Shown here: piece by piece, positions 1 to 64,000 of the stretch
How positions within the stretch are numbered: position 1 is the first letter of the stretch
Layout: each line of letters begins with the position of its first letter
From: an uncultured Flavobacteriaceae bacterium
GTDB taxonomy: Bacteria > Bacteroidota > Bacteroidia > Flavobacteriales > Flavobacteriaceae
DNA: 64,000 nt
Direction of reading: 5' to 3'
NCBI GenBank assembly: GCA_943788165.1
Contig: CALSPF010000001.1
Span: 868,001 to 932,000, forward strand
Translations under genes and position numbers: made by a program
Notes under the pieces: model-generated
The model's database searches: none
Told to the model about the DNA's origin: nothing
The model's input: the letters and a program-made list of their open reading frames with translations, nothing else

Positions 1-1
1 A

Positions 2-208
2 ATTCAGGCTGAAGTGCCAACAAACAGTTCAAAAGAAGAATTGATTCAATTACCGGCAGGTACAAAAGTTGAGCACCAGCGTTTTGGTAAGGGGGTTGTG
101 GTACAAGTGGAAGGTGCTGGAAATGACAAAAAAGCCACCATAAAATTTGCTGGTATTGGCGAGAAAAAATTGCTTTTACGCTTCGCTAAACTAAAAATCA
201 TTGAATGA
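2..208 (+). CDS. UvrD/PcrA-type DNA helicase, C-terminal end (partial)
   Basis: The reading frame is open to the left edge of the window, so only about the last 68 residues are present. They resemble the C-terminal tail of UvrD/PcrA superfamily 1 helicases: a short linker, then a small Tudor-like beta domain with 'GTKVEHQRFGKG' and 'ATIKFAGIGEKKLLLRFAKL'. In PcrA this tail contacts RNA polymerase. No helicase motifs are inside the window, so the assignment rests on the tail alone. The stop overlaps the start of the next gene as ATGA, which suggests translational coupling with the tsaC-like gene. Confidence 0.75.
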   Translation: MQAEVPTNSSKEELIQLPAGTKVEHQRFGKGVVVQVEGAGNDKKATIKFAGIGEKKLLLRFAKLKIIE

Positions 209-828
209 TTACAGCTGTATATACCCTTTTTCCAAGCTCTCCCAACGAACGTGATTTATTAAAAATTGCAAACCAACTTAAAAAGGGGGCTTTGATGATT
301 TATCCAACAGATACTGTATATGCTATTGGATGCTTGAGTTCTAGTACTTCTGCTCTAGATAAATTTGCCCGTTTGAAACAGATTAAATTAGAGAAGGCTC
401 CGTTGAGTTTTTTGTTCAATGACATTAGTGAACTTTCTACCTATGTAAAACCATTTGATGCCAGTGTCTTTCGTTTATTGAAAAGTACACTTCCGGGACC
501 TTTTTCCTTTATTATGGAATCGAATGGAAAACTGCTGAAACCTTTTCACAAGCGTAAAACAATTGGTGTGCGTATATCCGACCATCCAGTATTGAAAAGT
601 TTGTTGCCCATGCTCGATGAACCTTTACTGACTTCTTCTTTACACGATAAAGATGAAATTCTGGAGTACACCTCTGACGAGGATGAGATTTTATCTGCCT
701 GGGATGGTAAGGTTGATGTTCTTATTCAGGCTGGTGCTGGGGGCAATGTTCCTTCTACTGTAGTTGACTTGTCGAATAACGCTATAGAGCTTGTCAGACA
801 AGGAAAAGGAAAAATAGATTTTATCTAA
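205..828 (+). CDS. tsaC: L-threonylcarbamoyladenylate synthase family (TsaC/Sua5/YciO)
   Basis: A 207-residue YrdC-domain protein. Family members make threonylcarbamoyl-AMP from threonine, bicarbonate and ATP for the t6A modification at position 37 of ANN-decoding tRNAs. Seen here: 'YPTDTVYAIG' (about residues 32-41), 'LPGPFSFI' (about 96-103), 'IGVRISDHP' and a C-terminal 'PSTVVDLS'. These are the usual order for the family, and the length fits a single-domain enzyme. The LPGPFSF wording is close to the YciO branch, so the exact activity is less certain than the fold. The ATG overlaps the helicase stop. Another t6A gene, tsaE, lies at 53 kb. Confidence 0.88.
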   Translation: MITAVYTLFPSSPNERDLLKIANQLKKGALMIYPTDTVYAIGCLSSSTSALDKFARLKQIKLEKAPLSFLFNDISELSTYVKPFDASVFRLLKSTLPGPFSFIMESNGKLLKPFHKRKTIGVRISDHPVLKSLLPMLDEPLLTSSLHDKDEILEYTSDEDEILSAWDGKVDVLIQAGAGGNVPSTVVDLSNNAIELVRQGKGKIDFI

Positions 829-832
829 AAAA

Positions 833-856
833 AAACGCTCCCGGTTGGGAGCGTTT
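833..856. terminator. Bidirectional intrinsic terminator between tsaC and the OmpA gene
   Basis: A perfect 10-bp stem, AAACGCTCCC / GGGAGCGTTT, with a GGTT loop. A run of eight A precedes it on the plus strand (a T tract on the minus strand), and the stem itself ends in TTT. It sits between two convergent genes and can serve both. Confidence 0.85.
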
Positions 857-876
857 AAATTATACTATCATTTATC

Positions 877-1743
877 TTAGTTTGACGCAGCCGCAGCTTG
901 TTCCATTCCCTTATTGATCATGTCATAAAATTGATCTAATTTAGGCAACACTACTATGCGTGTTCTTCTGTTTTTTGCACGTCCAGCAGAAGAGTCATTG
1001 TCCGCTAAAGGAACATATTGACTACGACCAGCTGCAGTCATACGCTCAGGTGCTACACCAAAGTCTTTTTGAAGAATGCGTACGATAGATGTTGCTCTAC
1101 GTACAGATAGATCCCAATTGTCTTCTGTTCCATCTACTTTGATTGGTATATTGTCTGTATGACCTTCAACCATAAATTCCAATTCAGGTTTGTCGTTGAT
1201 TACTTTGGCAACTTTCCCTAGCACTTCTTTTGCCGCAGCATTGACAGAAAAACTTCCACTTCTAAAGAGTAGTTTGTCAGAGATAGAAACATATACAACA
1301 CCTTTTTCAACATTGATTTCGATGTCCTCATCTGCAATATCCCCTAAGACACCTTTGAGGCTCGTTACCAAGGCTAGTGTTACTGAATCTTTCCGTGTAA
1401 CGGCATCGCGAAGGTTTTTAATACGAGAATCTTTTTCTTTGAGACTTTCCAATGACTTCTCAAGGTTTTCAGCACCTTTTTGAGAAAGTGTAGTCAGGTT
1501 TCCAAGGTTGTTGATCAAGTCCTGGTTATTTGACTTGAAGAAATTTAATTGATCTTCCATAGAAGCAAGACTGGCTAATGCATTTGCCTTCTCATCATCA
1601 CAGGTATTTAATTTAACAGTCGCTGCATTGAGTAGATCATTTGTGCTTTGTTGAAGAGATTCAAGTTCAGCATATTTCTTTGAAGATACACAGGAAACCA
1701 AAAGGGCTCCACATAGGCCTAGTAAAAGAGAGATTTTTTTCAT
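877..1743 (-). CDS. OmpA-family lipoprotein
   Basis: A 288-residue protein with a lipoprotein signal (lipobox LLVSC, Cys about residue 18), then a long hydrophilic coiled coil (about residues 25-125), then an OmpA/MotB-like peptidoglycan-binding domain (about 145-275) with 'VEGHTDNIPI' and 'NRRTRIVVLP'. It probably anchors the outer membrane to peptidoglycan. Such proteins are sometimes called MotB in databases, but no flagellar genes are nearby. The ATG at 1743 is chosen because it begins the signal peptide; a longer reading to 1806 would put 21 unlikely residues ahead of it. It ends just before the bidirectional terminator. Confidence 0.88.
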   Translation of the reverse strand: MKKISLLLGLCGALLVSCVSSKKYAELESLQQSTNDLLNAATVKLNTCDDEKANALASLASMEDQLNFFKSNNQDLINNLGNLTTLSQKGAENLEKSLESLKEKDSRIKNLRDAVTRKDSVTLALVTSLKGVLGDIADEDIEINVEKGVVYVSISDKLLFRSGSFSVNAAAKEVLGKVAKVINDKPELEFMVEGHTDNIPIKVDGTEDNWDLSVRRATSIVRILQKDFGVAPERMTAAGRSQYVPLADNDSSAGRAKNRRTRIVVLPKLDQFYDMINKGMEQAAAASN

Positions 1744-1802
1744 GTTGGTATAAATTGCTTTTAAATAAGTGCTAAAATTAATTGTTTTTCTGTTTAAATA
1801 GC

Positions 1803-2789
1803 TCACAAATCAAGAAATTTACTTTTTCTTAAGATAAAATGATTCCAAACTATGTTTCTTTGATGAAAATATTGCTTTTTGGAGAAGCCGGCTTGCCGCT
1901 TGTTAATTGTCCTTTTCAGGGTTGCGTAGACGACTAGATGTGCTTTAATGACCATAAAAAAAGAGGCAAATTTTCCTTTGAGTAAATACTGAATTCCAGC
2001 AATTCCGTCCAGGATAAAACGCAGCAATAGTATTGGAAAAAGAGATGCTTTGGGCAAATTTTTCAGCATCATCCAAAGTGAATTTCGATGATTGTAATAG
2101 GTTTTTCTTGGCGATGGGGATAGGGAAGCTCCTCCAACATGATAGACAACAGATGCTCCAACAGATTGTGTTATTTTGCCTACATTGAAAGCGCGCCAGC
2201 AAAAATCGATTTCTTCTTGATGCATGAAAAAGTCTTCATCAAACCCACCCAATTCCTTCCAAACTTTTTGCCGAACAAAGAAACATGCGCCAGAGGCCCA
2301 AAAACAATTTTGTGTTTCATTGTATTGGTTGGTGTTTTCTTCAAGCACATTAAAAATTCTTCCACGGCAATAAGGGAAACCTAGTTTATCAATGAACCCA
2401 CCTGCAGCACCAGCATAGTCGAAACGGCTTCTTTCCTTATGCTGAAGTAATAGTGGTTGCGCAATAGAAACATCTGTTTTTTCAAAGGCTTGGATTAGTG
2501 GTTTTAGCCAGTTTTCGGTTACTTCAACATCATTGTTAAGTAAACAATATAAGTCAGCGTCGATCTGTTTTAATCCCTCGTTGTAGCCTTTTGCGAAGCC
2601 AAAGTTTTCAGTCAAAACAACCTGTTTTATGGTCGGAAAAGCATGCGTTAAGAAGACAACGGAGTCGTCGGTAGATGCATTGTCAATGACATATACATCA
2701 GCTGAATCAGCGTAACGGATAATCGAGGGCAGAAATTCCTCCAAGAGTTTCTTGCCATTCCAGTTCAAAATAACAATCGCTAATTTCAT
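1803..2789 (-). CDS. Glycosyltransferase family 2
   Basis: A 328-residue GT-A fold glycosyltransferase. The N-terminus shows 'VILNWNG' and 'VIDNAST' (nucleotide-sugar binding), then 'CLLNNDVEV' (the DxD-like metal site, about residues 82-90) and 'MHQEEIDFCWR' (about 187-197), which resembles the ED-based catalytic region of rhamnosyl- and galactofuranosyl-transferase-like enzymes. The C-terminal third is basic and may sit on the membrane. Substrate is unknown; a role in surface polysaccharide or glycolipid is inferred. Its start overlaps the stop of the upstream nuclease-fold gene (ATGA), so the two are probably cotranscribed. Confidence 0.85.
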   Translation of the reverse strand: MKLAIVILNWNGKKLLEEFLPSIIRYADSADVYVIDNASTDDSVVFLTHAFPTIKQVVLTENFGFAKGYNEGLKQIDADLYCLLNNDVEVTENWLKPLIQAFEKTDVSIAQPLLLQHKERSRFDYAGAAGGFIDKLGFPYCRGRIFNVLEENTNQYNETQNCFWASGACFFVRQKVWKELGGFDEDFFMHQEEIDFCWRAFNVGKITQSVGASVVYHVGGASLSPSPRKTYYNHRNSLWMMLKNLPKASLFPILLLRFILDGIAGIQYLLKGKFASFFMVIKAHLVVYATLKRTINKRQAGFSKKQYFHQRNIVWNHFILRKSKFLDL

Positions 2790-3238
2790 TTGTCAGCGGT
2801 ATAGGAGGGAAGATCTTGTAAAAAGTTATAAGCTTGTGCCTGATAATCCATTTGACAATAAACGTGTTTTAGTCCATTAGTAACCATAAGATAGGTGCTG
2901 TCTACACTTAAATTATAACGTGCAATTTGATCAAAAACACCCTGATTGATTTCAATTTTCGGTGCTTTGCATTCCACCAACACGGCTACGGTACCTGTTT
3001 TGTTATAGACCACAATATCATATCGTTTTTGTTTCCCAAATATCTCAATTTTCTTCTCAACATTGATCAAACCAATCGGGTATTTTTTTTCTTCCATCAA
3101 AAAATGAAGGCAATGTTGGCGCACCCATTCTTCGGGTGTCAATAGAATCTCTTTTTTACGAATGATATCAAAAATGTACCGCTTATTTTCCTTAATTTTG
3201 AAAGTAAAAGGATAACGCTTGAAATTGAGTTGTTCCAT
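2786..3238 (-). CDS. Small HsdR N-terminal-like (PD-(D/E)XK fold) protein
   Basis: A 150-residue stand-alone domain resembling the N-terminal nuclease domain of type I restriction HsdR subunits. The motif is visible: 'YDIVVY' (Asp about residue 80), a strand turn, then 'LVECKAP' (E-x-K). No helicase part and no restriction genes are nearby. In Bacteroidota this short protein is commonly encoded next to holA, as here, so a housekeeping DNA role is possible but unproven. The ATG at 3238 is preferred over an upstream start. It is divergent from holA with only 26 bp between the start codons. Confidence 0.75.
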   Translation of the reverse strand: MEQLNFKRYPFTFKIKENKRYIFDIIRKKEILLTPEEWVRQHCLHFLMEEKKYPIGLINVEKKIEIFGKQKRYDIVVYNKTGTVAVLVECKAPKIEINQGVFDQIARYNLSVDSTYLMVTNGLKHVYCQMDYQAQAYNFLQDLPSYTADK

Positions 3239-3264
3239 ACCACAAATGTGACGAAATTTTCCCA

Positions 3265-4266
3265 TTGAAAGAAACACAAAACATACTCTCTTCGATTAAC
3301 AAAGGTGATTTTTCTCCAGTTTACCTGTTAATGGGTAAAGAATCTTTCTTTATTGATCAAATAACCGATCGCTTGATGTCTACCGTAGTGGAGGAAAGTG
3401 CCCGCGACTTTGATTTGACGGTGCTTTATGGAAAAGAAACCAATGCAGATCAAATTATTGAAGCAGCTAAACGCTTCCCCATGATGGGGCAACAACAATT
3501 GATTGTTGTTAGAGAGGCTCAGTATTTGGAGCGAAATATCGATCAATTGGAACCATACCTGAGTCACCCTCAATCCCAAACTGTTCTTGTTTTGTGCTAC
3601 AAGCACAAGAAACTGGATAAGCGAAAGAAAGCTTACAAGGCCATTGCCGCTTCGGGTACTGTTTTGGATGCACAACCGCTTTATGAGAATCAAGTAAGCG
3701 GTTGGATAGAGCAGCAAGCAAAAAAATATTCTTTTCGTTTTCATCCACATGCAATTGCTCTTTTAGTTGCTTTTCTGGGGACAGATCTAGGGAAAATCAG
3801 CAAAGAATTAGAGAAACTATCACTTAACATTCCAGAAGGGAGCGATGTTACTCCAGACCATATTGAAGAATATATTGGTTACAGCAAAGAGTTCAATAGT
3901 TTTGAATTACAGAATGCTCTAGGGCAACGTAACCTCGCTCATTCCTATCGCATTGTACAATATATGGCTGGGAACCCCACGCAGCATCCATTTCCGCTTA
4001 CCATTACAGTAGTATTTAACTTTTTCCAAAAGTTATTCATGTATCACGGCCTTAAGTCTCCAGCAGATGCACCAAGAATTCTTGGTGTTTCTCCCTTTTT
4101 TGTGAAAGATTACCAAATTGCAGCACAAAAATATACCATGAAACAAATAGCCGGCGTGCTGGGCGTTTTAAAAGAGTTCGATTTGAAAAGTAAAGGAGTA
4201 GGGGCACAAAATTTGCCACTCGAAGAACTGATGAAAGAAATGATTTTAAAAATCGTTTCTGTTTAA
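3265..4266 (+). CDS. holA: DNA polymerase III delta subunit
   Basis: A 333-residue clamp-loader subunit. HolA opens the beta sliding clamp and is part of the gamma/tau complex. The N-terminus 'GDFSPVYLLMGKESFFIDQ' matches the family's first strand and helix, followed by 'FPMMGQQQLIVVREA' and 'LVLCYKHKKLDKRKKAYKA', then the helical lid and collar region to the end. The length is normal. The start is TTG at 3265: no in-frame ATG fits, and the family usually begins a few residues before the KGxFxPVY strand. The stop overlaps the stop of the convergent E1 gene by 4 bp (TTAA). Confidence 0.9.
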   Translation: MKETQNILSSINKGDFSPVYLLMGKESFFIDQITDRLMSTVVEESARDFDLTVLYGKETNADQIIEAAKRFPMMGQQQLIVVREAQYLERNIDQLEPYLSHPQSQTVLVLCYKHKKLDKRKKAYKAIAASGTVLDAQPLYENQVSGWIEQQAKKYSFRFHPHAIALLVAFLGTDLGKISKELEKLSLNIPEGSDVTPDHIEEYIGYSKEFNSFELQNALGQRNLAHSYRIVQYMAGNPTQHPFPLTITVVFNFFQKLFMYHGLKSPADAPRILGVSPFFVKDYQIAAQKYTMKQIAGVLGVLKEFDLKSKGVGAQNLPLEELMKEMILKIVSV

Positions 4267-6674
4267 ATTGTTGGGTAGTTAGTAGGATTACTCTCGTGCA
4301 TTACCCCATAAACCTTTTCAATAATATCATCTAAAGAGGGCTTTGAGAAATAATCACCGTCTGATCCATAGGCTGGTCTGTGCGCTTGAGCACTTAAGGT
4401 TTGTGGCGCACTATCCAAAAGCGGGAAAATTTCTTGGACATCAAGCAATTGTTGTAAAATATATCCTGTTCCACCGCCAGGCACGTCTTCGTCTATGATG
4501 ACTACACGATTGGTTTTTGCGATACTTTTTTTAATTTCCTTTCTAACGTCAAAAGGTAATAAGGACTGAATGTCAATTACTTCGGTGTCAATATCAAATT
4601 TTAATAATTCTTGAGCTGCTTCTTGCACCAAACGCAGTGTTGAACCATAGGAAATCAAAGTAATGTCTGTTCCTTCTTTTAACACCTCAATTTTGCCAAT
4701 CTCCAACCTAAATTCGCCGAGATTTGTTGGCTTATTTTCTTTTAAACGATATCCATTCAAAGATTCAACAACAATTCCAGGTTCGTCTCCTTCCAAAAGG
4801 GTATTGTAAAAACCAGCCGCTTGTGTCATATTTCGTGGAACCAATAGATTTATTCCTCTCAATAAATGAATCATAGCACCCATTGGAGAGCCACTATGCC
4901 ATATTCCTTCTAAACGGTGCCCACGTGTACGAATGATTAACGGGACGGCTTGTTGACCAACTGTACGATAAAGGTAAGAGGCTAAATCGTCACTAAGGGT
5001 GTGCAAGCAATACAATACATAATCAACATATTGAATTTCGGCTATTGGACGAAGTCCACGTAAAGCCATACCAATTCCTTGACCAATGATGGTCGCTTCG
5101 CGAATTCCTGTATCAAAAACCCTTGTTTCACCAAATTGTTCCTGCAAACCTTCTGCACCTTGGTTTACATCGCCTATTTTTCCAACATCTTCACCAAACA
5201 AGAGTACATTATCTTTTTTCTCGAATAATGCTTTGAAATTGTCACGAATAATAATTCGACCGTCTACTAGTTCTTCTTCAGCAGCATAACTTGGCTTGAC
5301 GAGAGGGATGTTGCTTAGCCGATAATTCGATTCACTGTATAAATGCGAATGCATTTTCGGATTTAATTCGTTTGTTAAAACACTTACCCAATCGGAAACA
5401 GCAGAACGTGCAGCAGAAGAATGATTTCTACTGAAGCGAAGTGCTTTACGCGCATTGTGCAAGAGGTCTCTGTAGGTAACTTCTGTAAATGCGGCTAATT
5501 CACCAATGAGCAGTTGAATTGAAGGATCGTTATTTGTTTGACTTAAAAGGACTTTGAGCAGAGATAAGATCTCTTCTTTCTTTACCAAAATTGGGGATTG
5601 GTATGTTTTCCAAGCCTTTGTTTTTGCTTCTCTTGCCTCTGCTTTACAAGAGGTTTCGATGTTCGTCAATTCTTCTTCTGTGGCAATGCCTTTTTCAAGA
5701 ATCCATGAGCGCATCTTTAGGTTGCAATCATGATCTGCTTCCCATTCTAAGCGTTGTTTTGATTTATAGCGTTGATGAGATCCTGAAGTGGAATGACCCA
5801 AGGGCTGTGTTAGTTCATCAACATGAACGAGAACAGGAATATGTTGTTCACGGGCTAGAGTAGCTGCTTTTTGGTAGGCCTCCATTAGGGCAGGATAATC
5901 CCAACCGTTTACCCGTAGTATTTCAAACCCTTTTTCAGAGGCGGTACGTTTCAAACCTGCAAGGGCTTTTGAAATGCTTCCTTTGGTTGTTTGCTTTTCG
6001 TTGTCTACAGAGATTCCATAGCCATCGTCCCAAACACTCATCACAAGTGGTATTTGAAGGACTCCTGCGGCATTCATTGCCTCGAAAAACAAGCCTTCAC
6101 TGGTAGAGGCATTTCCAATGGTTGCCCAGCTAATTTCATTTCCATTATTGGTGAATTTCTCACTATTCTTTATGGAAAGGGCACGGTATACTTTGGAAGC
6201 CTGAGCTAGACCAATCGACCGTGGGATTTGTCCTGCAGTAGGTGAGATATCTGAACTGTGGTTATACTGTTGTGTTAAATATAGCCATTCGCCATTTTCA
6301 TCAAGACTGGCAGTGACAAAATGGGCTCCCATTTGACGGCCTCCAGACATGGGCTCTTCTTTCAGATCGGGATGAGCATATAGGGCGGCAAAAAGTTGTT
6401 GTGGCTGTAGTAATTTATGCGCCATCAAAATGGTTTGATCACGATAGTAGCCAGAGCGGAAATCACCTTTTTCAAAAAAACGGCTCAACACTAGTTGCGG
6501 CAATTCTTTTCCATCTCCAAAAATTCCAAATTTTGCCTTTCCAGTCATGACTTCTTTTCTTCCAAGTGCACTGCACTCCCGACTTAAGGTGATTAAACGG
6601 TAATCGACAAGTAACTGATCTTTGAAAGAATCAAATGTAAGGGTAGAAATCGCTACATCTTGAGTTTTGGGCAT
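4263..6674 (-). CDS. 2-oxo acid dehydrogenase E1, fused alpha and beta subunits
   Basis: An 803-residue fusion of the E1 alpha (about residues 20-350) and E1 beta (about 460-800) chains of a branched-chain 2-oxoisovalerate or related dehydrogenase complex. E1 uses thiamine diphosphate to decarboxylate the 2-oxo acid and passes the acyl group to lipoyl E2. The alpha part has 'SGGRQMGAHF' and the ThDP region 'GNASTSEG' (187-194) followed by 'WDDGYGIS' (215-222). The beta part has 'LLFGEDVGKIGDVNQGAEG', 'IREATIIGQGIGMALRG' and 'RTRGHRLEGIWHSGSP'. The usual GDG..N ThDP signature reads GNA..D here. No E2 or E3 gene is adjacent. It overlaps holA by 4 bp at the 3' ends. Confidence 0.87.
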   Translation of the reverse strand: MPKTQDVAISTLTFDSFKDQLLVDYRLITLSRECSALGRKEVMTGKAKFGIFGDGKELPQLVLSRFFEKGDFRSGYYRDQTILMAHKLLQPQQLFAALYAHPDLKEEPMSGGRQMGAHFVTASLDENGEWLYLTQQYNHSSDISPTAGQIPRSIGLAQASKVYRALSIKNSEKFTNNGNEISWATIGNASTSEGLFFEAMNAAGVLQIPLVMSVWDDGYGISVDNEKQTTKGSISKALAGLKRTASEKGFEILRVNGWDYPALMEAYQKAATLAREQHIPVLVHVDELTQPLGHSTSGSHQRYKSKQRLEWEADHDCNLKMRSWILEKGIATEEELTNIETSCKAEAREAKTKAWKTYQSPILVKKEEILSLLKVLLSQTNNDPSIQLLIGELAAFTEVTYRDLLHNARKALRFSRNHSSAARSAVSDWVSVLTNELNPKMHSHLYSESNYRLSNIPLVKPSYAAEEELVDGRIIIRDNFKALFEKKDNVLLFGEDVGKIGDVNQGAEGLQEQFGETRVFDTGIREATIIGQGIGMALRGLRPIAEIQYVDYVLYCLHTLSDDLASYLYRTVGQQAVPLIIRTRGHRLEGIWHSGSPMGAMIHLLRGINLLVPRNMTQAAGFYNTLLEGDEPGIVVESLNGYRLKENKPTNLGEFRLEIGKIEVLKEGTDITLISYGSTLRLVQEAAQELLKFDIDTEVIDIQSLLPFDVRKEIKKSIAKTNRVVIIDEDVPGGGTGYILQQLLDVQEIFPLLDSAPQTLSAQAHRPAYGSDGDYFSKPSLDDIIEKVYGVMHESNPTNYPTI

Positions 6675-6742
6675 ATCGTGATTTTCGCTATGCTAAAGTA
6701 TGAAAATTAAAACGGAATAAAGAAACCTCAGTATTTAGTCAT

Positions 6743-9559
6743 CTAAAACCATTTTCGACTAAACAATTGTGTCAAAGTGTAAGGGTCCAATGTAAGTACA
6801 AAACGGATTTTTTGTTCATAGCCTGTTTGATTAAATTCTAACCCATTGCTGTTGTAGATTGGAAAGTAGAATTCTAAGTAGTCGGGCAATAAGTTTAATC
6901 TAATTCCAGAATCAAATAGTATGCGAGATGATTGGCCATCTTGCTTAATAAATCCAATGTCTCCATAGGCTTCTAACCATTTCCAAATCCCCATACTGGT
7001 GTTAGCTGTGATCAAATAATCATTAGACAAGGGGTTGTCAATTTTTGTTTTGAAGCCTCCCTCTGCGGGGATATATTGCTGGCTATAAATCCCGGAAGTT
7101 TCTGATCTCCCTAAATAATTGTATTGAAAAAGGTAATCGGTTGGTCGGTTTAACGAAAAATCAAAATAATCTGAATTTAGGTCATTTTGCCACAAGAATT
7201 TTCCTGCAAATAAGCGCAACGAAAATTGTCGTCCACTGTTGGTTAAATGCCTGTAGTCGGCTCTAACACTAATCTTTCCAAACTTTGATCCAACTTCGAA
7301 ATTATTCACCATGGTGAAATAATCTAATGCATTTTTATTTGAAATTATATAGTTCAATCCCCCAACGGTATAGTTTGGGTTTTGTATTTGGTCCGTATTT
7401 TGTTCCCTGTTCACATACTGCCAATAAAAACGAAGGATTTCCCGACGATTATCCCTTAAATTGGTTCGTCTTTTTACAATACTTGCAGAAGCAGATAAAA
7501 GACTATACCGAAGGTTTTCATCATAGTGAAACGAAGCACCAGAGAAGCCAATGTTCTTTAAGTAATAATTTGATGCTTGATTGAACTTATTGTAGCTAGT
7601 GGAGAAAAACCCAATCAATTGTTTATTTTTTGTAGAGTAGAGCGGATCAACTGAAAATATAAAAGTCCGCCTTTTAACGGTTTTATTGTTTAAACGAATT
7701 CCATAAGAAATACCATCATAAACATTGAAACTGATTCCCGGCTTGTAGAAAAGTTGATTGTATTTAGGATTTTCTAAATCTTTTAAAAAGGTGAATCGAA
7801 TAGGTTTAATGCCAAATGATTTTAGCCGTTTAACATTATCTCTAGGATTAAACTCTGGGAGTTTATTTACCGGATTAATGGCTATGTAATCGGCTTTCTC
7901 ATTCGAACGGCGGATGTTTGTTCCAATGCTTTTTGGTCCAAAATATTCAGTTTTTATAAGAGAATCATTTCTAACCCATCCAATAGAATAGGGGATTGAA
8001 TAGTCATTCTTTTCTTCTATCTGAAAAGTTACTAAAGTGTCTAGCCTACTTAATTTAGAAAAGGATAAGTCTACCGATTTGCGGCTTGAAAAATAGTCTT
8101 GAAATCCAGTGTCTTTGTTGATGTTAAAATGATCAAAAAAAGTTGCTTTTAGGGCTTCCCCTGTCAATTGACCCTGCTTAATTTGGTGAACAAATACACT
8201 AAGGTCAGCAGAGTTATTTTCAATTAAATAACCTAAGACTTTTCCCATATGACTTGGTTGACCAATCTGTTCATTAAATCGAGTCAATTCTGCTTTTGAA
8301 CGAAATAGTTCTTGATGAGCGTTTTTACGCAAAATATACTCGTAAAACTCAATGAATGTTTCCTCGAAACTGAGGTTTGAAAAACGATATCTACCTGCAA
8401 AAAATTGAATCAATGGTTGACGCAAAAAAGACTCTAGCAGTTTTTTGTCAGGATAATGAACCGCAACATATTGTGCCATTAAATACGTTTGCAATCCGCC
8501 AAAAAGCCAATAATCGTTGCGCGAGTGGAGTGGAAGTGTTTCCGATAAGTAATCGTACAGATAAGTGTTTAGTGCTTTTAATTCGAATTCAAATTGAGCA
8601 GGAAATGGTTTTAAAATGCTCGGAATTAGTGTAAGCCCGTAAAATGGACGTTTTTTGTATTTTTCTTGTGAAAGTAAAACGACATTATGTGGATATTCTC
8701 CTAAAGCATCTTTTAGAAAGTCATTTATTTTTGACAAGCTTGCCCTTATTTCTGTCTCGCTTAAATCGTCTAAATCAATGTTCGTTTTGAATTTTTTGTC
8801 CTTTAACTCAAAATGCTTGTACACAATATCTTTGCCAATATGGAAAAGCACCTGTTTCTGTTCTTTTGCTGTAAATAAATAGGTTGTCAGTTGATTTCCT
8901 TCAATTCTTTTCTGTTCTTCTATACTTGAGTGAACTGCTAACTTAGAAGAAATTATAAGTGTAAAGGCAATGTTTCTGGAACCCATTGGGGCGTCTTCCA
9001 GGTCTAGGTTGCTGATTTTCTGCCATTTTCCTTTAGAACGCTTTGCAAGCGATAGAAAAAAGTTTTCAATTAAATAAGTTTCTTTAGCAATAGCGCCATA
9101 ACCTGTGAACCTTCCATCGGGTAAATCAATGGTGTATTCAAGGTTTAGGGTAATGACTTCGTTTTTGTTTAGCGGGTGGACTAAATCAATTTCAATAATG
9201 TCAAATTGATTGTTGGTCCGTTTCCATTGCAGAATTGAATTGTTGGATGCTATTGTTTTAATGGATGTTTTACCCCGCTTCGTTTTCTGAGCGAGATAAA
9301 AACTTCGGTTGTATTCTTCGACTAAACGGTCTGCCAAAGCACTTTTTGTAGAACTATATGCATGAGCCCAATCGTTTAAAATCAACTGATTCAACGCAGT
9401 GTCTTCTGTGTTCTTGAAAGTGATTTTTTGCTTAACATACAATCGGTCATTGGCGGTGTCTAACCTAACATTTAGTTCATAATACGGAACAGTGCTTTGA
9501 CCCCGAAGGGACAAGCTCATGCAAATCATAAACAAAGAGAGAAAGAGTATCCGCTGCAT
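6743..9559 (-). CDS. M1-aminopeptidase-like protein lacking the zinc site, with C-terminal outer-membrane barrel
   Basis: A 938-residue exported protein. A signal peptide (about 1-20, ending near LRG-QS) leads into an M1/gluzincin-like region (about 25-400). The part that would hold HExxH and the third zinc ligand is recognisable at about residues 325-361 but carries no HExxH, and the expected NEGF reads 'LFGGLQTY' (352-359), so the Glu is lost. The rest (about 560-938) is rich in alternating aromatic strands and ends in Trp-Phe, as outer-membrane beta-barrels do. I infer a non-catalytic surface or periplasmic protein tied to a barrel. Function is unknown. It stands between the E1 and LOG genes on the same strand. 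Confidence 0.72.
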   Translation of the reverse strand: MQRILFLSLFMICMSLSLRGQSTVPYYELNVRLDTANDRLYVKQKITFKNTEDTALNQLILNDWAHAYSSTKSALADRLVEEYNRSFYLAQKTKRGKTSIKTIASNNSILQWKRTNNQFDIIEIDLVHPLNKNEVITLNLEYTIDLPDGRFTGYGAIAKETYLIENFFLSLAKRSKGKWQKISNLDLEDAPMGSRNIAFTLIISSKLAVHSSIEEQKRIEGNQLTTYLFTAKEQKQVLFHIGKDIVYKHFELKDKKFKTNIDLDDLSETEIRASLSKINDFLKDALGEYPHNVVLLSQEKYKKRPFYGLTLIPSILKPFPAQFEFELKALNTYLYDYLSETLPLHSRNDYWLFGGLQTYLMAQYVAVHYPDKKLLESFLRQPLIQFFAGRYRFSNLSFEETFIEFYEYILRKNAHQELFRSKAELTRFNEQIGQPSHMGKVLGYLIENNSADLSVFVHQIKQGQLTGEALKATFFDHFNINKDTGFQDYFSSRKSVDLSFSKLSRLDTLVTFQIEEKNDYSIPYSIGWVRNDSLIKTEYFGPKSIGTNIRRSNEKADYIAINPVNKLPEFNPRDNVKRLKSFGIKPIRFTFLKDLENPKYNQLFYKPGISFNVYDGISYGIRLNNKTVKRRTFIFSVDPLYSTKNKQLIGFFSTSYNKFNQASNYYLKNIGFSGASFHYDENLRYSLLSASASIVKRRTNLRDNRREILRFYWQYVNREQNTDQIQNPNYTVGGLNYIISNKNALDYFTMVNNFEVGSKFGKISVRADYRHLTNSGRQFSLRLFAGKFLWQNDLNSDYFDFSLNRPTDYLFQYNYLGRSETSGIYSQQYIPAEGGFKTKIDNPLSNDYLITANTSMGIWKWLEAYGDIGFIKQDGQSSRILFDSGIRLNLLPDYLEFYFPIYNSNGLEFNQTGYEQKIRFVLTLDPYTLTQLFSRKWF

Positions 9560-9564
9560 CTAAC

Positions 9565-10245
9565 TTAAAAATTTGGTTTTAACTTTTCGACACTATAGAA
9601 TTCGTCTAAAAGCGTTAGAACATCTTCTTTGGAATCGACCAGATGAATTAAATTTAAATCGTCTGCATGAATCATACCCTCAGCAACCAAGGTGTTTTTT
9701 ATCCAATCTACAAGGCCTGACCAAAAAGTGGTTTGAACAAGAATGATGGGTATTTTTTTAATTTTATTTGTTTGCACGAGTGTAAGGGCTTCGAATAATT
9801 CATCCAAGGTTCCTACACCTCCTGGCAAGACAACAAAGGCTTGGGCAAACTTAACAAACATGACTTTGCGCACAAAAAAGTATTCAAAATTTAAGTTATG
9901 CTCTGGATCAATATAAGGGTTAGATGATTGTTCAAAGGGTAAATGTATGTTTAAACCAACAGAAACTCCGTTGGCCAACTGCGCTCCTTTATTCCCGGCT
10001 TCCATAATTCCGGGTCCACCACCCGTAATAATGCCGTAACCTTTTTCAGCAATGGCACGAGCGACATCTACGCCCAATTGATAATGCTGGTTATCAGGTT
10101 TTGTACGCGCAGACCCAAAAATGGAAACACAGGGGCCAACTGCGCTCAGTTTTTCATATCCATTGACAAATTCTCCCATAATCTTAAATATGGACCAGGC
10201 ATCTTTCTTCTTCGGTTTAAAGTCTTTCTTATTGTAGGTTTTCAT
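9565..10245 (-). CDS. LOG family (TIGR00730-type) Rossmann-fold protein
   Basis: A 226-residue lysine-decarboxylase-like/LOG domain protein. Seen: 'VSIFGSART' (first strand), 'GYGIITGGGPGIMEAGNKGA' and 'LPGGVGTLDELFEALT', the signature PGGxGTxxE. Characterised relatives are cytokinin-riboside 5'-monophosphate phosphoribohydrolases or nucleotide 5'-monophosphate nucleosidases; which applies here cannot be told. The ATG at 10245 is preferred; a TTG two codons upstream is possible. It overlaps the end of uvrA by 17 bp, which suggests one transcript. Confidence 0.87.
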   Translation of the reverse strand: MKTYNKKDFKPKKKDAWSIFKIMGEFVNGYEKLSAVGPCVSIFGSARTKPDNQHYQLGVDVARAIAEKGYGIITGGGPGIMEAGNKGAQLANGVSVGLNIHLPFEQSSNPYIDPEHNLNFEYFFVRKVMFVKFAQAFVVLPGGVGTLDELFEALTLVQTNKIKKIPIILVQTTFWSGLVDWIKNTLVAEGMIHADDLNLIHLVDSKEDVLTLLDEFYSVEKLKPNF

Positions 10246-13078
10246 GGGCAATAAATTCTTTTTTTAGGTAAACTGCCGTATGGCTTTCTTCTATTACTAA
10301 AATTTCCTCAGGTTTTCCTTGTGCAATGATTGTACCACCGCCTTTTCCACCTTCTGGCCCTACATCAAAAACATAATCAACTTGCTTGATTACATCTAAA
10401 TTGTGCTCAATGATAAGAACAGTGTTTCCTTTATCTGTAAGATTATTAAGCACCTCGAGTAATACCCTTATGTCTTCAAAATGCAGTCCAGTAGTTGGTT
10501 CGTCTAATATATATAACGTATTACCTGTATCGCGTTTCGAAAGCTCGCTGGCTAATTTTATCCGTTGTGCTTCTCCACCCGATAGGGTGGTCGATGATTG
10601 ACCTAGTGCAATATACCCAAGTCCAACGTCTTGCAATGTTTTGAGCTTTCGGTAAATTTTTGGAATTGGCTCAAAGAATTCACAGGCCTGATTAATGGTC
10701 ATCTGTAGTACATCGGAGATAGATTTTCCTTTAAAACGCACTTCAAGTGTTTCGCGGTTAAATCGCTTTCCTTGACAGGTTTCACATTCAACGTATACAT
10801 CGGGCAGAAAGTTCATCTCAATTACCTTTAATCCACCGCCCATACATGTTTCACAGCGACCTCCAGATACGTTAAAGCTAAAACGACCCGGCTTATATCC
10901 GCGGATTTGTGCTTCAGGAGTTTGTGTAAAAAGGCTTCTAATTTCACTAAAAACACCAGTATATGTTGCTGGGTTAGAACGCGGCGTTCGCCCAATGGGA
11001 CTCTGATTGATATCAACAACCTTATCTAAATGCTCAAGCCCTTTAATAGAAGTATAGGGAAGAGGTTTCTTCACCCCATTGTAGTAATGAGCATTTAAAA
11101 TTGGGTAGAGCGTTTCATTGATCAGCGAAGATTTCCCACTTCCAGAAACACCCGTAACACCAATCATTAAACCAAGTGGTAGCCTAATGTCAACATTTTT
11201 TAAGTTATTTCCTGTACAGCCTTTGAGGACTAGTTCTTTGCCATTTCCACTTCGGCGGGTGGCTGGGATAGTAATTGTTTTCTTACCCGTAAGATAGTCA
11301 GCCGTCAATGAGTTTTCGCTTAAAATAGAGGAGGGAACACCTTGCGAAATGATCTCACCACCATTTTTTCCTGCATGTGGACCAATGTCAATCACATAAT
11401 CGGCGCGCTCAATCATGTCTTTATCATGCTCAACAACAATAACAGAGTTGCCAATGTCGCGAAGGTCGATAAGTGAGTTTATTAAACGATCGTTATCACG
11501 TTGATGTAGCCCAATACTAGGCTCATCGAGTATATAGAGTACACCAACCAATTGAGAGCCAATTTGCGTGGCTAAACGAATCCGTTGTGCTTCTCCTCCT
11601 GAAAGGGATTTAGAGGAACGATTAAGCGATAAATAATTTAAACCAACATTGAGAAGAAAACGTGTTCGGGTTTTAATTTCCTTGATTATTTCTTCCCCGA
11701 TTTTCAATTCATTAGCCGATAAACTTGCCGGAAGTTTATCGATCCATGAATACAATTCACTCAAATCCAAAGCAGCTAATTCTGCAATAGAAAGTCCATT
11801 GATTTTAAAGTTCATTGCTTGGTCATTTAGACGCGAACCTTTGCAGCTGACGCAACTTTCCTGATCCATGTATTCGCTTGCCCAGCGTTTTAGGTTCATT
11901 GATTCAGAATCATGGTACTGACTTAGGATGAAATTTTCTATTCCCTCATAGTCTATCTTATATTTTCGCGAGACACCCAGGGTTTTCGACTCCACAGTGA
12001 AAGACTCATTACCCCCTCTTAAAATTACGTCAAGTGCCTTTTGGGGTATTGCTGATATGGGGTCTGATAATGAAAAAGAATAGCGCTGGGCTATGGTTTC
12101 CATTTGTTTGTATCCCCATGTGCCTTTCTTATTGCCTAAAGGCGCAATTCCACCCGCATTAATCGATAAGGACGGATCTGGAATGATTTTAGTTGTATTG
12201 ACTACCTGCTGTACTCCGAGTCCCTTACATTTTGAGCACATTCCTTTTGGAGAATTAAACGAAAAAGAATTAGGCTCTGGCTTTGGATAAGAAATCCCTG
12301 AATTAGGACACATTAAATTTCTGCTAAAATAGCGGGCTTCTTGCGTCTCAATATCAAGCAGCATAAGGGTTTCTTCCCCTTGGTACATGGCAGCAATCAT
12401 CGATTCGCGTAAGCGTTTTAATGCATTTTCACTTTCAGAAACGGTCAAACGATCGACAACCAATTCAATGTCATGGGTTTTGTATCGGTCAACTTTCATT
12501 CCTCTTGAAAGCTCAACAACAACTCCGTCAATTCGAACTTTAACAAAGCCCTGTCGGGCTAAATTTTCAAACAATTCCCGATAATGGCCTTTACGCGATT
12601 TTATGATAGGAGCCAAGAGCATCACTTTTTTTTGCGCATAATCGGCAACAATTAACTCAATGATTTGATCATCTGTATAGCTAACCATTTTTTCGTTGGT
12701 AACATAACTATAGGCTGTACCAATACGCGCATACATCAACCGTAAAAAATCATACAATTCTGTGATTGTTCCAACGGTTGAGCGTGGGCTTTTAGAGGTT
12801 GTCTTTTGTTCGATAGCAATGACGGGAGAAAGGCCATCAATTTTGTCTACCTCTGGACGCTCTAAATTACCAAGGAACTGCCGTACATAGGCAGAGAATG
12901 TTTCCATATACCTCCGTTGTCCTTCGGCATAAATGGTGTCAAATGCGAGAGAAGATTTCCCACTTCCAGACAAACCAGTAATGACCACTAGTTGATCCCG
13001 TGGAATTTTTATATCAATATTTTTAAGGTTGTGAACGCGTGCTCCTTGTACATCAATACAGTTGTCGTCTTTAGTCAT
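10229..13078 (-). CDS. uvrA: Excinuclease ABC subunit A
   Basis: A 949-residue DNA-damage recognition ATPase of nucleotide excision repair. Two ABC ATPase halves are visible: Walker A 'GLSGSGKSS' near the N-terminus and 'GVSGSGKSS' in the second half, signature 'SLSGGEAQRIRLA' and 'TLSGGEAQRIKLA', and Walker B 'LYILDEPSIGLHQRD' and 'LYILDEPTTGLHFED'. Zinc-module cysteine pairs are present (CSKCKGLG, CVSCKG, CETCMGGG, CETCQG). The length is normal. The ATG at 13078 is chosen; a longer frame to 13150 would overlap ggt and add 24 unlike residues. It follows ggt by 28 bp and overlaps the LOG gene. Confidence 0.97.
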   Translation of the reverse strand: MTKDDNCIDVQGARVHNLKNIDIKIPRDQLVVITGLSGSGKSSLAFDTIYAEGQRRYMETFSAYVRQFLGNLERPEVDKIDGLSPVIAIEQKTTSKSPRSTVGTITELYDFLRLMYARIGTAYSYVTNEKMVSYTDDQIIELIVADYAQKKVMLLAPIIKSRKGHYRELFENLARQGFVKVRIDGVVVELSRGMKVDRYKTHDIELVVDRLTVSESENALKRLRESMIAAMYQGEETLMLLDIETQEARYFSRNLMCPNSGISYPKPEPNSFSFNSPKGMCSKCKGLGVQQVVNTTKIIPDPSLSINAGGIAPLGNKKGTWGYKQMETIAQRYSFSLSDPISAIPQKALDVILRGGNESFTVESKTLGVSRKYKIDYEGIENFILSQYHDSESMNLKRWASEYMDQESCVSCKGSRLNDQAMNFKINGLSIAELAALDLSELYSWIDKLPASLSANELKIGEEIIKEIKTRTRFLLNVGLNYLSLNRSSKSLSGGEAQRIRLATQIGSQLVGVLYILDEPSIGLHQRDNDRLINSLIDLRDIGNSVIVVEHDKDMIERADYVIDIGPHAGKNGGEIISQGVPSSILSENSLTADYLTGKKTITIPATRRSGNGKELVLKGCTGNNLKNVDIRLPLGLMIGVTGVSGSGKSSLINETLYPILNAHYYNGVKKPLPYTSIKGLEHLDKVVDINQSPIGRTPRSNPATYTGVFSEIRSLFTQTPEAQIRGYKPGRFSFNVSGGRCETCMGGGLKVIEMNFLPDVYVECETCQGKRFNRETLEVRFKGKSISDVLQMTINQACEFFEPIPKIYRKLKTLQDVGLGYIALGQSSTTLSGGEAQRIKLASELSKRDTGNTLYILDEPTTGLHFEDIRVLLEVLNNLTDKGNTVLIIEHNLDVIKQVDYVFDVGPEGGKGGGTIIAQGKPEEILVIEESHTAVYLKKEFIAHENLQ

Positions 13079-13106
13079 TATTTTACCCGAGATATATAGT
13101 GTTTCG

Positions 13107-14774
13107 TTAATGGGTCGCTGCAGCATCGTCTCCTCGTGGATCTGCGCCAACAGTAATAGTGCCCAATTCGTTTACGTGTATGGCATCTACTTTACCAATG
13201 ATTCTAGAATATTTTGTTTCAATTGAATGCCCTTTGGCTTGTAAGCCTTCGATTGTTTTTGTGTCAAACTTTGTTGGTTCCAGCACAACATTGTCCGGGA
13301 GCCATTGATGATGAAAGCGTGCTGCATTTACTGCTTCTTGCATTTCCATTCCGTGTTCATAAACATTGAGGATGGTTTGAAAAACAGAGGTGATAATGCT
13401 AGAGCCACCAGGGGTTCCAACGATCATATACAATTGATTATCTTTTTCCACAATGGTAGGTGTCATTGAGCTAAGCATTCGCTTTTTTGGTGCGATGCTG
13501 TTTGCTTCGCTGCCCGTTAAACCAAACATGTTGGGTTCACCTGGTTTGCTGCTAAAATCATCCATTTCATTATTCATGAATACACCAATCTCATCAACAT
13601 AAACCTTTGAGCCGTAGGCACCATTCAACGTAGTTGTTACTGCTACTGCATTGCCCATGCTGTCAAGGATTGAAAAATGGGTGGTCTCATCGCTTTCAAC
13701 AACAATAATATTCCCGTGGGATACATCTGCCGATGAAGTTGCTTTTTCTGGGGAATAATTCACCATGCGATCTAGTAAATACTCTTCGTTCATCAAATGA
13801 TCTTGGGGAACATCTACAAAGTCTGGATCTCCAAGAAAATGACTGCGGTCTGCATAGGAACGACGTTCAGCTTCAACCATTAGGTGCATGCTTTCAAAGC
13901 TGTTGTGCCCCATTTGATTTAAATCATAGGGTTCAATCATTTTCATCATCTGACCAAGGCAAATTCCTCCACTGGAGGGGGGCGCCATAGAAATTAGGTC
14001 TAATTCTTTGTAACTAAATTTTAATGGATCACGCCATTTAGGTTCATAAACCTTTAAATCATCTAACGATAGAATTCCGCCGGTAGCTTGGGTTTTGGCC
14101 ACCATGGCTTCGGCAACCCAGCCTTGATAAAAACCAGCATTCCCTTTTGCCGCAATTTCTTTTAATGCATTGGCAAGGGGAATGTTTTTCACAACATCTC
14201 CTTCCTTATATCCCTTTGCATATAGGGTAACTTTTCCATTTACCGCTGTGAATTGTTTGCTATAGCAATTGTAACTTTTTGCTTGTTTTGCAGAGACAAC
14301 ATAGCCGTTTTCAGCTAGAGCTATTGCTGGCTGAATTAATTCGGCCAATGGCAGTGAACCAAGTTTTCGGTGAACTTCTAAAACCCCTGCAACTGCTCCA
14401 GGTATTCCAACAGCTAATCCGCCAACGGTGCTTTTCCCAGGAATTACATTTCCTTCCTTATCTAAGAACAAATCTTTGGTCGCTTTCAATGGAGCCATTT
14501 CACGATAGTCTAGCGAACCTGTTTCCCCCTTTGCTGAGCGGTAAACGAAAAACCCACCGCCAGTAATATTTCCTGCAACCGGATAAACCACCGCAAGAGC
14601 AAAACTCGTTGCGACCATGGCGTCATAAGCATTCCCTCCTTTTTTCAAGACATCTCTACCAGCTTCTGAAGCTTCTATGCGAGCAGACACCACTGCGCCT
14701 TTTATTGGGGTAGAAGTGTTTGAAGAACACGCCAAAAGAATAACACAAAACACTGAATAGATTATTTTTTTCAT
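13107..14774 (-). CDS. ggt: Gamma-glutamyltransferase (lipoprotein)
   Basis: A 555-residue Ntn-hydrolase that hydrolyses or transfers the gamma-glutamyl group of glutathione and related peptides in the periplasm. A lipoprotein signal with lipobox 'LLAC' (Cys about 16) begins the chain. The self-cleavage site is seen as 'ETTHFSILD' (Thr about 364, the nucleophile of the small subunit), with 'GGGFFVY' in the large subunit and 'SSMTPTIV' and 'GTPGGSSI' in the small subunit. The length is normal. It stands upstream of uvrA on the same strand. Confidence 0.94.
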   Translation of the reverse strand: MKKIIYSVFCVILLACSSNTSTPIKGAVVSARIEASEAGRDVLKKGGNAYDAMVATSFALAVVYPVAGNITGGGFFVYRSAKGETGSLDYREMAPLKATKDLFLDKEGNVIPGKSTVGGLAVGIPGAVAGVLEVHRKLGSLPLAELIQPAIALAENGYVVSAKQAKSYNCYSKQFTAVNGKVTLYAKGYKEGDVVKNIPLANALKEIAAKGNAGFYQGWVAEAMVAKTQATGGILSLDDLKVYEPKWRDPLKFSYKELDLISMAPPSSGGICLGQMMKMIEPYDLNQMGHNSFESMHLMVEAERRSYADRSHFLGDPDFVDVPQDHLMNEEYLLDRMVNYSPEKATSSADVSHGNIIVVESDETTHFSILDSMGNAVAVTTTLNGAYGSKVYVDEIGVFMNNEMDDFSSKPGEPNMFGLTGSEANSIAPKKRMLSSMTPTIVEKDNQLYMIVGTPGGSSIITSVFQTILNVYEHGMEMQEAVNAARFHHQWLPDNVVLEPTKFDTKTIEGLQAKGHSIETKYSRIIGKVDAIHVNELGTITVGADPRGDDAAATH

Positions 14775-14815
14775 GTTAAGAATTTAAGACCTTAAAGCTA
14801 AAGAATCTTCGCTAA

Positions 14816-15403
14816 CTATTCCCCTAAAAGTGAATGATTCTTACTAAACAAACAAAGTTCTTTAAAGAACTCATTAAACAAGGGCAGCATTTCTTCCTTT
14901 TTCTTTGCAATTATTGGTATGGCACGGTCAAACTGAGCAGGAAATGAAGTGCGTTTAGTCATTTGCCGAAGAATGTTTTCTAGCCCATTAATAGAGGCGT
15001 ATTGTAGCAGCCAATTTTGCTGCTGCATTGAATTAAAAAGCGGTAACATTTTTATTGGAATATCTTCACTTCTGGCGGCAGTGTTTTTATAAAAAGTCGC
15101 TATAAAATCTTCTAAGGGATCTGGGTGATATTGTTCCCAGTTCAAGGCCAAAAAATGGTCGTAAACGACATCCATTATAACCCGCGCATAGTGGCCGTGT
15201 TCAGGAAAAAAAAGCTTGCACTGTTGTCTAAAAATGGGATGTTGATCCGTGAAAGTGTCAATTTCACGATGGAGAAAAATTCCTTTTTGGACACTAGGAG
15301 AGAAATCTTGATACTGTTTTCCACGAATAGAATCCGCAATAAAATTACCAAAACGCAGGTCATTGTTGTTGCCAGATAAGTAAATATGAGCTAAGAAATT
15401 CAT
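14816..15403 (-). CDS. Acyl carrier protein phosphodiesterase-like (AcpH/DUF479)
   Basis: A 195-residue helical protein of the AcpH family. The N-terminus 'MNFLAHIYLSG' and 'RFGNFIADSIRGKQY' match the family's first helices, and 'GIFLHREIDTFTDQHP' and 'MDVVYDHFLALNW' carry the conserved His and Asp residues of an HD-like metal site. Characterised members remove the 4'-phosphopantetheine group from holo-ACP, though this activity is disputed in some species. It is divergent from glmM with an 81-bp gap. Confidence 0.85.
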   Translation of the reverse strand: MNFLAHIYLSGNNNDLRFGNFIADSIRGKQYQDFSPSVQKGIFLHREIDTFTDQHPIFRQQCKLFFPEHGHYARVIMDVVYDHFLALNWEQYHPDPLEDFIATFYKNTAARSEDIPIKMLPLFNSMQQQNWLLQYASINGLENILRQMTKRTSFPAQFDRAIPIIAKKKEEMLPLFNEFFKELCLFSKNHSLLGE

Positions 15404-15462
15404 GCCCTTAAAAGTAAGCCTCTTTTACAAAATCTCTGCTGTTTTTAGTGGAAGACTATCCG

Positions 15463-15470
15463 TATATTTG
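15463..15470 (+). promoter_or_regulatory. Putative -7 box (TATATTTG) of glmM
   Basis: A perfect match to the Bacteroidota -7 consensus TAnnTTTG, 14 nt before the glmM ATG. No clear -33 element was picked out. Confidence 0.6.
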
Positions 15471-15484
15471 AAAAAAATCTATTC

Positions 15485-16870
15485 ATGACATTAATCAAAT
15501 CCATTTCAGGAATTCGAGGCACAATAGGAGGAAAGCCCGAGGAGAATTTAACTCCAGTAGATGCGGTTAAATACGCGGCAGCATATGGCACCTATATTCA
15601 GCGGAATACAACAGCAGAGCATCTTACAATTGTGATTGGACGCGATGCCCGTATTTCTGGAGAAATGATTCAAAGCCTTGTGATGCAAACCTTAATTGGG
15701 ATGGGGATCAATATCATCGATTTAGATTTATCTACAACTCCAACGGTTGAAATGGAGGTAGTCAATGCTAAAGCACATGGAGGGATTATCTTGACAGCAA
15801 GCCACAACCCTAAACAATGGAACGCCCTTAAGCTTCTCAATGAAGCAGGAGAATTTCTCGATGCAGCAGCTGGTGCAGAGATTTTGCTTCTTGCAGAAAG
15901 CAATGACTTCCATTTTGCTGATGTAGATTCCTTGGGAAGTAGAACGACGAAAACTACAGCTATTGATGATCATATTGATGCTGTTTTAGCCCATCCGTTG
16001 GTGAATTTACCGGCTATAAAAGCTGCCTCCTTTTCTGCTGTTGTAGATGGAGTGAATTCTGTGGGAGGCATCGCTATTCCTGCATTACTCGACGCTCTTG
16101 GCGTACATTGCACGAAATTATATTGTGACCCCACTGGTCATTTTCCACACAATCCAGAACCATTAAAAGAGCATTTGGGCGATTTATCACAAGAAGTTAT
16201 TCGTGCAAAAGCGGATCTAGGAATTGTTGTTGACCCTGATGTTGATCGTCTGGCATTTATGGATGAAAAGGGAGAAATGTTTGGCGAAGAATTTACCTTG
16301 GTTGCCTGCGCTGACTATGTTTTATCTAAAACACCCGGAAATACCGTTTCAAATTTATCCTCCACAAGAGCGTTACGCGATGTTACAGAATCAGCTGGGG
16401 GTGAATACTTTTCTTCTGCCGTAGGAGAAGTTAACGTAGTGGCGCAAATGAAAGCCAAAAAAGCGGTTATTGGAGGAGAGGGCAATGGCGGAATAATTGA
16501 CCCAAATCTTCACTACGGCAGAGATGCTCTTGTTGGAGTAGCCTTGTTTCTATCCCTCTTGGTTGAACGCAAGTGTACAGTTTCTGTTTTAAAAGCGGGC
16601 TATCCTGTCTATTTTATGAGTAAAGGGAAAATTGAACTATCACCAACAATGGATGTTGACGGCCTTTTAAGAAAAATGGAAATTCGCTATGCAAATGATA
16701 AGCCATTGACCATTGACGGAGTGAAAATTGATTTTCCTGAAGGCTGGGTACATATGCGAAAGTCAAACACAGAGCCCATTATACGTGTATATGCAGAAGC
16801 AAAAACACAAGCAGCAGCAGACGAAATAATGCTGCGTTTTTCTACCGAATTACTGCAAGAAGCTAATTAG
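15485..16870 (+). CDS. glmM: Phosphoglucosamine mutase
   Basis: A 461-residue alpha-D-phosphohexomutase that turns glucosamine-6-phosphate into glucosamine-1-phosphate for UDP-GlcNAc, the precursor of peptidoglycan and lipid A. The phosphoserine loop 'TASHNPKQWNALK' lies near residue 100, the metal loop 'DPDVDRLAF' near 250, the sugar-binding loop 'GGEGNGG' near 335 and the phosphate-binding 'RKSNTEPIIRVY' near 428. Length and motif order are normal, though a phosphomannomutase activity cannot be excluded from sequence. The stop overlaps that of the convergent acyltransferase by 8 bp (CTAATTAG). Confidence 0.92.
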   Translation: MTLIKSISGIRGTIGGKPEENLTPVDAVKYAAAYGTYIQRNTTAEHLTIVIGRDARISGEMIQSLVMQTLIGMGINIIDLDLSTTPTVEMEVVNAKAHGGIILTASHNPKQWNALKLLNEAGEFLDAAAGAEILLLAESNDFHFADVDSLGSRTTKTTAIDDHIDAVLAHPLVNLPAIKAASFSAVVDGVNSVGGIAIPALLDALGVHCTKLYCDPTGHFPHNPEPLKEHLGDLSQEVIRAKADLGIVVDPDVDRLAFMDEKGEMFGEEFTLVACADYVLSKTPGNTVSNLSSTRALRDVTESAGGEYFSSAVGEVNVVAQMKAKKAVIGGEGNGGIIDPNLHYGRDALVGVALFLSLLVERKCTVSVLKAGYPVYFMSKGKIELSPTMDVDGLLRKMEIRYANDKPLTIDGVKIDFPEGWVHMRKSNTEPIIRVYAEAKTQAAADEIMLRFSTELLQEAN

Positions 16871-17750
16871 CTGTTGGGCTTAAATGACGATGTTTGAATC
16901 GATTGTGCGACCACAAATATTGACTAGGATCACGTTTTATTTGTGCCTCAAGTTTAGCGGTGAACAAATCGGTTATTTCATATTCTTTAAATTGGGAGGG
17001 ATCTTTCGCCAATAGGGACATTGTTGCGGTATAAAACCCCCTTTTTGTACGTTTAACTTCCGCAAAATATACTGGAAAATTTAGTTCTTTTGCCAGACGT
17101 TCTGCACCCGTAAAGACAGGCACATTTACCCCCATAAAGGTTCGCCAATAATTTTTTGGCTTAACTCTAGGAGATTGATCATTGATAAAACCATAAAGAC
17201 CAACATTATTTTCATTTTCGTTTTTACGGATAAAATCGATTGTATTGAAACGGGAAACTAGATGAGCTTTGTGTTTTTTCCTTGAGCGAGCAATAAGTCG
17301 GTCAAAGTACTTGTTGCTTAGCGGTGTGTATATCCCATAACCTTTAGCCAGAAGATGGTACCCAATACTTAACATACCTTCCCAGTTAGAGTAGTGACCA
17401 AGTAGTAGAATTGTACTTTCACCTTTTTCTTCATGGGCATTGATTAAATGCATGTTTTCGAATTTAAAACGCTTCTTAATTTGCTTTTCTGAAATGGTGA
17501 GATTCTTGGCCATTTCTAAAAAGACATCACAAAGATTTTTGTAAAAATCACGCTCAATAGCATGTCGTTCGATGTCACTTAGGTCTGGAAAGGATAACTT
17601 CAAATTTTTCTGAACCACTTTTATTCGAAACGCTACAATACGATGAAGGACAAACGAAAGAAGGTTGGATAAACCGTAGAGTAGTGGGTAGGGCAATAAT
17701 GAAACGGCCAATAATATAGGATAAGTAAGAAGAAAAATCAGAAGTTGCAC
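16863..17750 (-). CDS. Lipid A biosynthesis acyltransferase (LpxL/HtrB family)
   Basis: A 295-residue inner-membrane acyltransferase that adds a secondary acyl chain to the lipid A precursor. An N-terminal hydrophobic segment (about residues 1-25) is followed by the catalytic 'GHYSNWEG' (H-x4-E, about residues 118-125), then 'GFINDQSPR' and 'VFTGAERLAKELNFPVYF'. The length is normal. It complements the lpxA, lpxC and lpxD genes 30 kb away. It is transcribed from the back-to-back promoter shared with the rhomboid gene. Confidence 0.88.
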   Translation of the reverse strand: MQLLIFLLTYPILLAVSLLPYPLLYGLSNLLSFVLHRIVAFRIKVVQKNLKLSFPDLSDIERHAIERDFYKNLCDVFLEMAKNLTISEKQIKKRFKFENMHLINAHEEKGESTILLLGHYSNWEGMLSIGYHLLAKGYGIYTPLSNKYFDRLIARSRKKHKAHLVSRFNTIDFIRKNENENNVGLYGFINDQSPRVKPKNYWRTFMGVNVPVFTGAERLAKELNFPVYFAEVKRTKRGFYTATMSLLAKDPSQFKEYEITDLFTAKLEAQIKRDPSQYLWSHNRFKHRHLSPTAN

Positions 17751-17767
17751 CAGTATAATATTTCCTG

Positions 17768-17785
17768 CAAATATAGCTATATTTG
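17768..17785. promoter_or_regulatory. 18-bp palindrome formed by two back-to-back -7 boxes
   Basis: A perfect palindrome, CAAATATAGCTATATTTG. On the plus strand TATATTTG (17778-17785) lies 16 nt before the rhomboid ATG; on the minus strand the mirror TATATTTG (17768-17775) lies 17 nt before the acyltransferase ATG. Both match the Bacteroidota -7 consensus exactly and are only 2 bp apart. Confidence 0.7.
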
Positions 17786-17801
17786 AGCTAAACCTTTTGA
17801 T

Positions 17802-18452
17802 ATGTTTGGGATTTCCCCATTGATTCTAGTCTTACTTCTTGGAATTGTTTCTTTGAGCTATAAAGCCTTTGGCGATTCCGTTTTATTTAACCGATTAAAA
17901 TTCAATATTAAAGCTGTTCAAAGCGGAGAATACTACCGTATAATTACTGCTGGATTTATTCACGTTGACCAAAACCATTTATTGTTTAATGGGTTGACCC
18001 TATATTTTTTTGGTGACAATGCATTACTTGGATTGGGGGCGATTCATTTTGTCATTCTTTATTTTGTAAGCCTGATGATGGGTAATCTTTTCGCGTTGTA
18101 CTACCACAGAAATAATCCATACTACAGTGCAGTTGGAGCCAGTGGTGCAATTATGGGAGTAGTTTACAGTAGTATTCTCATGTTTCCAGAAATGAAGCTT
18201 GCCTTAATCTTTTTTCCCGTCCCTTTCCCGGCTTATCTATTTGGGATTGGGTACCTAATTTACACCTTGTTTGGGATGAAATCTCAAAGTGATGGAATTG
18301 GGCACACAGCACATTTGGGCGGTGCAGCAGGCGGAATACTCTGTACACTATTATATGATCCAACGGTAATTGAAAAATCTTTTCTAACATTGATGTTAAT
18401 GCTAGTGGTAACAGTAGTGGCTGGTTTTATCTTTTTTAGAAGAGAAAATTAG
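17802..18452 (+). CDS. Rhomboid family intramembrane serine protease
   Basis: A 216-residue polytopic membrane protein with six hydrophobic segments. The catalytic serine motif 'GASGAIMG' (Ser near residue 110) and the catalytic histidine in 'GHTAHLGGAAGG' (near 168) are both present, with 'HVDQNHLLFNG' earlier as the conserved loop region. It should be an active rhomboid protease that cuts transmembrane substrates; substrates are unknown. Its stop overlaps that of the convergent TlpA-like gene by 4 bp (TTAG). Confidence 0.92.
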   Translation: MFGISPLILVLLLGIVSLSYKAFGDSVLFNRLKFNIKAVQSGEYYRIITAGFIHVDQNHLLFNGLTLYFFGDNALLGLGAIHFVILYFVSLMMGNLFALYYHRNNPYYSAVGASGAIMGVVYSSILMFPEMKLALIFFPVPFPAYLFGIGYLIYTLFGMKSQSDGIGHTAHLGGAAGGILCTLLYDPTVIEKSFLTLMLMLVVTVVAGFIFFRREN

Positions 18453-19564
18453 TCTCCGAGTAATTCTTCAATTTTTGCATCCAACTGTGCACCACGTAAA
18501 TTTTTAGCCACAATTTTTCCTTCTTTATCCAATACAAAAGCAGCAGGAATTGCTCGTACACTATAAAGTTGTGCGATGGGATCTGACCAATACTGTAGGT
18601 TAGATACGTGGTTCCAGGGGAGTCCGTCGTCAGCAATTGCGCGTTCCCAACTTGCTTTGTTTTTGTCAAGAGAAACACCAACAATCTCTAAACCTTTATC
18701 ATGCATGCGTTTGTATAAGCGCACCAAATTGGGGTTTTCCACTCGACATGGACGACACCAAGATGCCCAAAAATCGATGATGGTTACCTTCCCACGAAAA
18801 CTTTCTAGCGCAATACGTTCACCAGTAGGAGTTGGCCCCTCGAACAAAGGAGCTGTTTCTCCTATAGCTGTTGGATTAATAGGGGCGTTAACAAAACCTG
18901 ATATTTTCATTCCTGATTTACTCCCCCGAATACGATCAGTATAAGTCATGAAAATTTCGTTAGCTTCGTTTTTATTCATTGTTTTTTGTGACAAGAAACG
19001 TTCCAAGATCAACGCTGATATGTAGGAATCATTTTTTGTTTGCATGAAATCTATCTCGTAAGCATTTAATTTGCCTTCAACGTTTTTGTATTGCTGCTGT
19101 AAATCTTCTGCCATGAGGTTGTCACCCATCGAATTGGCTACCTGAATTTCTTGCACAATGGCACTCATTGCAGCAGCATACTCTTGGGTTTCTTTTCTAT
19201 AGGCCTTTAGATCTTTATTGGAAGAAGTCCCACCAATAATAGATGAACCAATACTGTCCTTATACAGTGTAATGTCAATTTGACCTTCTTCAATGATAAT
19301 GGCTGAATTGAACTGAGTTCCTTCAATAAAAAGAAAGTTTACATCAATTTGATCAACATCTCCTTTCAACGCAAATTTCCCATTGACGACTTCTGTAGTA
19401 TCCACGGTTTGAGGTTGTCCATTTGGTCCAGCAATGATGCGAAATATTTTTTTTCCCTCGGGTAAATCTGTTGTACCCTCAATGACGAAGGTGTTTTTTT
19501 TAATGTTGTTACATGCTGTAAAAGCAAGGCTTATGAGTAGGCTGTAGAAGATTGTTCTTTTCAT
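18449..19564 (-). CDS. TlpA-family thioredoxin-like lipoprotein with DUF4369-like N-terminus
   Basis: A 371-residue exported protein. A lipoprotein signal (lipobox like FTAC, Cys about 18) precedes a beta-rich N-terminal domain resembling DUF4369 (about 25-120), a helical linker and a C-terminal thioredoxin fold (about 235-371) with 'WASWCRPC' as the CxxC site and 'IPAAFVLDKEGKI' as the cis-Pro strand. Proteins of this layout are frequent in Bacteroidota and reduce periplasmic disulfides. The ATG at 19564 is chosen because it begins the signal peptide. Confidence 0.87.
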   Translation of the reverse strand: MKRTIFYSLLISLAFTACNNIKKNTFVIEGTTDLPEGKKIFRIIAGPNGQPQTVDTTEVVNGKFALKGDVDQIDVNFLFIEGTQFNSAIIIEEGQIDITLYKDSIGSSIIGGTSSNKDLKAYRKETQEYAAAMSAIVQEIQVANSMGDNLMAEDLQQQYKNVEGKLNAYEIDFMQTKNDSYISALILERFLSQKTMNKNEANEIFMTYTDRIRGSKSGMKISGFVNAPINPTAIGETAPLFEGPTPTGERIALESFRGKVTIIDFWASWCRPCRVENPNLVRLYKRMHDKGLEIVGVSLDKNKASWERAIADDGLPWNHVSNLQYWSDPIAQLYSVRAIPAAFVLDKEGKIVAKNLRGAQLDAKIEELLGD

Positions 19565-19644
19565 GATGACAAAAATACATAATCCTTGCCAATTAGACAC
19601 TCATGAATTAAATTGAGGAACTAGCAAAAGGATTTATTTCGTCT

Positions 19645-19652
19645 TATATTTG
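19645..19652 (+). promoter_or_regulatory. Putative -7 box (TATATTTG) of aroC
   Basis: A perfect TAnnTTTG match 15 nt before the aroC ATG at 19668. It lies downstream of an alternative in-frame start for aroC at 19650, which argues for the later ATG. Confidence 0.55.
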
Positions 19653-19667
19653 TATCAAATAATTCGC

Positions 19668-20732
19668 ATGGCAGGAAATCAATTTGGAAAACTTTTTAGC
19701 GTAACAACCTTTGGAGAATCGCATGGTGGGGCTATTGGAGGTGTAATTGATGGATGCCCAGCCGGAATTTCATTGGATATAGAAGCAATACAAACTGATT
19801 TGGATCGAAGAAAACCAGGTCAATCTGCAATTGTGACTCAACGCAAAGAACCGGACGAAGTCGCTTTTTACTCAGGTATTTTTGAAGGAAAAACGACTGG
19901 AACTCCCATTGGCTTTGCCATTCACAATACCAACCAAAAATCACACGACTATTCTCATATAAAAGACAGCTATCGTCCTTCTCATGCAGATTATGTCTAT
20001 GATCAAAAATACGGCTTTCGCGATTATCGTGGTGGTGGTAGAAGCTCGGCAAGAGAAACGGCCAGTAGAGTAGTGGCAGGAGCAATTGCCAAACAATTTT
20101 TAAGCGAAGTTACCTTCAATGCTTTTGTGTCGAGTGTTGGATCTATTCATTTAGAGAAACCTTATCAGGAGTTGGATTTTGCAGAAAGTGAGCGAAATCC
20201 TGTACGTTGTCCCGATCCAGAGAAAGCAAAAGAAATGGAAGCTTATATTCGTCAAATACGAAAAGAAGGCGATACCGTTGGCGGAATCATTACCTGTGTA
20301 ATACAAAATGTTCCTGTTGGACTTGGAGAACCTGCTTTTGATAAACTTCATGCAGAGTTAGGAAAAGCGATGCTTTCCATCAATGCTGTGAAAGGTTTTG
20401 AATACGGGAGCGGTTTTGCCGGTGCAGAGCTAAAAGGGAGTCAGCACAATGACCCTTTCAATGAAGATGGAACCACCCAATCCAATCGTTCTGGTGGTGT
20501 TCAAGGAGGAATCTCTAACGGAATGGACATCTACTTTAAAGTGGCTTTTAAGCCTGTTGCTACAGTCATGCAGGCACAAGATACAATTAACAGTAAAGGT
20601 GAAAAGGTTGTTATGGAAGGCAAAGGACGGCATGATCCTTGCGTCGTACCACGAGCAGTACCTATTGTTGAGGCTATGGCCGCACTAGTTATTGCCGATT
20701 ACGAACTGATTAGACGAACAAATAAACTATAA
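19668..20732 (+). CDS. aroC: Chorismate synthase
   Basis: A 354-residue enzyme making chorismate from EPSP with reduced FMN, the last step of the shikimate pathway. Family signatures are clear: '[18 protein letters not shown]' near the N-terminus, '[19 protein letters not shown]' near residue 125 and '[17 protein letters not shown]' near the C-terminus. The length is normal. The ATG at 19668 fits the family start (MAGNQFGK...) and the nearby -7 box. aroB of the same pathway lies at 55 kb. Confidence 0.97.
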
Positions 20733-20737
20733 AAAGA

Positions 20738-22003
20738 ATGAAACAATTAGCCTTGCACTGGAAAATTTTAATTGGGATGGCACTGGGTGTTATTTTTGGT
20801 CTAGTGATGTCGTATGTTGCCGGTGGATCACAATTTGTTGGAGATTATATCAAACCATTTGGAACCATCTTCATTAATCTTCTAAAGTTAATTGCCATTC
20901 CACTGATCTTAGCCTCATTAATAAAGGGGGTTTCGGATTTAAAAGATATCTCAAAACTCTCGCAAATGGGCGGGAGAACTATTCTTACTTATATTAGCAC
21001 CACTTTGGTTGCCGTTATCATTGGGTTAATTTTGGTCAACACCATACAACCCGGTAAATCGATTAGTGTGGAAACACGTAAAGAATTGGTCGAGGCCTAT
21101 GCTTCTGATGCAAATCAAAAGCGAGAAGCCGCTGCCAAGCAGAGTAGTGCAGGGCCTTTACAAGCTCTTGTCGATATCGTTCCTTCAAATATTTTTGCTG
21201 CAGCAAGCAATAACCGTAATATGCTTCAAATCATCTTTTTCGCTATGTTTTTCGGGATTGGAATTATTCTTATTCCCGAAAAAGAGTCTACTTCTGTAAA
21301 AAGCTTTTTTGATTCGTTCAATGCGGTTATTTTAAAACTTATTGATTTAATCATGCTTGGCGCTCCTTATGGTGTGTTTGCCCTTTTGGCAGCCCTGGTT
21401 GTAGAAGCACCTAATTTAGAGCTATTTAAAGCACTGGCGCTTTATGCCATTACTTTGTTACTCGGGCTTGCTACCATGATTGGCGTATATGCACTCTTTG
21501 TTCGTGTAATCGTCAAAAAAAGTATTTCTTTCTTTTTCAGAGGAATTGCCCCTGCACAATTACTTGCTTTTTCCACGAGTTCTAGTGCAGCTACCCTTCC
21601 TGTTACCATGGAATGTGTTGAAGATAATTTAGGGGTGGACAAAGAAGTGACCAGCTTTGTGTTACCCATTGGCGCTACAATCAACATGGATGGTACTAGT
21701 GTTTACCAAGGGGTAGCGGCTGTATTTATTGCACAAGCCTTTGGTTTAGACCTTAGCCTAGCTGCTCAGCTTGGAATTATATTTACGGCAACACTAGCCT
21801 CGATTGGCACAGCCGCTGTTCCAAGTGCGGGAATTGTAATGCTTGTAATCGTTCTAGCTCAAGCGGGTATTCCAGAAGCCGGACTTGCGTTGATTTTTGC
21901 CATCGACCGACCACTAGACATGTGCCGCACCGTAGTCAATGTGACCGGAGATGCGGCAGTATCTATGTTTGTCGCAAAATCAATTGGTAAACTAAAGAAT
22001 TAG
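20738..22003 (+). CDS. Dicarboxylate/amino acid:cation symporter
   Basis: A 421-residue DAACS-family transporter of the GltP/DctA type, with about eight membrane segments and two re-entrant loops. 'STSSSAATLPVT' is the serine-rich hairpin HP1, 'NMDGTSVYQGVAAVF' is the TM7 sodium-binding motif, and 'IDRPLDMCRTVVNVTGD' is in TM8. The Arg in TM8 fits acidic substrates such as glutamate, aspartate or C4-dicarboxylates. It starts 5 bp after aroC, so the two may be cotranscribed. Confidence 0.92.
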   Translation: MKQLALHWKILIGMALGVIFGLVMSYVAGGSQFVGDYIKPFGTIFINLLKLIAIPLILASLIKGVSDLKDISKLSQMGGRTILTYISTTLVAVIIGLILVNTIQPGKSISVETRKELVEAYASDANQKREAAAKQSSAGPLQALVDIVPSNIFAAASNNRNMLQIIFFAMFFGIGIILIPEKESTSVKSFFDSFNAVILKLIDLIMLGAPYGVFALLAALVVEAPNLELFKALALYAITLLLGLATMIGVYALFVRVIVKKSISFFFRGIAPAQLLAFSTSSSAATLPVTMECVEDNLGVDKEVTSFVLPIGATINMDGTSVYQGVAAVFIAQAFGLDLSLAAQLGIIFTATLASIGTAAVPSAGIVMLVIVLAQAGIPEAGLALIFAIDRPLDMCRTVVNVTGDAAVSMFVAKSIGKLKN

Positions 22004-22815
22004 TTTAGGTAGCCTTTGCGCACACCATTCAGGCATAGTTTTAATAATAAATAGGCAACAAGAATAACAACAATAGGCATGAAGTATGTTGTTGGACCAT
22101 TTACTTCTACCGCTGTGGTAAAAAACAGCCAATAACCCATTTAGAAAAAGACCGCAACAAAGGAAAGAAGTAACGGAACCTATGCCCACGGTTTTTGTAT
22201 CAATAAGCCAATTGAACCCAGAGTACCAGCAAAAACTCTTATGGCAAAAGCAATAGTGGTCCACAGAGGAACATCAGTCATTAAGGCTTGTTCGGGGGCG
22301 GGAAGTTTGGCGATATTTTCTACGCTTATAGTTAACTGAGCATAAAAGTTATAAAAACCCATTCCGTTCCATAGAATGGCTAAAACGACGAGTGGTTTAA
22401 ACCACCCGCCGGGAGATGTAGTTGAATGCATAATCAAATTTTTAGTTGATAAACGAATGTCTTTGCGTTTAGCCCACAAAATGACAAGGCTTAAAACCCA
22501 TGTGCCCACAGCCATATAAAACAGCGTTCCACCATCGCCTTTTACTTCGATGCCAAGTTGAGTGAGATGAGAGAAAATAGCTCCAGCCATAAGACCGGTA
22601 GTCAACAATGCCCCTAACCATGTGGTGCGGTTGGTAAACAATAAGATGCTGACAATCAACTCTAAGATTCCAATCCCAATACGGCCATAGGGTTCTGTTC
22701 CTAGGGTAGTGAAGATATAAACGCTATCTGGATGGGCCAAGAATTTAAAACAAAGTGTTTGTAAAAGAATTAAAGCGACGATAATGCGCAATACAAGAAA
22801 GAATGTTTAGTTCAT
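22000..22815 (-). pseudogene. DoxX-family plus second membrane domain, interrupted by three in-frame stops
   Basis: A single reading frame of 272 codons runs from an ATG at 22815 to a stop at 22000 with three stops inside it: TAA at 22807 (codon 3), TAG at 22180 and TAA at 22141. The first half resembles DoxX membrane proteins ('LGTEPYGRIGIGILELIVSI'). The second half resembles a separate small four-helix family: 'ILWNGMGFYNFY', 'PLWTTIAFAIRVFAGTLG', then after the TAG 'VPLLLSFVAVFF' and after the TAA 'MGYWLFFTT' and 'MPIVVILVAYLL'. Relatives keep a Gln where the last TAA falls, which suggests CAA to TAA. The longest uninterrupted piece is 22180-22791. It could be a decayed gene pair or an error-rich stretch. 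Confidence 0.7.
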
Positions 22816-22854
22816 ATTTTAAAGATTTAAGGAGGTAGAAAGTAAAGAAAAAAA

Positions 22855-23475
22855 TTAAAGCGCTCTTCGATGAAAGAGACAATACAGAAATGCTTGTGTT
22901 GTTTTGAAAGGAGTGGTGTGTACTTCTTCTTCAAATTTAACTAAATCAAAAGATGTCGAAAAAATATCTGTAAGGGATTGAACAGAATATTGTGTAATGG
23001 GAAGGCCGCTACATTTTTGCGGACCATCCAATGAAAAAGTACTCAATAGAAGATGTTCGTTTACAGACTCACTCACCGTGTTTACATAATATTGAATGTC
23101 TTTTTGTTCGGTTAGAAAATGAAAAACTGCACGGTCGTGCCAGAGTGTATAAGCGCGTTTTGGCTTAAATTGAGTTATGTCTGCTACGATCCATTTAACT
23201 TCATCAGCTTTGCTGCCAAGACGTTCTTTCGAACGTGCTAACGCTTCTGCAGAAATATCCAATACGCTAATGTCGGTATAGCCCAATGAAAGTAAATGGT
23301 CCACTAAAAGGCTTTCTCCACCGCCAACATCAATGATGGGTGAGTTTTTAGGCAATGCAAGAGACGCTATAATTGATAGCGAAAGGCTGGGTTTATATTG
23401 TGTCCAACTTACTTCTTGTGGACTTTTTTTGGTGTAAATAGTACCCCAATGTTTCTTGCGTTCATTTGCATTCAT
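22855..23475 (-). CDS. Class I SAM-dependent methyltransferase
   Basis: A 206-residue Rossmann-fold methyltransferase. SAM motif I is 'IIDVGGGESLLVDHLL' (about residues 47-62), motif II 'DISVLDISAEALARSK', and 'WIVADITQF' is motif III. 'LWHDRAVFHFLT' follows, which resembles TPMT-like or small-molecule methyltransferases of unknown substrate. The start overlaps the upstream SGNH gene's stop (ATGA), so it is probably the distal gene of a mutS2 - DCC - SGNH - methyltransferase transcript. Confidence 0.85.
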   Translation of the reverse strand: MNANERKKHWGTIYTKKSPQEVSWTQYKPSLSLSIIASLALPKNSPIIDVGGGESLLVDHLLSLGYTDISVLDISAEALARSKERLGSKADEVKWIVADITQFKPKRAYTLWHDRAVFHFLTEQKDIQYYVNTVSESVNEHLLLSTFSLDGPQKCSGLPITQYSVQSLTDIFSTSFDLVKFEEEVHTTPFKTTQAFLYCLFHRRAL

Positions 23476-24137
23476 TCTTTCTCTTTTAATGCTTTTAATA
23501 AAATTTTTTCCATGATATCAAAGCCTGATTTGTTTGGGTGCACTGTATCATAGCCTAATTCGCTTTTTAAGCCTTTCTTTTGGTCAACCATTGCTGAGTA
23601 GTAATCTACATAGGTTAAATCATTTTCTTGCGCATAAAGATGCAATCTTTTGTTAAGGTCAATGACTTTTAAGGTGGGAATTATTTTTGGCTGCCATGGG
23701 AAATAATTAGCAGGTAAGACAGAGCAAAGGATCATTTCAATTCCGTTACTTTTAGCAATTTCTGCCATAGAGATTATATTGCCAACGGTTTCTTCCAATG
23801 TGATGGGACCTGTGTTTTCTGCGACATCATTTATTCCTGCAAGCAAAACAACCCTTTTGGGCTGAAATGATAAAATATCTTGTCGAAAACGCAACAGTAA
23901 TTGTGGAGTGGTTTGACCACTAATCCCTCTACCGAGAAAAGCGTTTTCCTTAAAAAAAACGGGATTAAAGCTAGCCCAATCTTGTGTTATGCTGTCTCCA
24001 AAAAAGACAGTATTAACTGTTTTTTCTTGTTCTAAGATTTTAGCATTGTCTTTCTGACACCTGCCAAGTTGTGGCCAATCCTGTGCTGTTAACATAAAAA
24101 AACTTAAGATAAGAGCAAGAGATAAATATTTTTTCAT
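23472..24137 (-). CDS. SGNH/GDSL-family lipase or esterase, secreted
   Basis: A 221-residue exported hydrolase. The signal peptide is residues 1-18 (...FFMLTAQ). The four SGNH blocks are visible: 'FFGDSITQDW' (Ser), 'GRGISGQTT' (Gly), 'LAGINDV' (Asn) and 'DTVHPN' (Asp and His). The substrate is unknown; relatives remove acetyl groups from sugars or act on lipids. The ATG at 24137 is chosen because it begins the signal peptide; a longer frame would overlap the DCC gene. Confidence 0.88.
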   Translation of the reverse strand: MKKYLSLALILSFFMLTAQDWPQLGRCQKDNAKILEQEKTVNTVFFGDSITQDWASFNPVFFKENAFLGRGISGQTTPQLLLRFRQDILSFQPKRVVLLAGINDVAENTGPITLEETVGNIISMAEIAKSNGIEMILCSVLPANYFPWQPKIIPTLKVIDLNKRLHLYAQENDLTYVDYYSAMVDQKKGLKSELGYDTVHPNKSGFDIMEKILLKALKEKE

Positions 24138-24156
24138 GTTTGCAAGGTATAAAACC

Positions 24157-24555
24157 TTACAGAAACTTGTGTGTATATTTTGGATCTGGTAGAGGGCAGG
24201 AGTGGTGTTTGCCAAACCATGCGTAGCGGTTTCTTGCAACGAATCGATAGATTCCATTGGTCAATACTTTGGGGAGATAGGAAAAGGGGGTTAGAAGAGA
24301 GAAAACACCACCTAGGCGATTAAATAGCATAAAAGTCGCCTCTACCTCCATTGCATAACTGTAGGTTTGATCCCAAATAATGACCGTATCTATGGCATTT
24401 AAATCAATATTGCGCTCATGGGCAAACTGTTTTACCAAGTCACTGTCTAGAGAAGCAAAGCGCAATTGATCCTTTTTGTCCCACTGACATAGTTTTCGCA
24501 CCCACCAATTGCAGATCACGCAGGGGCCGTCATAAAATACGATTAGCGGTTTCAT
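24157..24555 (-). CDS. DCC-family thiol-disulfide oxidoreductase-like (DUF393)
   Basis: A 132-residue protein whose N-terminus holds the family's 'YDGPCVICNWWV' (DxxCxxC), followed by 'LRFASLDSD', and ends in 'AWFGKHHSCPLPDP'. The family is predicted to be thioredoxin-like; the function is not established. The ATG at 24555 overlaps, as ATGA, the stop that mutS2 would have in its unshifted frame, supporting both this start and the frameshift in mutS2. Confidence 0.87.
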   Translation of the reverse strand: MKPLIVFYDGPCVICNWWVRKLCQWDKKDQLRFASLDSDLVKQFAHERNIDLNAIDTVIIWDQTYSYAMEVEATFMLFNRLGGVFSLLTPFSYLPKVLTNGIYRFVARNRYAWFGKHHSCPLPDPKYTHKFL

Positions 24556-24592
24556 TTCTTTTTCTTTGCAGCTTTTACCAAATCTAAGGCTT

Positions 24593-26725
24593 CTAGATTG
24601 ACTTGGGTGGTAATACACCGTAATTGACGACAGCCTTTCGTTTTTCGATAGAGTCAATGGTACCCACCGATTTTCCATCAAACAAGCGTACCTGATCGCC
24701 TACTTTGAAATTCACCTTTGGTTTTACAGGCTCGGGTTTTACTTCTGTCTTCTTTTTCTTCTTTTCCTTGCGAATACTAACAATGGCTTGTTGGGTTTCT
24801 TCTTCAGCTTTAATCTTTATTTCTTTTTCTTTGCGTTTCTCCGCAGCCGTTTTCTTTTTGCGTTTGGCATTTTCGGTTTCTACCAAGCGAAGTAAATCAG
24901 AAACCAACGAACGTTTTTTTCCATTGTCGAAAAAGCGTTCAGCAACCTCATTGACCCGGTTACCCAACACAATCATCCGCTGATTGTGGTCATACAATTC
25001 TTGGTAACTATTGAGTTTGGTTTTAACTTTTTGATTGAGTTCTTCTAATTTAAGCCCTTCTTTCTCTGCCTTGTTTTCCTTGGCTTTTAAGGAAGCGCCA
25101 GTGTCCATCATTTGTTTGCGTTCTTTTTGCAACTTGGCAATGGTCGCATCAAAGCGAACCTTTCCTCGTTCAATTTTCTTTTTAGCACGATTGACCAAAC
25201 TATAGGGAATGCCATTCTTTTGTGCTACTTCAAAGGTGAAAGAACTCCCGGCTTCACCCATAATCAGTTTAAAAACAGGCTCTAGGGTTCTGTTGTCAAA
25301 TTGCATGTTCGCATTGGTCATATGCGATAATTCATTGGCCAGTACTTTTAGGTTGGAGTAGTGGGTGGTAATGATCCCATAGGCCTCCCGGTTATAAAAC
25401 TCTTCCAGAAACGCTTCGGCCAAAGCGCCCCCAAGTTCTGGATCAGAACCAGTACCAAATTCATCGATTAGAAAGAGGGTAGAAGCATTGCATTTTCGCA
25501 TAAAATACTTCATGTTTTTAAGGCGATAGGAGTAGGTGCTTAAATGGTTTTCAATGGATTGGTTGTCGCCTATGTCTGTTATTATTTGCGTGAAAAAACA
25601 CACGCGTGAACGTTCATGAACGGGGATTAGTAATCCGCTTTGCAGCATGATTTGCAAAAGCCCAACCGTTTTTAGGGTAATACTTTTTCCTCCTGCATTG
25701 GGTCCAGAAATCACAATGATACGCTGTGTAGAATCTAGGGTAATGTCTTGCGGGTAGGTAGGTTTCTTTTCGGCTTGATGGCTCAGATAAAGAAGCGGGT
25801 GGTAGGCATCTACCAATTCAAGTTCACGATTCTTTGATATAACGGGTAACAAACCATTGACAGATTGTGCGTAACAGGCCCTGGCATAAATACTGTCCAG
25901 TTGTGTCAAATAGTCTTGATATCGAATAAATAAAGGGCGATAAGGTTGAAAAAATGCGGTTAACTCTCTTAGGATGCGTTGAACTTCCTCTGTTTCTTCA
26001 AATTGTAGATTGTTGAGTTCACGTGAGTATTGCAGGGTGGTTTCCGGTTCAATGTATACAATGCTTCCCGTTTTTGAACTCCCCATAATAGCTCCTTTTA
26101 CTTTTCTTCGGTGCATGGCTTTGACAGCCAAAACCCGCTTGTTGTCTACCACCGTTTCGCGTATGTCATCTAGATAGTCTGCACTGGTATAGGTGCCCAG
26201 CGCACGTTGAAAACTCTGTCCAATTTTGGAGCGTACACTGCTTATTTGCTTACGTAATCGTGCCAGTTCGTCTGAAGCATTGTTGCGTATTTCCCCAAAA
26301 CGATCGATCACTAAATCAACCTCTTGTTTTGGCTCTTTAGTAACTTCAATATCGCGGCCTAATTCATTGAGTGTTGGATAGTACTCTTTAAATTTCTTAA
26401 AAAACTTGAGGAGAATGTTAGTCGTTTCATTGGCAGCAGCAAGACGACGAAAACCATCGATTTCCAAGACACTATTGTCAATTTTTAAAAGACTGATTTC
26501 TGCACTCAACTCATCAAAACCGTGATTTGGAATGCGATTATCGTTGACAAAAGAGGCAGTGAATTCTGAAACCAAGGTCAATTGACGAATGATTTCATCT
26601 TCTTCACTCGAGGGTTTTAACTGTGTAATTTGTTCTTTCCCCAGAGCGGTAACGCAATGCCCACTAACTTGGGTTAGTACAGTGTCAAATTCAAGGTCTA
26701 AGTGGGATTTCTCAGGTATTTTCAA
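24593..26725 (-). CDS. mutS2: MutS2-family DNA mismatch/recombination ATPase, 3' end frameshifted
   Basis: A MutS2-type protein of 710 residues as read. It shows the lever helices, Walker A 'SGPNAGGKSITLKT', Walker B 'LFLIDEFGTGSDP' and 'ITTHYSNLKVLA', then a long Lys/Glu-rich coiled coil and a KOW-like end 'FKVGDQVRLFDGKSVGTIDSIE'. No Smr nuclease domain follows in any frame. After '..VNYGV' near 24620 the frame slips: the other frame reads ITTQVNLEALDLVKAAKKKK and stops at 24552, overlapping the next ATG. One missing base (probably a T) explains this, so the intact gene would span 24552-26725 with 724 residues. Relatives act on branched DNA or collided ribosomes. Confidence 0.88.
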   Translation of the reverse strand: MKIPEKSHLDLEFDTVLTQVSGHCVTALGKEQITQLKPSSEEDEIIRQLTLVSEFTASFVNDNRIPNHGFDELSAEISLLKIDNSVLEIDGFRRLAAANETTNILLKFFKKFKEYYPTLNELGRDIEVTKEPKQEVDLVIDRFGEIRNNASDELARLRKQISSVRSKIGQSFQRALGTYTSADYLDDIRETVVDNKRVLAVKAMHRRKVKGAIMGSSKTGSIVYIEPETTLQYSRELNNLQFEETEEVQRILRELTAFFQPYRPLFIRYQDYLTQLDSIYARACYAQSVNGLLPVISKNRELELVDAYHPLLYLSHQAEKKPTYPQDITLDSTQRIIVISGPNAGGKSITLKTVGLLQIMLQSGLLIPVHERSRVCFFTQIITDIGDNQSIENHLSTYSYRLKNMKYFMRKCNASTLFLIDEFGTGSDPELGGALAEAFLEEFYNREAYGIITTHYSNLKVLANELSHMTNANMQFDNRTLEPVFKLIMGEAGSSFTFEVAQKNGIPYSLVNRAKKKIERGKVRFDATIAKLQKERKQMMDTGASLKAKENKAEKEGLKLEELNQKVKTKLNSYQELYDHNQRMIVLGNRVNEVAERFFDNGKKRSLVSDLLRLVETENAKRKKKTAAEKRKEKEIKIKAEEETQQAIVSIRKEKKKKKTEVKPEPVKPKVNFKVGDQVRLFDGKSVGTIDSIEKRKAVVNYGVLPPKSI

Positions 26726-26752
26726 GCGTTGTTTTTTCTTATATTAGCCCAA

Positions 26753-26760
26753 CAAAAGTA
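26753..26760 (-). promoter_or_regulatory. Putative -7 box (TACTTTTG) of mutS2
   Basis: A TAnnTTTG match on the minus strand, 27 nt before the mutS2 ATG and in the 44-bp gap to divergent ung. Confidence 0.45.
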
Positions 26761-26769
26761 CACAAAATC

Positions 26770-27495
26770 GTGCAGCTACCGATACATACCAATTGGGAAA
26801 AAGCCTTAACAAAGGAGTTTAAGGCTTCTTATTTTAAAGAATTGATAACTTTCGTAACAAATGACTATGCACAGTGCATATGTTACCCTCCTGAAAAAGA
26901 TATCTTTCAAGCATTCAATAGCTGTGCTCTTGATGAAATTAAAGTGGTGGTGATTGGACAGGACCCATACCACGGCCAGGGACAAGCCCATGGATTGTGT
27001 TTCTCTGTGCCAGATGGGGTGAAACATCCGCCGTCCTTGGCTAATATTTTTAAGGAAATAGCGACAGATACGGGACAAGAGTATCCCGTATCCCAGTGGA
27101 AACTTACAATCTTGGGCAGAGCAAGGCGTGTTTTTGCTTAATGCTACCCTAACTGTTCGACGCATCAGAGCCGGGTAGCCACCAAAAGCAAGGTTGGGAA
27201 CAATTTACCGATGCGGTGATTCAAGCATATTTCTCATGCAAACAGCAATGTTGTCTTTATGTTGTGGGGAGGTTATGCAAAAAAGAAAAGTAAGCTGATC
27301 GATCATTCTAAACACCTGATATTAAATAGTGGGCATCCCTCACCTTTAAGTGCCAATCGAGGGTATTGGTTCGGGAATAAGCATTTTAGTCAGTGTAATA
27401 CCTATTTGCAAGAGAAGGGGAAAACGACTATTAACTGGTCGTCTAGCCCCCCACACGTTTCACTTCATGTCCCATTTCCTGAAGGAGTGTCATGA
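26770..27495 (+). pseudogene. ung: Uracil-DNA glycosylase, broken by at least three frameshifts
   Basis: The gene starts with GTG at 26770. The first 110 residues read normally, including the catalytic 'VVIGQDPYHGQGQAHGLCFSV' loop and 'PPSLANIFKE'. The frame then slips near 27092, 27160-27175 and 27232. The other frames give '[21 protein letters not shown]', then 'SHQKQGWEQFTDAV', then '[19 protein letters not shown]' and '[16 protein letters not shown]' (the Leu-loop with its His). Every domain of a roughly 230-residue family-1 UNG is therefore there in order. Net +1 shifts suggest extra bases. The real 3' end is uncertain (27444-27495). Confidence 0.85.
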
Positions 27496-27785
27496 GTTGC
27501 TCACGGTAATTTCCCTGAATGATGATTTCCCCATTTTTGACCGTCCCGCCAACGCCAACAGTATTTTTCAAGGTTTTGGCCAAGGCTTTTAAGTCCTGCA
27601 GCTTCTCCTTCAAAGCCTTTGATTAGGGTTACCGTTTTCCCAGCGCGACCTTTGTTGCTGAAGTGTGCCTCAAGCTGTTGTTTTTCAAAAGAGGGTGCTT
27701 CGGGTTCCTGAGGTTCTGGGTCTGGCGCCAAGTTGTCGAACTGCATTTTGGCTAAATCGGCAAGGCTGGTTAATTTCTTTGGCAT
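27443..27785 (-). pseudogene. SUI1/YciH-type translation initiation factor, frameshifted
   Basis: An eIF1-like protein. An uninterrupted frame runs 27501-27785, starting 'MPKKLTSLADL', and holds 'GKTVTLIKGFEG', the typical SUI1 strand. Near 27598 one extra G shifts the frame. The other frame continues 'LKALAKTLKNTVGVGGTVKNG', then 'EIIIQGNYRE' and '[10 protein letters not shown]', the conserved SUI1 C-terminus, to a stop at 27443. The restored product has 113 residues. In bacteria YciH discourages initiation at non-canonical starts; in this phylum the role is unproven. It is convergent with ung. Confidence 0.83.
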
Positions 27786-27841
27786 CTTAAAAGCTTGATT
27801 GAGTGCTAAAATACTATTTTAGAGGAATATTATAACAACAA

Positions 27842-28408
27842 ATGCGCACCCTTATTGCCCTTTTCTTATTGATTAATTCATTTGCTATGGCACAAAATCA
27901 CATTCCCTCTGAGCTTCCCTTTAAATCAATTCCTGATGGTGCTACAAATTATTCCTCTGCTAACCTATTGGTTCGTATGATTGAAGGAGCAGGATATCGT
28001 TATTACTGGGCTACTGAAGGCTTAACAGCTGACGATCTTGACTACCAACCCTCTGAGAGCGGTCAGTCAGTGCGAGAAACCCTCGAGCACATTTACGGCT
28101 TATCGGATATTGTGCGTAACACTTCAATGGATGCTGTCAGTATTCGACCCCCAGCAGATACTCCAACAGATTGGGCGACACTTCGAATGAAAACGCTTTG
28201 CTATCTCGAAGATACTACAAAGCAGTTTAAAAATATATCTCCCGAGGAACTCGCGGCACTAAAAATTGTTTTTGATAGAGGGGGGAAGCAGTCAACCTTT
28301 CCACTCTGGAATATGATCAATGGCCCGCTTTCAGACATCATTTATCACACAGGACAAATTGTTAGTTTTAGACGCACCAACGGAAACCCTCTTCCCAAAG
28401 GGCGTTAA
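27842..28408 (+). CDS. DinB-family protein with signal peptide (3' end probably frameshifted)
   Basis: A 188-residue exported DinB-like four-helix protein (signal peptide about 1-17, ending FAMA-Q). The DinB metal-ligand positions are seen as 'LEHIYGLSDIV' (His about 83) and 'DIIYHTGQIVSFRR' (His about 175), with the first helix near 'NLLVRMIEGAGYRYYW'. DinB relatives include thiol-dependent enzymes, but the function here is unknown. After 'GNPLPKG' an extra G probably shifts the frame; the alternative reading 'VNVFTGKN' is the more usual family ending. Confidence 0.8.
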   Translation: MRTLIALFLLINSFAMAQNHIPSELPFKSIPDGATNYSSANLLVRMIEGAGYRYYWATEGLTADDLDYQPSESGQSVRETLEHIYGLSDIVRNTSMDAVSIRPPADTPTDWATLRMKTLCYLEDTTKQFKNISPEELAALKIVFDRGGKQSTFPLWNMINGPLSDIIYHTGQIVSFRRTNGNPLPKGR

Positions 28409-28436
28409 TGTGTTTACAGGGAAAAACAATCCAATA

Positions 28437-28962
28437 ATGGAGCATAAGCAAAATTCACCAAAAACGTTACAACAAGACCTTGGCGTTTATGGACAAACAT
28501 TTGAAACAGGGGAGTAGTATTCTTGATTTAGGAACGCCCAATCCGTTTACCCCTCAACTAATTAGTGCGGGTTACAGAGTTACCAATACAGCAGGAGAAA
28601 ACCTTGATGATGATTTTAAGCAGTACGCCGATATTTCGTCAGATTGTGTTACAGCCTTTGAAATTTTTGAGCATCTTTTTGCGCCCTACAACATTCTTAA
28701 AGAGATCAAAAGTAAACGCCTCATCGCTTCTGTTCCTCTAAAGTTGTGGTTTGCAGAAGCCTATTGGAACGAGAAGGATGACTGGGACAAGCATTACCAC
28801 GAATTTGAAAAGAAGCAATTCGATTTGCTATTGGAAAAAACAGGTTGGAAAATTGTGGACGCACAATTATGGACTTCTCCAGACCCCTCAAAATTCGGCT
28901 TTCGACCGCTGTTGCGCTATTTTACCCCTCGCTATTATATTGTGTGCTGCGAGCGAGCCTAG
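28437..28962 (+). pseudogene. SAM-dependent methyltransferase, one frameshift near the 5' end
   Basis: The main frame (from a TTG at 28480) encodes about 160 residues of a class I methyltransferase: 'SILDLGTPNPFTPQLI' is motif I, 'CVTAFEIFEHLFAPYN' is motif IV, and 'LIASVPLKLWF', 'KHYHEFEKKQFD' and 'PLLRYFTPRYYIV' follow. The upstream ATG at 28437 gives 'MEHKQNSPKTLQQDL' in another frame, which joins naturally to 'AFMDKHLKQG' if one extra base near 28477 is removed. The restored protein would have 174 residues. Substrate is unknown. Its stop overlaps that of the small membrane gene by 4 bp. Confidence 0.78.
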
Positions 28963-29058
28963 TTATCTCGATCCTCGAAATTTTCTGATTTCTTGTCTTC
29001 TATGCGTTTTGCAATGAAATAGATGAGGAACACAAAAAAAGAGAAGGCCAAATGACAT
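28959..29058 (-). pseudogene. Small single-span membrane protein, one frameshift
   Basis: A short gene on the minus strand after the YbjQ gene. From the ATG at 29058 it reads 'MSFGLLFF', then a T run; removing one base gives 'VFLIYFIAKRIEDKKSENF' and 'EDRDN', about 32 residues, with a stop at 28959. One hydrophobic helix followed by a charged tail is seen. The 100-bp length equals 33 codons plus one base, as an insertion predicts. It may be translated with YbjQ (5 bp gap). The function is unknown. Confidence 0.5.
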
Positions 29059-29063
29059 AAGAA

Positions 29064-29379
29064 CTATTTAACGGTTACTGCGGTGCCATAGGCCAAGATT
29101 TCTGAACAGCCCTGCATGACCATGGAAGTGGTTAGGCGGACATTGACAATGGCATTGGCGCCCATGCGTGCTGCATCGTCTTTCATGCGCTGTAAGACCT
29201 GTTCTCTTGAGTTGGCTTGGAGCTTGGTGTATTCGGAGATTTCTCCGCCCACAATGTTTTTGAGTCCAGCGGAAGATATCACTTCCAAAATTACAGGCAC
29301 GTACGGTGCTGCCACGTGCGATACCGTGGACTTCTGTGATTTCTTTTCCAGGGAGGGTAGGAGTGTTTACAAGTAGCAT
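29064..29379 (-). pseudogene. YbjQ/heavy-metal-binding-like (UPF0145) protein, one frameshift
   Basis: Two overlapping frames together give one complete 104-residue YbjQ-type protein: 'MLLVNTPTLPGKEITEVHGI', 'ARGSTVRACNFGSDI' in the first, then 'AGLKNIVGGEISEYTKL', 'RMKDDAARMGANAIVNVRL' and 'EILAYGTAVTV' in the second. The switch lies near 29271-29275, where one extra C fits. The family forms pentamers; its role is unknown despite the metal-binding label. Confidence 0.85.
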
Positions 29380-29422
29380 AAATATGAATTAGAAATTAAG
29401 AATGATTAATTAAGGGTTAAAG

Positions 29423-30403
29423 CTAAGCAGGCAACATCCACTTGAACTCGAACTTGGTGTTTGGAATAACAATTCGTTCTGTAATTCGGTACATTCTGTC
29501 GGGTAGGTGCATTAAATAATCTCTCGCCTTTTCAGCTTCTGGGGTTAGGTTGGTGATTTTGTCAATTTCCCAAATGGTGTTCAACTTCTTGAGAATATCG
29601 ACATAATCAAAACCGTTATAAACACCCACTCTTTGGGCAACAGCAGATAAGTCGCCAAACAAACCGCCTTTTGCACCAAATGATTTTCTTAAATTCATGG
29701 CAGGCATGATGATTTTGTGATGCATCATCTGCTGGAAAGCTATCATCATTTCGGAAGGATCTATCCTGAAAATTTCTTTTACAAATTTGGAATAGGCTTG
29801 ATGATGGCGCATTTCATCCCCTGCAATAATTCTAGATATTTTTGCCAAGGCTTTATGCCTTTTTTCGCGTGCAATTTTTGCAACATTGTTGTGCGAAATA
29901 TAGGTAGCCAATTCTTGAAAACTGGTGTAAAAAAACTTTTATAGGGGTCGGACGATGTTCCAAGGTCAAACCCATCTGTAATTAAATGCTGAGTCGTAAT
30001 TTCTACCTCACGCATATTCACGCGTCCAGATAAATATAAATATTTATTTAATACGCCTCCATACCTGTTTTCTTCGCCGTCCAAGACCTTACCCAATTTG
30101 CCCAGCCATTATCCTGGTTTTGATGAATTCCATCGATATCCAGCAACCAAGATTCATAGGTTGGCAAAGCTTCTTCCGTAATCGTATCGCCAACCAGGAA
30201 CCATCCAAAAATCATCGTCTAAATCTTTGGAAAGCGTTCTAATTTCTTCTACTTCATCAATAAAACTTTCTTTTTGAGAATTGGGTAAAAAATCGGTTGG
30301 ATGCCAAATTTTCTCTGAAGGGATTAAGAATTTATCTACGAACTGATCAATGTTTTTTTTCTAAGGTTAACAATACTTCTTTTCGAATATTTTTTAGTGA
30401 CAT
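29423..30403 (-). pseudogene. Acyl-ACP desaturase, four compensating indels
   Basis: The stretch is 981 bp, exactly 327 codons, yet the frame breaks four times: near 30353 (extra A in A8), near 30196 (extra C), near 30094 (missing G) and near 29938 (missing T). Reading across them gives a full protein: 'MSLKNIRKEVLLTLEK', 'FVDKFLIPSEKIWHP', 'VGDTITEEALPTYE', 'DGEENRYGGVLNKYL' (first di-iron ExxR-type motif), 'LITDGFDLGTSSDPYKSFF', 'IIAGDEMRHHQAYS' (second DExRHH motif) and 'IPNTKFEFKWMLPA'. The family inserts a double bond into acyl-ACP. All four slips are at short runs of one base, which favours sequence error over decay. Confidence 0.85.
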
Positions 30404-30439
30404 ATTCTTAATTTGAATATTTTTTTAAAATTATTTTGT

Positions 30440-31570
30440 TTACTCTTTGGAAAAAAGCGAAGCATCGATGGAAGGAAAAATCCGCAAGGCATTTTTGTAA
30501 TATAATTTTTTGAGAATGGAGTCGGGGAGACCTAAACCATACATTTTCCAAAACGCATGACGTTTACGGTAGTAGTTAAAGTACTCATCATTGGTTTCTA
30601 ATACACGAAAATAAGTGTAATATTCACTCACATTATAACTGTCTTTGCCAAATAGAACTCGATCTTGGTAATCTTCAAAGAACTTTCGTGCTCTTCGGGG
30701 TTGACGCCCTAGTTCGGCCAATACAGCGCCAATTTCGGTCATCACATTGGGGTAAGTGTCTAAATGTTCCCCCAGACGATCTAAATCGTTCCCCATCCAG
30801 CCCAAATGCGCGTTGATGAAGGTAGTCCCGCGATGCTTTCTAAAAACATCGTGTTGTTCCACAATGATGGATTCAAAGGAAGGTACTTTTGCCGGATCGC
30901 GGTAACGACCTGGTTTTTGTTTGAGTTCAAGCCAACGCTCGTTGTTTTTGTCTTTGGGTTTCCAGAAAGAGGGAGGCTCTGCAGAATGGATTAAGACAGG
31001 GAAGCCTAGTACACCACATTCTGCCCAGATAGGGTCGAGACGGGAATCATTTACAGCAATACGATTTCCTTTATCGTCAATGTCGGAAAGGCCTAGCCCT
31101 TTGTATACCTTGAGTCCAATGGCTCCGCTCATCTTTGCTTCGCGCAAAATAAACAGGTTGTTTTCAACGAAATCGGGTTCATCTATCTTTTCCCAATCTA
31201 AATTGACAAAAAGCCCGAAGCGAGTAGGAGCGTTTTCCTTAACGTTTTTTAGGCATTTTTCTAAATAGAGACCACGAAAGCCACTGAGGTTAATCATAAC
31301 CGCCATGTTGAGGCTGTCCATTTCTGCCGTTAGATTAGATAAATCTTTGACAGGCATGTCGAATTGGTGATTGTGGACGTCTATAAAAGGAAACTTGGCT
31401 CGCGTCAAAAGATGTTCAGGCACAACAAGGCTTGAAGGCGGGTCATAGTCCTCAAAACTCATGATATTTTTACGGTCCTGAATCTTTCCGAGGATAAAAT
31501 AGGTCGAACTCCCCAATACCAAAATAAAGAGGAGTGCCTTAAAGAAGTTTTTCAAGGAAAAGAATTGCAT
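30440..31570 (-). CDS. Amidohydrolase family protein, membrane-anchored
   Basis: A 376-residue TIM-barrel metal hydrolase. An N-terminal hydrophobic segment (about 10-28) suggests a membrane anchor or an uncleaved signal. Metal-ligand positions are visible: 'FIDVHNHQFD' (HxH), 'LIHSAEPPSFW' (His), 'INAHLGWMGND' (His) and 'VLFGKDSYNV' (Asp), in the order of amidohydrolase_2 proteins such as ACMSD. The substrate is unknown. It is followed on the same strand by nothing before the desaturase and is preceded by the DUF2911 gene with no gap, so the two form an operon. The frame is intact inside an otherwise error-rich region. Confidence 0.85.
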   Translation of the reverse strand: MQFFSLKNFFKALLFILVLGSSTYFILGKIQDRKNIMSFEDYDPPSSLVVPEHLLTRAKFPFIDVHNHQFDMPVKDLSNLTAEMDSLNMAVMINLSGFRGLYLEKCLKNVKENAPTRFGLFVNLDWEKIDEPDFVENNLFILREAKMSGAIGLKVYKGLGLSDIDDKGNRIAVNDSRLDPIWAECGVLGFPVLIHSAEPPSFWKPKDKNNERWLELKQKPGRYRDPAKVPSFESIIVEQHDVFRKHRGTTFINAHLGWMGNDLDRLGEHLDTYPNVMTEIGAVLAELGRQPRRARKFFEDYQDRVLFGKDSYNVSEYYTYFRVLETNDEYFNYYRKRHAFWKMYGLGLPDSILKKLYYKNALRIFPSIDASLFSKE

Positions 31571-32119
31571 TTAGTTCAAAGGAATTGAAACAGCGGTAGT
31601 ATCCCAACGCATACGGAGGGTGAGACTTTCATTGCCTTCCAGTAGATCAATGCTAAACTGGTCTATAGGTGTTAGTAGTTTAGCTGAAGCCACGTTTACG
31701 CGCATTACGTCTTTCGAATAATCGGGCTCACTATAGCCAAAGGCAGAAAACTCTTTATTTAAAACAATGGTCCAATGATCGGCTTGGGGAATGGCATAGA
31801 GGCGATATTTACCTGCAGGGAGCATTCTCCCAGCAAAGGCGATGTCAGTCGACGTTTTAAAAGTAGACGCAGCATTTGCGCCTAAGCGCCAGTAGTTACC
31901 ATAAGGAACAAGAGCGCCATCTTCGTCTTGACCAAAAATGAGACGGCCCTTTTTGTACGGGCGATTGTAGACAACTTCTAAGCTTATATTATCCTTAGCA
32001 TAGGCAACAGTCTGTTTGGGACTTGCTGGATTTAAAAATAGGGTGTAATAGAAATAGCTTACCACTAAAAGGAGTACAGCAACAATTCCTACAATCGCTT
32101 TTACAACAGTCTTGTTCAT
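31571..32119 (-). CDS. DUF2911 domain protein
   Basis: A 182-residue protein with an N-terminal hydrophobic segment (about 7-28) and a DUF2911 domain (about 38-180). Typical blocks are present: 'ISLEVVYNRPYKKGRLIFG', 'LVPYGNYWRLGANAAST' and 'LPAGKYRLYAIPQ'. It is probably periplasmic. The function of the family is not known. Its stop abuts the start of the amidohydrolase gene. Confidence 0.88.
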   Translation of the reverse strand: MNKTVVKAIVGIVAVLLLVVSYFYYTLFLNPASPKQTVAYAKDNISLEVVYNRPYKKGRLIFGQDEDGALVPYGNYWRLGANAASTFKTSTDIAFAGRMLPAGKYRLYAIPQADHWTIVLNKEFSAFGYSEPDYSKDVMRVNVASAKLLTPIDQFSIDLLEGNESLTLRMRWDTTAVSIPLN

Positions 32120-32202
32120 TTATTTCAATTTAGAGAAGCAATATACTAATTATAACTAAGTGATGGAAGCAAAGGTTTGCTATTGGAGGAAAAACATCTA
32201 TT

Positions 32203-32891
32203 TTACATAATGTTAATTATAGAAAGAAGATGACTTAAACGAAAGCCCGTATAAAAGACCTCAAGAAAAAAAGAATCCAAGAAATATACATGGGTTAGCT
32301 GGAATACATCATAGTAAGTTAAACAAGCTATTAAAGAGCTTAGTAACCAGAAAATAAGTGCTGGATATTCCCAGTCCTTAGGTTCGTTAAGAATGTACCG
32401 CTATTTTTTTAACCAAAAGAAATTAAGAATGTAAATGGCAGAAATAGCTGGTAAAAGTATATCAAGAAATTAAAAAAATAAAAAAGGTAATTTGAGAACC
32501 CAAGAAGCGCGACGATAATGCCGCAACCACCACAAAAAATTGTGACCAATTTATAGATGCCGGCGGAAAAAACAGTAGAAAAAGTTAAGGCAATTGAATA
32601 TAAATTTGAAGCACTTCCAACACATGTTGACACAAGCAGTAATGCAAATGCTGGCGGTACTAAGTCCAGTTGTTCCATCACCTTAATTATATCTACTTCA
32701 CCTGTTGAAATAGACGGAATAGCACTGAACAACAAAGCCATGGGGAAACCTAGAGTTTTCCCAAGAACAGCGATTAAGCTATGTTTGTCATTGTAGGCAA
32801 AGCGGGGAAAGTCGGCCATAAGCACCGGAAATAAAATCGATGAACCAACAAGTATAGCAATAGCCTCTTCCCTACTTTCTGAATTGATCAA
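32203..32891 (-). pseudogene. Cytosine permease (CodB/NCS1-like) remnant, 5' truncated and frameshifted
   Basis: The frame 32409-32891 encodes about 160 residues of the C-terminal half of a CodB-type transporter: 'LVGSSILFPVLMADFPRF', 'FPMALLFSAIPSISTGEVDI' and 'NLYSIALTFSTVF'. Near 32448 a missing T breaks the frame; the other frame continues 'LPAISAIYILNFFWLKK', then a TAG, then 'RYILNEPKDWEYPALIFWLL' and 'LTHVYFLDSFF'. The first half of the gene, about 200 residues, is absent. The break is at about 32885-32891, where a plus-strand gene fragment begins head to head. The stretch 32120-32408, otherwise empty, holds this 3' end. Confidence 0.75.
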
Positions 32892-33179
32892 AACCTTGGA
32901 AAATTACCATACCAAGCTACCTACCAACCCCTTGCTGACCAACGAACATTTGTCTGAATTGGACAAGCAAAGCATTGAGCGCAACTACCTCAGGGGGGTC
33001 CCACTCAAAAATCTAGCCCTACAGTTCAATCAATCGATAGCGTTAATCGAAATGGTTTTGAGAAATAGAGGAATTGAAATTGTTGATAATGCACTGCCGA
33101 AAAACATTTTATTCCTGGAGGAAAGGTCAATCCAGACTATGACTACATTCTTGTTTTTCATCGCATTTACGCCAACTAG
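32884..33179 (+). pseudogene. Gene fragment with a helix-turn-helix-like region, not recognised
   Basis: From 32884 the plus strand reads 'NPLLTNEHLSELDKQSIERN', then 'GVPLKNLALQFNQSIALIEM' and 'VLRNRGIEIVDN', a helical, HTH-like region. An indel in an A run near 33105 would let it continue 'HFIPGGKVNPDYDYILVFHR' to a stop at 33177-33179. In the uninterrupted frame it runs on to 33270 with unlikely sequence. No good start lies upstream, since the TTG at 32884 is at the junction with the codB remnant. I do not recognise the family. From 33180 to 33336 I see nothing. Confidence 0.4.
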
Positions 33180-33336
33180 CCCGGAATGTCAATTCGCTCA
33201 TTCCTGCCATTGTTTTGTGCTGACTGGCTCCAAAGGAATCCAAGTAGCCCTCCTGTTCACAAGCCTGTGAATAAAGCACACCTGCGGTTGTTCTATACTA
33301 GTACAAAAGGGCGTAACTTTAGGTAAAACAATAGCC

Positions 33337-33759
33337 ATGAATGATCGACCTAATGATCTACTCCGGATTCGCCCTGAGATCAAGAAAACCCAGCAGTTTG
33401 AGAACATGAGTTCTGAGGAACGGTTCCAGAATGAGACCCTCCGCCCCATTCTAAAATTACAAAACCCCTTGTTTCTTGCTGTTTTCCTCAACTATATTGA
33501 GAAGCGCAAAGGGGTGTTTTATAACTTAGGTCTTGAAAAAAAACTAAATTATATTGAGAATAGCCTTATCAAGGATCAGAAGTTTCGGAATTCTGTTAAA
33601 GGAATGGTCATTGGACAGTTTACCATCGAGGAATACAACGCCTATGGCCACAATTCCTCTGCCTTAAACAAACGCATGATGAATATGGTCGTCGAACGGC
33701 TCAAAGACCAGCTACAGGCCTTTAATACGACCAAAAGTCCTGTTGAAGCAGTATACTAA
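33337..33759 (+). CDS. Conserved Bacteroidota protein of unknown function
   Basis: A 140-residue soluble, mostly helical protein. It begins 'MNDRPNDLLRIRPEIKKTQQ', followed by 'MSSEERFQNETLRPILKLQ', 'LEKKLNYIENSLIKDQKFRN' and 'MVIGQFTIEEYNAY'. I recognise the pattern as conserved in the phylum but cannot assign a function; the label glyoxalase sometimes attached to it has no visible support here. No signal peptide or metal motif is seen. Its stop overlaps that of the convergent DUF2461 gene by 4 bp (CTAA). Confidence 0.75.
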   Translation: MNDRPNDLLRIRPEIKKTQQFENMSSEERFQNETLRPILKLQNPLFLAVFLNYIEKRKGVFYNLGLEKKLNYIENSLIKDQKFRNSVKGMVIGQFTIEEYNAYGHNSSALNKRMMNMVVERLKDQLQAFNTTKSPVEAVY

Positions 33760-34436
33760 TCCTCCGCTAAGAGCGAAACCCCATTAAGGTCGGTCGTAAG
33801 CACGCTACTCATATAATCAAAAAAGGGACGCATGGCTTTGAAATCTTCACTGACCTGCTGTAGAAAACCCTGTGACAATACTTCCTTATCGGAATATTGC
33901 TTGGTAAACAAATAGGCTTTCTTCTTGATCAAATCGATATTTGGATCATCTTTCGAGAAATTACGTGGAGCAGATTTTACTTCTTCCCCTTCTAATTCCC
34001 CCCAAACAGTTGAAAAGGAAGGGTTTTTCATAATTTCACGAAACTCAGTAGCATCCAATTCCAATTCTTTTCGAATCCGTAGGAGATCTTCTTTGGAAGG
34101 GTTCCAAAAACCCGTTGCAATAAAATTATTGCCCGGTTTTAAGTTAAGGTAATAGCCACCACGAAAGCGAGGCTTCTCCCGGTGAAAGGAAATGCCAAAA
34201 TGGGTTTTATAGGGGGTTTTGTCTTTGGAAAAACGCACGTCTCTGTACACCCGAAACAACTTGAAGGAGTCTACTCTATCGTCCTCATTCATTGCTTCTT
34301 GCAAAGCCGCAGCAAAAGACTTTACTTCGCCTTCATTGGCTTTGAAACGAGGCTTTTGTGCATCAAACCAATCTCGATTATTATTGCTATCTAATTCGGT
34401 GAAAAACTGTAACACATCAGGTTTAATTGTTTCCAT
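33756..34436 (-). CDS. DUF2461 domain protein (TIGR02453 family)
   Basis: A 226-residue protein. It shows 'LQFFTELDSNNNRDWFDAQK' at the N-terminus, then 'RVYRDVRFSKDKTPYKTHFG' and 'GGYYLNLKPGNNFIATGFW', the signatures of DUF2461. The function is unknown. It is close to the start of the his operon's downstream neighbour DUF885 and is on the same strand, 4 bp after it. Confidence 0.88.
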   Translation of the reverse strand: METIKPDVLQFFTELDSNNNRDWFDAQKPRFKANEGEVKSFAAALQEAMNEDDRVDSFKLFRVYRDVRFSKDKTPYKTHFGISFHREKPRFRGGYYLNLKPGNNFIATGFWNPSKEDLLRIRKELELDATEFREIMKNPSFSTVWGELEGEEVKSAPRNFSKDDPNIDLIKKKAYLFTKQYSDKEVLSQGFLQQVSEDFKAMRPFFDYMSSVLTTDLNGVSLLAED

Positions 34437-34440
34437 AGGA

Positions 34441-36204
34441 CTAGTTTTGGGATACGATCCAACGGTTAATTTTCTTTTCTAATAAGGCAAGCGGTATACA
34501 GCCCGATTCAAGTACTTCCCGGTGAAAGTCGCGAATGTCGAGTCGATCGCCAAGGCTTTCTTCTGCCTTGCCGCGTAATTCTCTAATTTTTAGTTGACCA
34601 ATTTTATAGGAAAGCGCTTGTCCCGGATTGGCCATATAGCGTTCAATTTCGGAGGTAATCTTTACTTCCGACTCCGATTCGTTTTCCAAGGAATAAGCAA
34701 TGGCCTGTTCACGTGTCCAGCCTTTGGAATGCAGTCCTGTATCTACCACCAAGCGAATAGCGCGATGCATTTCAGCGGCCAACATGCCGAAGTATTGATA
34801 GGGATCTTCATAAAGTCCTAATTCTTTCCCTAAGGATTCGGTATACAAGGCCCAGCCCTCTCCATAGGCGCTGTACCATAGGTTTTTACGGAAGGAAGGC
34901 AAGGTTGTGTTTTCTTGTTGCAAGGAGATTTGAAAATGATGCCCCGGAATGGCTTCGTGCAAAAACAAATCTTCATCTTGATGTACATTGTACGTATTTA
35001 CATCCCGGATAGGCACATAAAAAATACCGGGTCGTGAGCCATCTAGCGATCCAACATTGTATTCTGCACTGGCTGATGCTTCACGGAAGGCCTCTGTGCG
35101 TCTTACTTCAAAAGGCGATTTCGGCTGTAGGGAAAACAATTCATTTACTTTTGGAATGACCCGTTGGTGAATGGCATTGAAATTATCAATCACCTCTTGC
35201 GGATCCGTATAAGGCATCAAGGCTGGAGAAGTACGTACATGATCAAAAAAAGCGGCTAAATCTCCTTTAAAACCAACTTGAACCATCACCTCTTCCATGG
35301 CCGTGCGAATACGTGCAACTTCATCCAAGCCCAGTTGGTGAATTTCATTGGGAGTCATCTCGGTTGTGGTATACAATTTAATGGCATATTGATAATAGGC
35401 AGCCCCATCGGTCAAAGCATCAAATCCACTGCTGGTTCTTCCTGCAGCCAGATAATCATTGGCCATAAAGGCATACAACTGCGTATAGGCTGGAATAATT
35501 TTATTATTAATGGCAGCAACATATTCGGCAGTAATACGCGCTTTCGCTTCGGCTGAAAAACCTTCGGGCAAAGCAGCGATTGGACCATAAAATAAATGTT
35601 CCTCTGCTGAGTTAGTAATCAATTGTTCCAACTGAGGAATTACCTTTTTGATTAGAGCAATGGGCAATACCCAACCTGTTTCCATGCCTTTTCGCATATT
35701 GTCTTCTGCTGATTGCATCCATTGTAGATAGCCCTCAATGCGAATCAACCAATTGGCATAATCTTGTTCCATCACAAAAGGCTGTGCGCCTTGTCCGCTG
35801 GCCAATTGACCAAAATTGAGATGAAAAGACCACATTTGATCTACAGGAATCAACTCCTTTTTAAACTTTTTCGACTCCAATGCCATGGAGGTTTCCCACA
35901 ACAAAAGTTCTTTGCTCAACTGTTGGGTAGGAGAAAGTAATTCTGTAAACTGCTCTAATGCATTAGCATATTTGGTATTTAAAGCAGTTTCCTTGGCCGA
36001 AAATTCGGCAGAGAGATGATTGGGCAAGCTATCGTTATAACGCGTTTCTCCCAAATAGGTTGAGGGTAAACGGTAGAGTGCCAAACTTTCTTGGTAGTAG
36101 TCTTCCAAAAGCTGGTCAAAGGCTTCTGGAGTGTTTTTTGCGCCGTTATTACAGGCCGAAATAAACACAAGCAAACACAATAGTATTAGGTGAAAATTCT
36201 TCAT
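34441..36204 (-). CDS. DUF885 lipoprotein, predicted zinc peptidase
   Basis: A 587-residue exported protein with a lipoprotein signal (lipobox like FISAC, Cys about 18) and a helical DUF885 body. The zinc motif 'FLHEAIPGHHFQ' (HExxxGHH, about residues 388-399) is intact, and 'MLAAEMHRAIRLVVDTGLHS' (about 465-485) carries the downstream Glu and His positions. DUF885 proteins resemble M32-type carboxypeptidases; the substrate is unknown. The gene is directly upstream of DUF2461. Confidence 0.88.
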   Translation of the reverse strand: MKNFHLILLCLLVFISACNNGAKNTPEAFDQLLEDYYQESLALYRLPSTYLGETRYNDSLPNHLSAEFSAKETALNTKYANALEQFTELLSPTQQLSKELLLWETSMALESKKFKKELIPVDQMWSFHLNFGQLASGQGAQPFVMEQDYANWLIRIEGYLQWMQSAEDNMRKGMETGWVLPIALIKKVIPQLEQLITNSAEEHLFYGPIAALPEGFSAEAKARITAEYVAAINNKIIPAYTQLYAFMANDYLAAGRTSSGFDALTDGAAYYQYAIKLYTTTEMTPNEIHQLGLDEVARIRTAMEEVMVQVGFKGDLAAFFDHVRTSPALMPYTDPQEVIDNFNAIHQRVIPKVNELFSLQPKSPFEVRRTEAFREASASAEYNVGSLDGSRPGIFYVPIRDVNTYNVHQDEDLFLHEAIPGHHFQISLQQENTTLPSFRKNLWYSAYGEGWALYTESLGKELGLYEDPYQYFGMLAAEMHRAIRLVVDTGLHSKGWTREQAIAYSLENESESEVKITSEIERYMANPGQALSYKIGQLKIRELRGKAEESLGDRLDIRDFHREVLESGCIPLALLEKKINRWIVSQN

Positions 36205-36207
36205 GGT

Positions 36208-36228
36208 GATTTAAATTTAATTTAAATC
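36208..36228. repeat. Inverted repeat upstream of the DUF885 gene
   Basis: GATTTAAAT-tta-ATTTAAATC, 9-bp arms with a 3-bp spacer, 3 bp before the ATG on the minus strand. It could be an operator or chance in AT-rich DNA. Confidence 0.35.
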
Positions 36229-36268
36229 TACAAAAGAAAAACCCACAAGACAAATTAGTAAGGTTTGA

Positions 36269-36865
36269 CTATTTTTTTCGCTTTTCTAACGCCCTAACAA
36301 TGTCTTGCAAACTAAAGCCTTTGGCTTGAAGCAATATGAGGTAGTGAAACAATAAATCGGCACTCTCATACAAAAACAATTCGTCCTTGTCGTCCATTGC
36401 CTCAATCACTGTTTCAACAGCTTCCTCTCCCACTTTTTGGGCAATCTTATTGATTCCCTTGTCAAAGAGTGAAGCTACATAGCTCTTTTCCTCTTTTGCT
36501 TCTCTTCGCTGGGCAATGGTCGCCTCTAATTCTGACAAGAATCCATAAGTGGCTTGATTGGCTTCTCCCCAACAAGTATCCGTTCCTTTGTGGCAGGTTG
36601 GCCCTTCTGGACGAACAGTGATCAATAGTGTATCTTGATCGCAATCGGCTTTTAAGCTCACCAAATGAAGGGAATTACCACTTTCCTCCCCTTTGGTCCA
36701 AAGGCGGTTTTTACTGCGGCTGTAAAAGGTAACTTTACCACTTTCTTTGGTTTTCGCCAAAGCGGCTTCGTTCATATAGCCCAACATCAATACCGTTTTG
36801 GTGGTTGCGTCTTGTATGATTGCCGGCAAAAGCCCATCGGCTGATTTTGAAAAATTGAATTCCAT
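36269..36865 (-). CDS. hisIE: Bifunctional phosphoribosyl-AMP cyclohydrolase / phosphoribosyl-ATP pyrophosphatase
   Basis: A 198-residue fusion catalysing steps 2 and 3 of histidine synthesis. HisI (about 1-105) has 'MLGYMNEAALAKT', 'FYSRSKNRLWTKGEESGN', 'DCDQDTLLI' and 'CHKGTDTCW', with the zinc cysteines. HisE (about 110-195) has 'ATIAQRREAKEEKSYVASLF' and 'KVGEEAVETVIEAMDD', the EEAxE metal motif. This is the last gene of the his operon, 4 bp after hisF. Confidence 0.96.
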   Translation of the reverse strand: MEFNFSKSADGLLPAIIQDATTKTVLMLGYMNEAALAKTKESGKVTFYSRSKNRLWTKGEESGNSLHLVSLKADCDQDTLLITVRPEGPTCHKGTDTCWGEANQATYGFLSELEATIAQRREAKEEKSYVASLFDKGINKIAQKVGEEAVETVIEAMDDKDELFLYESADLLFHYLILLQAKGFSLQDIVRALEKRKK

Positions 36866-36869
36866 AAGA

Positions 36870-37625
36870 TTAAAGGCGCACAGCTATTTGCTGTACTTTT
36901 AGTTGTTGTTTTAAATCGGATACACTAATCTCACTAAAGTGAAACACACTGGCAGCCAGTGCAGCATCTGCTTTTCCATGGGTGAAAGTATCGGTAAAAT
37001 GCTTTAGTTCACCTGCACCCCCAGAGGCTATTATAGGAATATTAACTTCCTCAGAAAGACGTGCTAGGGCTTTGTTGGCAAAACCAGCTTTAGTTCCGTC
37101 ATGGTCCATGGAAGTAAATAGAATTTCTCCTGCGCCACGTTTTTCCACTTCCTTTGTCCAATCAAAAAGGTTGATTTCAGTGGGAACCTTCCCTCCCACC
37201 AAATGTACCAACCACTCTCCTTCAATTTGCTTCGCATCGATGGCAACGACCACACACTGACTTCCGAAAGCGGTAGCCAATTCATTGATCAATTCGGGGC
37301 GTTTAACTGCCGCAGAATTGATGGAAACCTTATCTGCTCCATTGCGCAAAAGAATAGCTACATCTTCAACAGAGGAAATTCCTCCGCCAACCGTAAAAGG
37401 AATGTCAATGGCTTCGGCTACTTTTAACACTAAATCAGCCAAGGTTTTTCGCTTTTGTTCTGTAGCTGAAATATCCAAAAAAACCAATTCATCGGCGTTC
37501 TCTTTGGCATATTGTGCAGCTAGTTCAACAGGGTCACCCGCATCGCGAAGATTGACGAAATTAACCCCTTTGACAGTACGTCCGTCTTTGATGTCTAAAC
37601 AAGGAATGATGCGTTTGGTTAACAT
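36870..37625 (-). CDS. hisF: Imidazole glycerol phosphate synthase, cyclase subunit
   Basis: A 251-residue (beta-alpha)8 barrel that, with HisH, makes IGP and AICAR from PRFAR. It shows '[19 protein letters not shown]' (catalytic Asp in CLD), '[14 protein letters not shown]', '[13 protein letters not shown]', 'VVAIDAKQ' and '[11 protein letters not shown]' (second catalytic Asp), and '[10 protein letters not shown]' (phosphate site). Normal length. It starts one base after the end of hisA. Confidence 0.97.
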
Positions 37626-37626
37626 G

Positions 37627-38361
37627 CTAACTGAATTTAGATGGGTTTAGAATGAAGTCCTCCAATTCCTTTAGCGAAATTCGATTTTCATAAATAGCTT
37701 TTCCAATGATAGTACCTTCGCAGCCCATGTCGGCTAATTTAGGCAATTCAGCAAAGGTGGAAATCCCCCCAGAAGCAATCAATTGAATCTTGGATTGGGC
37801 AATTATTTTTTCATATAAGTCGAAAGATGGGCCAGCTAACATCCCGTCTTTACTTATGTCAGTACAGATGGTTGAAGTGACACCAATGGCCTCATAGTAC
37901 GCAAGGAAATCAAACAATGATTTATCGGATGTTTCCAACCAACCATCGGTCGCAATATACTCTCCTTTTACATCGGCCCCCAAAATAATCTTATCTGCCC
38001 CGAAGGCAGTAATCCAACTTGTAAAGGTATCAGGCTCTTTCACGGCGATACTTCCGCCCGTAATTTGGCTTGCACCACTGTTGAAAGCAATTTTCAAATC
38101 TTCATCTGATTTTAAACCTCCACCAAAATCAATTTTAAGGCTTGTTTTAGTCGCAATAGTCTCTAACACTTTATGGTTGACTATATGCTTGGATTTTGCG
38201 CCGTCAAGGTCAACCAAATGCAGGTATTCTATTCCATGAGACTCAAAAGCTTTGGCTACCTCGAGCGGGTGTTCATTGTATGTTTTTTGTGTATTGTAGT
38301 CTCCTTTCGAAAGACGCACACATTTTCCATCGATAATGTCTATTGCGGGTATGATTCTCAT
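37627..38361 (-). CDS. hisA: Phosphoribosylformimino-5-aminoimidazole carboxamide ribotide isomerase
   Basis: A 244-residue (beta-alpha)8 barrel isomerase turning ProFAR into PRFAR. It shows '[20 protein letters not shown]' (catalytic Asp in AIDI), '[10 protein letters not shown]', '[13 protein letters not shown]', '[15 protein letters not shown]' (second Asp) and '[10 protein letters not shown]'. Normal length. The start overlaps the hisH stop by 4 bp (ATGA). Confidence 0.97.
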
Positions 38362-38939
38362 ATGGACAAGAAATTTTGTAATAACTGGCTTCCAGCTTTA
38401 CTGCTTTTCTCAGGGTGAAACTGCACTCCAAAGAAATTGTCTTTTTGCAAAGCGGTGCTGTAAGCCCCGTCATAATTGGTTTCAGCTATTGTATTAGAGC
38501 AACTTGGCGCAAAAAAACTGTGCACCAAATACATGTATTCTTTATCATCTATTGCATCGAACAACGGCCCCTTTGCATTGTAAATGGTATTCCATCCCAT
38601 TTGCGGCACTTTTACTTTTGATGAAAAACGCTTGACATCTACGTTAAAAATACCCAAGCCTTGGGTCATTCCTTCTTCGGTAGAATTGCACATGAGCTGC
38701 ATTCCTAAACAAATCCCCAGTACAGGTTGCGTTAATGTTGGAAGTAAATGCTGCAACCCAGAGGCGTTGAGCTTTTGCATGGCACTACTGGCTTCTCCAA
38801 CACCAGGAAAAATAACTTTATCTGCAGATTGCAGCACATTAACATCTGCAGTTAATATCCCTTGCACACCAAGTCTATTGAGGGCAAATTGTAAACTCTG
38901 GATGTTTCCTGCGCCATAATCGATAATTGCTACTTCCAT
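38358..38939 (-). CDS. hisH: Imidazole glycerol phosphate synthase, glutaminase subunit
   Basis: A 193-residue class I glutamine amidotransferase supplying ammonia to HisF. The catalytic triad is visible: Cys in '[10 protein letters not shown]' (about residue 77), and His and Glu in '[10 protein letters not shown]' (about 175-180). The oxyanion and interface region is 'VIFPGVGEA'. Normal length. It follows hisB directly and overlaps hisA. Confidence 0.97.
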
Positions 38940-40064
38940 CTATAAAATTCCTTTTGTTGAGGGCAATATCATCTTATCAGGATCGCGTCTTACGGCTACC
39001 TTTATGGCTTTGGCAAACGCTTTAAAAATGGCTTCAATTTTGTGATGTTCATTGGTTCCCTCAGCTTTAATATTGAGGTTTGCTCTCGATCCATCAGTAA
39101 AGGATTTAAAAAAGTGCATAAACATTTCAGTGGGCATTTGGCCAATCATTTCACGCTTAAATTCCGTGTCCCAAACGAGCCAATTGCGTCCGCCAAAATC
39201 AATACCCACCTGGGCTAAGCAGTCATCCATCGGCAAGCAAAATCCATAACGCTCAATCCCTAATTTAGCGCCAAGTGCTTCAGCAAAAGCCTCACCCAAA
39301 ACAATGGCAGTATCTTCAATGGTATGGTGTTCATCTACCTCCAAATCCCCTTTTACGGTTAAATCTAAATCCATTGCACCGTGTCGAGCAATCTGATCTA
39401 ACATATGGTCAAAGAAAGCAATACCAGTATCGATATTACTTTTCCCCGTTCCGTCTAGGTTTAGGGTTAGTTGAATGTCCGTTTCATGGGTGGTTCGTTG
39501 TTGTTTGACAATGCGCTGCTCCAACTTCAGAAAGCGGTAAATATCCTCCCATGCAGTTGTTTTAAGCGCGATAGAAGCTGTAATACCCTCTCCTGCTTCT
39601 TCTGAGCCCAAGGCTTCATCTGTAGCGATAAATAGACCTTTACACCCCAAATTTTTCGCTAACTCCATATCTGTAATTCGATCTCCAATAACAAAGGAAT
39701 TGGCAAGATCATAGTCAGCATCGATATAGCGCTCCAGCATGCCCGTTCTGGGTTTTCGGTTGGGGGAATTATCGGCAGGGAAACTTCGATCAATAAGAAT
39801 TTCATCAAAGACAACTCCTTCGTTTTCAAAGCTCTGCAGGAGAAATTTGTGGGTAGGCCAAAAATCATCTTCAGGAAAGCTATCGGTTCCCAAACCATCT
39901 TGATTGGTTACCATGACCAATTCATAATCCAATTCTCGTGCTATTTTCCCTAAATAGGTAAAAACCTTAGGGTAAAATACCAGCTTATCTAGTGCGTCGA
40001 GTTGGTAATCTGTGGGCTCCAAGGACAAGGTTCCATCTCGGTCAATAAAAAGTACTTTCTTCAT
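38940..40064 (-). CDS. hisB: Bifunctional histidinol-phosphatase / imidazoleglycerol-phosphate dehydratase
   Basis: A 374-residue fusion for steps 6 and 8. The N-terminal HAD phosphatase (about 1-165) has 'LFIDRDGTL' (DxD nucleophile), 'MVTNQDGLG' and '[20 protein letters not shown]'. The C-terminal IGP dehydratase (about 180-374) has '[20 protein letters not shown]', '[17 protein letters not shown]' and '[16 protein letters not shown]', the two HHxxE metal motifs. The fusion is usual in this phylum and in enterobacteria. Confidence 0.96.
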
Positions 40065-41117
40065 TTATTTATCCATGCTGCGCAACGCAATGATTAGCGC
40101 ATTGTTTTCATCTGGAGTGCCCACTGTAATTCGCAATGTGTTGGCACAATTAAGGTTTTTCGAAGAATCGCGAACAACAATACCGTGATCAATCAATTCA
40201 TTATAACGTTGGGTGCTGTCATCCATTCTTATCAAAAAGAAGTTCGCATCAGAAGGGAATACCTTTTCGATGAATGAAATGGATTCAAACTCAAGCATTA
40301 ACTGCTCTTTTTCAAGCTTAATTCGATGCACTTGTTGCTGAATTAATCCCTGCTCTTCTAAACGCTTTAAAATTTCTTTTTGGGTTAAACTATTGATGTT
40401 GTAAGGTGCTTTTACCTTGTTCATTAAATTAATAATCTCTGAATGAGCAAAAGCCATCCCCAATCGAAGACCGGCAAGGCCCTGCGCTTTCGAAAAGGTT
40501 TGGACAACAATTAAGTTATGGTAATCATTGATCCAAGAAATAACTGATTTATCGGTTGCAAACTCGACATAGGCTTCGTCTACCACGACTAAACCATCAA
40601 ATTCTTCAATAATCTTTCTGATGTCCTCTAACGCAAAGCAATTTCCTGTTGGATTGTTAGGATTGGCAATGAAGATTATTTTTGTAGCCTTGGATTGCAC
40701 CTCACTAATTGCTTTAATATCCAAATGAAAATCATCAGTCAAAGGAACTTCAATTGTTTCTACCCCATTAATATTGGCAGAAACTTGATACATACCAAAA
40801 GTGGGGGGTAGCAAAACAGCCTTGTCTTTCCCTGGGGCGCAAAAAGCGATCATTAATTGATTTAAAACATCATCACTTCCATTTCCTAAGAAAATCTGAT
40901 CAATCGCCAGGTGCTTTGCTTCAGCAAGACGTTTTTTAAGTTTCAATTGCATGGGATCGGGATAACGATTCATACCATTATCGAAAGGGTTTTCATTGGC
41001 ATCCAGCAAAATCATTTGCTTTTCCCCTAACTTAAACTCTGATCGTGCAGAAGCATAGGGTTTTAAGGCAATTATCTCGGGTCTTGCCCAGGCTAAAATC
41101 TGGTCTTTACTATTCAT
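40065..41117 (-). CDS. hisC: Histidinol-phosphate aminotransferase
   Basis: A 350-residue fold-type I PLP enzyme for step 7. It shows 'LDANENPFDNGMNRYPDP' (substrate end), 'LGNGSDDVLNQLM', 'IANPNNPTGN', 'LVVVDEAYVEF' (PLP-binding Asp) and 'VVQTFSKAQGLAGLRLG' (PLP lysine and following Arg). The ATG at 41117 overlaps the hisD stop by 8 bp; an ATG at 41129, four codons earlier, is also possible. Confidence 0.95.
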   Translation of the reverse strand: MNSKDQILAWARPEIIALKPYASARSEFKLGEKQMILLDANENPFDNGMNRYPDPMQLKLKKRLAEAKHLAIDQIFLGNGSDDVLNQLMIAFCAPGKDKAVLLPPTFGMYQVSANINGVETIEVPLTDDFHLDIKAISEVQSKATKIIFIANPNNPTGNCFALEDIRKIIEEFDGLVVVDEAYVEFATDKSVISWINDYHNLIVVQTFSKAQGLAGLRLGMAFAHSEIINLMNKVKAPYNINSLTQKEILKRLEEQGLIQQQVHRIKLEKEQLMLEFESISFIEKVFPSDANFFLIRMDDSTQRYNELIDHGIVVRDSSKNLNCANTLRITVGTPDENNALIIALRSMDK

Positions 41118-42399
41118 TTTTGAGGTCATTTAGGCGTAAAGTTACGGCATTTTTATGCGCTTGCAAGCCTTCTGCATTAGCCATGGCTTCAATGGCAGGG
41201 CCTATTCCTTGAATTCCCTCTTTGGAAATTTTCTGAAAGGTCATTTGTTTAAGATAGCTATCGAGATTTACACCGCTATACTGTTTGGCATAACCATTGG
41301 TCGGCAAGGTGTGATTTGTTCCAGAAACATAATCTCCGGCACTTTCTGGGGTATAATTTCCAACAAAAACGGAACCTGCATTTTGAATGGCCTCCACATA
41401 AAGGGCTTCTTTCTCCATACAAATAATATAGTGTTCTGGTCCGTATTGATTGATGAAATCTATTGCAAGTTCATCTGAACTAAACGCTATCATCTTGGAA
41501 TTAGCGATGGCCTTGGCGGCAATTTCTTTTCGCGGCAATTCGGCCAACTGACGTTCAATTTCTTCAGCTACTTTGGGTAAAATATCCTGGGAAGTCGTCA
41601 CCAATATTACTTGGCTGTCGGGGCCGTGCTCTGCTTGCGACAACAAATCTGCCGCAACATAGGCCGGCTGAGCGCTTTGGTCAGCAACCACCAACAACTC
41701 ACTTGGGCCAGCGGGCATGTCAATGGCCACATTATAGTGTGTAGCGCATTGCTTAGCAACCGTTACATACTGATTACCAGGGCCAAATATCTTGTAGACA
41801 TTGGGGATGGTTTCCGTGCCAAAAGTCATCGCAGCAATTGCCTGAATTCCACCTACTGTATAGATTTTCGATACACCACACAAAGAGGCTGTATACAATA
41901 CTTCATCGGGTAAACTTCCGCTTTCATTAGGCGGAGAACACAATACTATTTCCGTACAGCCAGCAATTTGCGCAGGAATGGCGAGCATTAAGATGGTGGA
42001 AAACAATGGTGCAGAACCACCGGGGATATATAAGCCTACTTTTTGAATAGGACGTTTTTCTTGCCAACATTTAACACCGGCCTGGGTTTCTACTGAAACT
42101 TTAGGGGTTTTCTGTGCCCTGTGAAAGCCTTCAACATTTGTTTTCGCCAACTGGATGGCCTGCTTTAATTCGGACGTTAATCGATCACTGGCTTGGTCTA
42201 TATCCGTTTTTGGCACAACCAAATCAGTAAGCACAACTTTATCGAACTGAGTAGTGTAATCTTTTAGGGCTGCATCTCCTCTTTCACGAACTTCATTAAA
42301 AACTTTAGCTACGATTGGCTCAATTTCTGTATAGGAGGCTGTTGGGCGTGCCAATAAGGATTCCCATTCCTCTCTTGCTGGTTGAAGAAATTGTTCCAT
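41110..42399 (-). CDS. hisD: Histidinol dehydrogenase
   Basis: A 429-residue zinc enzyme that oxidises histidinol to histidine in two NAD-dependent steps, the end of the pathway. It shows 'GLYIPGGSAPLFSTILM' (N-terminal signature), 'GPGNQYVTVAKQ', 'DMPAGPSELLVVAD' and 'LLSQAEHGPDSQVILVT' (zinc-ligand region), then 'YGPEHYIICME' and 'ESAGDYVSGTNHTLPTNG'. The length is normal. It overlaps hisG by one base. Confidence 0.97.
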   Translation of the reverse strand: MEQFLQPAREEWESLLARPTASYTEIEPIVAKVFNEVRERGDAALKDYTTQFDKVVLTDLVVPKTDIDQASDRLTSELKQAIQLAKTNVEGFHRAQKTPKVSVETQAGVKCWQEKRPIQKVGLYIPGGSAPLFSTILMLAIPAQIAGCTEIVLCSPPNESGSLPDEVLYTASLCGVSKIYTVGGIQAIAAMTFGTETIPNVYKIFGPGNQYVTVAKQCATHYNVAIDMPAGPSELLVVADQSAQPAYVAADLLSQAEHGPDSQVILVTTSQDILPKVAEEIERQLAELPRKEIAAKAIANSKMIAFSSDELAIDFINQYGPEHYIICMEKEALYVEAIQNAGSVFVGNYTPESAGDYVSGTNHTLPTNGYAKQYSGVNLDSYLKQMTFQKISKEGIQGIGPAIEAMANAEGLQAHKNAVTLRLNDLKNE

Positions 42400-43250
42400 T
42401 ACAAAACCATTTTTTCAATTGGACAAACCAAAATATCTTCTGCTCCAGCTGCCTTTAGTTGATCGATTACCTCCCAAAAATCGCCTGCATTAATGACCGA
42501 ATGCAAAGAACTCCAGCCCTTTTTGGCCAAAGGCAATACGGTCGGGCTTTTCAATACGGGTAAAATAGTCGTGATTTCTTGAATTGCATTATTGGGAGCA
42601 TTCAAAAGAATATAGCGCGAACGCTTGGCCCGTAAAATGGCTTGAATACGGAACTGTATGGTTTCAATTAAACTCATTTGTTCAGCACTAAGATTAGGAC
42701 CCTGCACCAAAACAGCTTCAGATTCAAGGATTTTAACCACCTCTGTTAGGTTGTTCTTAAAGAGTGTACTTCCACTGGAAACAATATCAACTATAGCATC
42801 GGCAAGGCCAATACTGGGAGCAATCTCCACCGATCCGTTGATGATATGCAATTCAGCTTTGAGCTTATTTTCGACTAAAAACTGTTTGACTGTATTCGGA
42901 TAAGAGGTGGCTATTTTCTTTCCATTCAAATCCGCTAATCCGTTAAACTTGTCTCCTTTGGAGAGCGCAACTGAAACACGGCACTTTGAAAAACCGAGGC
43001 GTTCAATAATTTCTAAGTCCTGCCCTTTCTCTGTTAAGGTGTTACTTCCCAGAATAGCCAAGTCCACTACCCCATCGCGTAAATATTGTGGGATGTCTCC
43101 ATTGCGAAGAAAAAATACTTCCACAGGGAAATTCCGTGCCGCAGCCTTGAGTTGGTCTTTCCCATTGTCAATGGCGATGCCACAACTTTTGAGGAGTGCG
43201 AGGGACTCGGTATTGAGTCGGCCAGATTTTTGAATTGCTATGCGTATCAT
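42399..43250 (-). CDS. hisG: ATP phosphoribosyltransferase, long form
   Basis: A 283-residue first enzyme of histidine synthesis, joining ATP and PRPP. The catalytic domains show 'RIAIQKSGRLNTESLALL', 'DLAILGSNTLTEKG' and 'ADAIVDIVSSGSTLFKN' (PRPP loop, E/DxxxSSGxT type). A C-terminal ACT-like domain (about 210-283) with 'VINAGDFWEVIDQLKAAGAE' marks the long, histidine-inhibited form, so no HisZ is needed. The ATG at 43250 is chosen; a longer frame would run into the leader terminator. It is the first structural gene of the operon. Confidence 0.96.
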   Translation of the reverse strand: MIRIAIQKSGRLNTESLALLKSCGIAIDNGKDQLKAAARNFPVEVFFLRNGDIPQYLRDGVVDLAILGSNTLTEKGQDLEIIERLGFSKCRVSVALSKGDKFNGLADLNGKKIATSYPNTVKQFLVENKLKAELHIINGSVEIAPSIGLADAIVDIVSSGSTLFKNNLTEVVKILESEAVLVQGPNLSAEQMSLIETIQFRIQAILRAKRSRYILLNAPNNAIQEITTILPVLKSPTVLPLAKKGWSSLHSVINAGDFWEVIDQLKAAGAEDILVCPIEKMVL

Positions 43251-43293
43251 TTGTTTTGTGTTATGCCTGTGCTTGCTGCTTGTTTTTAAAACT

Positions 43294-43323
43294 AAAAAAA
43301 CCCGCTTGAAGCTCAAACGGGTT
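43294..43323 (-). terminator. his operon attenuator terminator
   Basis: On the minus strand, AACCCGTTTGA-gct-TCAAGCGGGTT forms an 11-bp stem with one mismatched pair (43313-43323 with 43299-43309), followed by a run of seven T (43294-43300). It lies 44 nt before hisG and 24 nt after the leader-peptide stop. Its left arm CGTTTGA is also complementary to TCAAACG inside the leader ORF (43355-43361), which would give a competing antiterminator. Confidence 0.8.
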
Positions 43324-43346
43324 ACTAATATATGAACACTATATCA

Positions 43347-43403
43347 TCAGCTCTCGTTTGATCGAAAGGTAAACTGATGTGTATGTGTATTGTTTTTTCT
43401 CAT
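43347..43403 (-). CDS. hisL: his operon leader peptide
   Basis: An 18-codon ORF, ATG at 43403, stop TGA at 43347, upstream of hisG. It reads M-R-K-N-N-T-H-T-H-Q-F-T-F-R-S-N-E-S, with two His codons (CAT) at positions 7 and 9. A ribosome stalled there for lack of charged His-tRNA would leave the following TCAAACG segment (codons 15-17) free to pair with the terminator's left arm. This is the classic layout of a histidine attenuator, although two His codons are few compared with enterobacterial hisL. The -7 box ends only 8 nt before the ATG. Confidence 0.65.
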   Translation of the reverse strand: MRKNNTHTHQFTFRSNES

Positions 43404-43411
43404 TTTATATG

Positions 43412-43419
43412 CAAATATA
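43412..43419 (-). promoter_or_regulatory. Putative -7 box (TATATTTG) of the his operon
   Basis: A perfect TAnnTTTG on the minus strand, 8 nt before the leader ATG. The transcript would start within a few bases of the leader codon. Confidence 0.55.
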
Positions 43420-43506
43420 GCTTTTATTTAGAAAGCAGAAAAATTGATCCTTATTATTTAAAAACCCAAATTGTTACAGTAATAACAGTGAAATAGAAAT
43501 ACCCTC

Positions 43507-43751
43507 TCAATCGAGTGGTTGATCAAAATAATCCATCAGTTTATCACTCGGAAGAAAGAAGAGGTAAATTGGAATGCGAAGGCCAATGATATATAACAAA
43601 TGGTGGATAAAGTAGGGTTAGTTCTTCCAGCTTCAATCCTCCGCAAAGATCCATCATCCATATCAATTCGATCAGATAACTCCTTTTGCGAAACATTCAG
43701 TCGCGTTCGGATGTATTTCACACGGTTTCCAAATATTTTCGCTGTGTACAT
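43507..43751 (-). pseudogene. Small XRE-family HTH regulator, one frameshift
   Basis: The frame 43536-43751 gives 71 residues with a clear HTH: 'VKYIRTRLNVSQKELSDRI', 'MDDGSLRRIEAGRTNPTLST' and 'ICYISLAF', then an unlike tail. Adding one base near 43568 gives the usual ending 'RIPIYLFFLPSDKLMDYFDQ' with a stop at 43507, 81 residues in all. The 245-bp length is one short of 82 codons. It could regulate a nearby operon, but no evidence links it to his. Confidence 0.72.
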
Positions 43752-43856
43752 TGATTTGGGTTAAATAACAACCAACAAAAATACAACTAAAGAGAGCCCT
43801 CATTGGAGGGCATATTTGCCCTAGTGCAAGTACCATAATACAATTGTTTCTTGAGC

Positions 43857-43892
43857 AAAAAAGCCGAATCCAATTTTGGATCCGGCTTTTTT
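43857..43892. terminator. Bidirectional intrinsic terminator after the SPFH gene
   Basis: AAAAAAGCCG-a-ATCCAA-tt-TTGGAT-c-CGGCTTTTTT: a 17-bp stem with one mismatch, flanked by A and T runs. It lies 48 bp after the SPFH stop on the minus strand and isolates the lpx-fab operon from the XRE gene. Confidence 0.85.
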
Positions 43893-43939
43893 ACTTGGAT
43901 TATTTGACAACCATAGTGGTTGCAAAGGCATATCAATGT

Positions 43940-44758
43940 TTATTGATTCCCTAATATAATAGGCAAACCACCATCTCCACTACCAATCACAATGACTTTA
44001 GAGTTGGGAGATTCAGATAATTTAAGGGTGGCTTCAATTCCTTTTTCTTGAAGAATTTTATCGGTTAAAGACGCGCTTAAAATACGGTTGGCTGTTGCCT
44101 TCCCTTCTGCATCAATACGCTGACGTTCTGCTTCTTGGGTAGCCTTTTCAATTCTAAACTCATATTCCAAGGCTTCTTGTTCTTGGTTCAGTTTACGTTC
44201 AATGGCCTCACGAATTGCGATTGGTAGTGTTACGTCACGAACCAAAACAGCATTTAGTTGAACAAACTGACCTTCAACTACTTTCTTGGTTTCTTCATAG
44301 ATTTCATTTTGAATGGCATCACGCTTGGTAGAATACAATTGCTCAGGTGTATAACGTCCCACAACACTTCTTGCTACTGCACGGATTTGCGGGATAATAA
44401 TGATATTCAGGTAATTCTCTCCTTTTGTTTTGTGAAGTAAACCCAGTTGCTCGATGGTAGGCTGATACAATACAGAGATATCTAACGATATTTCTAGTCC
44501 GTTGGAGGACAGCACCTGCATTTTGCTTTCAAAAACTTCTTGCTGCTTCACGTTGTAGATATACACCTTGTTCCAAGGAGCAATGATGTGAAATCCTTCG
44601 CCCAATGGTGGTTCATCGACAACAACTCCGCCGCCAAATGTTTTGAATAATACTCCTGCTTCTCCATAGCCAATATTAATGGATGATTTAGAGATGAAAA
44701 TGATTAAGATAAACCCTATTGCAAGGGCTGGTAGGCCAATTTTTGGTAATTTGTTCAT
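43940..44758 (-). CDS. SPFH/prohibitin-family membrane protein
   Basis: A 272-residue protein with an N-terminal transmembrane segment (about 6-24) and a band-7/SPFH domain (about 28-210), then a Glu/Ala-rich coiled coil (about 185-235) and a short glycine-rich tail. Blocks such as 'GEAGVLFKTFGG', 'VRDVTLPIAIREAIERKLNQ' and 'EAERQRIDAEGKATANRIL' match bacterial prohibitin homologues. It likely forms ring or cage oligomers in the inner membrane. It lies 10 bp after fabG, so it is probably in the same operon. Confidence 0.9.
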   Translation of the reverse strand: MNKLPKIGLPALAIGFILIIFISKSSINIGYGEAGVLFKTFGGGVVVDEPPLGEGFHIIAPWNKVYIYNVKQQEVFESKMQVLSSNGLEISLDISVLYQPTIEQLGLLHKTKGENYLNIIIIPQIRAVARSVVGRYTPEQLYSTKRDAIQNEIYEETKKVVEGQFVQLNAVLVRDVTLPIAIREAIERKLNQEQEALEYEFRIEKATQEAERQRIDAEGKATANRILSASLTDKILQEKGIEATLKLSESPNSKVIVIGSGDGGLPIILGNQ

Positions 44759-44768
44759 GTTTTGTTAT

Positions 44769-45515
44769 TTAAGTTAACATTCCGCCATCTACATTCAGCA
44801 CCTGTCCGGTGATGTAGCTAGATAAATCTGATCCCAAGAAAACACATGCGTTAGCAATGTCTTCTGGGCTACCTCCCCTTTTTAGAGGGATACCGTTTCG
44901 CCAGCCTTGGACAACGTCTTCAGGCAAGTTTCCGGTCATTTCTGTTTCTATAAAACCTGGTGCAATTACATTCGAACGAATATTGCGTGATCCCAATTCC
45001 AGGGCAATGGATTTTGAAAAACCAATGATACCCGCTTTTGAAGCTGCATAATTGGCTTGTCCTGCATTTCCTTTCACTCCAACGACAGAACTCATATGTA
45101 TTAGTGATCCTTTACGCTGTTTTAAAAAAGTGCGTTGTACCGCCTTGGTCATATTAAAAACAGACTTTAAATTGACTTCGATTACCTTATCGAAGTCTTC
45201 TTCGCCCATGCGCATCAACAAATTGTCTTTGGTGATTCCAGCATTATTGATCAAGATATCGATACCATCAAAATCGTTTAAAACGTCTTCAACCAATTGC
45301 TGCGCCTGTTCGAAACTGGCGGCATTACTTTGGTATCCTTTTGCCTTAACCCCAAAGCTTTTCAACTCTAATTCTAATGTGCTTGCAGCTTCAACAGAAT
45401 TACTGTAGGTGAAGGCAACGGCACAACCGTGCTGTGCGAAAACTTGAGCAATTCCTCGTCCAATACCTCTACTTGCGCCGGTGATGATGGCTGTTTTTCC
45501 GTCTAATAATTTCAT
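44769..45515 (-). CDS. fabG: 3-oxoacyl-ACP reductase
   Basis: A 248-residue short-chain dehydrogenase reducing 3-oxoacyl-ACP with NADPH in fatty acid elongation. It shows 'ITGASRGIGRGIA' (cofactor loop), 'INNAGITKDNLLMRM' (the DNLL wording typical of FabG), Ser in 'HMSSVVGVKGNAGQ', and Tyr and Lys in 'YAASKAG'. The ATG at 45515 is chosen because it begins the family start 'MKLLDGKTAIITG'; a longer frame would overlap sucD. It lies 10 bp after sucD. Confidence 0.95.
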   Translation of the reverse strand: MKLLDGKTAIITGASRGIGRGIAQVFAQHGCAVAFTYSNSVEAASTLELELKSFGVKAKGYQSNAASFEQAQQLVEDVLNDFDGIDILINNAGITKDNLLMRMGEEDFDKVIEVNLKSVFNMTKAVQRTFLKQRKGSLIHMSSVVGVKGNAGQANYAASKAGIIGFSKSIALELGSRNIRSNVIAPGFIETEMTGNLPEDVVQGWRNGIPLKRGGSPEDIANACVFLGSDLSSYITGQVLNVDGGMLT

Positions 45516-45525
45516 CTTGTGCGAA

Positions 45526-46398
45526 TTAAGCGAGTACCTTTGCAACTTTTTTTCCAATGGCTGCTGGTGAATCCACAACGTGAATTCCACATTCTGCCAT
45601 AATACGTTTCTTGGCTTGCGCTGTTTCGTCAGATCCACCAACAATAGCACCTGCATGTCCCATAGTACGTCCAGCTGGAGCCGTTTCTCCTGCAATGAAA
45701 CCTACAACAGGCTTTTTGTTTCCTGAAGCTTTCACATAACGTGCGGCATCGGCTTCTAGTTGACCACCAATTTCACCAATCATTACAATACATTCGGTTT
45801 CAGGATCGTTCATAAACAATTCAACCGCATCTTTTGTTGTTGTCCCAATGATTGGGTCTCCACCAATACCAATAGCTGTTGTAATGCCGTAGCCCTCACG
45901 AACAACCTGATCAGCAGCTTCGTAAGTTAGGGTTCCAGATTTGGAGATGATTCCAACATTTCCTTTTTTGAAAACAAAACCTGGCATAATCCCTACTTTG
46001 GCTTCACCCGGAGTAATGACACCTGGACAGTTGGGTCCAATTAAGGTGCAGTCTCTGTTTTTAATGTAGTTAGAAGCCTTTACCATATCGGCAACAGGAA
46101 TTCCTTCGGTGATGGTAATAATAACCTTAATCCCGGCGTAAGCGGCTTCCATGATAGCATCTGCAGCAAATGCGGGTGGAACAAAAATTATGGTAGTATC
46201 GGCTGCAGCTTTTTCAACTGCTTCAGCAACTGTATTAAAGACTGGTCTGTCCAAATGGGTTTGTCCACCTTTTCCTGGTGTTACTCCACCAACAACATTT
46301 GTACCATATTCGATCATTTGTGTGGCATGGAATGTACCTTCACTACCCGTAAAACCTTGCACGATGATCTTGGAATCTTTATTTACTAATACGCTCAT
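45526..46398 (-). CDS. sucD: Succinyl-CoA synthetase subunit alpha
   Basis: A 290-residue TCA-cycle subunit. It shows the CoA-binding '[22 protein letters not shown]', '[18 protein letters not shown]' and the phosphohistidine region '[13 protein letters not shown]' (His near residue 246). The length is normal. The partner gene sucC is not in the window, so the pair is split as is common in Bacteroidota. It lies between efp and fabG. Confidence 0.97.
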
Positions 46399-46423
46399 TT
46401 AGTTTGTTTTATAATTATTTAAT

Positions 46424-46990
46424 TTATTCTTTGATGCGTTCTAAGTAGGCACCTTTTTCTGAATCTACCTTAATTTTATCCCCTTCATTAATAAACAAAG
46501 GAACATTAATTCTTGCACCTGTTTCTACTGTTGCAGGTTTGGTGGCATTAGTTGCAGTATTTCCTTTTACTCCTGGTTCTGTATGGGTAACTTCAAGAAT
46601 TACACTGGCCGGCATGTCTACCGATAAAGGCATGCCATCTTCTGTATTGATTGAGATGGTGACTAGTTCCCCTTCTTTCATTAACTCAGGATTGTTCAAG
46701 ATACTTTTTTCTATACTAATTTGATTGTAATCATCGTTATTCATGAAATGGAAAGCATCTCCTTCGTTGTAAAGGAATTGAAATTTATTGGTTTCAACAC
46801 GAACATCTTCAATTTTATGCCCTGCAGAAAAAGTATTATCAATTACTTTTCCATTGGTAACACTTTTTAACTTGGTTCGGACAAAAGCAGGCCCTTTACC
46901 AGGTTTTACGTGTAAAAATTCAATGACTTTATAAATTCCATTGTTGTATTTGATGCAAAGTCCTTTGCGAATATCTGAAGTAGATGCCAT
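46424..46990 (-). CDS. efp: Elongation factor P
   Basis: A 188-residue three-domain beta protein that rescues ribosomes stalled on polyproline. The tip of domain I reads 'HVKPGKGPAFVRTKLK', with the Lys that is often modified; 'ARINVPLFINEGDKIKVDSE' marks the C-terminal domain. The length is normal. It is 9 bp after lpxA and 26 bp before sucD. Confidence 0.97.
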   Translation of the reverse strand: MASTSDIRKGLCIKYNNGIYKVIEFLHVKPGKGPAFVRTKLKSVTNGKVIDNTFSAGHKIEDVRVETNKFQFLYNEGDAFHFMNNDDYNQISIEKSILNNPELMKEGELVTISINTEDGMPLSVDMPASVILEVTHTEPGVKGNTATNATKPATVETGARINVPLFINEGDKIKVDSEKGAYLERIKE

Positions 46991-46998
46991 AATTAAAT

Positions 46999-47784
46999 TT
47001 AGTTTTTACGAAAGTAGCCTTTCATGATTCCTCTGTGTGAATTTTTGATGAAGTCAATGATTTCATCCCGCTCTGGGCTTACCTCCATTTCAGCTTCAAG
47101 GATTTCTGTTGCTTGACTATTATTGTAATTTTTCTGGTAGAGGATACGAAAAATGGATTGTATTTCTCTAATTTTTTCAGTTGTAAAGCCTCTTCTTCTT
47201 AAACCAACGGAGTTAACCCCAACATAGGAAAGTGGCTCGCGTGCAGCCTTTACATATGGTGGGACATCTTTTCGTACTAAAGAACCTCCGGTAATAAAAG
47301 CATAATCGCCAATGGTACAGAATTGATGAATGGCAGTCATTCCTGCAAGGATGACATAGTTCCCAATATTTACATGACCAGCCAGGGTACTGTTGTTTGA
47401 AAAAATACAATGGTCACCCACAATACAATCGTGAGCAATGTGACAATAAGCCATGATCAAACAATTGTTTCCGATGGCTGTTTTTTGACGCTCCATGGTA
47501 CCACGATTAATTGTAACACATTCTCGAATAGTGGTATTGTCACCAATAATGGTTTGCGTTTCTTCTCCATTGTATTTCAAATCTTGTGGAGGTGCAGAAA
47601 TAACCGAACCAGGAAATATGGAGCAATTCTTACCTATTCTCGCTCCTTCCATTATGGTTACATTGGATCCAATCCAAGTGCCTTCTCCAATAACAACATC
47701 ATTGTTAATGGTGGTAAAGGGTTCTATAACAACATTTTTGGCGATTTTAGCACCAGGATGTACGTAAGCTAGTGGTTGGTTCAT
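46999..47784 (-). CDS. lpxA: Acyl-ACP--UDP-N-acetylglucosamine O-acyltransferase
   Basis: A 261-residue left-handed beta-helix enzyme, the first step of lipid A synthesis. Hexapeptide repeats cover about 10-180; the catalytic-His region is 'YCHIAHDCIVGDH', and 'HQFCTIGDYAFITGGS' and 'VGVNSVGLRRRGF' follow as in LpxA. The ATG at 47784 overlaps the lpxC-fabZ stop (ATGA) and begins the first repeat ('[14 protein letters not shown]'); a longer frame to 47871 is rejected. Confidence 0.96.
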   Translation of the reverse strand: MNQPLAYVHPGAKIAKNVVIEPFTTINNDVVIGEGTWIGSNVTIMEGARIGKNCSIFPGSVISAPPQDLKYNGEETQTIIGDNTTIRECVTINRGTMERQKTAIGNNCLIMAYCHIAHDCIVGDHCIFSNNSTLAGHVNIGNYVILAGMTAIHQFCTIGDYAFITGGSLVRKDVPPYVKAAREPLSYVGVNSVGLRRRGFTTEKIREIQSIFRILYQKNYNNSQATEILEAEMEVSPERDEIIDFIKNSHRGIMKGYFRKN

Positions 47785-49178
47785 GCCTTTTCTTTTCGAA
47801 TAATTTGCGCCATCAATTCCCCTTCGGTTGCAAGTTTCCCATTGACAAAGGTGTATCCTTTCATGTGACAAATACCTCTTCGGATGGGCGTAATAAGTTC
47901 TAGCTTAAATATAAGATGGTCTCCAGGATGAACAGGATGTTTAAACTTAACATTGTCAATTTTCATGAAAAAGGTCAAGTAATTTTCAGGATCTGGAACG
48001 GTATTGAGCACCAACACCCCACCTACTTGAGCCATGGCTTCTACTTGAAGTACACCGGGCATTACTGGAGCTCCAGGAAAATGTCCAGCAAAAAAGGGCT
48101 CGTTCATAGTCACTCCTTTTGATCCAATAACATGGTTATCTGATAATTCATGGATTTTATCAACCAATAAAAACGGTGGACGATGCGGAAGCATCTTCAT
48201 GATTTGTGTAACATTCATCAACGGAGGAATGCTCATGTCTACCGTTGGGACATTCAATCTTTTTTCTTGCTTGATGATTTTCGCCAGTTTCTTGGCAAAT
48301 TCGACATTAATCCTGTGCCCGGGCTTGTGGGCTATTACCTTCCCACGTATTCGTTGTCCGATAAGGGCTAAATCGCCAATAATATCTAATAGCTTGTGAC
48401 GAGCTGCTTCATTTGGGTGATGCAATGATAGGTTATCCAATACACCATTGGGACGAACAGCAATTTCTTTTTTGTTGAATGCTTTTTTCAAACGTTCCAT
48501 GGTTTCCGAAGACAAGGGTTTGTCTACATATACAATGGCATTGTTTAAGTCTCCACCTTGAATTAGTCCATTTTCTAAAAGGGTTTCTAATTCATGCAAA
48601 AAGCTAAAGGTTCTCGAGGAGGCAATGTCATTTTCGTAGTCAGACAACCGCTCAAGTGTAGCGTTTTGCGTTCCAAGAACTTTGGTCCCAAAATCAACCA
48701 TGGTGGTGATTTGATAGGAATCAGAAGGGATAATGGTCATTTCACTACCCGTTTCATCGTCTTTAAAATGAATTACTTCTTTAACAATGTATTCTTGTCT
48801 ATCTTCTTCAAGTATTTTCACACTCGCTTCTTTCAATGCATCCACAAATTGAATGGAAGAGCCGTCCATGATAGGTGGTTCCGGCGCATCCAAATGAATG
48901 TAGCAGTTGTCAATTTCCATTCCAACCAATGCAGAAAGCACATGTTCTGAGGTATGAATTTTAACACCGTTTTTCTCCAGATTAGTTCCCCTTTGTGTAT
49001 CGGTAACCCATTGAACATCTGCCTCAATTTCTGGGCATTCTTCTAAGTCAAAACGCACAAATCGATAACCTGTATTAGCAGGAGCCGGAACAAATTTTAA
49101 GGTAACATTTTTACCTGTATGTAAACCAACGCCTTTTAGACTTACTTGTTTACCAATTGTTGTTTGTAGGGTTTTCAT
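47781..49178 (-). CDS. lpxC-fabZ: Bifunctional LpxC deacetylase / FabZ dehydratase
   Basis: A 465-residue fusion. The LpxC half (about 1-305) removes the acetyl group from UDP-3-O-acyl-GlcNAc and shows '[14 protein letters not shown]', the zinc region '[19 protein letters not shown]' and '[14 protein letters not shown]' (His and Asp). The FabZ half (about 320-465) dehydrates 3-hydroxyacyl-ACP and shows '[13 protein letters not shown]' and '[20 protein letters not shown]' (catalytic His and Glu). This fusion is characteristic of Bacteroidota and couples two users of the same hydroxyacyl-ACP pool. Confidence 0.97.
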
Positions 49179-50194
49179 TTGTGTTTTTTTTCTAAAGATT
49201 CTAAGCGTTTTACAATAGAGGGAAAACGTTTAAAATAAATGTAAGATTTTATGTAATCGTTATAACTAAATGCTGGTGTACCGTAAAGCGTTTTCTTGTC
49301 CTCTACACTACTTGTTACACCTGACTGACCTTGAATGCTAACGTTGTCGCCAATTTTTAAATGACCTATGATACCAACTTGGCCACCAATAATGCAATTT
49401 TTACCGATTTTAGTAGAACCAGCAATACCAGTTTGTGCTGCAATAACGGTATGCTCGCCAATTTCTACATTGTGTGCAATTTGTATTTGGTTGTCTAGCT
49501 TAACGCCTTTTCCAATTTTGGTTGCTCCAAGTGTGGCCCTGTCTATCGTTGAATTTGCTCCTATATCTACATGGTCTGCAATGAGAACACAACCCGTTTG
49601 GGGTATTTTCTTGTAGGTTCCGTCTTCTTTTGGCGCAAAACCAAAACCGTCGGATCCAACAACACAGCCACTATGGATGACACAATATGTTCCCATTTGA
49701 GTATCAGAATGGATGATTGAATGGGGATGAATTACAGAATCATCTCCAACAACAACATTGTCTTCAATAATGACATGCGAATGGATTGCCACATTTTTCC
49801 CTATGGTAACATTATTGCCGATTACGGCATAATGCCCAACATAGCAACTGTCATCTATGCTTGTATCATTTCCAATTATAGCTGTTTTTTCTACTCCAGC
49901 TTTCGCTTTTTGTTGGCTATTGTAATATTCCAAAAGAGTGGTAAATGCCTGGTAAGCGTCTGTAACTCTTATCAATGTTGGAGTAAGCACTTTCTCTGAT
50001 TTGAAATCATGGTTTACAATAACCAAAGATGCATTGGTAGAATAAATATGCGGAGTGTATTTTGGGTTGGCCAGGAAGGTTAACGAACCATGGGTTCCTT
50101 CCTCAATTTTTGATAATTGCGAAACCTCCAAAGTATCATCACCATCTACTGTACCATTGATAATTGTTGCGATTTGTGCAGCCGTAAGTTTCAT
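49175..50194 (-). CDS. lpxD: UDP-3-O-(3-hydroxyacyl)glucosamine N-acyltransferase
   Basis: A 339-residue enzyme for the third step of lipid A synthesis. An N-terminal uridine-binding domain (about 1-100, with '[11 protein letters not shown]') precedes a left-handed beta-helix of hexapeptide repeats (about 105-305). The catalytic His region is '[18 protein letters not shown]', and '[13 protein letters not shown]' follows. The stop overlaps the lpxC-fabZ ATG, so lpxD leads the operon. Confidence 0.96.
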
Positions 50195-50221
50195 TAGTGC
50201 AAAAGTATAAAAATTAAGGAA

Positions 50222-51451
50222 CTATTTGGATTTTGGATAGCAGAGATAATGCTTTATTTCTGTTGTAGAGAAGGTTTTTCCATCAAAAAGAGAAGAAAAG
50301 TCTTCTAGGGAATAGACATCTCCCTTTTGACTTAGTACTTTAATTGGATTTTCATTGGTATATACTTTGCAGGAGATTCGGTTGGAAAAGACAAAATTGG
50401 TTACATATTCTTCCGTAAAACCTGCTGCACTGAGTTTTTGTTTTCGCTTCTCAATTTGAAAATCAGTAAAGGGTTCTTTTTGGTACTTCATTTTCATCAA
50501 GTCTCTATTGAGTAGTCTTTTGGAAAAAGAAGCCAATATATCATCAGGGTGGTATTGCCATTGTTTCAAGGCAGCATAAATATCGTTATCATCTAAATGA
50601 CTAAATTGTTCGAGCACCGCAGAAGAGTTGGGATTCAATTTATCTTGCGACATAAAAAACATTAAATCATTGGTCATGGAAACCGCAACACCTTGTTTAA
50701 TTATTTTCCGAACATATTGTATGGTATTGCACAATAAGAGTTCTGCCACCAAACCAGTTTTGTGCAAATAGACTTGCCAGTACATTAATCGCCTTGCCAT
50801 AATGAATTTTTCGATGGAAAAAAGCCCATTTTCTTCAACCACTACTTGATCGTCAACAACATTTAACATCTCGATTATTCGGTGGCTATTAATATTACCT
50901 TCGGTTGCTCCAGTATAAAAACTATCCCGCTTTAAATAATCTAGTCGGTCAATGTCGAGTTGACTTGAGACCAATTGATGCATGAATTTTCGTCGGTATT
51001 TATTCGCATAGATAGAAATTGCTAGCGATAATTTCCCATCAAACTCTTTGTTGAGTAGTTCCATAAAACCTAAAGAAAGTAATTCATGATTCACCCCCAA
51101 AAAGATTGTTCGCTCAATTGCATGCGAAAAAGGACCATGTCCAATGTCATGCAATAAAATTGCTACTGCCAAAGCTTCTTTCTCTTCTTCTGAAATAGCT
51201 ACATGCTTTCGCTGTAATGTTTCTACCGTTTTATTCATTAAGTGCATTGCACCCAGGGCATGTTCAAAACGACTGTGTCGAGCTCCAGGATAGACCAACG
51301 AAGAAAGCCCCATTTGTGAAATCCTGCGCAATCGCTGAAAATAGGGATGTTCCAATAAATCAAAAAGTAATTTCGATTCTACTCTAATAAATCCGTAAAT
51401 TGGATCGTTTAATACAGGGAGTTTGTTCGCTTTCAAATAGTGGATTTTCAA
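50222..51451 (-). CDS. HD-domain phosphohydrolase (dGTPase-like)
   Basis: A protein of about 409 residues with an HD domain. Metal-ligand positions are 'HSRFEHALGAMHLM', 'ILLHDIGHGPFSHAIE' (HD) and 'LDIDRLDYLKRDSFY' (distal Asp). Relatives are SAMHD1/dGTPase-like nucleotide hydrolases; the substrate is unknown. The start is unclear: the best match is TTG at 51451 ('MKIHYLKANKLPVLND..' when read from it), but TTG at 51475 or 51436 is possible, and a minus-strand TATATTTG box ends at 51452, which would favour 51436. It is divergent from porX. Confidence 0.87.
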   Translation of the reverse strand: MKIHYLKANKLPVLNDPIYGFIRVESKLLFDLLEHPYFQRLRRISQMGLSSLVYPGARHSRFEHALGAMHLMNKTVETLQRKHVAISEEEKEALAVAILLHDIGHGPFSHAIERTIFLGVNHELLSLGFMELLNKEFDGKLSLAISIYANKYRRKFMHQLVSSQLDIDRLDYLKRDSFYTGATEGNINSHRIIEMLNVVDDQVVVEENGLFSIEKFIMARRLMYWQVYLHKTGLVAELLLCNTIQYVRKIIKQGVAVSMTNDLMFFMSQDKLNPNSSAVLEQFSHLDDNDIYAALKQWQYHPDDILASFSKRLLNRDLMKMKYQKEPFTDFQIEKRKQKLSAAGFTEEYVTNFVFSNRISCKVYTNENPIKVLSQKGDVYSLEDFSSLFDGKTFSTTEIKHYLCYPKSK

Positions 51452-51459
51452 CAAATATA
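51452..51459 (-). promoter_or_regulatory. Putative -7 box (TATATTTG) of the HD gene
   Basis: A perfect match on the minus strand that lies on top of the candidate TTG starts at 51451-51475, making the more upstream starts doubtful if the box is used. Confidence 0.4.
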
Positions 51460-51465
51460 AATAAT

Positions 51466-53016
51466 ATGCAACCAATTCAAATCTTATGGGTAGATGATGA
51501 AGTAGATTTACTCAAACCGCATTTTATTTTTCTTGAATCAAAAGGTTATCAAGCCCATGCCTGTACCAATGGCCAGGAAGCAATCGAATTGGTCAATGCA
51601 CAGCATTTTGACGTGATTTTGTTGGATGAAAATATGCCCGGTCTCAATGGCCTCGAAACCCTGTCCATACTTAAAACACAACATCCAAACCTTCCGGTAA
51701 TAATGGTTACCAAGAATGAGGAAGAACGAATCATGGAAGATGCCATTGGCTCTAAAATATCTGACTACCTAATAAAACCTGTTAAACCCAGTCAGGTTCT
51801 GTTGTCGCTTAAAAAGATTTTGAACCACAAAAGTTTAATTTCAGAAAAAACCACCCATAATTATCAAAAAGAATTTCAGAAAATTAGTCTTGAGCTAATG
51901 GACATTAATACCCATGAAGAATGGGCTGCATTTTATAAAAAACTTGTTTTTTGGGAATTGGAATTACAAGACCTTGATGATTCTTATATGATGGAAATCT
52001 TTGAAAATCAATTGAAAGAGGCAAATGCTCTGTTTGGTAAATTTATCGAGCGTAATTACAAAGCGTGGCTCGATTTTCCAGAAACGGCTCCCATATTGTC
52101 CCACCGCATATTTAAGGAAAAAATAGAAGCAAAGTTAAAAGAGAACTCCCCTACCTTGCTTTTGGTCATAGACAACCTTCGCTGGGATCAATGGAAAACG
52201 ATTGAACCCACATTATCAAAATACTACCAAAAGAAAGAAGAGGACATGTACTACAGCCTCTTGCCAACAGCAACACAATATGCACGAAACGCATTGTTTG
52301 CTGGTTTAATGCCTAATGACATTAGGCAGCAATACCCTCAATACTGGAAAGATGATACCGATGAAGGGGGTAAAAACATGTTCGAAGAAGAGTTGCTATT
52401 ATCGCAATTAAATCGACTCCAAATAAAGGGTAAATTCAGTTACAAGAAAATCACTCAGCTAAAAGCAGCCAAATTACTCGCAGAGCAAATGCAAAATCAC
52501 AAAGAGGATACTTTATTGACCATTGTTTATAATTTCGTTGACATGATTTCTCATGCAAAATCTGAAATGGAAATTATTAAAGAATTAGCCTCAGACGACA
52601 AAGGATATAGATCTTTAACGGACAGTTGGTTTAAAAATGCTCCACTTCTTGATATAATTCAAGCTGCACAAAAGCTTGGTTTTAGCCTTATTGTAACAAC
52701 AGACCATGGCACTATTAACGTAAAAAATTCTGTTGAAGTTGTGGGCGATAAAGAGTCTAGCCAGAATTTGCGCTACAAAACTGGGAGAAGCCTCAAATAT
52801 CCTGCTAAGAAAGTGATGGAGGCCAGAGACCCAGAGTCCTATAAACTTCCGAGACTAGGTTTAAACAGTTCGTTTATCTTTGCCAAAGAAGCCAATTACT
52901 TCGTTTACCCAAAAAACTATCATCACTACGCTACATTATTTCAAAACACATATCAACATGGAGGTATTTCTTTGGAGGAAATACTAATTCCTTTTGTATT
53001 TTTGACCCCAAAATAG
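51466..53016 (+). CDS. porX: Type IX secretion response regulator with PglZ domain
   Basis: A 516-residue protein: a receiver domain (about 1-120) with 'ILWVDDEVDLL', the phospho-acceptor Asp54 in 'VILLDENMPG', 'IMVTKNEEE' and 'YLIKPVKPS'; a linker; then a PglZ alkaline-phosphatase-like domain (about 195-516) with 'LLPTATQYARNALFAGLMP', 'VYNFVDMISHA' and 'VTTDHGTINV', the metal-ligand Asp/His motifs. This layout is PorX, which controls and supports the type IX secretion system and has phosphodiesterase activity on oligonucleotides. No porY kinase or other T9SS gene is in the window. The ATG at 51466 begins the receiver domain. Confidence 0.92.
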   Translation: MQPIQILWVDDEVDLLKPHFIFLESKGYQAHACTNGQEAIELVNAQHFDVILLDENMPGLNGLETLSILKTQHPNLPVIMVTKNEEERIMEDAIGSKISDYLIKPVKPSQVLLSLKKILNHKSLISEKTTHNYQKEFQKISLELMDINTHEEWAAFYKKLVFWELELQDLDDSYMMEIFENQLKEANALFGKFIERNYKAWLDFPETAPILSHRIFKEKIEAKLKENSPTLLLVIDNLRWDQWKTIEPTLSKYYQKKEEDMYYSLLPTATQYARNALFAGLMPNDIRQQYPQYWKDDTDEGGKNMFEEELLLSQLNRLQIKGKFSYKKITQLKAAKLLAEQMQNHKEDTLLTIVYNFVDMISHAKSEMEIIKELASDDKGYRSLTDSWFKNAPLLDIIQAAQKLGFSLIVTTDHGTINVKNSVEVVGDKESSQNLRYKTGRSLKYPAKKVMEARDPESYKLPRLGLNSSFIFAKEANYFVYPKNYHHYATLFQNTYQHGGISLEEILIPFVFLTPK

Positions 53017-53021
53017 CACAG

Positions 53022-53429
53022 GTGATAAAATCATATGCATTGAATGAAATTGAGACTGTAGTGAAGGAAATACTCCCTTTGCTAAAATCGAATGTAATTC
53101 GTTTTAAAGGTGAAATGGGGGCAGGAAAGACTACTTTAATTCAAATTATTTGTGCTGCTTTAGGCGTTCAAGACGTTGTTTCTAGTCCTACGTTCTCTTT
53201 GATCAACGAATACCAAGATACGGTTGGTGAAAGTATTTATCATTTTGATTGTTATCGCATTGAGTCAGAAGACGAAGCCCTGGATTTTGGCGCCGAGGAA
53301 TACCTCTATTCTGAAAATTTATGCCTTATTGAGTGGGCAGAAAACATAGCTTCTCTCCTTCCAGAGGATACGCAAACAATTGAACTCGAGAAGACAGGTA
53401 CACACACAAGAACACTAACACTATCATAA
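53022..53429 (+). CDS. tsaE: tRNA threonylcarbamoyladenosine biosynthesis ATPase
   Basis: A 135-residue P-loop protein that drives the TsaB/TsaD complex in t6A synthesis. It shows Walker A 'FKGEMGAGKTTLIQ', 'VSSPTFSLINEY' and 'HFDCYRIESEDEALDFGAEE', then 'LCLIEWAENI'. The length is normal. The start is GTG at 53022, 5 bp after porX, so it is probably cotranscribed with it. Confidence 0.95.
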   Translation: MIKSYALNEIETVVKEILPLLKSNVIRFKGEMGAGKTTLIQIICAALGVQDVVSSPTFSLINEYQDTVGESIYHFDCYRIESEDEALDFGAEEYLYSENLCLIEWAENIASLLPEDTQTIELEKTGTHTRTLTLS

Positions 53430-53433
53430 TACT

Positions 53434-53799
53434 ATGGAATTTTTACATCGCTTAGGGTACTATTTAGGAGGATTTTCCATTGGCTTGGTCTTGTTGTTTT
53501 TTATTTTCAATGGTAAACGAACCCAATGTCATTACGGCCCTGAGGCAAGGGTATTGGATAATTTATCGGATAAAAATTGGACGATTAACGCATCTTTAAC
53601 TCCTGGCATTCAACTGGACAGCCTGCAGATTCAGGGCCTTTTGAATGCAGCTGACGTGGATTTTGCTGCAAGCAATACTGCTTTAGATAGTTGTAAAGTC
53701 TACGTATTAAATAGCTATTTTAAAAAACGTCCCGTGCAATTGAGCGTTGAAAACTGTAGACGCAAAGTGAGTCTTACAACTTTTTCATATAAAGACTAG
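53434..53799 (+). CDS. DUF4258-like membrane-anchored protein
   Basis: A 121-residue protein with one N-terminal transmembrane helix (about 8-26) followed by 'FNGKRTQCHYGPEARVLDNL', a block conserved in Flavobacteria proteins labelled DUF4258, and a small beta-rich domain. The function is unknown. It is 4 bp after tsaE and its stop overlaps that of the convergent proline dehydrogenase (CTAG). Confidence 0.68.
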   Translation: MEFLHRLGYYLGGFSIGLVLLFFIFNGKRTQCHYGPEARVLDNLSDKNWTINASLTPGIQLDSLQIQGLLNAADVDFAASNTALDSCKVYVLNSYFKKRPVQLSVENCRRKVSLTTFSYKD

Positions 53800-54962
53800 C
53801 TAAGTTTTCGCCTTTTGCGTTCCTTTTGAATCAATTCAAGCTCTCGAACTGTCTGTCCTTCAACAGAGGTATTTTCTTCTGCTCGTCGAATCAAATAGGG
53901 CAACACATCTTTTACTGGACCAAACGGTAAGTATTTTGACACCAAGAATCCAGCACGAGCTAAATTAAAACTGATGTGATCACTCATTCCATACAATTGG
54001 CCAAACCATATGTGCGAATGATCTTTTGCAATTCCACGTTCAGCTAAAGCTTCTATTATTGCATACGTACTGTCTTCATTGTGACTTCCAAAATACAAGG
54101 AAAAATGATCAATATTATCCAGCATATAAACCCATGCTGCATTAAAATTCTTGTCGGTTTCCTGTTTTGATGAGCATATAGGGTTGAAATAGTTAAATTC
54201 TTTTGCGCGCGCGCCTTCTTTTTCCATGTATGCGCCGCGAACAAGCTTGACACCCGCAATAAAGTTTTCTTCTTTAGCCTTCTCCCCTAAATAAGACAAA
54301 TAGTTCAGTTTATCTTTCAAGTATAGTTGTGTAGTGATATGAATCAAAGCATTTGACTTGTTGTAAATAGACATCATCTCCTCTACCAATTCATTAATCG
54401 CCGGTTGCAACCAACTTTCTTCTGCATCTACCAGTAGCATCATATTATGTTTTTTGGCTACCTCACAACAGCGTATGAAACGGTTGCGAATTCTTTCCCA
54501 AGCAGCAGATTCTTTAGCTGTTAATGCTTCTTGTCTACTTTTCTTTAAGTACAATTCTGGATGACCAAAGCCCGTTGGTTTAAAAACAGTAAAAGGAATA
54601 TTAGCTGAAGTTGCCGATAGTTCTATGGTTGCAATTATGTTCGTCAAACATTCATCTAAGCTAATTTCTGCTTTGGCACCCTCTACTGAATAATCCAGTA
54701 CTGAGTAAACATTTTGTTCTGCTAGAGAATTAACAACGGTGATAGACTCTGAAGCACTTGTCCCACTACAAAAATGATCAAAAACCGTGGCACGAATTAA
54801 GCCCTCAACTGGCAAATGAGATTTTAAGGCAAACTGAGCGATATTGGTTCCTATGCGAACCAATGGCTGATTGGCGATTAGACGAAACAAAAAATATGCT
54901 CGCTCAAGAGATGCATCACTTTTTGAAGCAAATGCTACTTCAGTATTCTCGAATAACTTCAT
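53796..54962 (-). CDS. Proline dehydrogenase
   Basis: A 388-residue stand-alone PRODH with a flavin-binding TIM barrel, the first step of proline catabolism to glutamate. It shows 'FTVFKPTGFG', 'NMMLLVDAEESWLQPAI', 'FIAGVKLVRGAYMEKEGARA', 'YFGSHNEDST' and 'WFGQLYGMSDHISFNL', the FAD and substrate blocks of the family, with the C-terminal 'YLIRRAEENTS'. The length is normal for the monofunctional form; no P5C dehydrogenase is in the window. Confidence 0.93.
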   Translation of the reverse strand: MKLFENTEVAFASKSDASLERAYFLFRLIANQPLVRIGTNIAQFALKSHLPVEGLIRATVFDHFCSGTSASESITVVNSLAEQNVYSVLDYSVEGAKAEISLDECLTNIIATIELSATSANIPFTVFKPTGFGHPELYLKKSRQEALTAKESAAWERIRNRFIRCCEVAKKHNMMLLVDAEESWLQPAINELVEEMMSIYNKSNALIHITTQLYLKDKLNYLSYLGEKAKEENFIAGVKLVRGAYMEKEGARAKEFNYFNPICSSKQETDKNFNAAWVYMLDNIDHFSLYFGSHNEDSTYAIIEALAERGIAKDHSHIWFGQLYGMSDHISFNLARAGFLVSKYLPFGPVKDVLPYLIRRAEENTSVEGQTVRELELIQKERKRRKLS

Positions 54963-55028
54963 GTAAAGTTTTCGGTAAAAGTCGAGAAAAAAATTGGAGA
55001 AAAAAAAACAGCTCTTTGAAAAAAGAAC

Positions 55029-55073
55029 TGCCTCTTTATAAATAAATATAGTTTTGTATATTTATTTGAGGCA
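55029..55073. repeat. Large imperfect inverted repeat between the PRODH and aroB genes
   Basis: Left arm TGCCTC (55029-55034) plus AAATAAATATA (55040-55050), right arm TATATTTATTT (55057-55067) plus GAGGCA (55068-55073), with a 5-bp bulge and a GTTTTG loop. It lies in the divergent promoter region, so it is more likely an operator or a 5'-UTR hairpin than a terminator. Confidence 0.55.
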
Positions 55074-55110
55074 CTATAAACATACGTTACTTTTTCCGAA
55101 TTAAAAGGTG

Positions 55111-55118
55111 TAAATTTG
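55111..55118 (+). promoter_or_regulatory. Putative -7 box (TAAATTTG) of aroB
   Basis: A TAnnTTTG match that ends 9 nt before the ATG at 55128, implying a very short or absent 5' leader. Confidence 0.5.
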
Positions 55119-55127
55119 TCAAAGTTT

Positions 55128-56198
55128 ATGGAGATTTTACAAACACACAATCACAGCATTTTTTTTGCAAATGGAACTTTTGATTTTTTCTCAAATTTAA
55201 TTGAGTCAAACAATTATTCCTCCCTCTTTGTTTTAGTCGATAGTAATACCGAAACGCACTGTTTACCTCGTTTTCTAGCGAAGTACCCATTGCCAGAAAA
55301 CCTTGAAGTAATTTCAATTGAAGCAGGAGAAGAACACAAGCATATCGAAACCTGTCTTGGTGTTTGGGAAGCATTATCTGAATTAGGCGCAGACCGAAAA
55401 AGTTTACTCATCAACCTTGGCGGTGGTGTCGTAACTGATCTAGGCGGATTTGTCGCAGCAACATTTAAACGCGGTATTGACTTTATTAATATTCCCACTT
55501 CCCTACTCGCGATGGTTGATGCATCGGTTGGTGGAAAAACAGGTGTTGATTTGGGACCCTTAAAAAACCAGGTTGGTTTAATTATCAACCCACAGGGAGT
55601 TGTTATTGACCCCATATTCCTTGATAGCTTGCCAGCAAACGAATACCGCAGTGGTTATGCAGAAATGCTAAAGCACGGTCTTATCCAAGATCCTGCTTAC
55701 TGGAAGAGACTTGCCGACTTTAGCTCAATCAATACCTCAGATATCACCCAGCACATCAAGCATTCGGTTGGAATTAAACTCAACGTTGTTACCGAAGACC
55801 CAACAGAGCAGTCCTTGCGGAAAATATTGAATTTTGGTCACACACTAGGACATGCGATAGAATCCTATTTCTTGACAGAAGAAAATAAAACGACTTTATT
55901 ACACGGTGAGGCTATTGCCATTGGGATGATTCTTGAAGCCTTCCTATCTCGTGAATTGCTTGGCATGCATGCTGATCAATGCAAGGAAATTAAAACAGTG
56001 TTTACTGCAATCTACCCTAAAGTGAATTTCGAGCAAGATGACTTAGAAGCCATCAATAAGCTCTTGGTCTTTGACAAAAAGAATAGTCATGGGAAAGTGA
56101 AATTTGCTTTGCTTAAAGCAATTGGCCAACCCCAATGGGATATTGAGGTTACCAGCGCTTTACTTACTTCCGCTTTTGCTTATTATCGAGAAGCCTAG
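55128..56198 (+). CDS. aroB: 3-dehydroquinate synthase
   Basis: A 356-residue NAD-dependent enzyme of the shikimate pathway turning DAHP into 3-dehydroquinate. It shows 'LGGGVVTDLGGFVAATFKRG' (NAD and phosphate loop), 'VDASVGGKTGVDL', 'YRSGYAEMLKHGL' and 'NFGHTLGHAIES' and 'LLHGEAIAIGMI' (zinc His ligands). The length is normal. The ATG at 55128 is preferred to a TTG at 55116 because of the -7 box. Its stop overlaps that of ppc by 4 bp (CTAG). Confidence 0.95.
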   Translation: MEILQTHNHSIFFANGTFDFFSNLIESNNYSSLFVLVDSNTETHCLPRFLAKYPLPENLEVISIEAGEEHKHIETCLGVWEALSELGADRKSLLINLGGGVVTDLGGFVAATFKRGIDFINIPTSLLAMVDASVGGKTGVDLGPLKNQVGLIINPQGVVIDPIFLDSLPANEYRSGYAEMLKHGLIQDPAYWKRLADFSSINTSDITQHIKHSVGIKLNVVTEDPTEQSLRKILNFGHTLGHAIESYFLTEENKTTLLHGEAIAIGMILEAFLSRELLGMHADQCKEIKTVFTAIYPKVNFEQDDLEAINKLLVFDKKNSHGKVKFALLKAIGQPQWDIEVTSALLTSAFAYYREA

Positions 56199-58783
56199 GC
56201 CGAGTTTCTACTTGCGTTTATATTTCCAAACAAAGAACGAATGACTAGTTTTTCATAAATCAATCTGCTTTCTTCATCCAAATCACCAGCTTTCAATAGC
56301 TCTTGAATTTTCATTAAACCATATTGTTGTATGGTTAACAAAGGCAAAACAATCTGTTCGCGCAAGTCAATTGATTTCTTTCCAGCTGGCTGATCTTCCA
56401 TTAATGTTTCAAATCCAGACAGCTTTAATAACAAGCGTTTACTCAACAAGTATTCATCGTGTATAATGGACCAAAAGGCGCCATATACTGGGTCTTTCTC
56501 CATATAAGCTGTTAAACCAAAGAAGGATTTTGATAGGCTCATCATGCTATTGGCAACCAATGTTTTAAAGAAGGGAGAATTGTTGTACAGAGCAATAACT
56601 TTATCAAATTCACCTGCATCTTCATAGTGTTTCAACGAAGTTCCAACCCCAAAGAAACCAGGTACATTTTGTTTGGACTGACTCCATGAACCGACAAAAG
56701 GAATTGCTCTCAAATCAGAGAAATTGAGGCCTTCTGCATTTCCTCTTTTTGATGGGCGGCTACCTATATTGGTTTTGGCATAATACTTAAGGGTACTCAT
56801 ATGTTCTATATAGGGAACAAATTGGGGATGACTTTTAAAGGCCTTATACTTTTCATAGCTTAAATCTGCCAACTGCTCTAGTGTAGCTCTATCACTATCG
56901 CTCAAGGTTATTCTCCTCCCCTCTAGGACTTGGTTTTGTATCCCAGAACTCAATAGTTGCTCAAGGTTAAACTGACTTGATTCTTGTGTTCCAAAATTGG
57001 AGCTAATGGTCTGTCCCTGAATGGTGATTTGGATATCATTTGCACTTATTTTTTCTCCCAAGGAAGCATAAAACTGGTGGGTATTTCCTCCTCCACGCGC
57101 TGGGGGCCCACCTCTTCCGTCAAAAAAGGCAACTTCGATTCCAAATGATTTAGACACTTCGGAAAGCATTTCCTTTGCTTTATAGATACTCCAGTTGGCC
57201 ATAATATAACCGCCATCTTTTGTTCCATCAGAAAAGCCTAACATAATTGTTTGCTTGTTCTTTCGCTTTTCAAGATGCGCTCTGTAAGCTTCATTTGAGT
57301 AAAGTTTCTGCATAATTTCCTCTGCCGCCAACAAATCGTCTACTGTTTCGAATAAGGGGATAATATCGACTGTCGGCTCATTCCAATCACATAGATGGTG
57401 CAAAGCAAACAACTGAAGGATACTTTCCAAGCTTCCACAATTGGATATAATGTAACGGTTACAGCTACGCTCGCCATTCATTGCTTGAATTTCTTTCATT
57501 GCATAGATAGAACCTAACGTATGTTTGGTAAATTCATGCGTAAAAATATCTGTAGGCACATTTCCCTTTAACCTCGATAAAATTTGAATTCGCTCTTCAA
57601 TCGGCAATTCACTATAATTTACTGGAAGATTTTCAACATATTGCTGAATATCAGGGTGCGAAATAATGGTATCAAATACGTTTTGATGAACACGTGAATC
57701 TTGTCTAATATCTAAGGAAGCGAAGTGATAACCAAAAAGCTTCACTTTATTATACAGGTCATTTATTTCATTAACATAGATACCGTTATGTCGCTCAATT
57801 AAAATGGCCTTTATGACTTTTAATTCTGCAATCAAAAACGAGAGGCTAATTTTCCCTCCTTGCTCAGGATACAAAAGCGTACTGTACATCCCCTCCTCAA
57901 GGAAAGAAATTCTTTCGTCCACTTCATCAAAGGTTATTTTTCGTTTTAAGCGCCGCAAATCTCTATAATAATTACGTTGGATTGAATAACGTAATCTATT
58001 CGCTGTTTGCAAGGATATTTCTGGTGTAACAAAGGGGTTTCCGTCTCGGTCTCCTCCTGGCCAAAAACCAAAATTAAATAAAGTATTATCGATTTCCTCT
58101 CCTTCAAGAATGTGCTCCTGAATGTAGCCATAGATTCTACTAGCCGAATGATAAAATACATTTTCTAAGAACCACAACAGGCTTACAGCTTCGTCAAACG
58201 GAGAAGGTTTTGCTTTATTAAAAAAGCGGGTTTTCCCCAATTGCATCAGCAATTTCTTTATCTGCTCTAGGTTACCCAACTTGATGGCTTCTGACAGGTC
58301 GTTGATTATTCCCAAAACCGAACCTGGATAGAATTGAGTTGGATGTGCCGTCAAAACAATACGTACATTAAAGCGATTCAAGTAATCTTTCAGCTCTTCT
58401 GTCTTCCCTCTACCAATGGTTTCCTCTTTGATATAGCGAATGGTTCCTCTACCATGCATATTGTTTACAACTGCAAATGCAGCATCTTCAATAGCGTCAA
58501 AAAGAACAACTTGTCGTTCTATGTATTGAATGAATCCAAAGAGTTGGTTTTGAATTTCTTTTTCACTCAATTCATTTCCGTAAACAGACACAAAGCCCTG
58601 AATGATTTCTAAGGGAGATTTTTTTTGTTCAAATCCTTTTTTACAATGATCTGAAAACAGTGGTAGGTACAATGAAGATTGGGCTATACCATCAAAAGGC
58701 AAGGTTAAAAAAAGGCTGTTGTAAATTTCAAACTTTGATAAAACGTTATCATTAAAGCGTTCTAACTTTGTTTTGCGGGCCAT
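56195..58783 (-). CDS. ppc: Phosphoenolpyruvate carboxylase
   Basis: An 862-residue enzyme carboxylating PEP to oxaloacetate to refill the TCA cycle. It shows 'IVLTAHPTQF' (catalytic His), 'FGFWPGGDRDGNPFVTP', 'MLGFSDGTKDGGYI' and 'FFDGRGGPPARGGGNTHQF' (mobile loop), 'GSRPSKR' and the C-terminal 'RSLFGNINASRN'. The length is near that of enteric enzymes (about 880), and the chain ends a few residues short of the usual NTG tail (Asn-Ala-Ser-Arg-Asn-Ser-Ala). Confidence 0.95.
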   Translation of the reverse strand: MARKTKLERFNDNVLSKFEIYNSLFLTLPFDGIAQSSLYLPLFSDHCKKGFEQKKSPLEIIQGFVSVYGNELSEKEIQNQLFGFIQYIERQVVLFDAIEDAAFAVVNNMHGRGTIRYIKEETIGRGKTEELKDYLNRFNVRIVLTAHPTQFYPGSVLGIINDLSEAIKLGNLEQIKKLLMQLGKTRFFNKAKPSPFDEAVSLLWFLENVFYHSASRIYGYIQEHILEGEEIDNTLFNFGFWPGGDRDGNPFVTPEISLQTANRLRYSIQRNYYRDLRRLKRKITFDEVDERISFLEEGMYSTLLYPEQGGKISLSFLIAELKVIKAILIERHNGIYVNEINDLYNKVKLFGYHFASLDIRQDSRVHQNVFDTIISHPDIQQYVENLPVNYSELPIEERIQILSRLKGNVPTDIFTHEFTKHTLGSIYAMKEIQAMNGERSCNRYIISNCGSLESILQLFALHHLCDWNEPTVDIIPLFETVDDLLAAEEIMQKLYSNEAYRAHLEKRKNKQTIMLGFSDGTKDGGYIMANWSIYKAKEMLSEVSKSFGIEVAFFDGRGGPPARGGGNTHQFYASLGEKISANDIQITIQGQTISSNFGTQESSQFNLEQLLSSGIQNQVLEGRRITLSDSDRATLEQLADLSYEKYKAFKSHPQFVPYIEHMSTLKYYAKTNIGSRPSKRGNAEGLNFSDLRAIPFVGSWSQSKQNVPGFFGVGTSLKHYEDAGEFDKVIALYNNSPFFKTLVANSMMSLSKSFFGLTAYMEKDPVYGAFWSIIHDEYLLSKRLLLKLSGFETLMEDQPAGKKSIDLREQIVLPLLTIQQYGLMKIQELLKAGDLDEESRLIYEKLVIRSLFGNINASRNSA

Positions 58784-58800
58784 ACAAGTTGTTTAGTTGT

Positions 58801-59280
58801 TTATAATTCATTGAATATACTGTGCATCAAACGTTTTTTGTCATTGATACTTTCTTCTAAAGAAATCATGGTTTCGGTACGAGAAATTCCGGTGATGTCG
58901 TCGATCATAAAAATCAATTCTTTGGCGTGTTTCGTATCGCGCGCGCGGATTTTACAATAGATGTTAAACTTCCCGGTGGTAATGTGCGCAACCGTAATAA
59001 AAGGAATTGCCTCCAAATCTTTCAATACCTGTTGCGTAGCATTATTTTTCTCCAGAAAGATACCAATGTAGGCAATAAACGAATATCCTAGTTTTTCGTA
59101 ATCTAGATTGAGGGACGAGCCTTTTATAATCCCCGCTTCTTCCATTTTCTTTACACGAACATGAACCGTACCAGCTGATATTAGCAAGCGTTTGGAAATG
59201 TCGGTGAAGGGTACGCGCGTGTTGTCAATTAAAATATCTAAAATTTGATGATCTAAATCATCCAGCTTAATTTTACTCAT
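58801..59280 (-). CDS. Lrp/AsnC-family transcriptional regulator
   Basis: A 159-residue regulator with an N-terminal winged HTH (about 6-60: 'LDHQILDILIDNTRVPFTDI', 'SAGTVHVRVKKMEEAGIIKG') and a C-terminal RAM ligand-binding domain (about 70-150: 'FIAYIGIFLEKN', 'DITGISRTETMISLEES'). It senses an amino acid or related ligand in characterised relatives. It is on the ppc strand with a 17-bp gap upstream of it, so it may be cotranscribed with ppc. Confidence 0.92.
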   Translation of the reverse strand: MSKIKLDDLDHQILDILIDNTRVPFTDISKRLLISAGTVHVRVKKMEEAGIIKGSSLNLDYEKLGYSFIAYIGIFLEKNNATQQVLKDLEAIPFITVAHITTGKFNIYCKIRARDTKHAKELIFMIDDITGISRTETMISLEESINDKKRLMHSIFNEL

Positions 59281-59340
59281 AGTTTAGTAAATTATAGTAA
59301 TCCTTGAATATAATGACAAATTTAAGCTATTTCAATGAAA

Positions 59341-60426
59341 TTAAAGCAGCGAATTAAGGCTTTCACTGATTTTTACTGAAGATTCATTAATATTGATCGG
59401 GTTTTTATCGTTTTTTTGCATCAGATCAATAACCGTTAAACCAATCCAATCTTCTTGATTTCCAGCATACTCAGGAACAAAAATGATCTCCCCATTTAAC
59501 AGCTCTTCCTTATATTGCACAAAAAAAGATGATTTTGTTAATCCTGCATTGTTTACAATCATCACATTCTTGCATTCAATATCTCTGAGGTGGCTAACGT
59601 TTTCTGGTATAGCAAGATAATCCTCTATCGAATAGCTTGTATAGCTTTTGGATACCATGGATTGAAGCACGTTGACTAAGGATAAATAGATGTACTTCCT
59701 TGTTTTGTCTCTATTGTAATCGTTTGGATAATGCCCAGCTTCAAAAAGAAGAGTTGGCGTACCCTCGGCTGTAAAGTAATCCCCTACACAGTTAATGTTA
59801 AATCCATCGGCGTAACGGCCTATACCCCATTCGTCGGAAAGAGCAAGTGGTTTTACCAAAGCAGCAATTAACTGCATTGCAAGCTTCCGTGCAGGAGTAA
59901 TTGAGCGTTCTTCATCGGCAGAGGGAGCCAAAAAAGAGAGCGTAGCGGGTTTAGCGGTGCTTCCTGCGGCAAAAATGGTGCGTTGTCCATGAAGGTTTAA
60001 GCAGTAATCTGGCGAATAAGAGCTATACTCACGCATGAGCAATTGTGTTTCACGCTGTGTCCTATTAACAGCATCCCTGTTGAGATCTTCATTATTGGCA
60101 TTTACACGAGTGTAGAGCTGTGCTCCGTCTGGATTGAGCTGAAAGATGATACGCAAACCAATACCCGCCTTTAGCCTCATCCCTTCAGGCGAAGTCTCTA
60201 AAAAGGTTAACAGATCTAATAAAGCCTTAGTGGTTGTGGTTTCGTTTCCGTGCATTTGCGACCATGCAAGCACTTTAACTTCACCAGAACCTATGGATAA
60301 AGCATAAACGGGACGACCTTCTTCAGAACGACCAATTGTCTCTAGGGCTAAATCAAGATTCAATGCATGAAAAGCTTCAAGAAATGTTTCAGGCGGAAAG
60401 TAACGATTGTTATATACATGTTTCAT
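59341..60426 (-). CDS. M14-family zinc carboxypeptidase
   Basis: A 361-residue M14-like metallopeptidase. It shows the first zinc motif 'WSQMHGNETTTTKALLDLL' (HxxE, about 72-75), 'IFQLNPDGAQLYTRVNANNE' (Arg region), 'LNLHGQRTI' (third ligand His) and 'TLLFEAGHYPNDYNRD' (catalytic Glu). No signal peptide is seen, so it is likely cytoplasmic. The substrate is unknown. The ATG at 60426 is chosen over a longer start. It is divergent from the XRE gene. Confidence 0.87.
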   Translation of the reverse strand: MKHVYNNRYFPPETFLEAFHALNLDLALETIGRSEEGRPVYALSIGSGEVKVLAWSQMHGNETTTTKALLDLLTFLETSPEGMRLKAGIGLRIIFQLNPDGAQLYTRVNANNEDLNRDAVNRTQRETQLLMREYSSYSPDYCLNLHGQRTIFAAGSTAKPATLSFLAPSADEERSITPARKLAMQLIAALVKPLALSDEWGIGRYADGFNINCVGDYFTAEGTPTLLFEAGHYPNDYNRDKTRKYIYLSLVNVLQSMVSKSYTSYSIEDYLAIPENVSHLRDIECKNVMIVNNAGLTKSSFFVQYKEELLNGEIIFVPEYAGNQEDWIGLTVIDLMQKNDKNPININESSVKISESLNSLL

Positions 60427-60613
60427 ATTACAAAAGTAAACCATCAGTTGTTTTCATTTGTAAACATTAAATAGTTACAATTGTATCCGTAATCTTTGTG
60501 AAGTTGTTTATCAATGTAATTAAATTGACTCTACATAATATAATATATGAATAAATAATTGTTTATGATCTATTTATACATACAATTTGAAGTTATGCTT
60601 TATCTATAAGCAG

Positions 60614-60621
60614 CAAATATA
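60614..60621 (-). promoter_or_regulatory. Putative -7 box (TATATTTG) for the M14 gene
   Basis: A perfect match on the minus strand, but 187 nt before the M14 ATG, so a long 5' leader or a small upstream transcript would result. The gap 60427-60678 is AT-rich with no other gene seen. Confidence 0.3.
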
Positions 60622-60678
60622 GCTTCATTTCGTGTTGAATAATTTCATATATTGCAGTTAATAATCAATAATGTTACA

Positions 60679-61062
60679 ATGTTAAACAACACGGAAATTG
60701 TTCATCGTATACAAAAAATCATGAACGAAAATGAGCTGAGCGCCTCATCTTTTGCCGATCGAATTGGCGTGCAACGTTCTAGTATTTCACACATTCTCTC
60801 TGGACGGAATAAGCCTAGCTTAGATTTTTTGGCAAAGATTGAAGATAACTTTAAAGAAGTTAGTTTTTCATGGTTACTAAAAGGAGATGGAAATTCAGAA
60901 AATATTTCGCACTCCACTCCTACCCCAATGCAAATTCAAAGTGCAAGCGAGAAAGAAATTATTTCTGTCCCAAAGGTTGCCTCTTTAACCAAAAATGAGG
61001 AGCCCATAAAAATTGTCCATTATTATGCCGATGGAAGTTTTGAGACCTTTAGCAAAAGGTAG
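60679..61062 (+). CDS. XRE-family HTH regulator
   Basis: A 127-residue protein with an N-terminal helix-turn-helix (about 5-62): 'IVHRIQKIMNENELSASSFA', 'DRIGVQRSSISHILSGRNKP' and 'SWLLKGDGN', the last a block typical of phage-like CI/XRE proteins in Flavobacteria. The C-terminal half is low in structure and ends 'IVHYYADGSFETF'. It probably controls a nearby promoter, its own or that of the M14 gene. The ATG at 60679 is chosen. Confidence 0.85.
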   Translation: MLNNTEIVHRIQKIMNENELSASSFADRIGVQRSSISHILSGRNKPSLDFLAKIEDNFKEVSFSWLLKGDGNSENISHSTPTPMQIQSASEKEIISVPKVASLTKNEEPIKIVHYYADGSFETFSKR

Positions 61063-61082
61063 TATTTTTACAAAAAAAGAAA

Positions 61083-61478
61083 ATGGGAAGATTTGCCACG
61101 GTTATTTTAGGATTCACGCTATTTATAAGCTGTTACAACGTAGAGCGTAATTGCGAGGACTTTCATCGTGGTACATTTCAATTTCAACAAATCATAGGTG
61201 ATCAGTTGCAAACATCAACCTTTCTTCGCTCAGAAAATTTAGAGATCGAGTATTTTAATGAGGAAATTGATTCTGCGAGTATCCGTTGGATCAATCCCTG
61301 TGAATGTGTAATAACCAAGCTAAACCCTGTCTCAAATCAAGATAAACGCCCAATTAGCATTAAGATTCTCACAACGAACAAAAATGAATATGTTTTTGAG
61401 TACACCTTGGTTGGAGACCAGAAAAACAAGCAACGTGGAACTATTGTTAAACTAAGTGATACGCTAATTACCCCTTAA
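61083..61478 (+). CDS. Small lipoprotein of unknown function
   Basis: A 131-residue exported protein with a lipoprotein signal (lipobox like LFISC, Cys about 17) and a small beta domain with 'CEDFHRGTFQF', 'WINPCECVITKLNP' and 'FEYTLVGDQKNK'. I know such proteins next to parC in Flavobacteria but not their function. It is 20 bp after the XRE gene and its stop overlaps that of parC by 4 bp (TTAA). Confidence 0.72.
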   Translation: MGRFATVILGFTLFISCYNVERNCEDFHRGTFQFQQIIGDQLQTSTFLRSENLEIEYFNEEIDSASIRWINPCECVITKLNPVSNQDKRPISIKILTTNKNEYVFEYTLVGDQKNKQRGTIVKLSDTLITP

Positions 61479-64000
61479 AAATCTAATTTTATTTGAGGTT
61501 GCTCGTTATCAGATATGTCTTCAGGGTCATTTACTTCAACTTCTTCCACTATTGTTGGCACTTCAATTTCATAGGGAAGGCTCTCTTTTAGTTCAACCGT
61601 TTTAATTTTTGTCGTACTCAACTGATTCCCCAGAGCCTTGAATCCTTTGATTGCAATAAATTTTTCAACATTGATTTTCTTTACTGGTAATTCGTCTTCT
61701 CCCCTTGGTTTCACAAAGTGAATATTAATAACAGGTCGCCATTCGGTCGTTACATAAACCAAATCCCCGTCTTCTTTTATAAAATAATCTTCTTTGTTTT
61801 CATTCTCTATAAGGAAGCGTTTGATAAAGTAACGCTCTTTTTCTGGGTCAAAATAAATGGCCGTTATGGGTTTTGATTCCACCCAACATTCCAAGATATC
61901 TGGAATCTGATCAAAGTGTAGCGTCATTTCTGGAGTAACAGTTCTGGACACTCCTTTGTTGTAAATGATCAACAATTTATCTTCTCCTCTAAATGCCCCC
62001 AAAAGTCTTCCTCTACCATCTAAATTAAGCTTTAGAACAGTTTCATCAAACCATATATTACGGGGCTTTAGTGTCGAAACACCTTTCTCTCTTAATTCAA
62101 CTTTAAGCACATTATGTTTGGTGACAATATTCCCTTTTACACCTCTTCCTTTGATTTGAAGATCAGCGAAATCGAGCTCCCATTTGAGTTTTTTAGCTTG
62201 ACCAGTGTTGCGAAGAACAATGGAAACTGTTTCTGCCTCCCCGTTAGGGTTTGCACTGAAATACAATAATTGTGAGCCCAGTTTGGCTTGCGTAATCTCA
62301 TAAAATTTGTCGCGAGTAACGCCTGTAACGGCAAAACGCTTAATGTATGAAGTCCCAAGTTTACCATCTTTATAGATAACGTTATATACGGTACGTGTAT
62401 CCTTTTTCTTGAAAACGGCTACATGAATAATATCTTTCTCCACAAATACCTTACTGTCAACTTTAACGACCTGCATTTTCCCAGATCGGGTGAATACAAT
62501 TAGGTCATCGATATCAGCACAGTCACAAACATATTCATCGCGTTTTAGAGAAGTTCCCACAAAGCCTTCTTCGCGGTTAACATAGAGTTTTAGGTTCCGC
62601 ACCACTACTTTTTTGGCATCAACATCATCAAAGGTTCGTATATCTGATTTACGCTCTTTCCCTTTTCCGTATTCCTTTTTCAGGGTATTGAAATAGTCAA
62701 TGGCAAAATCGATTAGATTATCTAAATGATGTTTTACCCCTGCTATTTCTCCTTCTAAGGCATCAATGCGAAGCTGTGCCTTGTCAATATCAAATTTTGA
62801 AATACGTTTAATCCTTATTTCAGTCAAACGAACCAAATCTTCTTCTATCACTGGGCGCTTTAAATGAGCAATAAATGGTTTTATACCATTGTCTATCGCC
62901 TTTAAAACACCTTCCCAGGTCTCTTCTTCTTCAATCAATCGATATACCTTGTTCTCAATGAAAATGCGTTCAAGAGAAGCGTAGTGCCATTGATTTTCCA
63001 ATTCTTGCAGCTTATACACTAACTCTTTTTTGAGTGTGCTTACTGTAGTGTCTGTTGAGATTTTCAACATCTCGGTTACTCCAATAAATTGTGGTTTATG
63101 ATCAATAATGACGCAGCCTAAAGGCGAAATAGATGATTCACAACTTGTAAAAGCAAACAAGGCATCTATTGTTTTATCGGGGGAAATACCCGCGGGTAAG
63201 TGCACTAATATCTCAACCTCTGCAGCAGTGTTATCTTCGATTTTCTTGATCTTAATCTTTCCCTTATCATTTGCTTTGAGAATAGAGTCAATCAAAGATG
63301 AGGTTGTTGTACTAAACGGAATTTCGTTGATGACCAAGGTGTTTTTATCGCGTACATTAATTTTTGCACGAACACGTACCTTTCCTCCACGAATTCCATC
63401 ATTGTAATTCTGTACATCAATAATACCACCTGTTTGGAAATCTGGATATAAGGTGAATTTCTTCCCCTTTAAATAGGCCACACTTGCCTGTAAAAGCTCG
63501 TTGAAATTGTGTGGTAGTATTTTGGTTGAAAGCCCTACAGCGATTCCTTCTGCCCCCTGTGCCAATAACAATGGAAATTTTACAGGTTGATGAACAGGTT
63601 CTTTTTTTCTACCATCATACGAAAGCTGCCAATCAGTTACTTTTGGACTAAAAACAACTTCTAGAGCAAATTTTGACAAACGAGCTTCAATATATCGAGA
63701 AGCTGCCGCGCGATCACCGGTTAGGATATTTCCCCAGTTACCTTGCATGTCGATGAGCAAATATTTCTGCCCAATCTGAACCATGGCATCTGCTATACTT
63801 GCATCTCCATGTGGATGATATTGCATGGTGTGCCCAACAATGTTGGCCACTTTATTGTATCGTCCATCATCAAGATCTTTCATGGAATGAAGAATACGGC
63901 GTTGTACCGGTTTTAACCCATCAGCAATTGCAGGAACTGCACGTTCAAGAATTACATACGAAGCATAGTCCAAAAACCAGTCTTTATACATTCCCGTAAC
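61475..64000 (-). CDS. parC: DNA topoisomerase IV subunit A (5' end outside the window)
   Basis: About 841 residues of a type IIA topoisomerase A subunit. The frame stays open at the right edge: reading continues upstream of Met63991 as Val-Thr-Gly, so only a short N-terminal end is missing. It shows 'DYASYVILERAVPAIADGL', 'QRRILHSMKDL', 'HTMQYHPHGDASIADAMVQI', 'NWGNILTGDRAAASRYIEAR' (catalytic Tyr), and a C-terminal beta-pinwheel-like domain. The sequence is of the ParC type found in Bacteroidota, not GyrA: no GyrA-box is seen. The partner ParE is outside the window. Confidence 0.92.
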   Translation of the reverse strand, partial: VTGMYKDWFLDYASYVILERAVPAIADGLKPVQRRILHSMKDLDDGRYNKVANIVGHTMQYHPHGDASIADAMVQIGQKYLLIDMQGNWGNILTGDRAAASRYIEARLSKFALEVVFSPKVTDWQLSYDGRKKEPVHQPVKFPLLLAQGAEGIAVGLSTKILPHNFNELLQASVAYLKGKKFTLYPDFQTGGIIDVQNYNDGIRGGKVRVRAKINVRDKNTLVINEIPFSTTTSSLIDSILKANDKGKIKIKKIEDNTAAEVEILVHLPAGISPDKTIDALFAFTSCESSISPLGCVIIDHKPQFIGVTEMLKISTDTTVSTLKKELVYKLQELENQWHYASLERIFIENKVYRLIEEEETWEGVLKAIDNGIKPFIAHLKRPVIEEDLVRLTEIRIKRISKFDIDKAQLRIDALEGEIAGVKHHLDNLIDFAIDYFNTLKKEYGKGKERKSDIRTFDDVDAKKVVVRNLKLYVNREEGFVGTSLKRDEYVCDCADIDDLIVFTRSGKMQVVKVDSKVFVEKDIIHVAVFKKKDTRTVYNVIYKDGKLGTSYIKRFAVTGVTRDKFYEITQAKLGSQLLYFSANPNGEAETVSIVLRNTGQAKKLKWELDFADLQIKGRGVKGNIVTKHNVLKVELREKGVSTLKPRNIWFDETVLKLNLDGRGRLLGAFRGEDKLLIIYNKGVSRTVTPEMTLHFDQIPDILECWVESKPITAIYFDPEKERYFIKRFLIENENKEDYFIKEDGDLVYVTTEWRPVINIHFVKPRGEDELPVKKINVEKFIAIKGFKALGNQLSTTKIKTVELKESLPYEIEVPTIVEEVEVNDPEDISDNEQPQIKLDF

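Follow-up and report, generated by a model that had tools for sequence, protein, structure and literature searches.

The leader upstream of hisG in the 64,000-nucleotide stretch of DNA analyzed here (the window) is very probably a ribosome-mediated transcription attenuator for histidine, a reading for which the anatomy of the leader, its conservation and covariation among relatives, and folding under ribosome-footprint constraints all argue. Attenuators of this kind are already known, and the window is a well-supported additional case. What appears to be new is a covarying fifth strand, placed by comparison between the terminator and hisG and chiefly a feature of relatives.

Results

The hisG leader contains a conserved short ORF with His codons

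The window carries a compact his operon on the minus strand, running from 43250 down to 36269, which we delineated using profile models and by reading the translations. hisG, the first gene (42399–43250, ATG at 43250), scored above the cut-off of TIGR00070, and hisD (42399–41110), hisC (41129–40065) and a bifunctional hisB (40064–38940) above those of the NCBIfam models TIGR00069, TIGR01141 and NF003937, respectively. hisH, hisA, hisF and hisI, located 3′ of hisB, were assigned by eye from their translations. Directly upstream of the leader and in the same orientation lies a gene for a 71-amino-acid HTH_3 protein (43536–43751, minus strand). hisG places the genome in Flavobacteriaceae; the closest records by this gene are uncultured Flavobacteriaceae and Candidatus Arcticimaribacter, and the source organism is therefore probably marine.

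A sequence-only reading of this DNA had placed an 18-codon leader peptide with two His codons in front of hisG, and the present analysis bears this out. The leader ORF, MRKNNTHTHQFTFRSNES, occupies 43347–43403 on the minus strand (ATG 43403–43401, stop TGA 43349–43347), with the putative control codons at positions 7 (His7, 43385–43383) and 9 (His9, 43379–43377). The remark that there are only two His codons is correct for the window but does not extend to its clade, in which two is the low end: among 38 own-clade leaders, 2 carry two His codons, 24 three, 11 four and 1 five. The ORF is 18 codons long in 35 of these 38 loci and 19 in the other 3, with the start picked by rule wherever several ATG codons were present. 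Across 36 aligned own-clade sequences, every base of codon 7 and positions 1 and 2 of codon 9 are conserved at 90% or above.

To profile the wider distribution, hisG loci were drawn from 100 family genomes, about one per genus (81 with hisG, of which 30 loci were taken first), together with 80 named-contig loci. From the 110 loci collected, two (L015 and L093) were dropped for having less than 200 nt of upstream sequence, leaving 108 in a sample that holds some near duplicates, such as L002 and L051. A His leader, defined as an ATG ORF of 10–32 codons with two His codons at most one residue apart and no more than 300 nt from hisG, precedes hisG in 103 of the 108 loci, window included, and in 3.8% of dinucleotide shuffles. 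A second batch of 51 family genomes, 6 of which were left out as their hisG start could not be placed, yielded a leader of the same type in 44 of the remaining 45. By sequence, the hallmark of amino-acid leaders, a short ORF bearing codons for the operon's own amino acid, is evidently present.

The leader ATG is preceded, at a distance of 8 nt, by the 3′ end of TATATTTG (43419–43412, minus strand), a TAnnTTTG element that we take to be of the Bacteroidota −7 promoter type. A search limited to 40 nt from the leader ATG detects the motif in 36 of the 38 loci of the own clade, compared with 43 of 108 others and 4.6% of shuffles; in those 36 own-clade loci its end lies 6–10 nt from the ATG. Outside the clade it sits at two distances, 4–11 and 17–24 nt. 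The closeness of the motif to the ATG is in keeping with the earlier description of a near-leaderless start, in which transcription would begin a few bases before the leader ATG. The Sinorhizobium trpL attenuator reportedly has a leaderless start, and in the window, too, the attenuator ORF would lie close to the 5′ terminus of the RNA or right at it.

Comparison supports a mutually exclusive terminator and antiterminator

Alignments and a terminator scan identified an intrinsic terminator between the ORF and the first gene (43323–43294, minus strand), in agreement with the earlier call of a strong stem and T7 tract. Its left arm (strand 3, AACCCGTTTGA, 43313–43323) and right arm (strand 4, TCAAGCGGGTT, 43309–43299; with the T7 tract at 43300–43294, spanning 43294–43309) form 11 pairs around a 3-nt loop. 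It is the one terminator-like site in 43200–43560, where shuffles gave 0.1 ± 0.4, and folding of the 121-nt leader yields −29.5 kcal/mol (z = −4.4), a value equalled by none of 200 shuffles. A terminator with a perfect stem was found in 96 of 103 leaders; the 7 others were excluded from the strand 5 tests and the ribosome-footprint folding described below.

The proposed antiterminator strand within the ORF (strand 2, TCAAACG, 43361–43355, minus strand) is complementary to CGTTTGA in strand 3 (43319–43313), exactly where the sequence-only reading had put both. Taken on its own, the window's 7-bp match is within chance, 26% of 100 shuffles containing a match as long and 14% one as stable, and a comparison of relatives was therefore needed. 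Tested locus by locus, the antiterminator duplex outperforms shuffled sequence in 72 of 96 cases (p ≤ 0.05). In the own clade (36 distinct sequences) it is paired in 99.6% of 251 cells, compared with at most 56.7% when one strand is slid against the other, and the 36-sequence alignment contains zero double changes because the strands hardly vary. In the wider family (68 sequences), 92.3% of 612 cells are paired and 23 cells are double changes, with both sides changing; 21 of these 23 fall at the end pair, at which 28 of the 68 sequences are unpaired. The terminator is paired in 99.5% of 395 own-clade cells, with double changes in 2 pairs, and in 98.0% of 814 cells of the wider set, with double changes in 5 of 12 pairs. 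The wider-set percentages are raised by the composition of that alignment, for which 68 of 101 distinct sequences outside the own clade were chosen by eye and divergent ones or those with another layout omitted.

Together, these data support the idea that pairing of the ORF end with the left arm excludes the terminator, as do the constrained folds below. The alignment of hisG upstream regions, which the sequence-only reading had proposed as a check, thereby shows His codons that are kept in relatives and covariation in both the terminator and the antiterminator stem; comparison thus backs a mutually exclusive antiterminator, with double changes mostly at the end pair. The terminator duplex is the longer of the two (11 versus 7 pairs), so the switch must depend on the order of folding.

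A predicted sequestering hairpin and the position of the ribosome

How the terminator would be freed during normal translation had been ascribed to a weaker GTTT/AAAC pairing inside the leader ORF. This pairing is absent from the predicted folds, and we rejected it as the competitor. Minimum-free-energy folding instead predicts one long hairpin extending from the His codons to past the stop codon. Its 5′ arm (strand 1, 43374–43388, minus strand; outer ACACATA, inner CATCAG) covers the His codons, and its apex (CTTTCG 43368–43363 with CGAGAG 43356–43351) and 3′ arm (CTGATG 43350–43345, paired with CATCAG, and an outer arm extending to 43336) span 43336–43368 and overlap the stop codon. Strand 2 would lie at the apex of this sequestering hairpin, with ATCAAA in the apical loop, and the GAG that follows strand 2 is likely kept because of its role in closing the apical stem. 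The window's hairpin is not conserved in its exact register: in fixed alignment columns 53.0% of cells are paired, a value reached in 429 of 500 shuffles. As the fixed-column test failed, each sequence was folded individually. The window's region from ATG to terminator then gives a folding z of −2.2, and z is below −2 in 19 of 38 own-clade leaders and 105 of 140 leaders overall.

We next evaluated the predicted probability of pairing between strands 2 and 3, P(2:3), under an assumed ribosome footprint. For the window, P(2:3) is 0.05 in the free RNA, 0.97 and 0.98 with a ribosome stalled at His7 and His9, respectively, and 0.00 with the ribosome at the stop codon, the latter being a consequence of the assumed footprint. 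Scanning the stall position gives 0.85–0.98 for A-site codons 5–11; the value falls to 0.29 at codon 12 and to 0.00 at codon 13 and beyond. His7 and His9 therefore sit within the permissive stretch. The best stalled state lies above both the free and the stop state in 127 of 140 leaders, and not in the other 13. Even with no ribosome, P(2:3) is above 0.5 in 21 of the 38 leaders of the own clade and in 30 of the 102 from elsewhere; these leaders, if untranslated, are therefore predicted by the model to antiterminate. Within the limits of the assumed footprint, these folds predict that stalling at the control codons, but not at the stop codon, frees the antiterminator.

From this anatomy and its conservation, both observed here, we infer a course of events in which termination, stalling and the response to histidine would follow from where the ribosome stands. 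RNA polymerase would start a few bases before the leader ATG, with a ribosome following directly. When charged tRNA-His is ample, the ribosome would reach the stop codon and cover strand 2, leaving strand 3 to pair with strand 4, such that the terminator forms and transcription ends after about 110 nt. With no translation, the sequestering hairpin would hold strand 2 and the terminator would form again. When His-tRNA is scarce, a ribosome stalled at His7 or His9 would cover strand 1 and open the sequestering hairpin; strand 2, thus freed, would pair with strand 3 and pre-empt the terminator, allowing transcription of the his genes.

A fifth strand between the terminator and hisG in relatives

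In many Flavobacteriaceae (for example loci L005, L020, L023, L088, L153 and L159), the spacer that separates hisG from the terminator contains a segment whose sequence is the reverse complement of left-arm apex plus loop. We spotted this segment, strand 5, by eye in the initial locus set, and tested it both there and on a set fetched later. Pairing of strand 3 with strand 5 (3:5) reached p ≤ 0.01 in 35 of 95 initial loci, with L043 excluded for its short spacer, and in 25 of 44 loci fetched later. With the analysis restricted to spacers of at least 35 nt, 38 of 58 family genomes passed this threshold, as did 21 of 36 contig loci. The mean energy of a locus's own 3:5 pairing was −12.26 kcal/mol, compared with −8.40 ± 0.24 kcal/mol for swapped strands, with none of 5000 permutations as low.

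Covariation was quantified in 41 distinct 3:5 pairs from family genomes, in which 91.2% of cells are paired, versus 76.3% when the strands were dealt anew (maximum 80.7% of 1000). Entry required at least 10 of 13 positions to be paired, a rule passed by 49 of 55 loci; since shuffled sequence also passed it in 21 of 55, dealing is the fair control. The 41 pairs contain 72 double-change cells, 51 of them at positions 8–11, which correspond to the terminator loop in members with a five-base loop. G-U cells outnumber A-C cells by 61:9 in 38 distinct pairs from family genomes and by 22:2 in 15 from the contig set, against about 29:24 in shuffled sequence, in a count that required at least 8 Watson–Crick pairs and whose choice of segment treats both mismatches alike. 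This excess points to pairing in the sense RNA. We rejected a DNA-binding inverted repeat, for which the terminator loop would not need to covary, as well as homogenization of an inverted repeat by template switching, which would not favor G-U over A-C mismatches. By these comparisons, 3:5 pairing in the sense RNA of relatives is well supported.

Among 59 loci with room and p ≤ 0.01, the end of strand 5 lies 12–20 nt before hisG in 50, 32–46 nt in 6 and 9, 10 or 21 nt in 3. In L026, L075, L118, L121 and L132, 32–46 nt rather than about 15 separate strand 5 from the ATG, which would fit the insertion of a small element.

In the window itself, a tentative strand 5 (AAGCACAGGC, 43265–43274, minus strand) could form 4 + 5 pairs with the apex and loop of strand 3, interrupted by one mismatch, at p of about 0.1 on its own; its counterparts in relatives pair strongly. 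Within the own clade, seven loci with room for strand 5 give a combined p of 0.0002, although these loci are related; taking one locus per distinct strand 3, p is 0.001 with the best member, 0.004 with the middle one and 0.02 with the worst. We regard this own-clade signal as a hint. The spacer is shorter than 19 nt in 29 of 37 own-clade loci tested, leaving no room for strand 5 at its usual place, and the window's lineage appears to keep strand 5 weakly if at all.

Next, we compared strand 5 with its competitor. Strand 3 pairs more stably with strand 4 (3:4) than with strand 5 in 59 of the 63 loci compared, by a median of 4.1 kcal/mol, the 63 comprising loci with strong 3:5 pairing and four added by hand; in at least 3 of them the forced 3:4 energy lies about 0.9 kcal/mol below the unforced minimum, a constraint artifact. 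Energetics therefore argue against strand 5 winning by itself. The predicted openness of the hisG start has a median of 0.86 with 3:5 formed and 0.57 with 3:4, compared with 0.81 in both states for the window. In a subset of loci, strand 5 has a second complement in ATGAGTAAA of hisG, with 20 of 106 at p ≤ 0.01 and 30 of 106 at p ≤ 0.05; the mean energy of this pairing is −6.25, versus −5.45 when permuted, and none of 5000 permutations was as low, in a test that ignores relatedness. Pairing of strand 5 with the hisG start was not seen in the window (p = 0.34).

Strand 3, that is the left arm and loop, would thus be contested by three segments, namely the end of the ORF, the right arm of the terminator and strand 5. 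In antiterminated transcripts, strand 5 would occupy strand 3 and the hisG start would stay open; in leaky transcripts, in which the terminator hairpin has formed, strand 5 would be free and, in the subset, could pair with the hisG start codon and leave the leakage untranslated. This arrangement suggests that strand 5 may act as a second, post-transcriptional gate that keeps leaky transcripts untranslated. We offer only tentatively, and consider rather improbable, the broader proposal that, where there is room for the strand, most of the Flavobacteriaceae sampled have a his attenuator with two gates. No description of a post-terminator strand was found in the literature searched, which consisted of open-licence papers, little of it aimed at such a strand.

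Distribution beyond the family and other leaders in the same genome

By sequence comparison, related His leaders precede hisG in many Bacteroidota, and the window is not a local oddity. In a phylum sample, 79 of 90 genomes gave a hisG match, often a weak one; 40 of 45 upstream regions were taken from matches above 230 bits, 5 of the 40 were dropped, and the 35 remaining hisG starts were placed by a simple rule. A His-containing ORF was found in 33 of the 35 under a looser criterion (ATG, GTG or TTG start, 10–45 codons, within 400 nt of hisG), a count that comes with no estimate of chance. Strand 5 could be assessed in 18 of these loci and reached p ≤ 0.005 in three, all from the same family or order.

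Nine loci of the same phylum (L196–L201 and L203–L205) have very His-rich leader ORFs, such as MNRKNLHTTHLHHGVHHLHQGHHHA with a GTG start, near which the scan found no terminator; these leaders are perhaps subject to a different mode of control. In Ancylomarina (L089 and L109), two His-rich leader ORFs lie in tandem, at about −367/−365 and −174/−177 from hisG, an arrangement that suggests tandem attenuators.

The window's genome contains further leaders of this appearance, with a Trp-rich leader before trpE (L162, MKIRNNNTNWWNE) and a Phe-rich leader before pheA (L163, MNNTFLYRNTFFYFFNEAERTL), each followed by a strong terminator; the end of the Phe-rich leader is complementary to the terminator arm. 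These probable further attenuators also speak for the attenuator reading of the his leader. Inspection by eye of the 300 nt upstream of ilvD in this genome revealed no leader.

Discussion

The sequence-only reading had likened this leader to enterobacterial hisL. The likeness holds for the way the element would work, with a short His-containing ORF, a terminator before hisG and an antiterminator freed by a stalled ribosome. It does not hold in detail: the window supports a simpler, four-strand reading, in which the antiterminator strand lies inside the ORF near the stop codon and at the apex of the sequestering hairpin; it has two His codons in place of the run of seven found in hisL, and its start is near-leaderless by inference. 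The Rfam model for enterobacterial hisL, His_leader (RF00514), did not reach its gathering score in the window, and was absent from the 11 matches up to E 10 in 43200–43560. Vitreschak et al. (2004) reportedly touched on Bacteroidetes.

Closer to the window, the accessible text of a study of Flavobacterium psychrophilum presents strong indications that leader peptides attenuate amino-acid operons, together with a structured hisG 5′ element, shared with other Flavobacteriaceae genera and lacking Rfam hits (PMC9723704). This element very likely belongs to the same family as the window leader; for it, that text describes neither a model of the strands nor an antiterminator, covariation or a fifth strand. 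In Bacteroides thetaiotaomicron, leader-peptide-like sORFs were described in long 5′ UTRs (PMC7366714), but the case concerns the mRNA of a hypothetical protein rather than his genes, and the words "his operon" are absent from the main text of that paper. Histidine attenuators found by comparison in the Bacillus cereus group, Eubacteriales and Erysipelotrichales (PMC9413887) share with the window a His leader peptide, a terminator and an antiterminator upstream of his operons, but belong to Firmicutes and are described there as having three to five His codons in a row. Before presenting its own Firmicutes cases, an earlier study, in the text available, knew of no leader-peptide system outside Proteobacteria and Actinobacteria (PMC2965389), and the accessible text on the his genes of the superphylum (PMC8305728) contains "attenuat" once, in reference to enterobacteria. 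The Sinorhizobium trpL attenuator differs from the window in responding to tryptophan, in belonging to Alphaproteobacteria and in encoding a peptide described as functioning in trans (PMC7298713).

Several other explanations of the leader were considered. Terminators can stand alone, and given that the window's antiterminator match is by itself within chance, the terminator might merely mark the end of an upstream transcript or act as a constitutive damper, with the short ORF incidental. We consider this very improbable, since a His ORF before hisG recurs in the two locus sets (103/108 and 44/45), all 38 own-clade ORFs have 18 or 19 codons, and the 3′ end of the ORF stays complementary to the terminator arm; a constitutive terminator was rejected on the same grounds. 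That a direct ligand-binding RNA or a T-box regulates the operon, rather than leader translation, might be entertained in view of a structured leader with a terminator, but seems likewise very improbable: neither the window nor the leaders of 20 relatives gave any Rfam family a score at its gathering level, the T-box model found no match in the window, and what is conserved are His codons and ribosome-spaced strands. T-box and metabolite riboswitch candidates were accordingly discarded.

A further explanation would add to attenuation rather than replace it, in that the terminated leader RNA or its peptide could additionally act in trans, as for Sinorhizobium trpL. Folding predicts a leader RNA of about 110 nt that is compact and stable, strand 3 and its loop are complementary in relatives to the segment just before hisG, and a function of the peTrpL peptide is reported in the accessible text of PMC7298713. 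The complement lies within the same mRNA, however, making intramolecular pairing the simpler reading, and we judge a role in trans to be unlikely. Ribosome-mediated attenuation in response to histidine remains by far the preferred account of the window leader.

This family of leaders reached the threshold of no Rfam model, either in the window or among the 20 relatives searched. The conserved post-terminator strand found in relatives could link the control of transcription with that of translation on a single mRNA.
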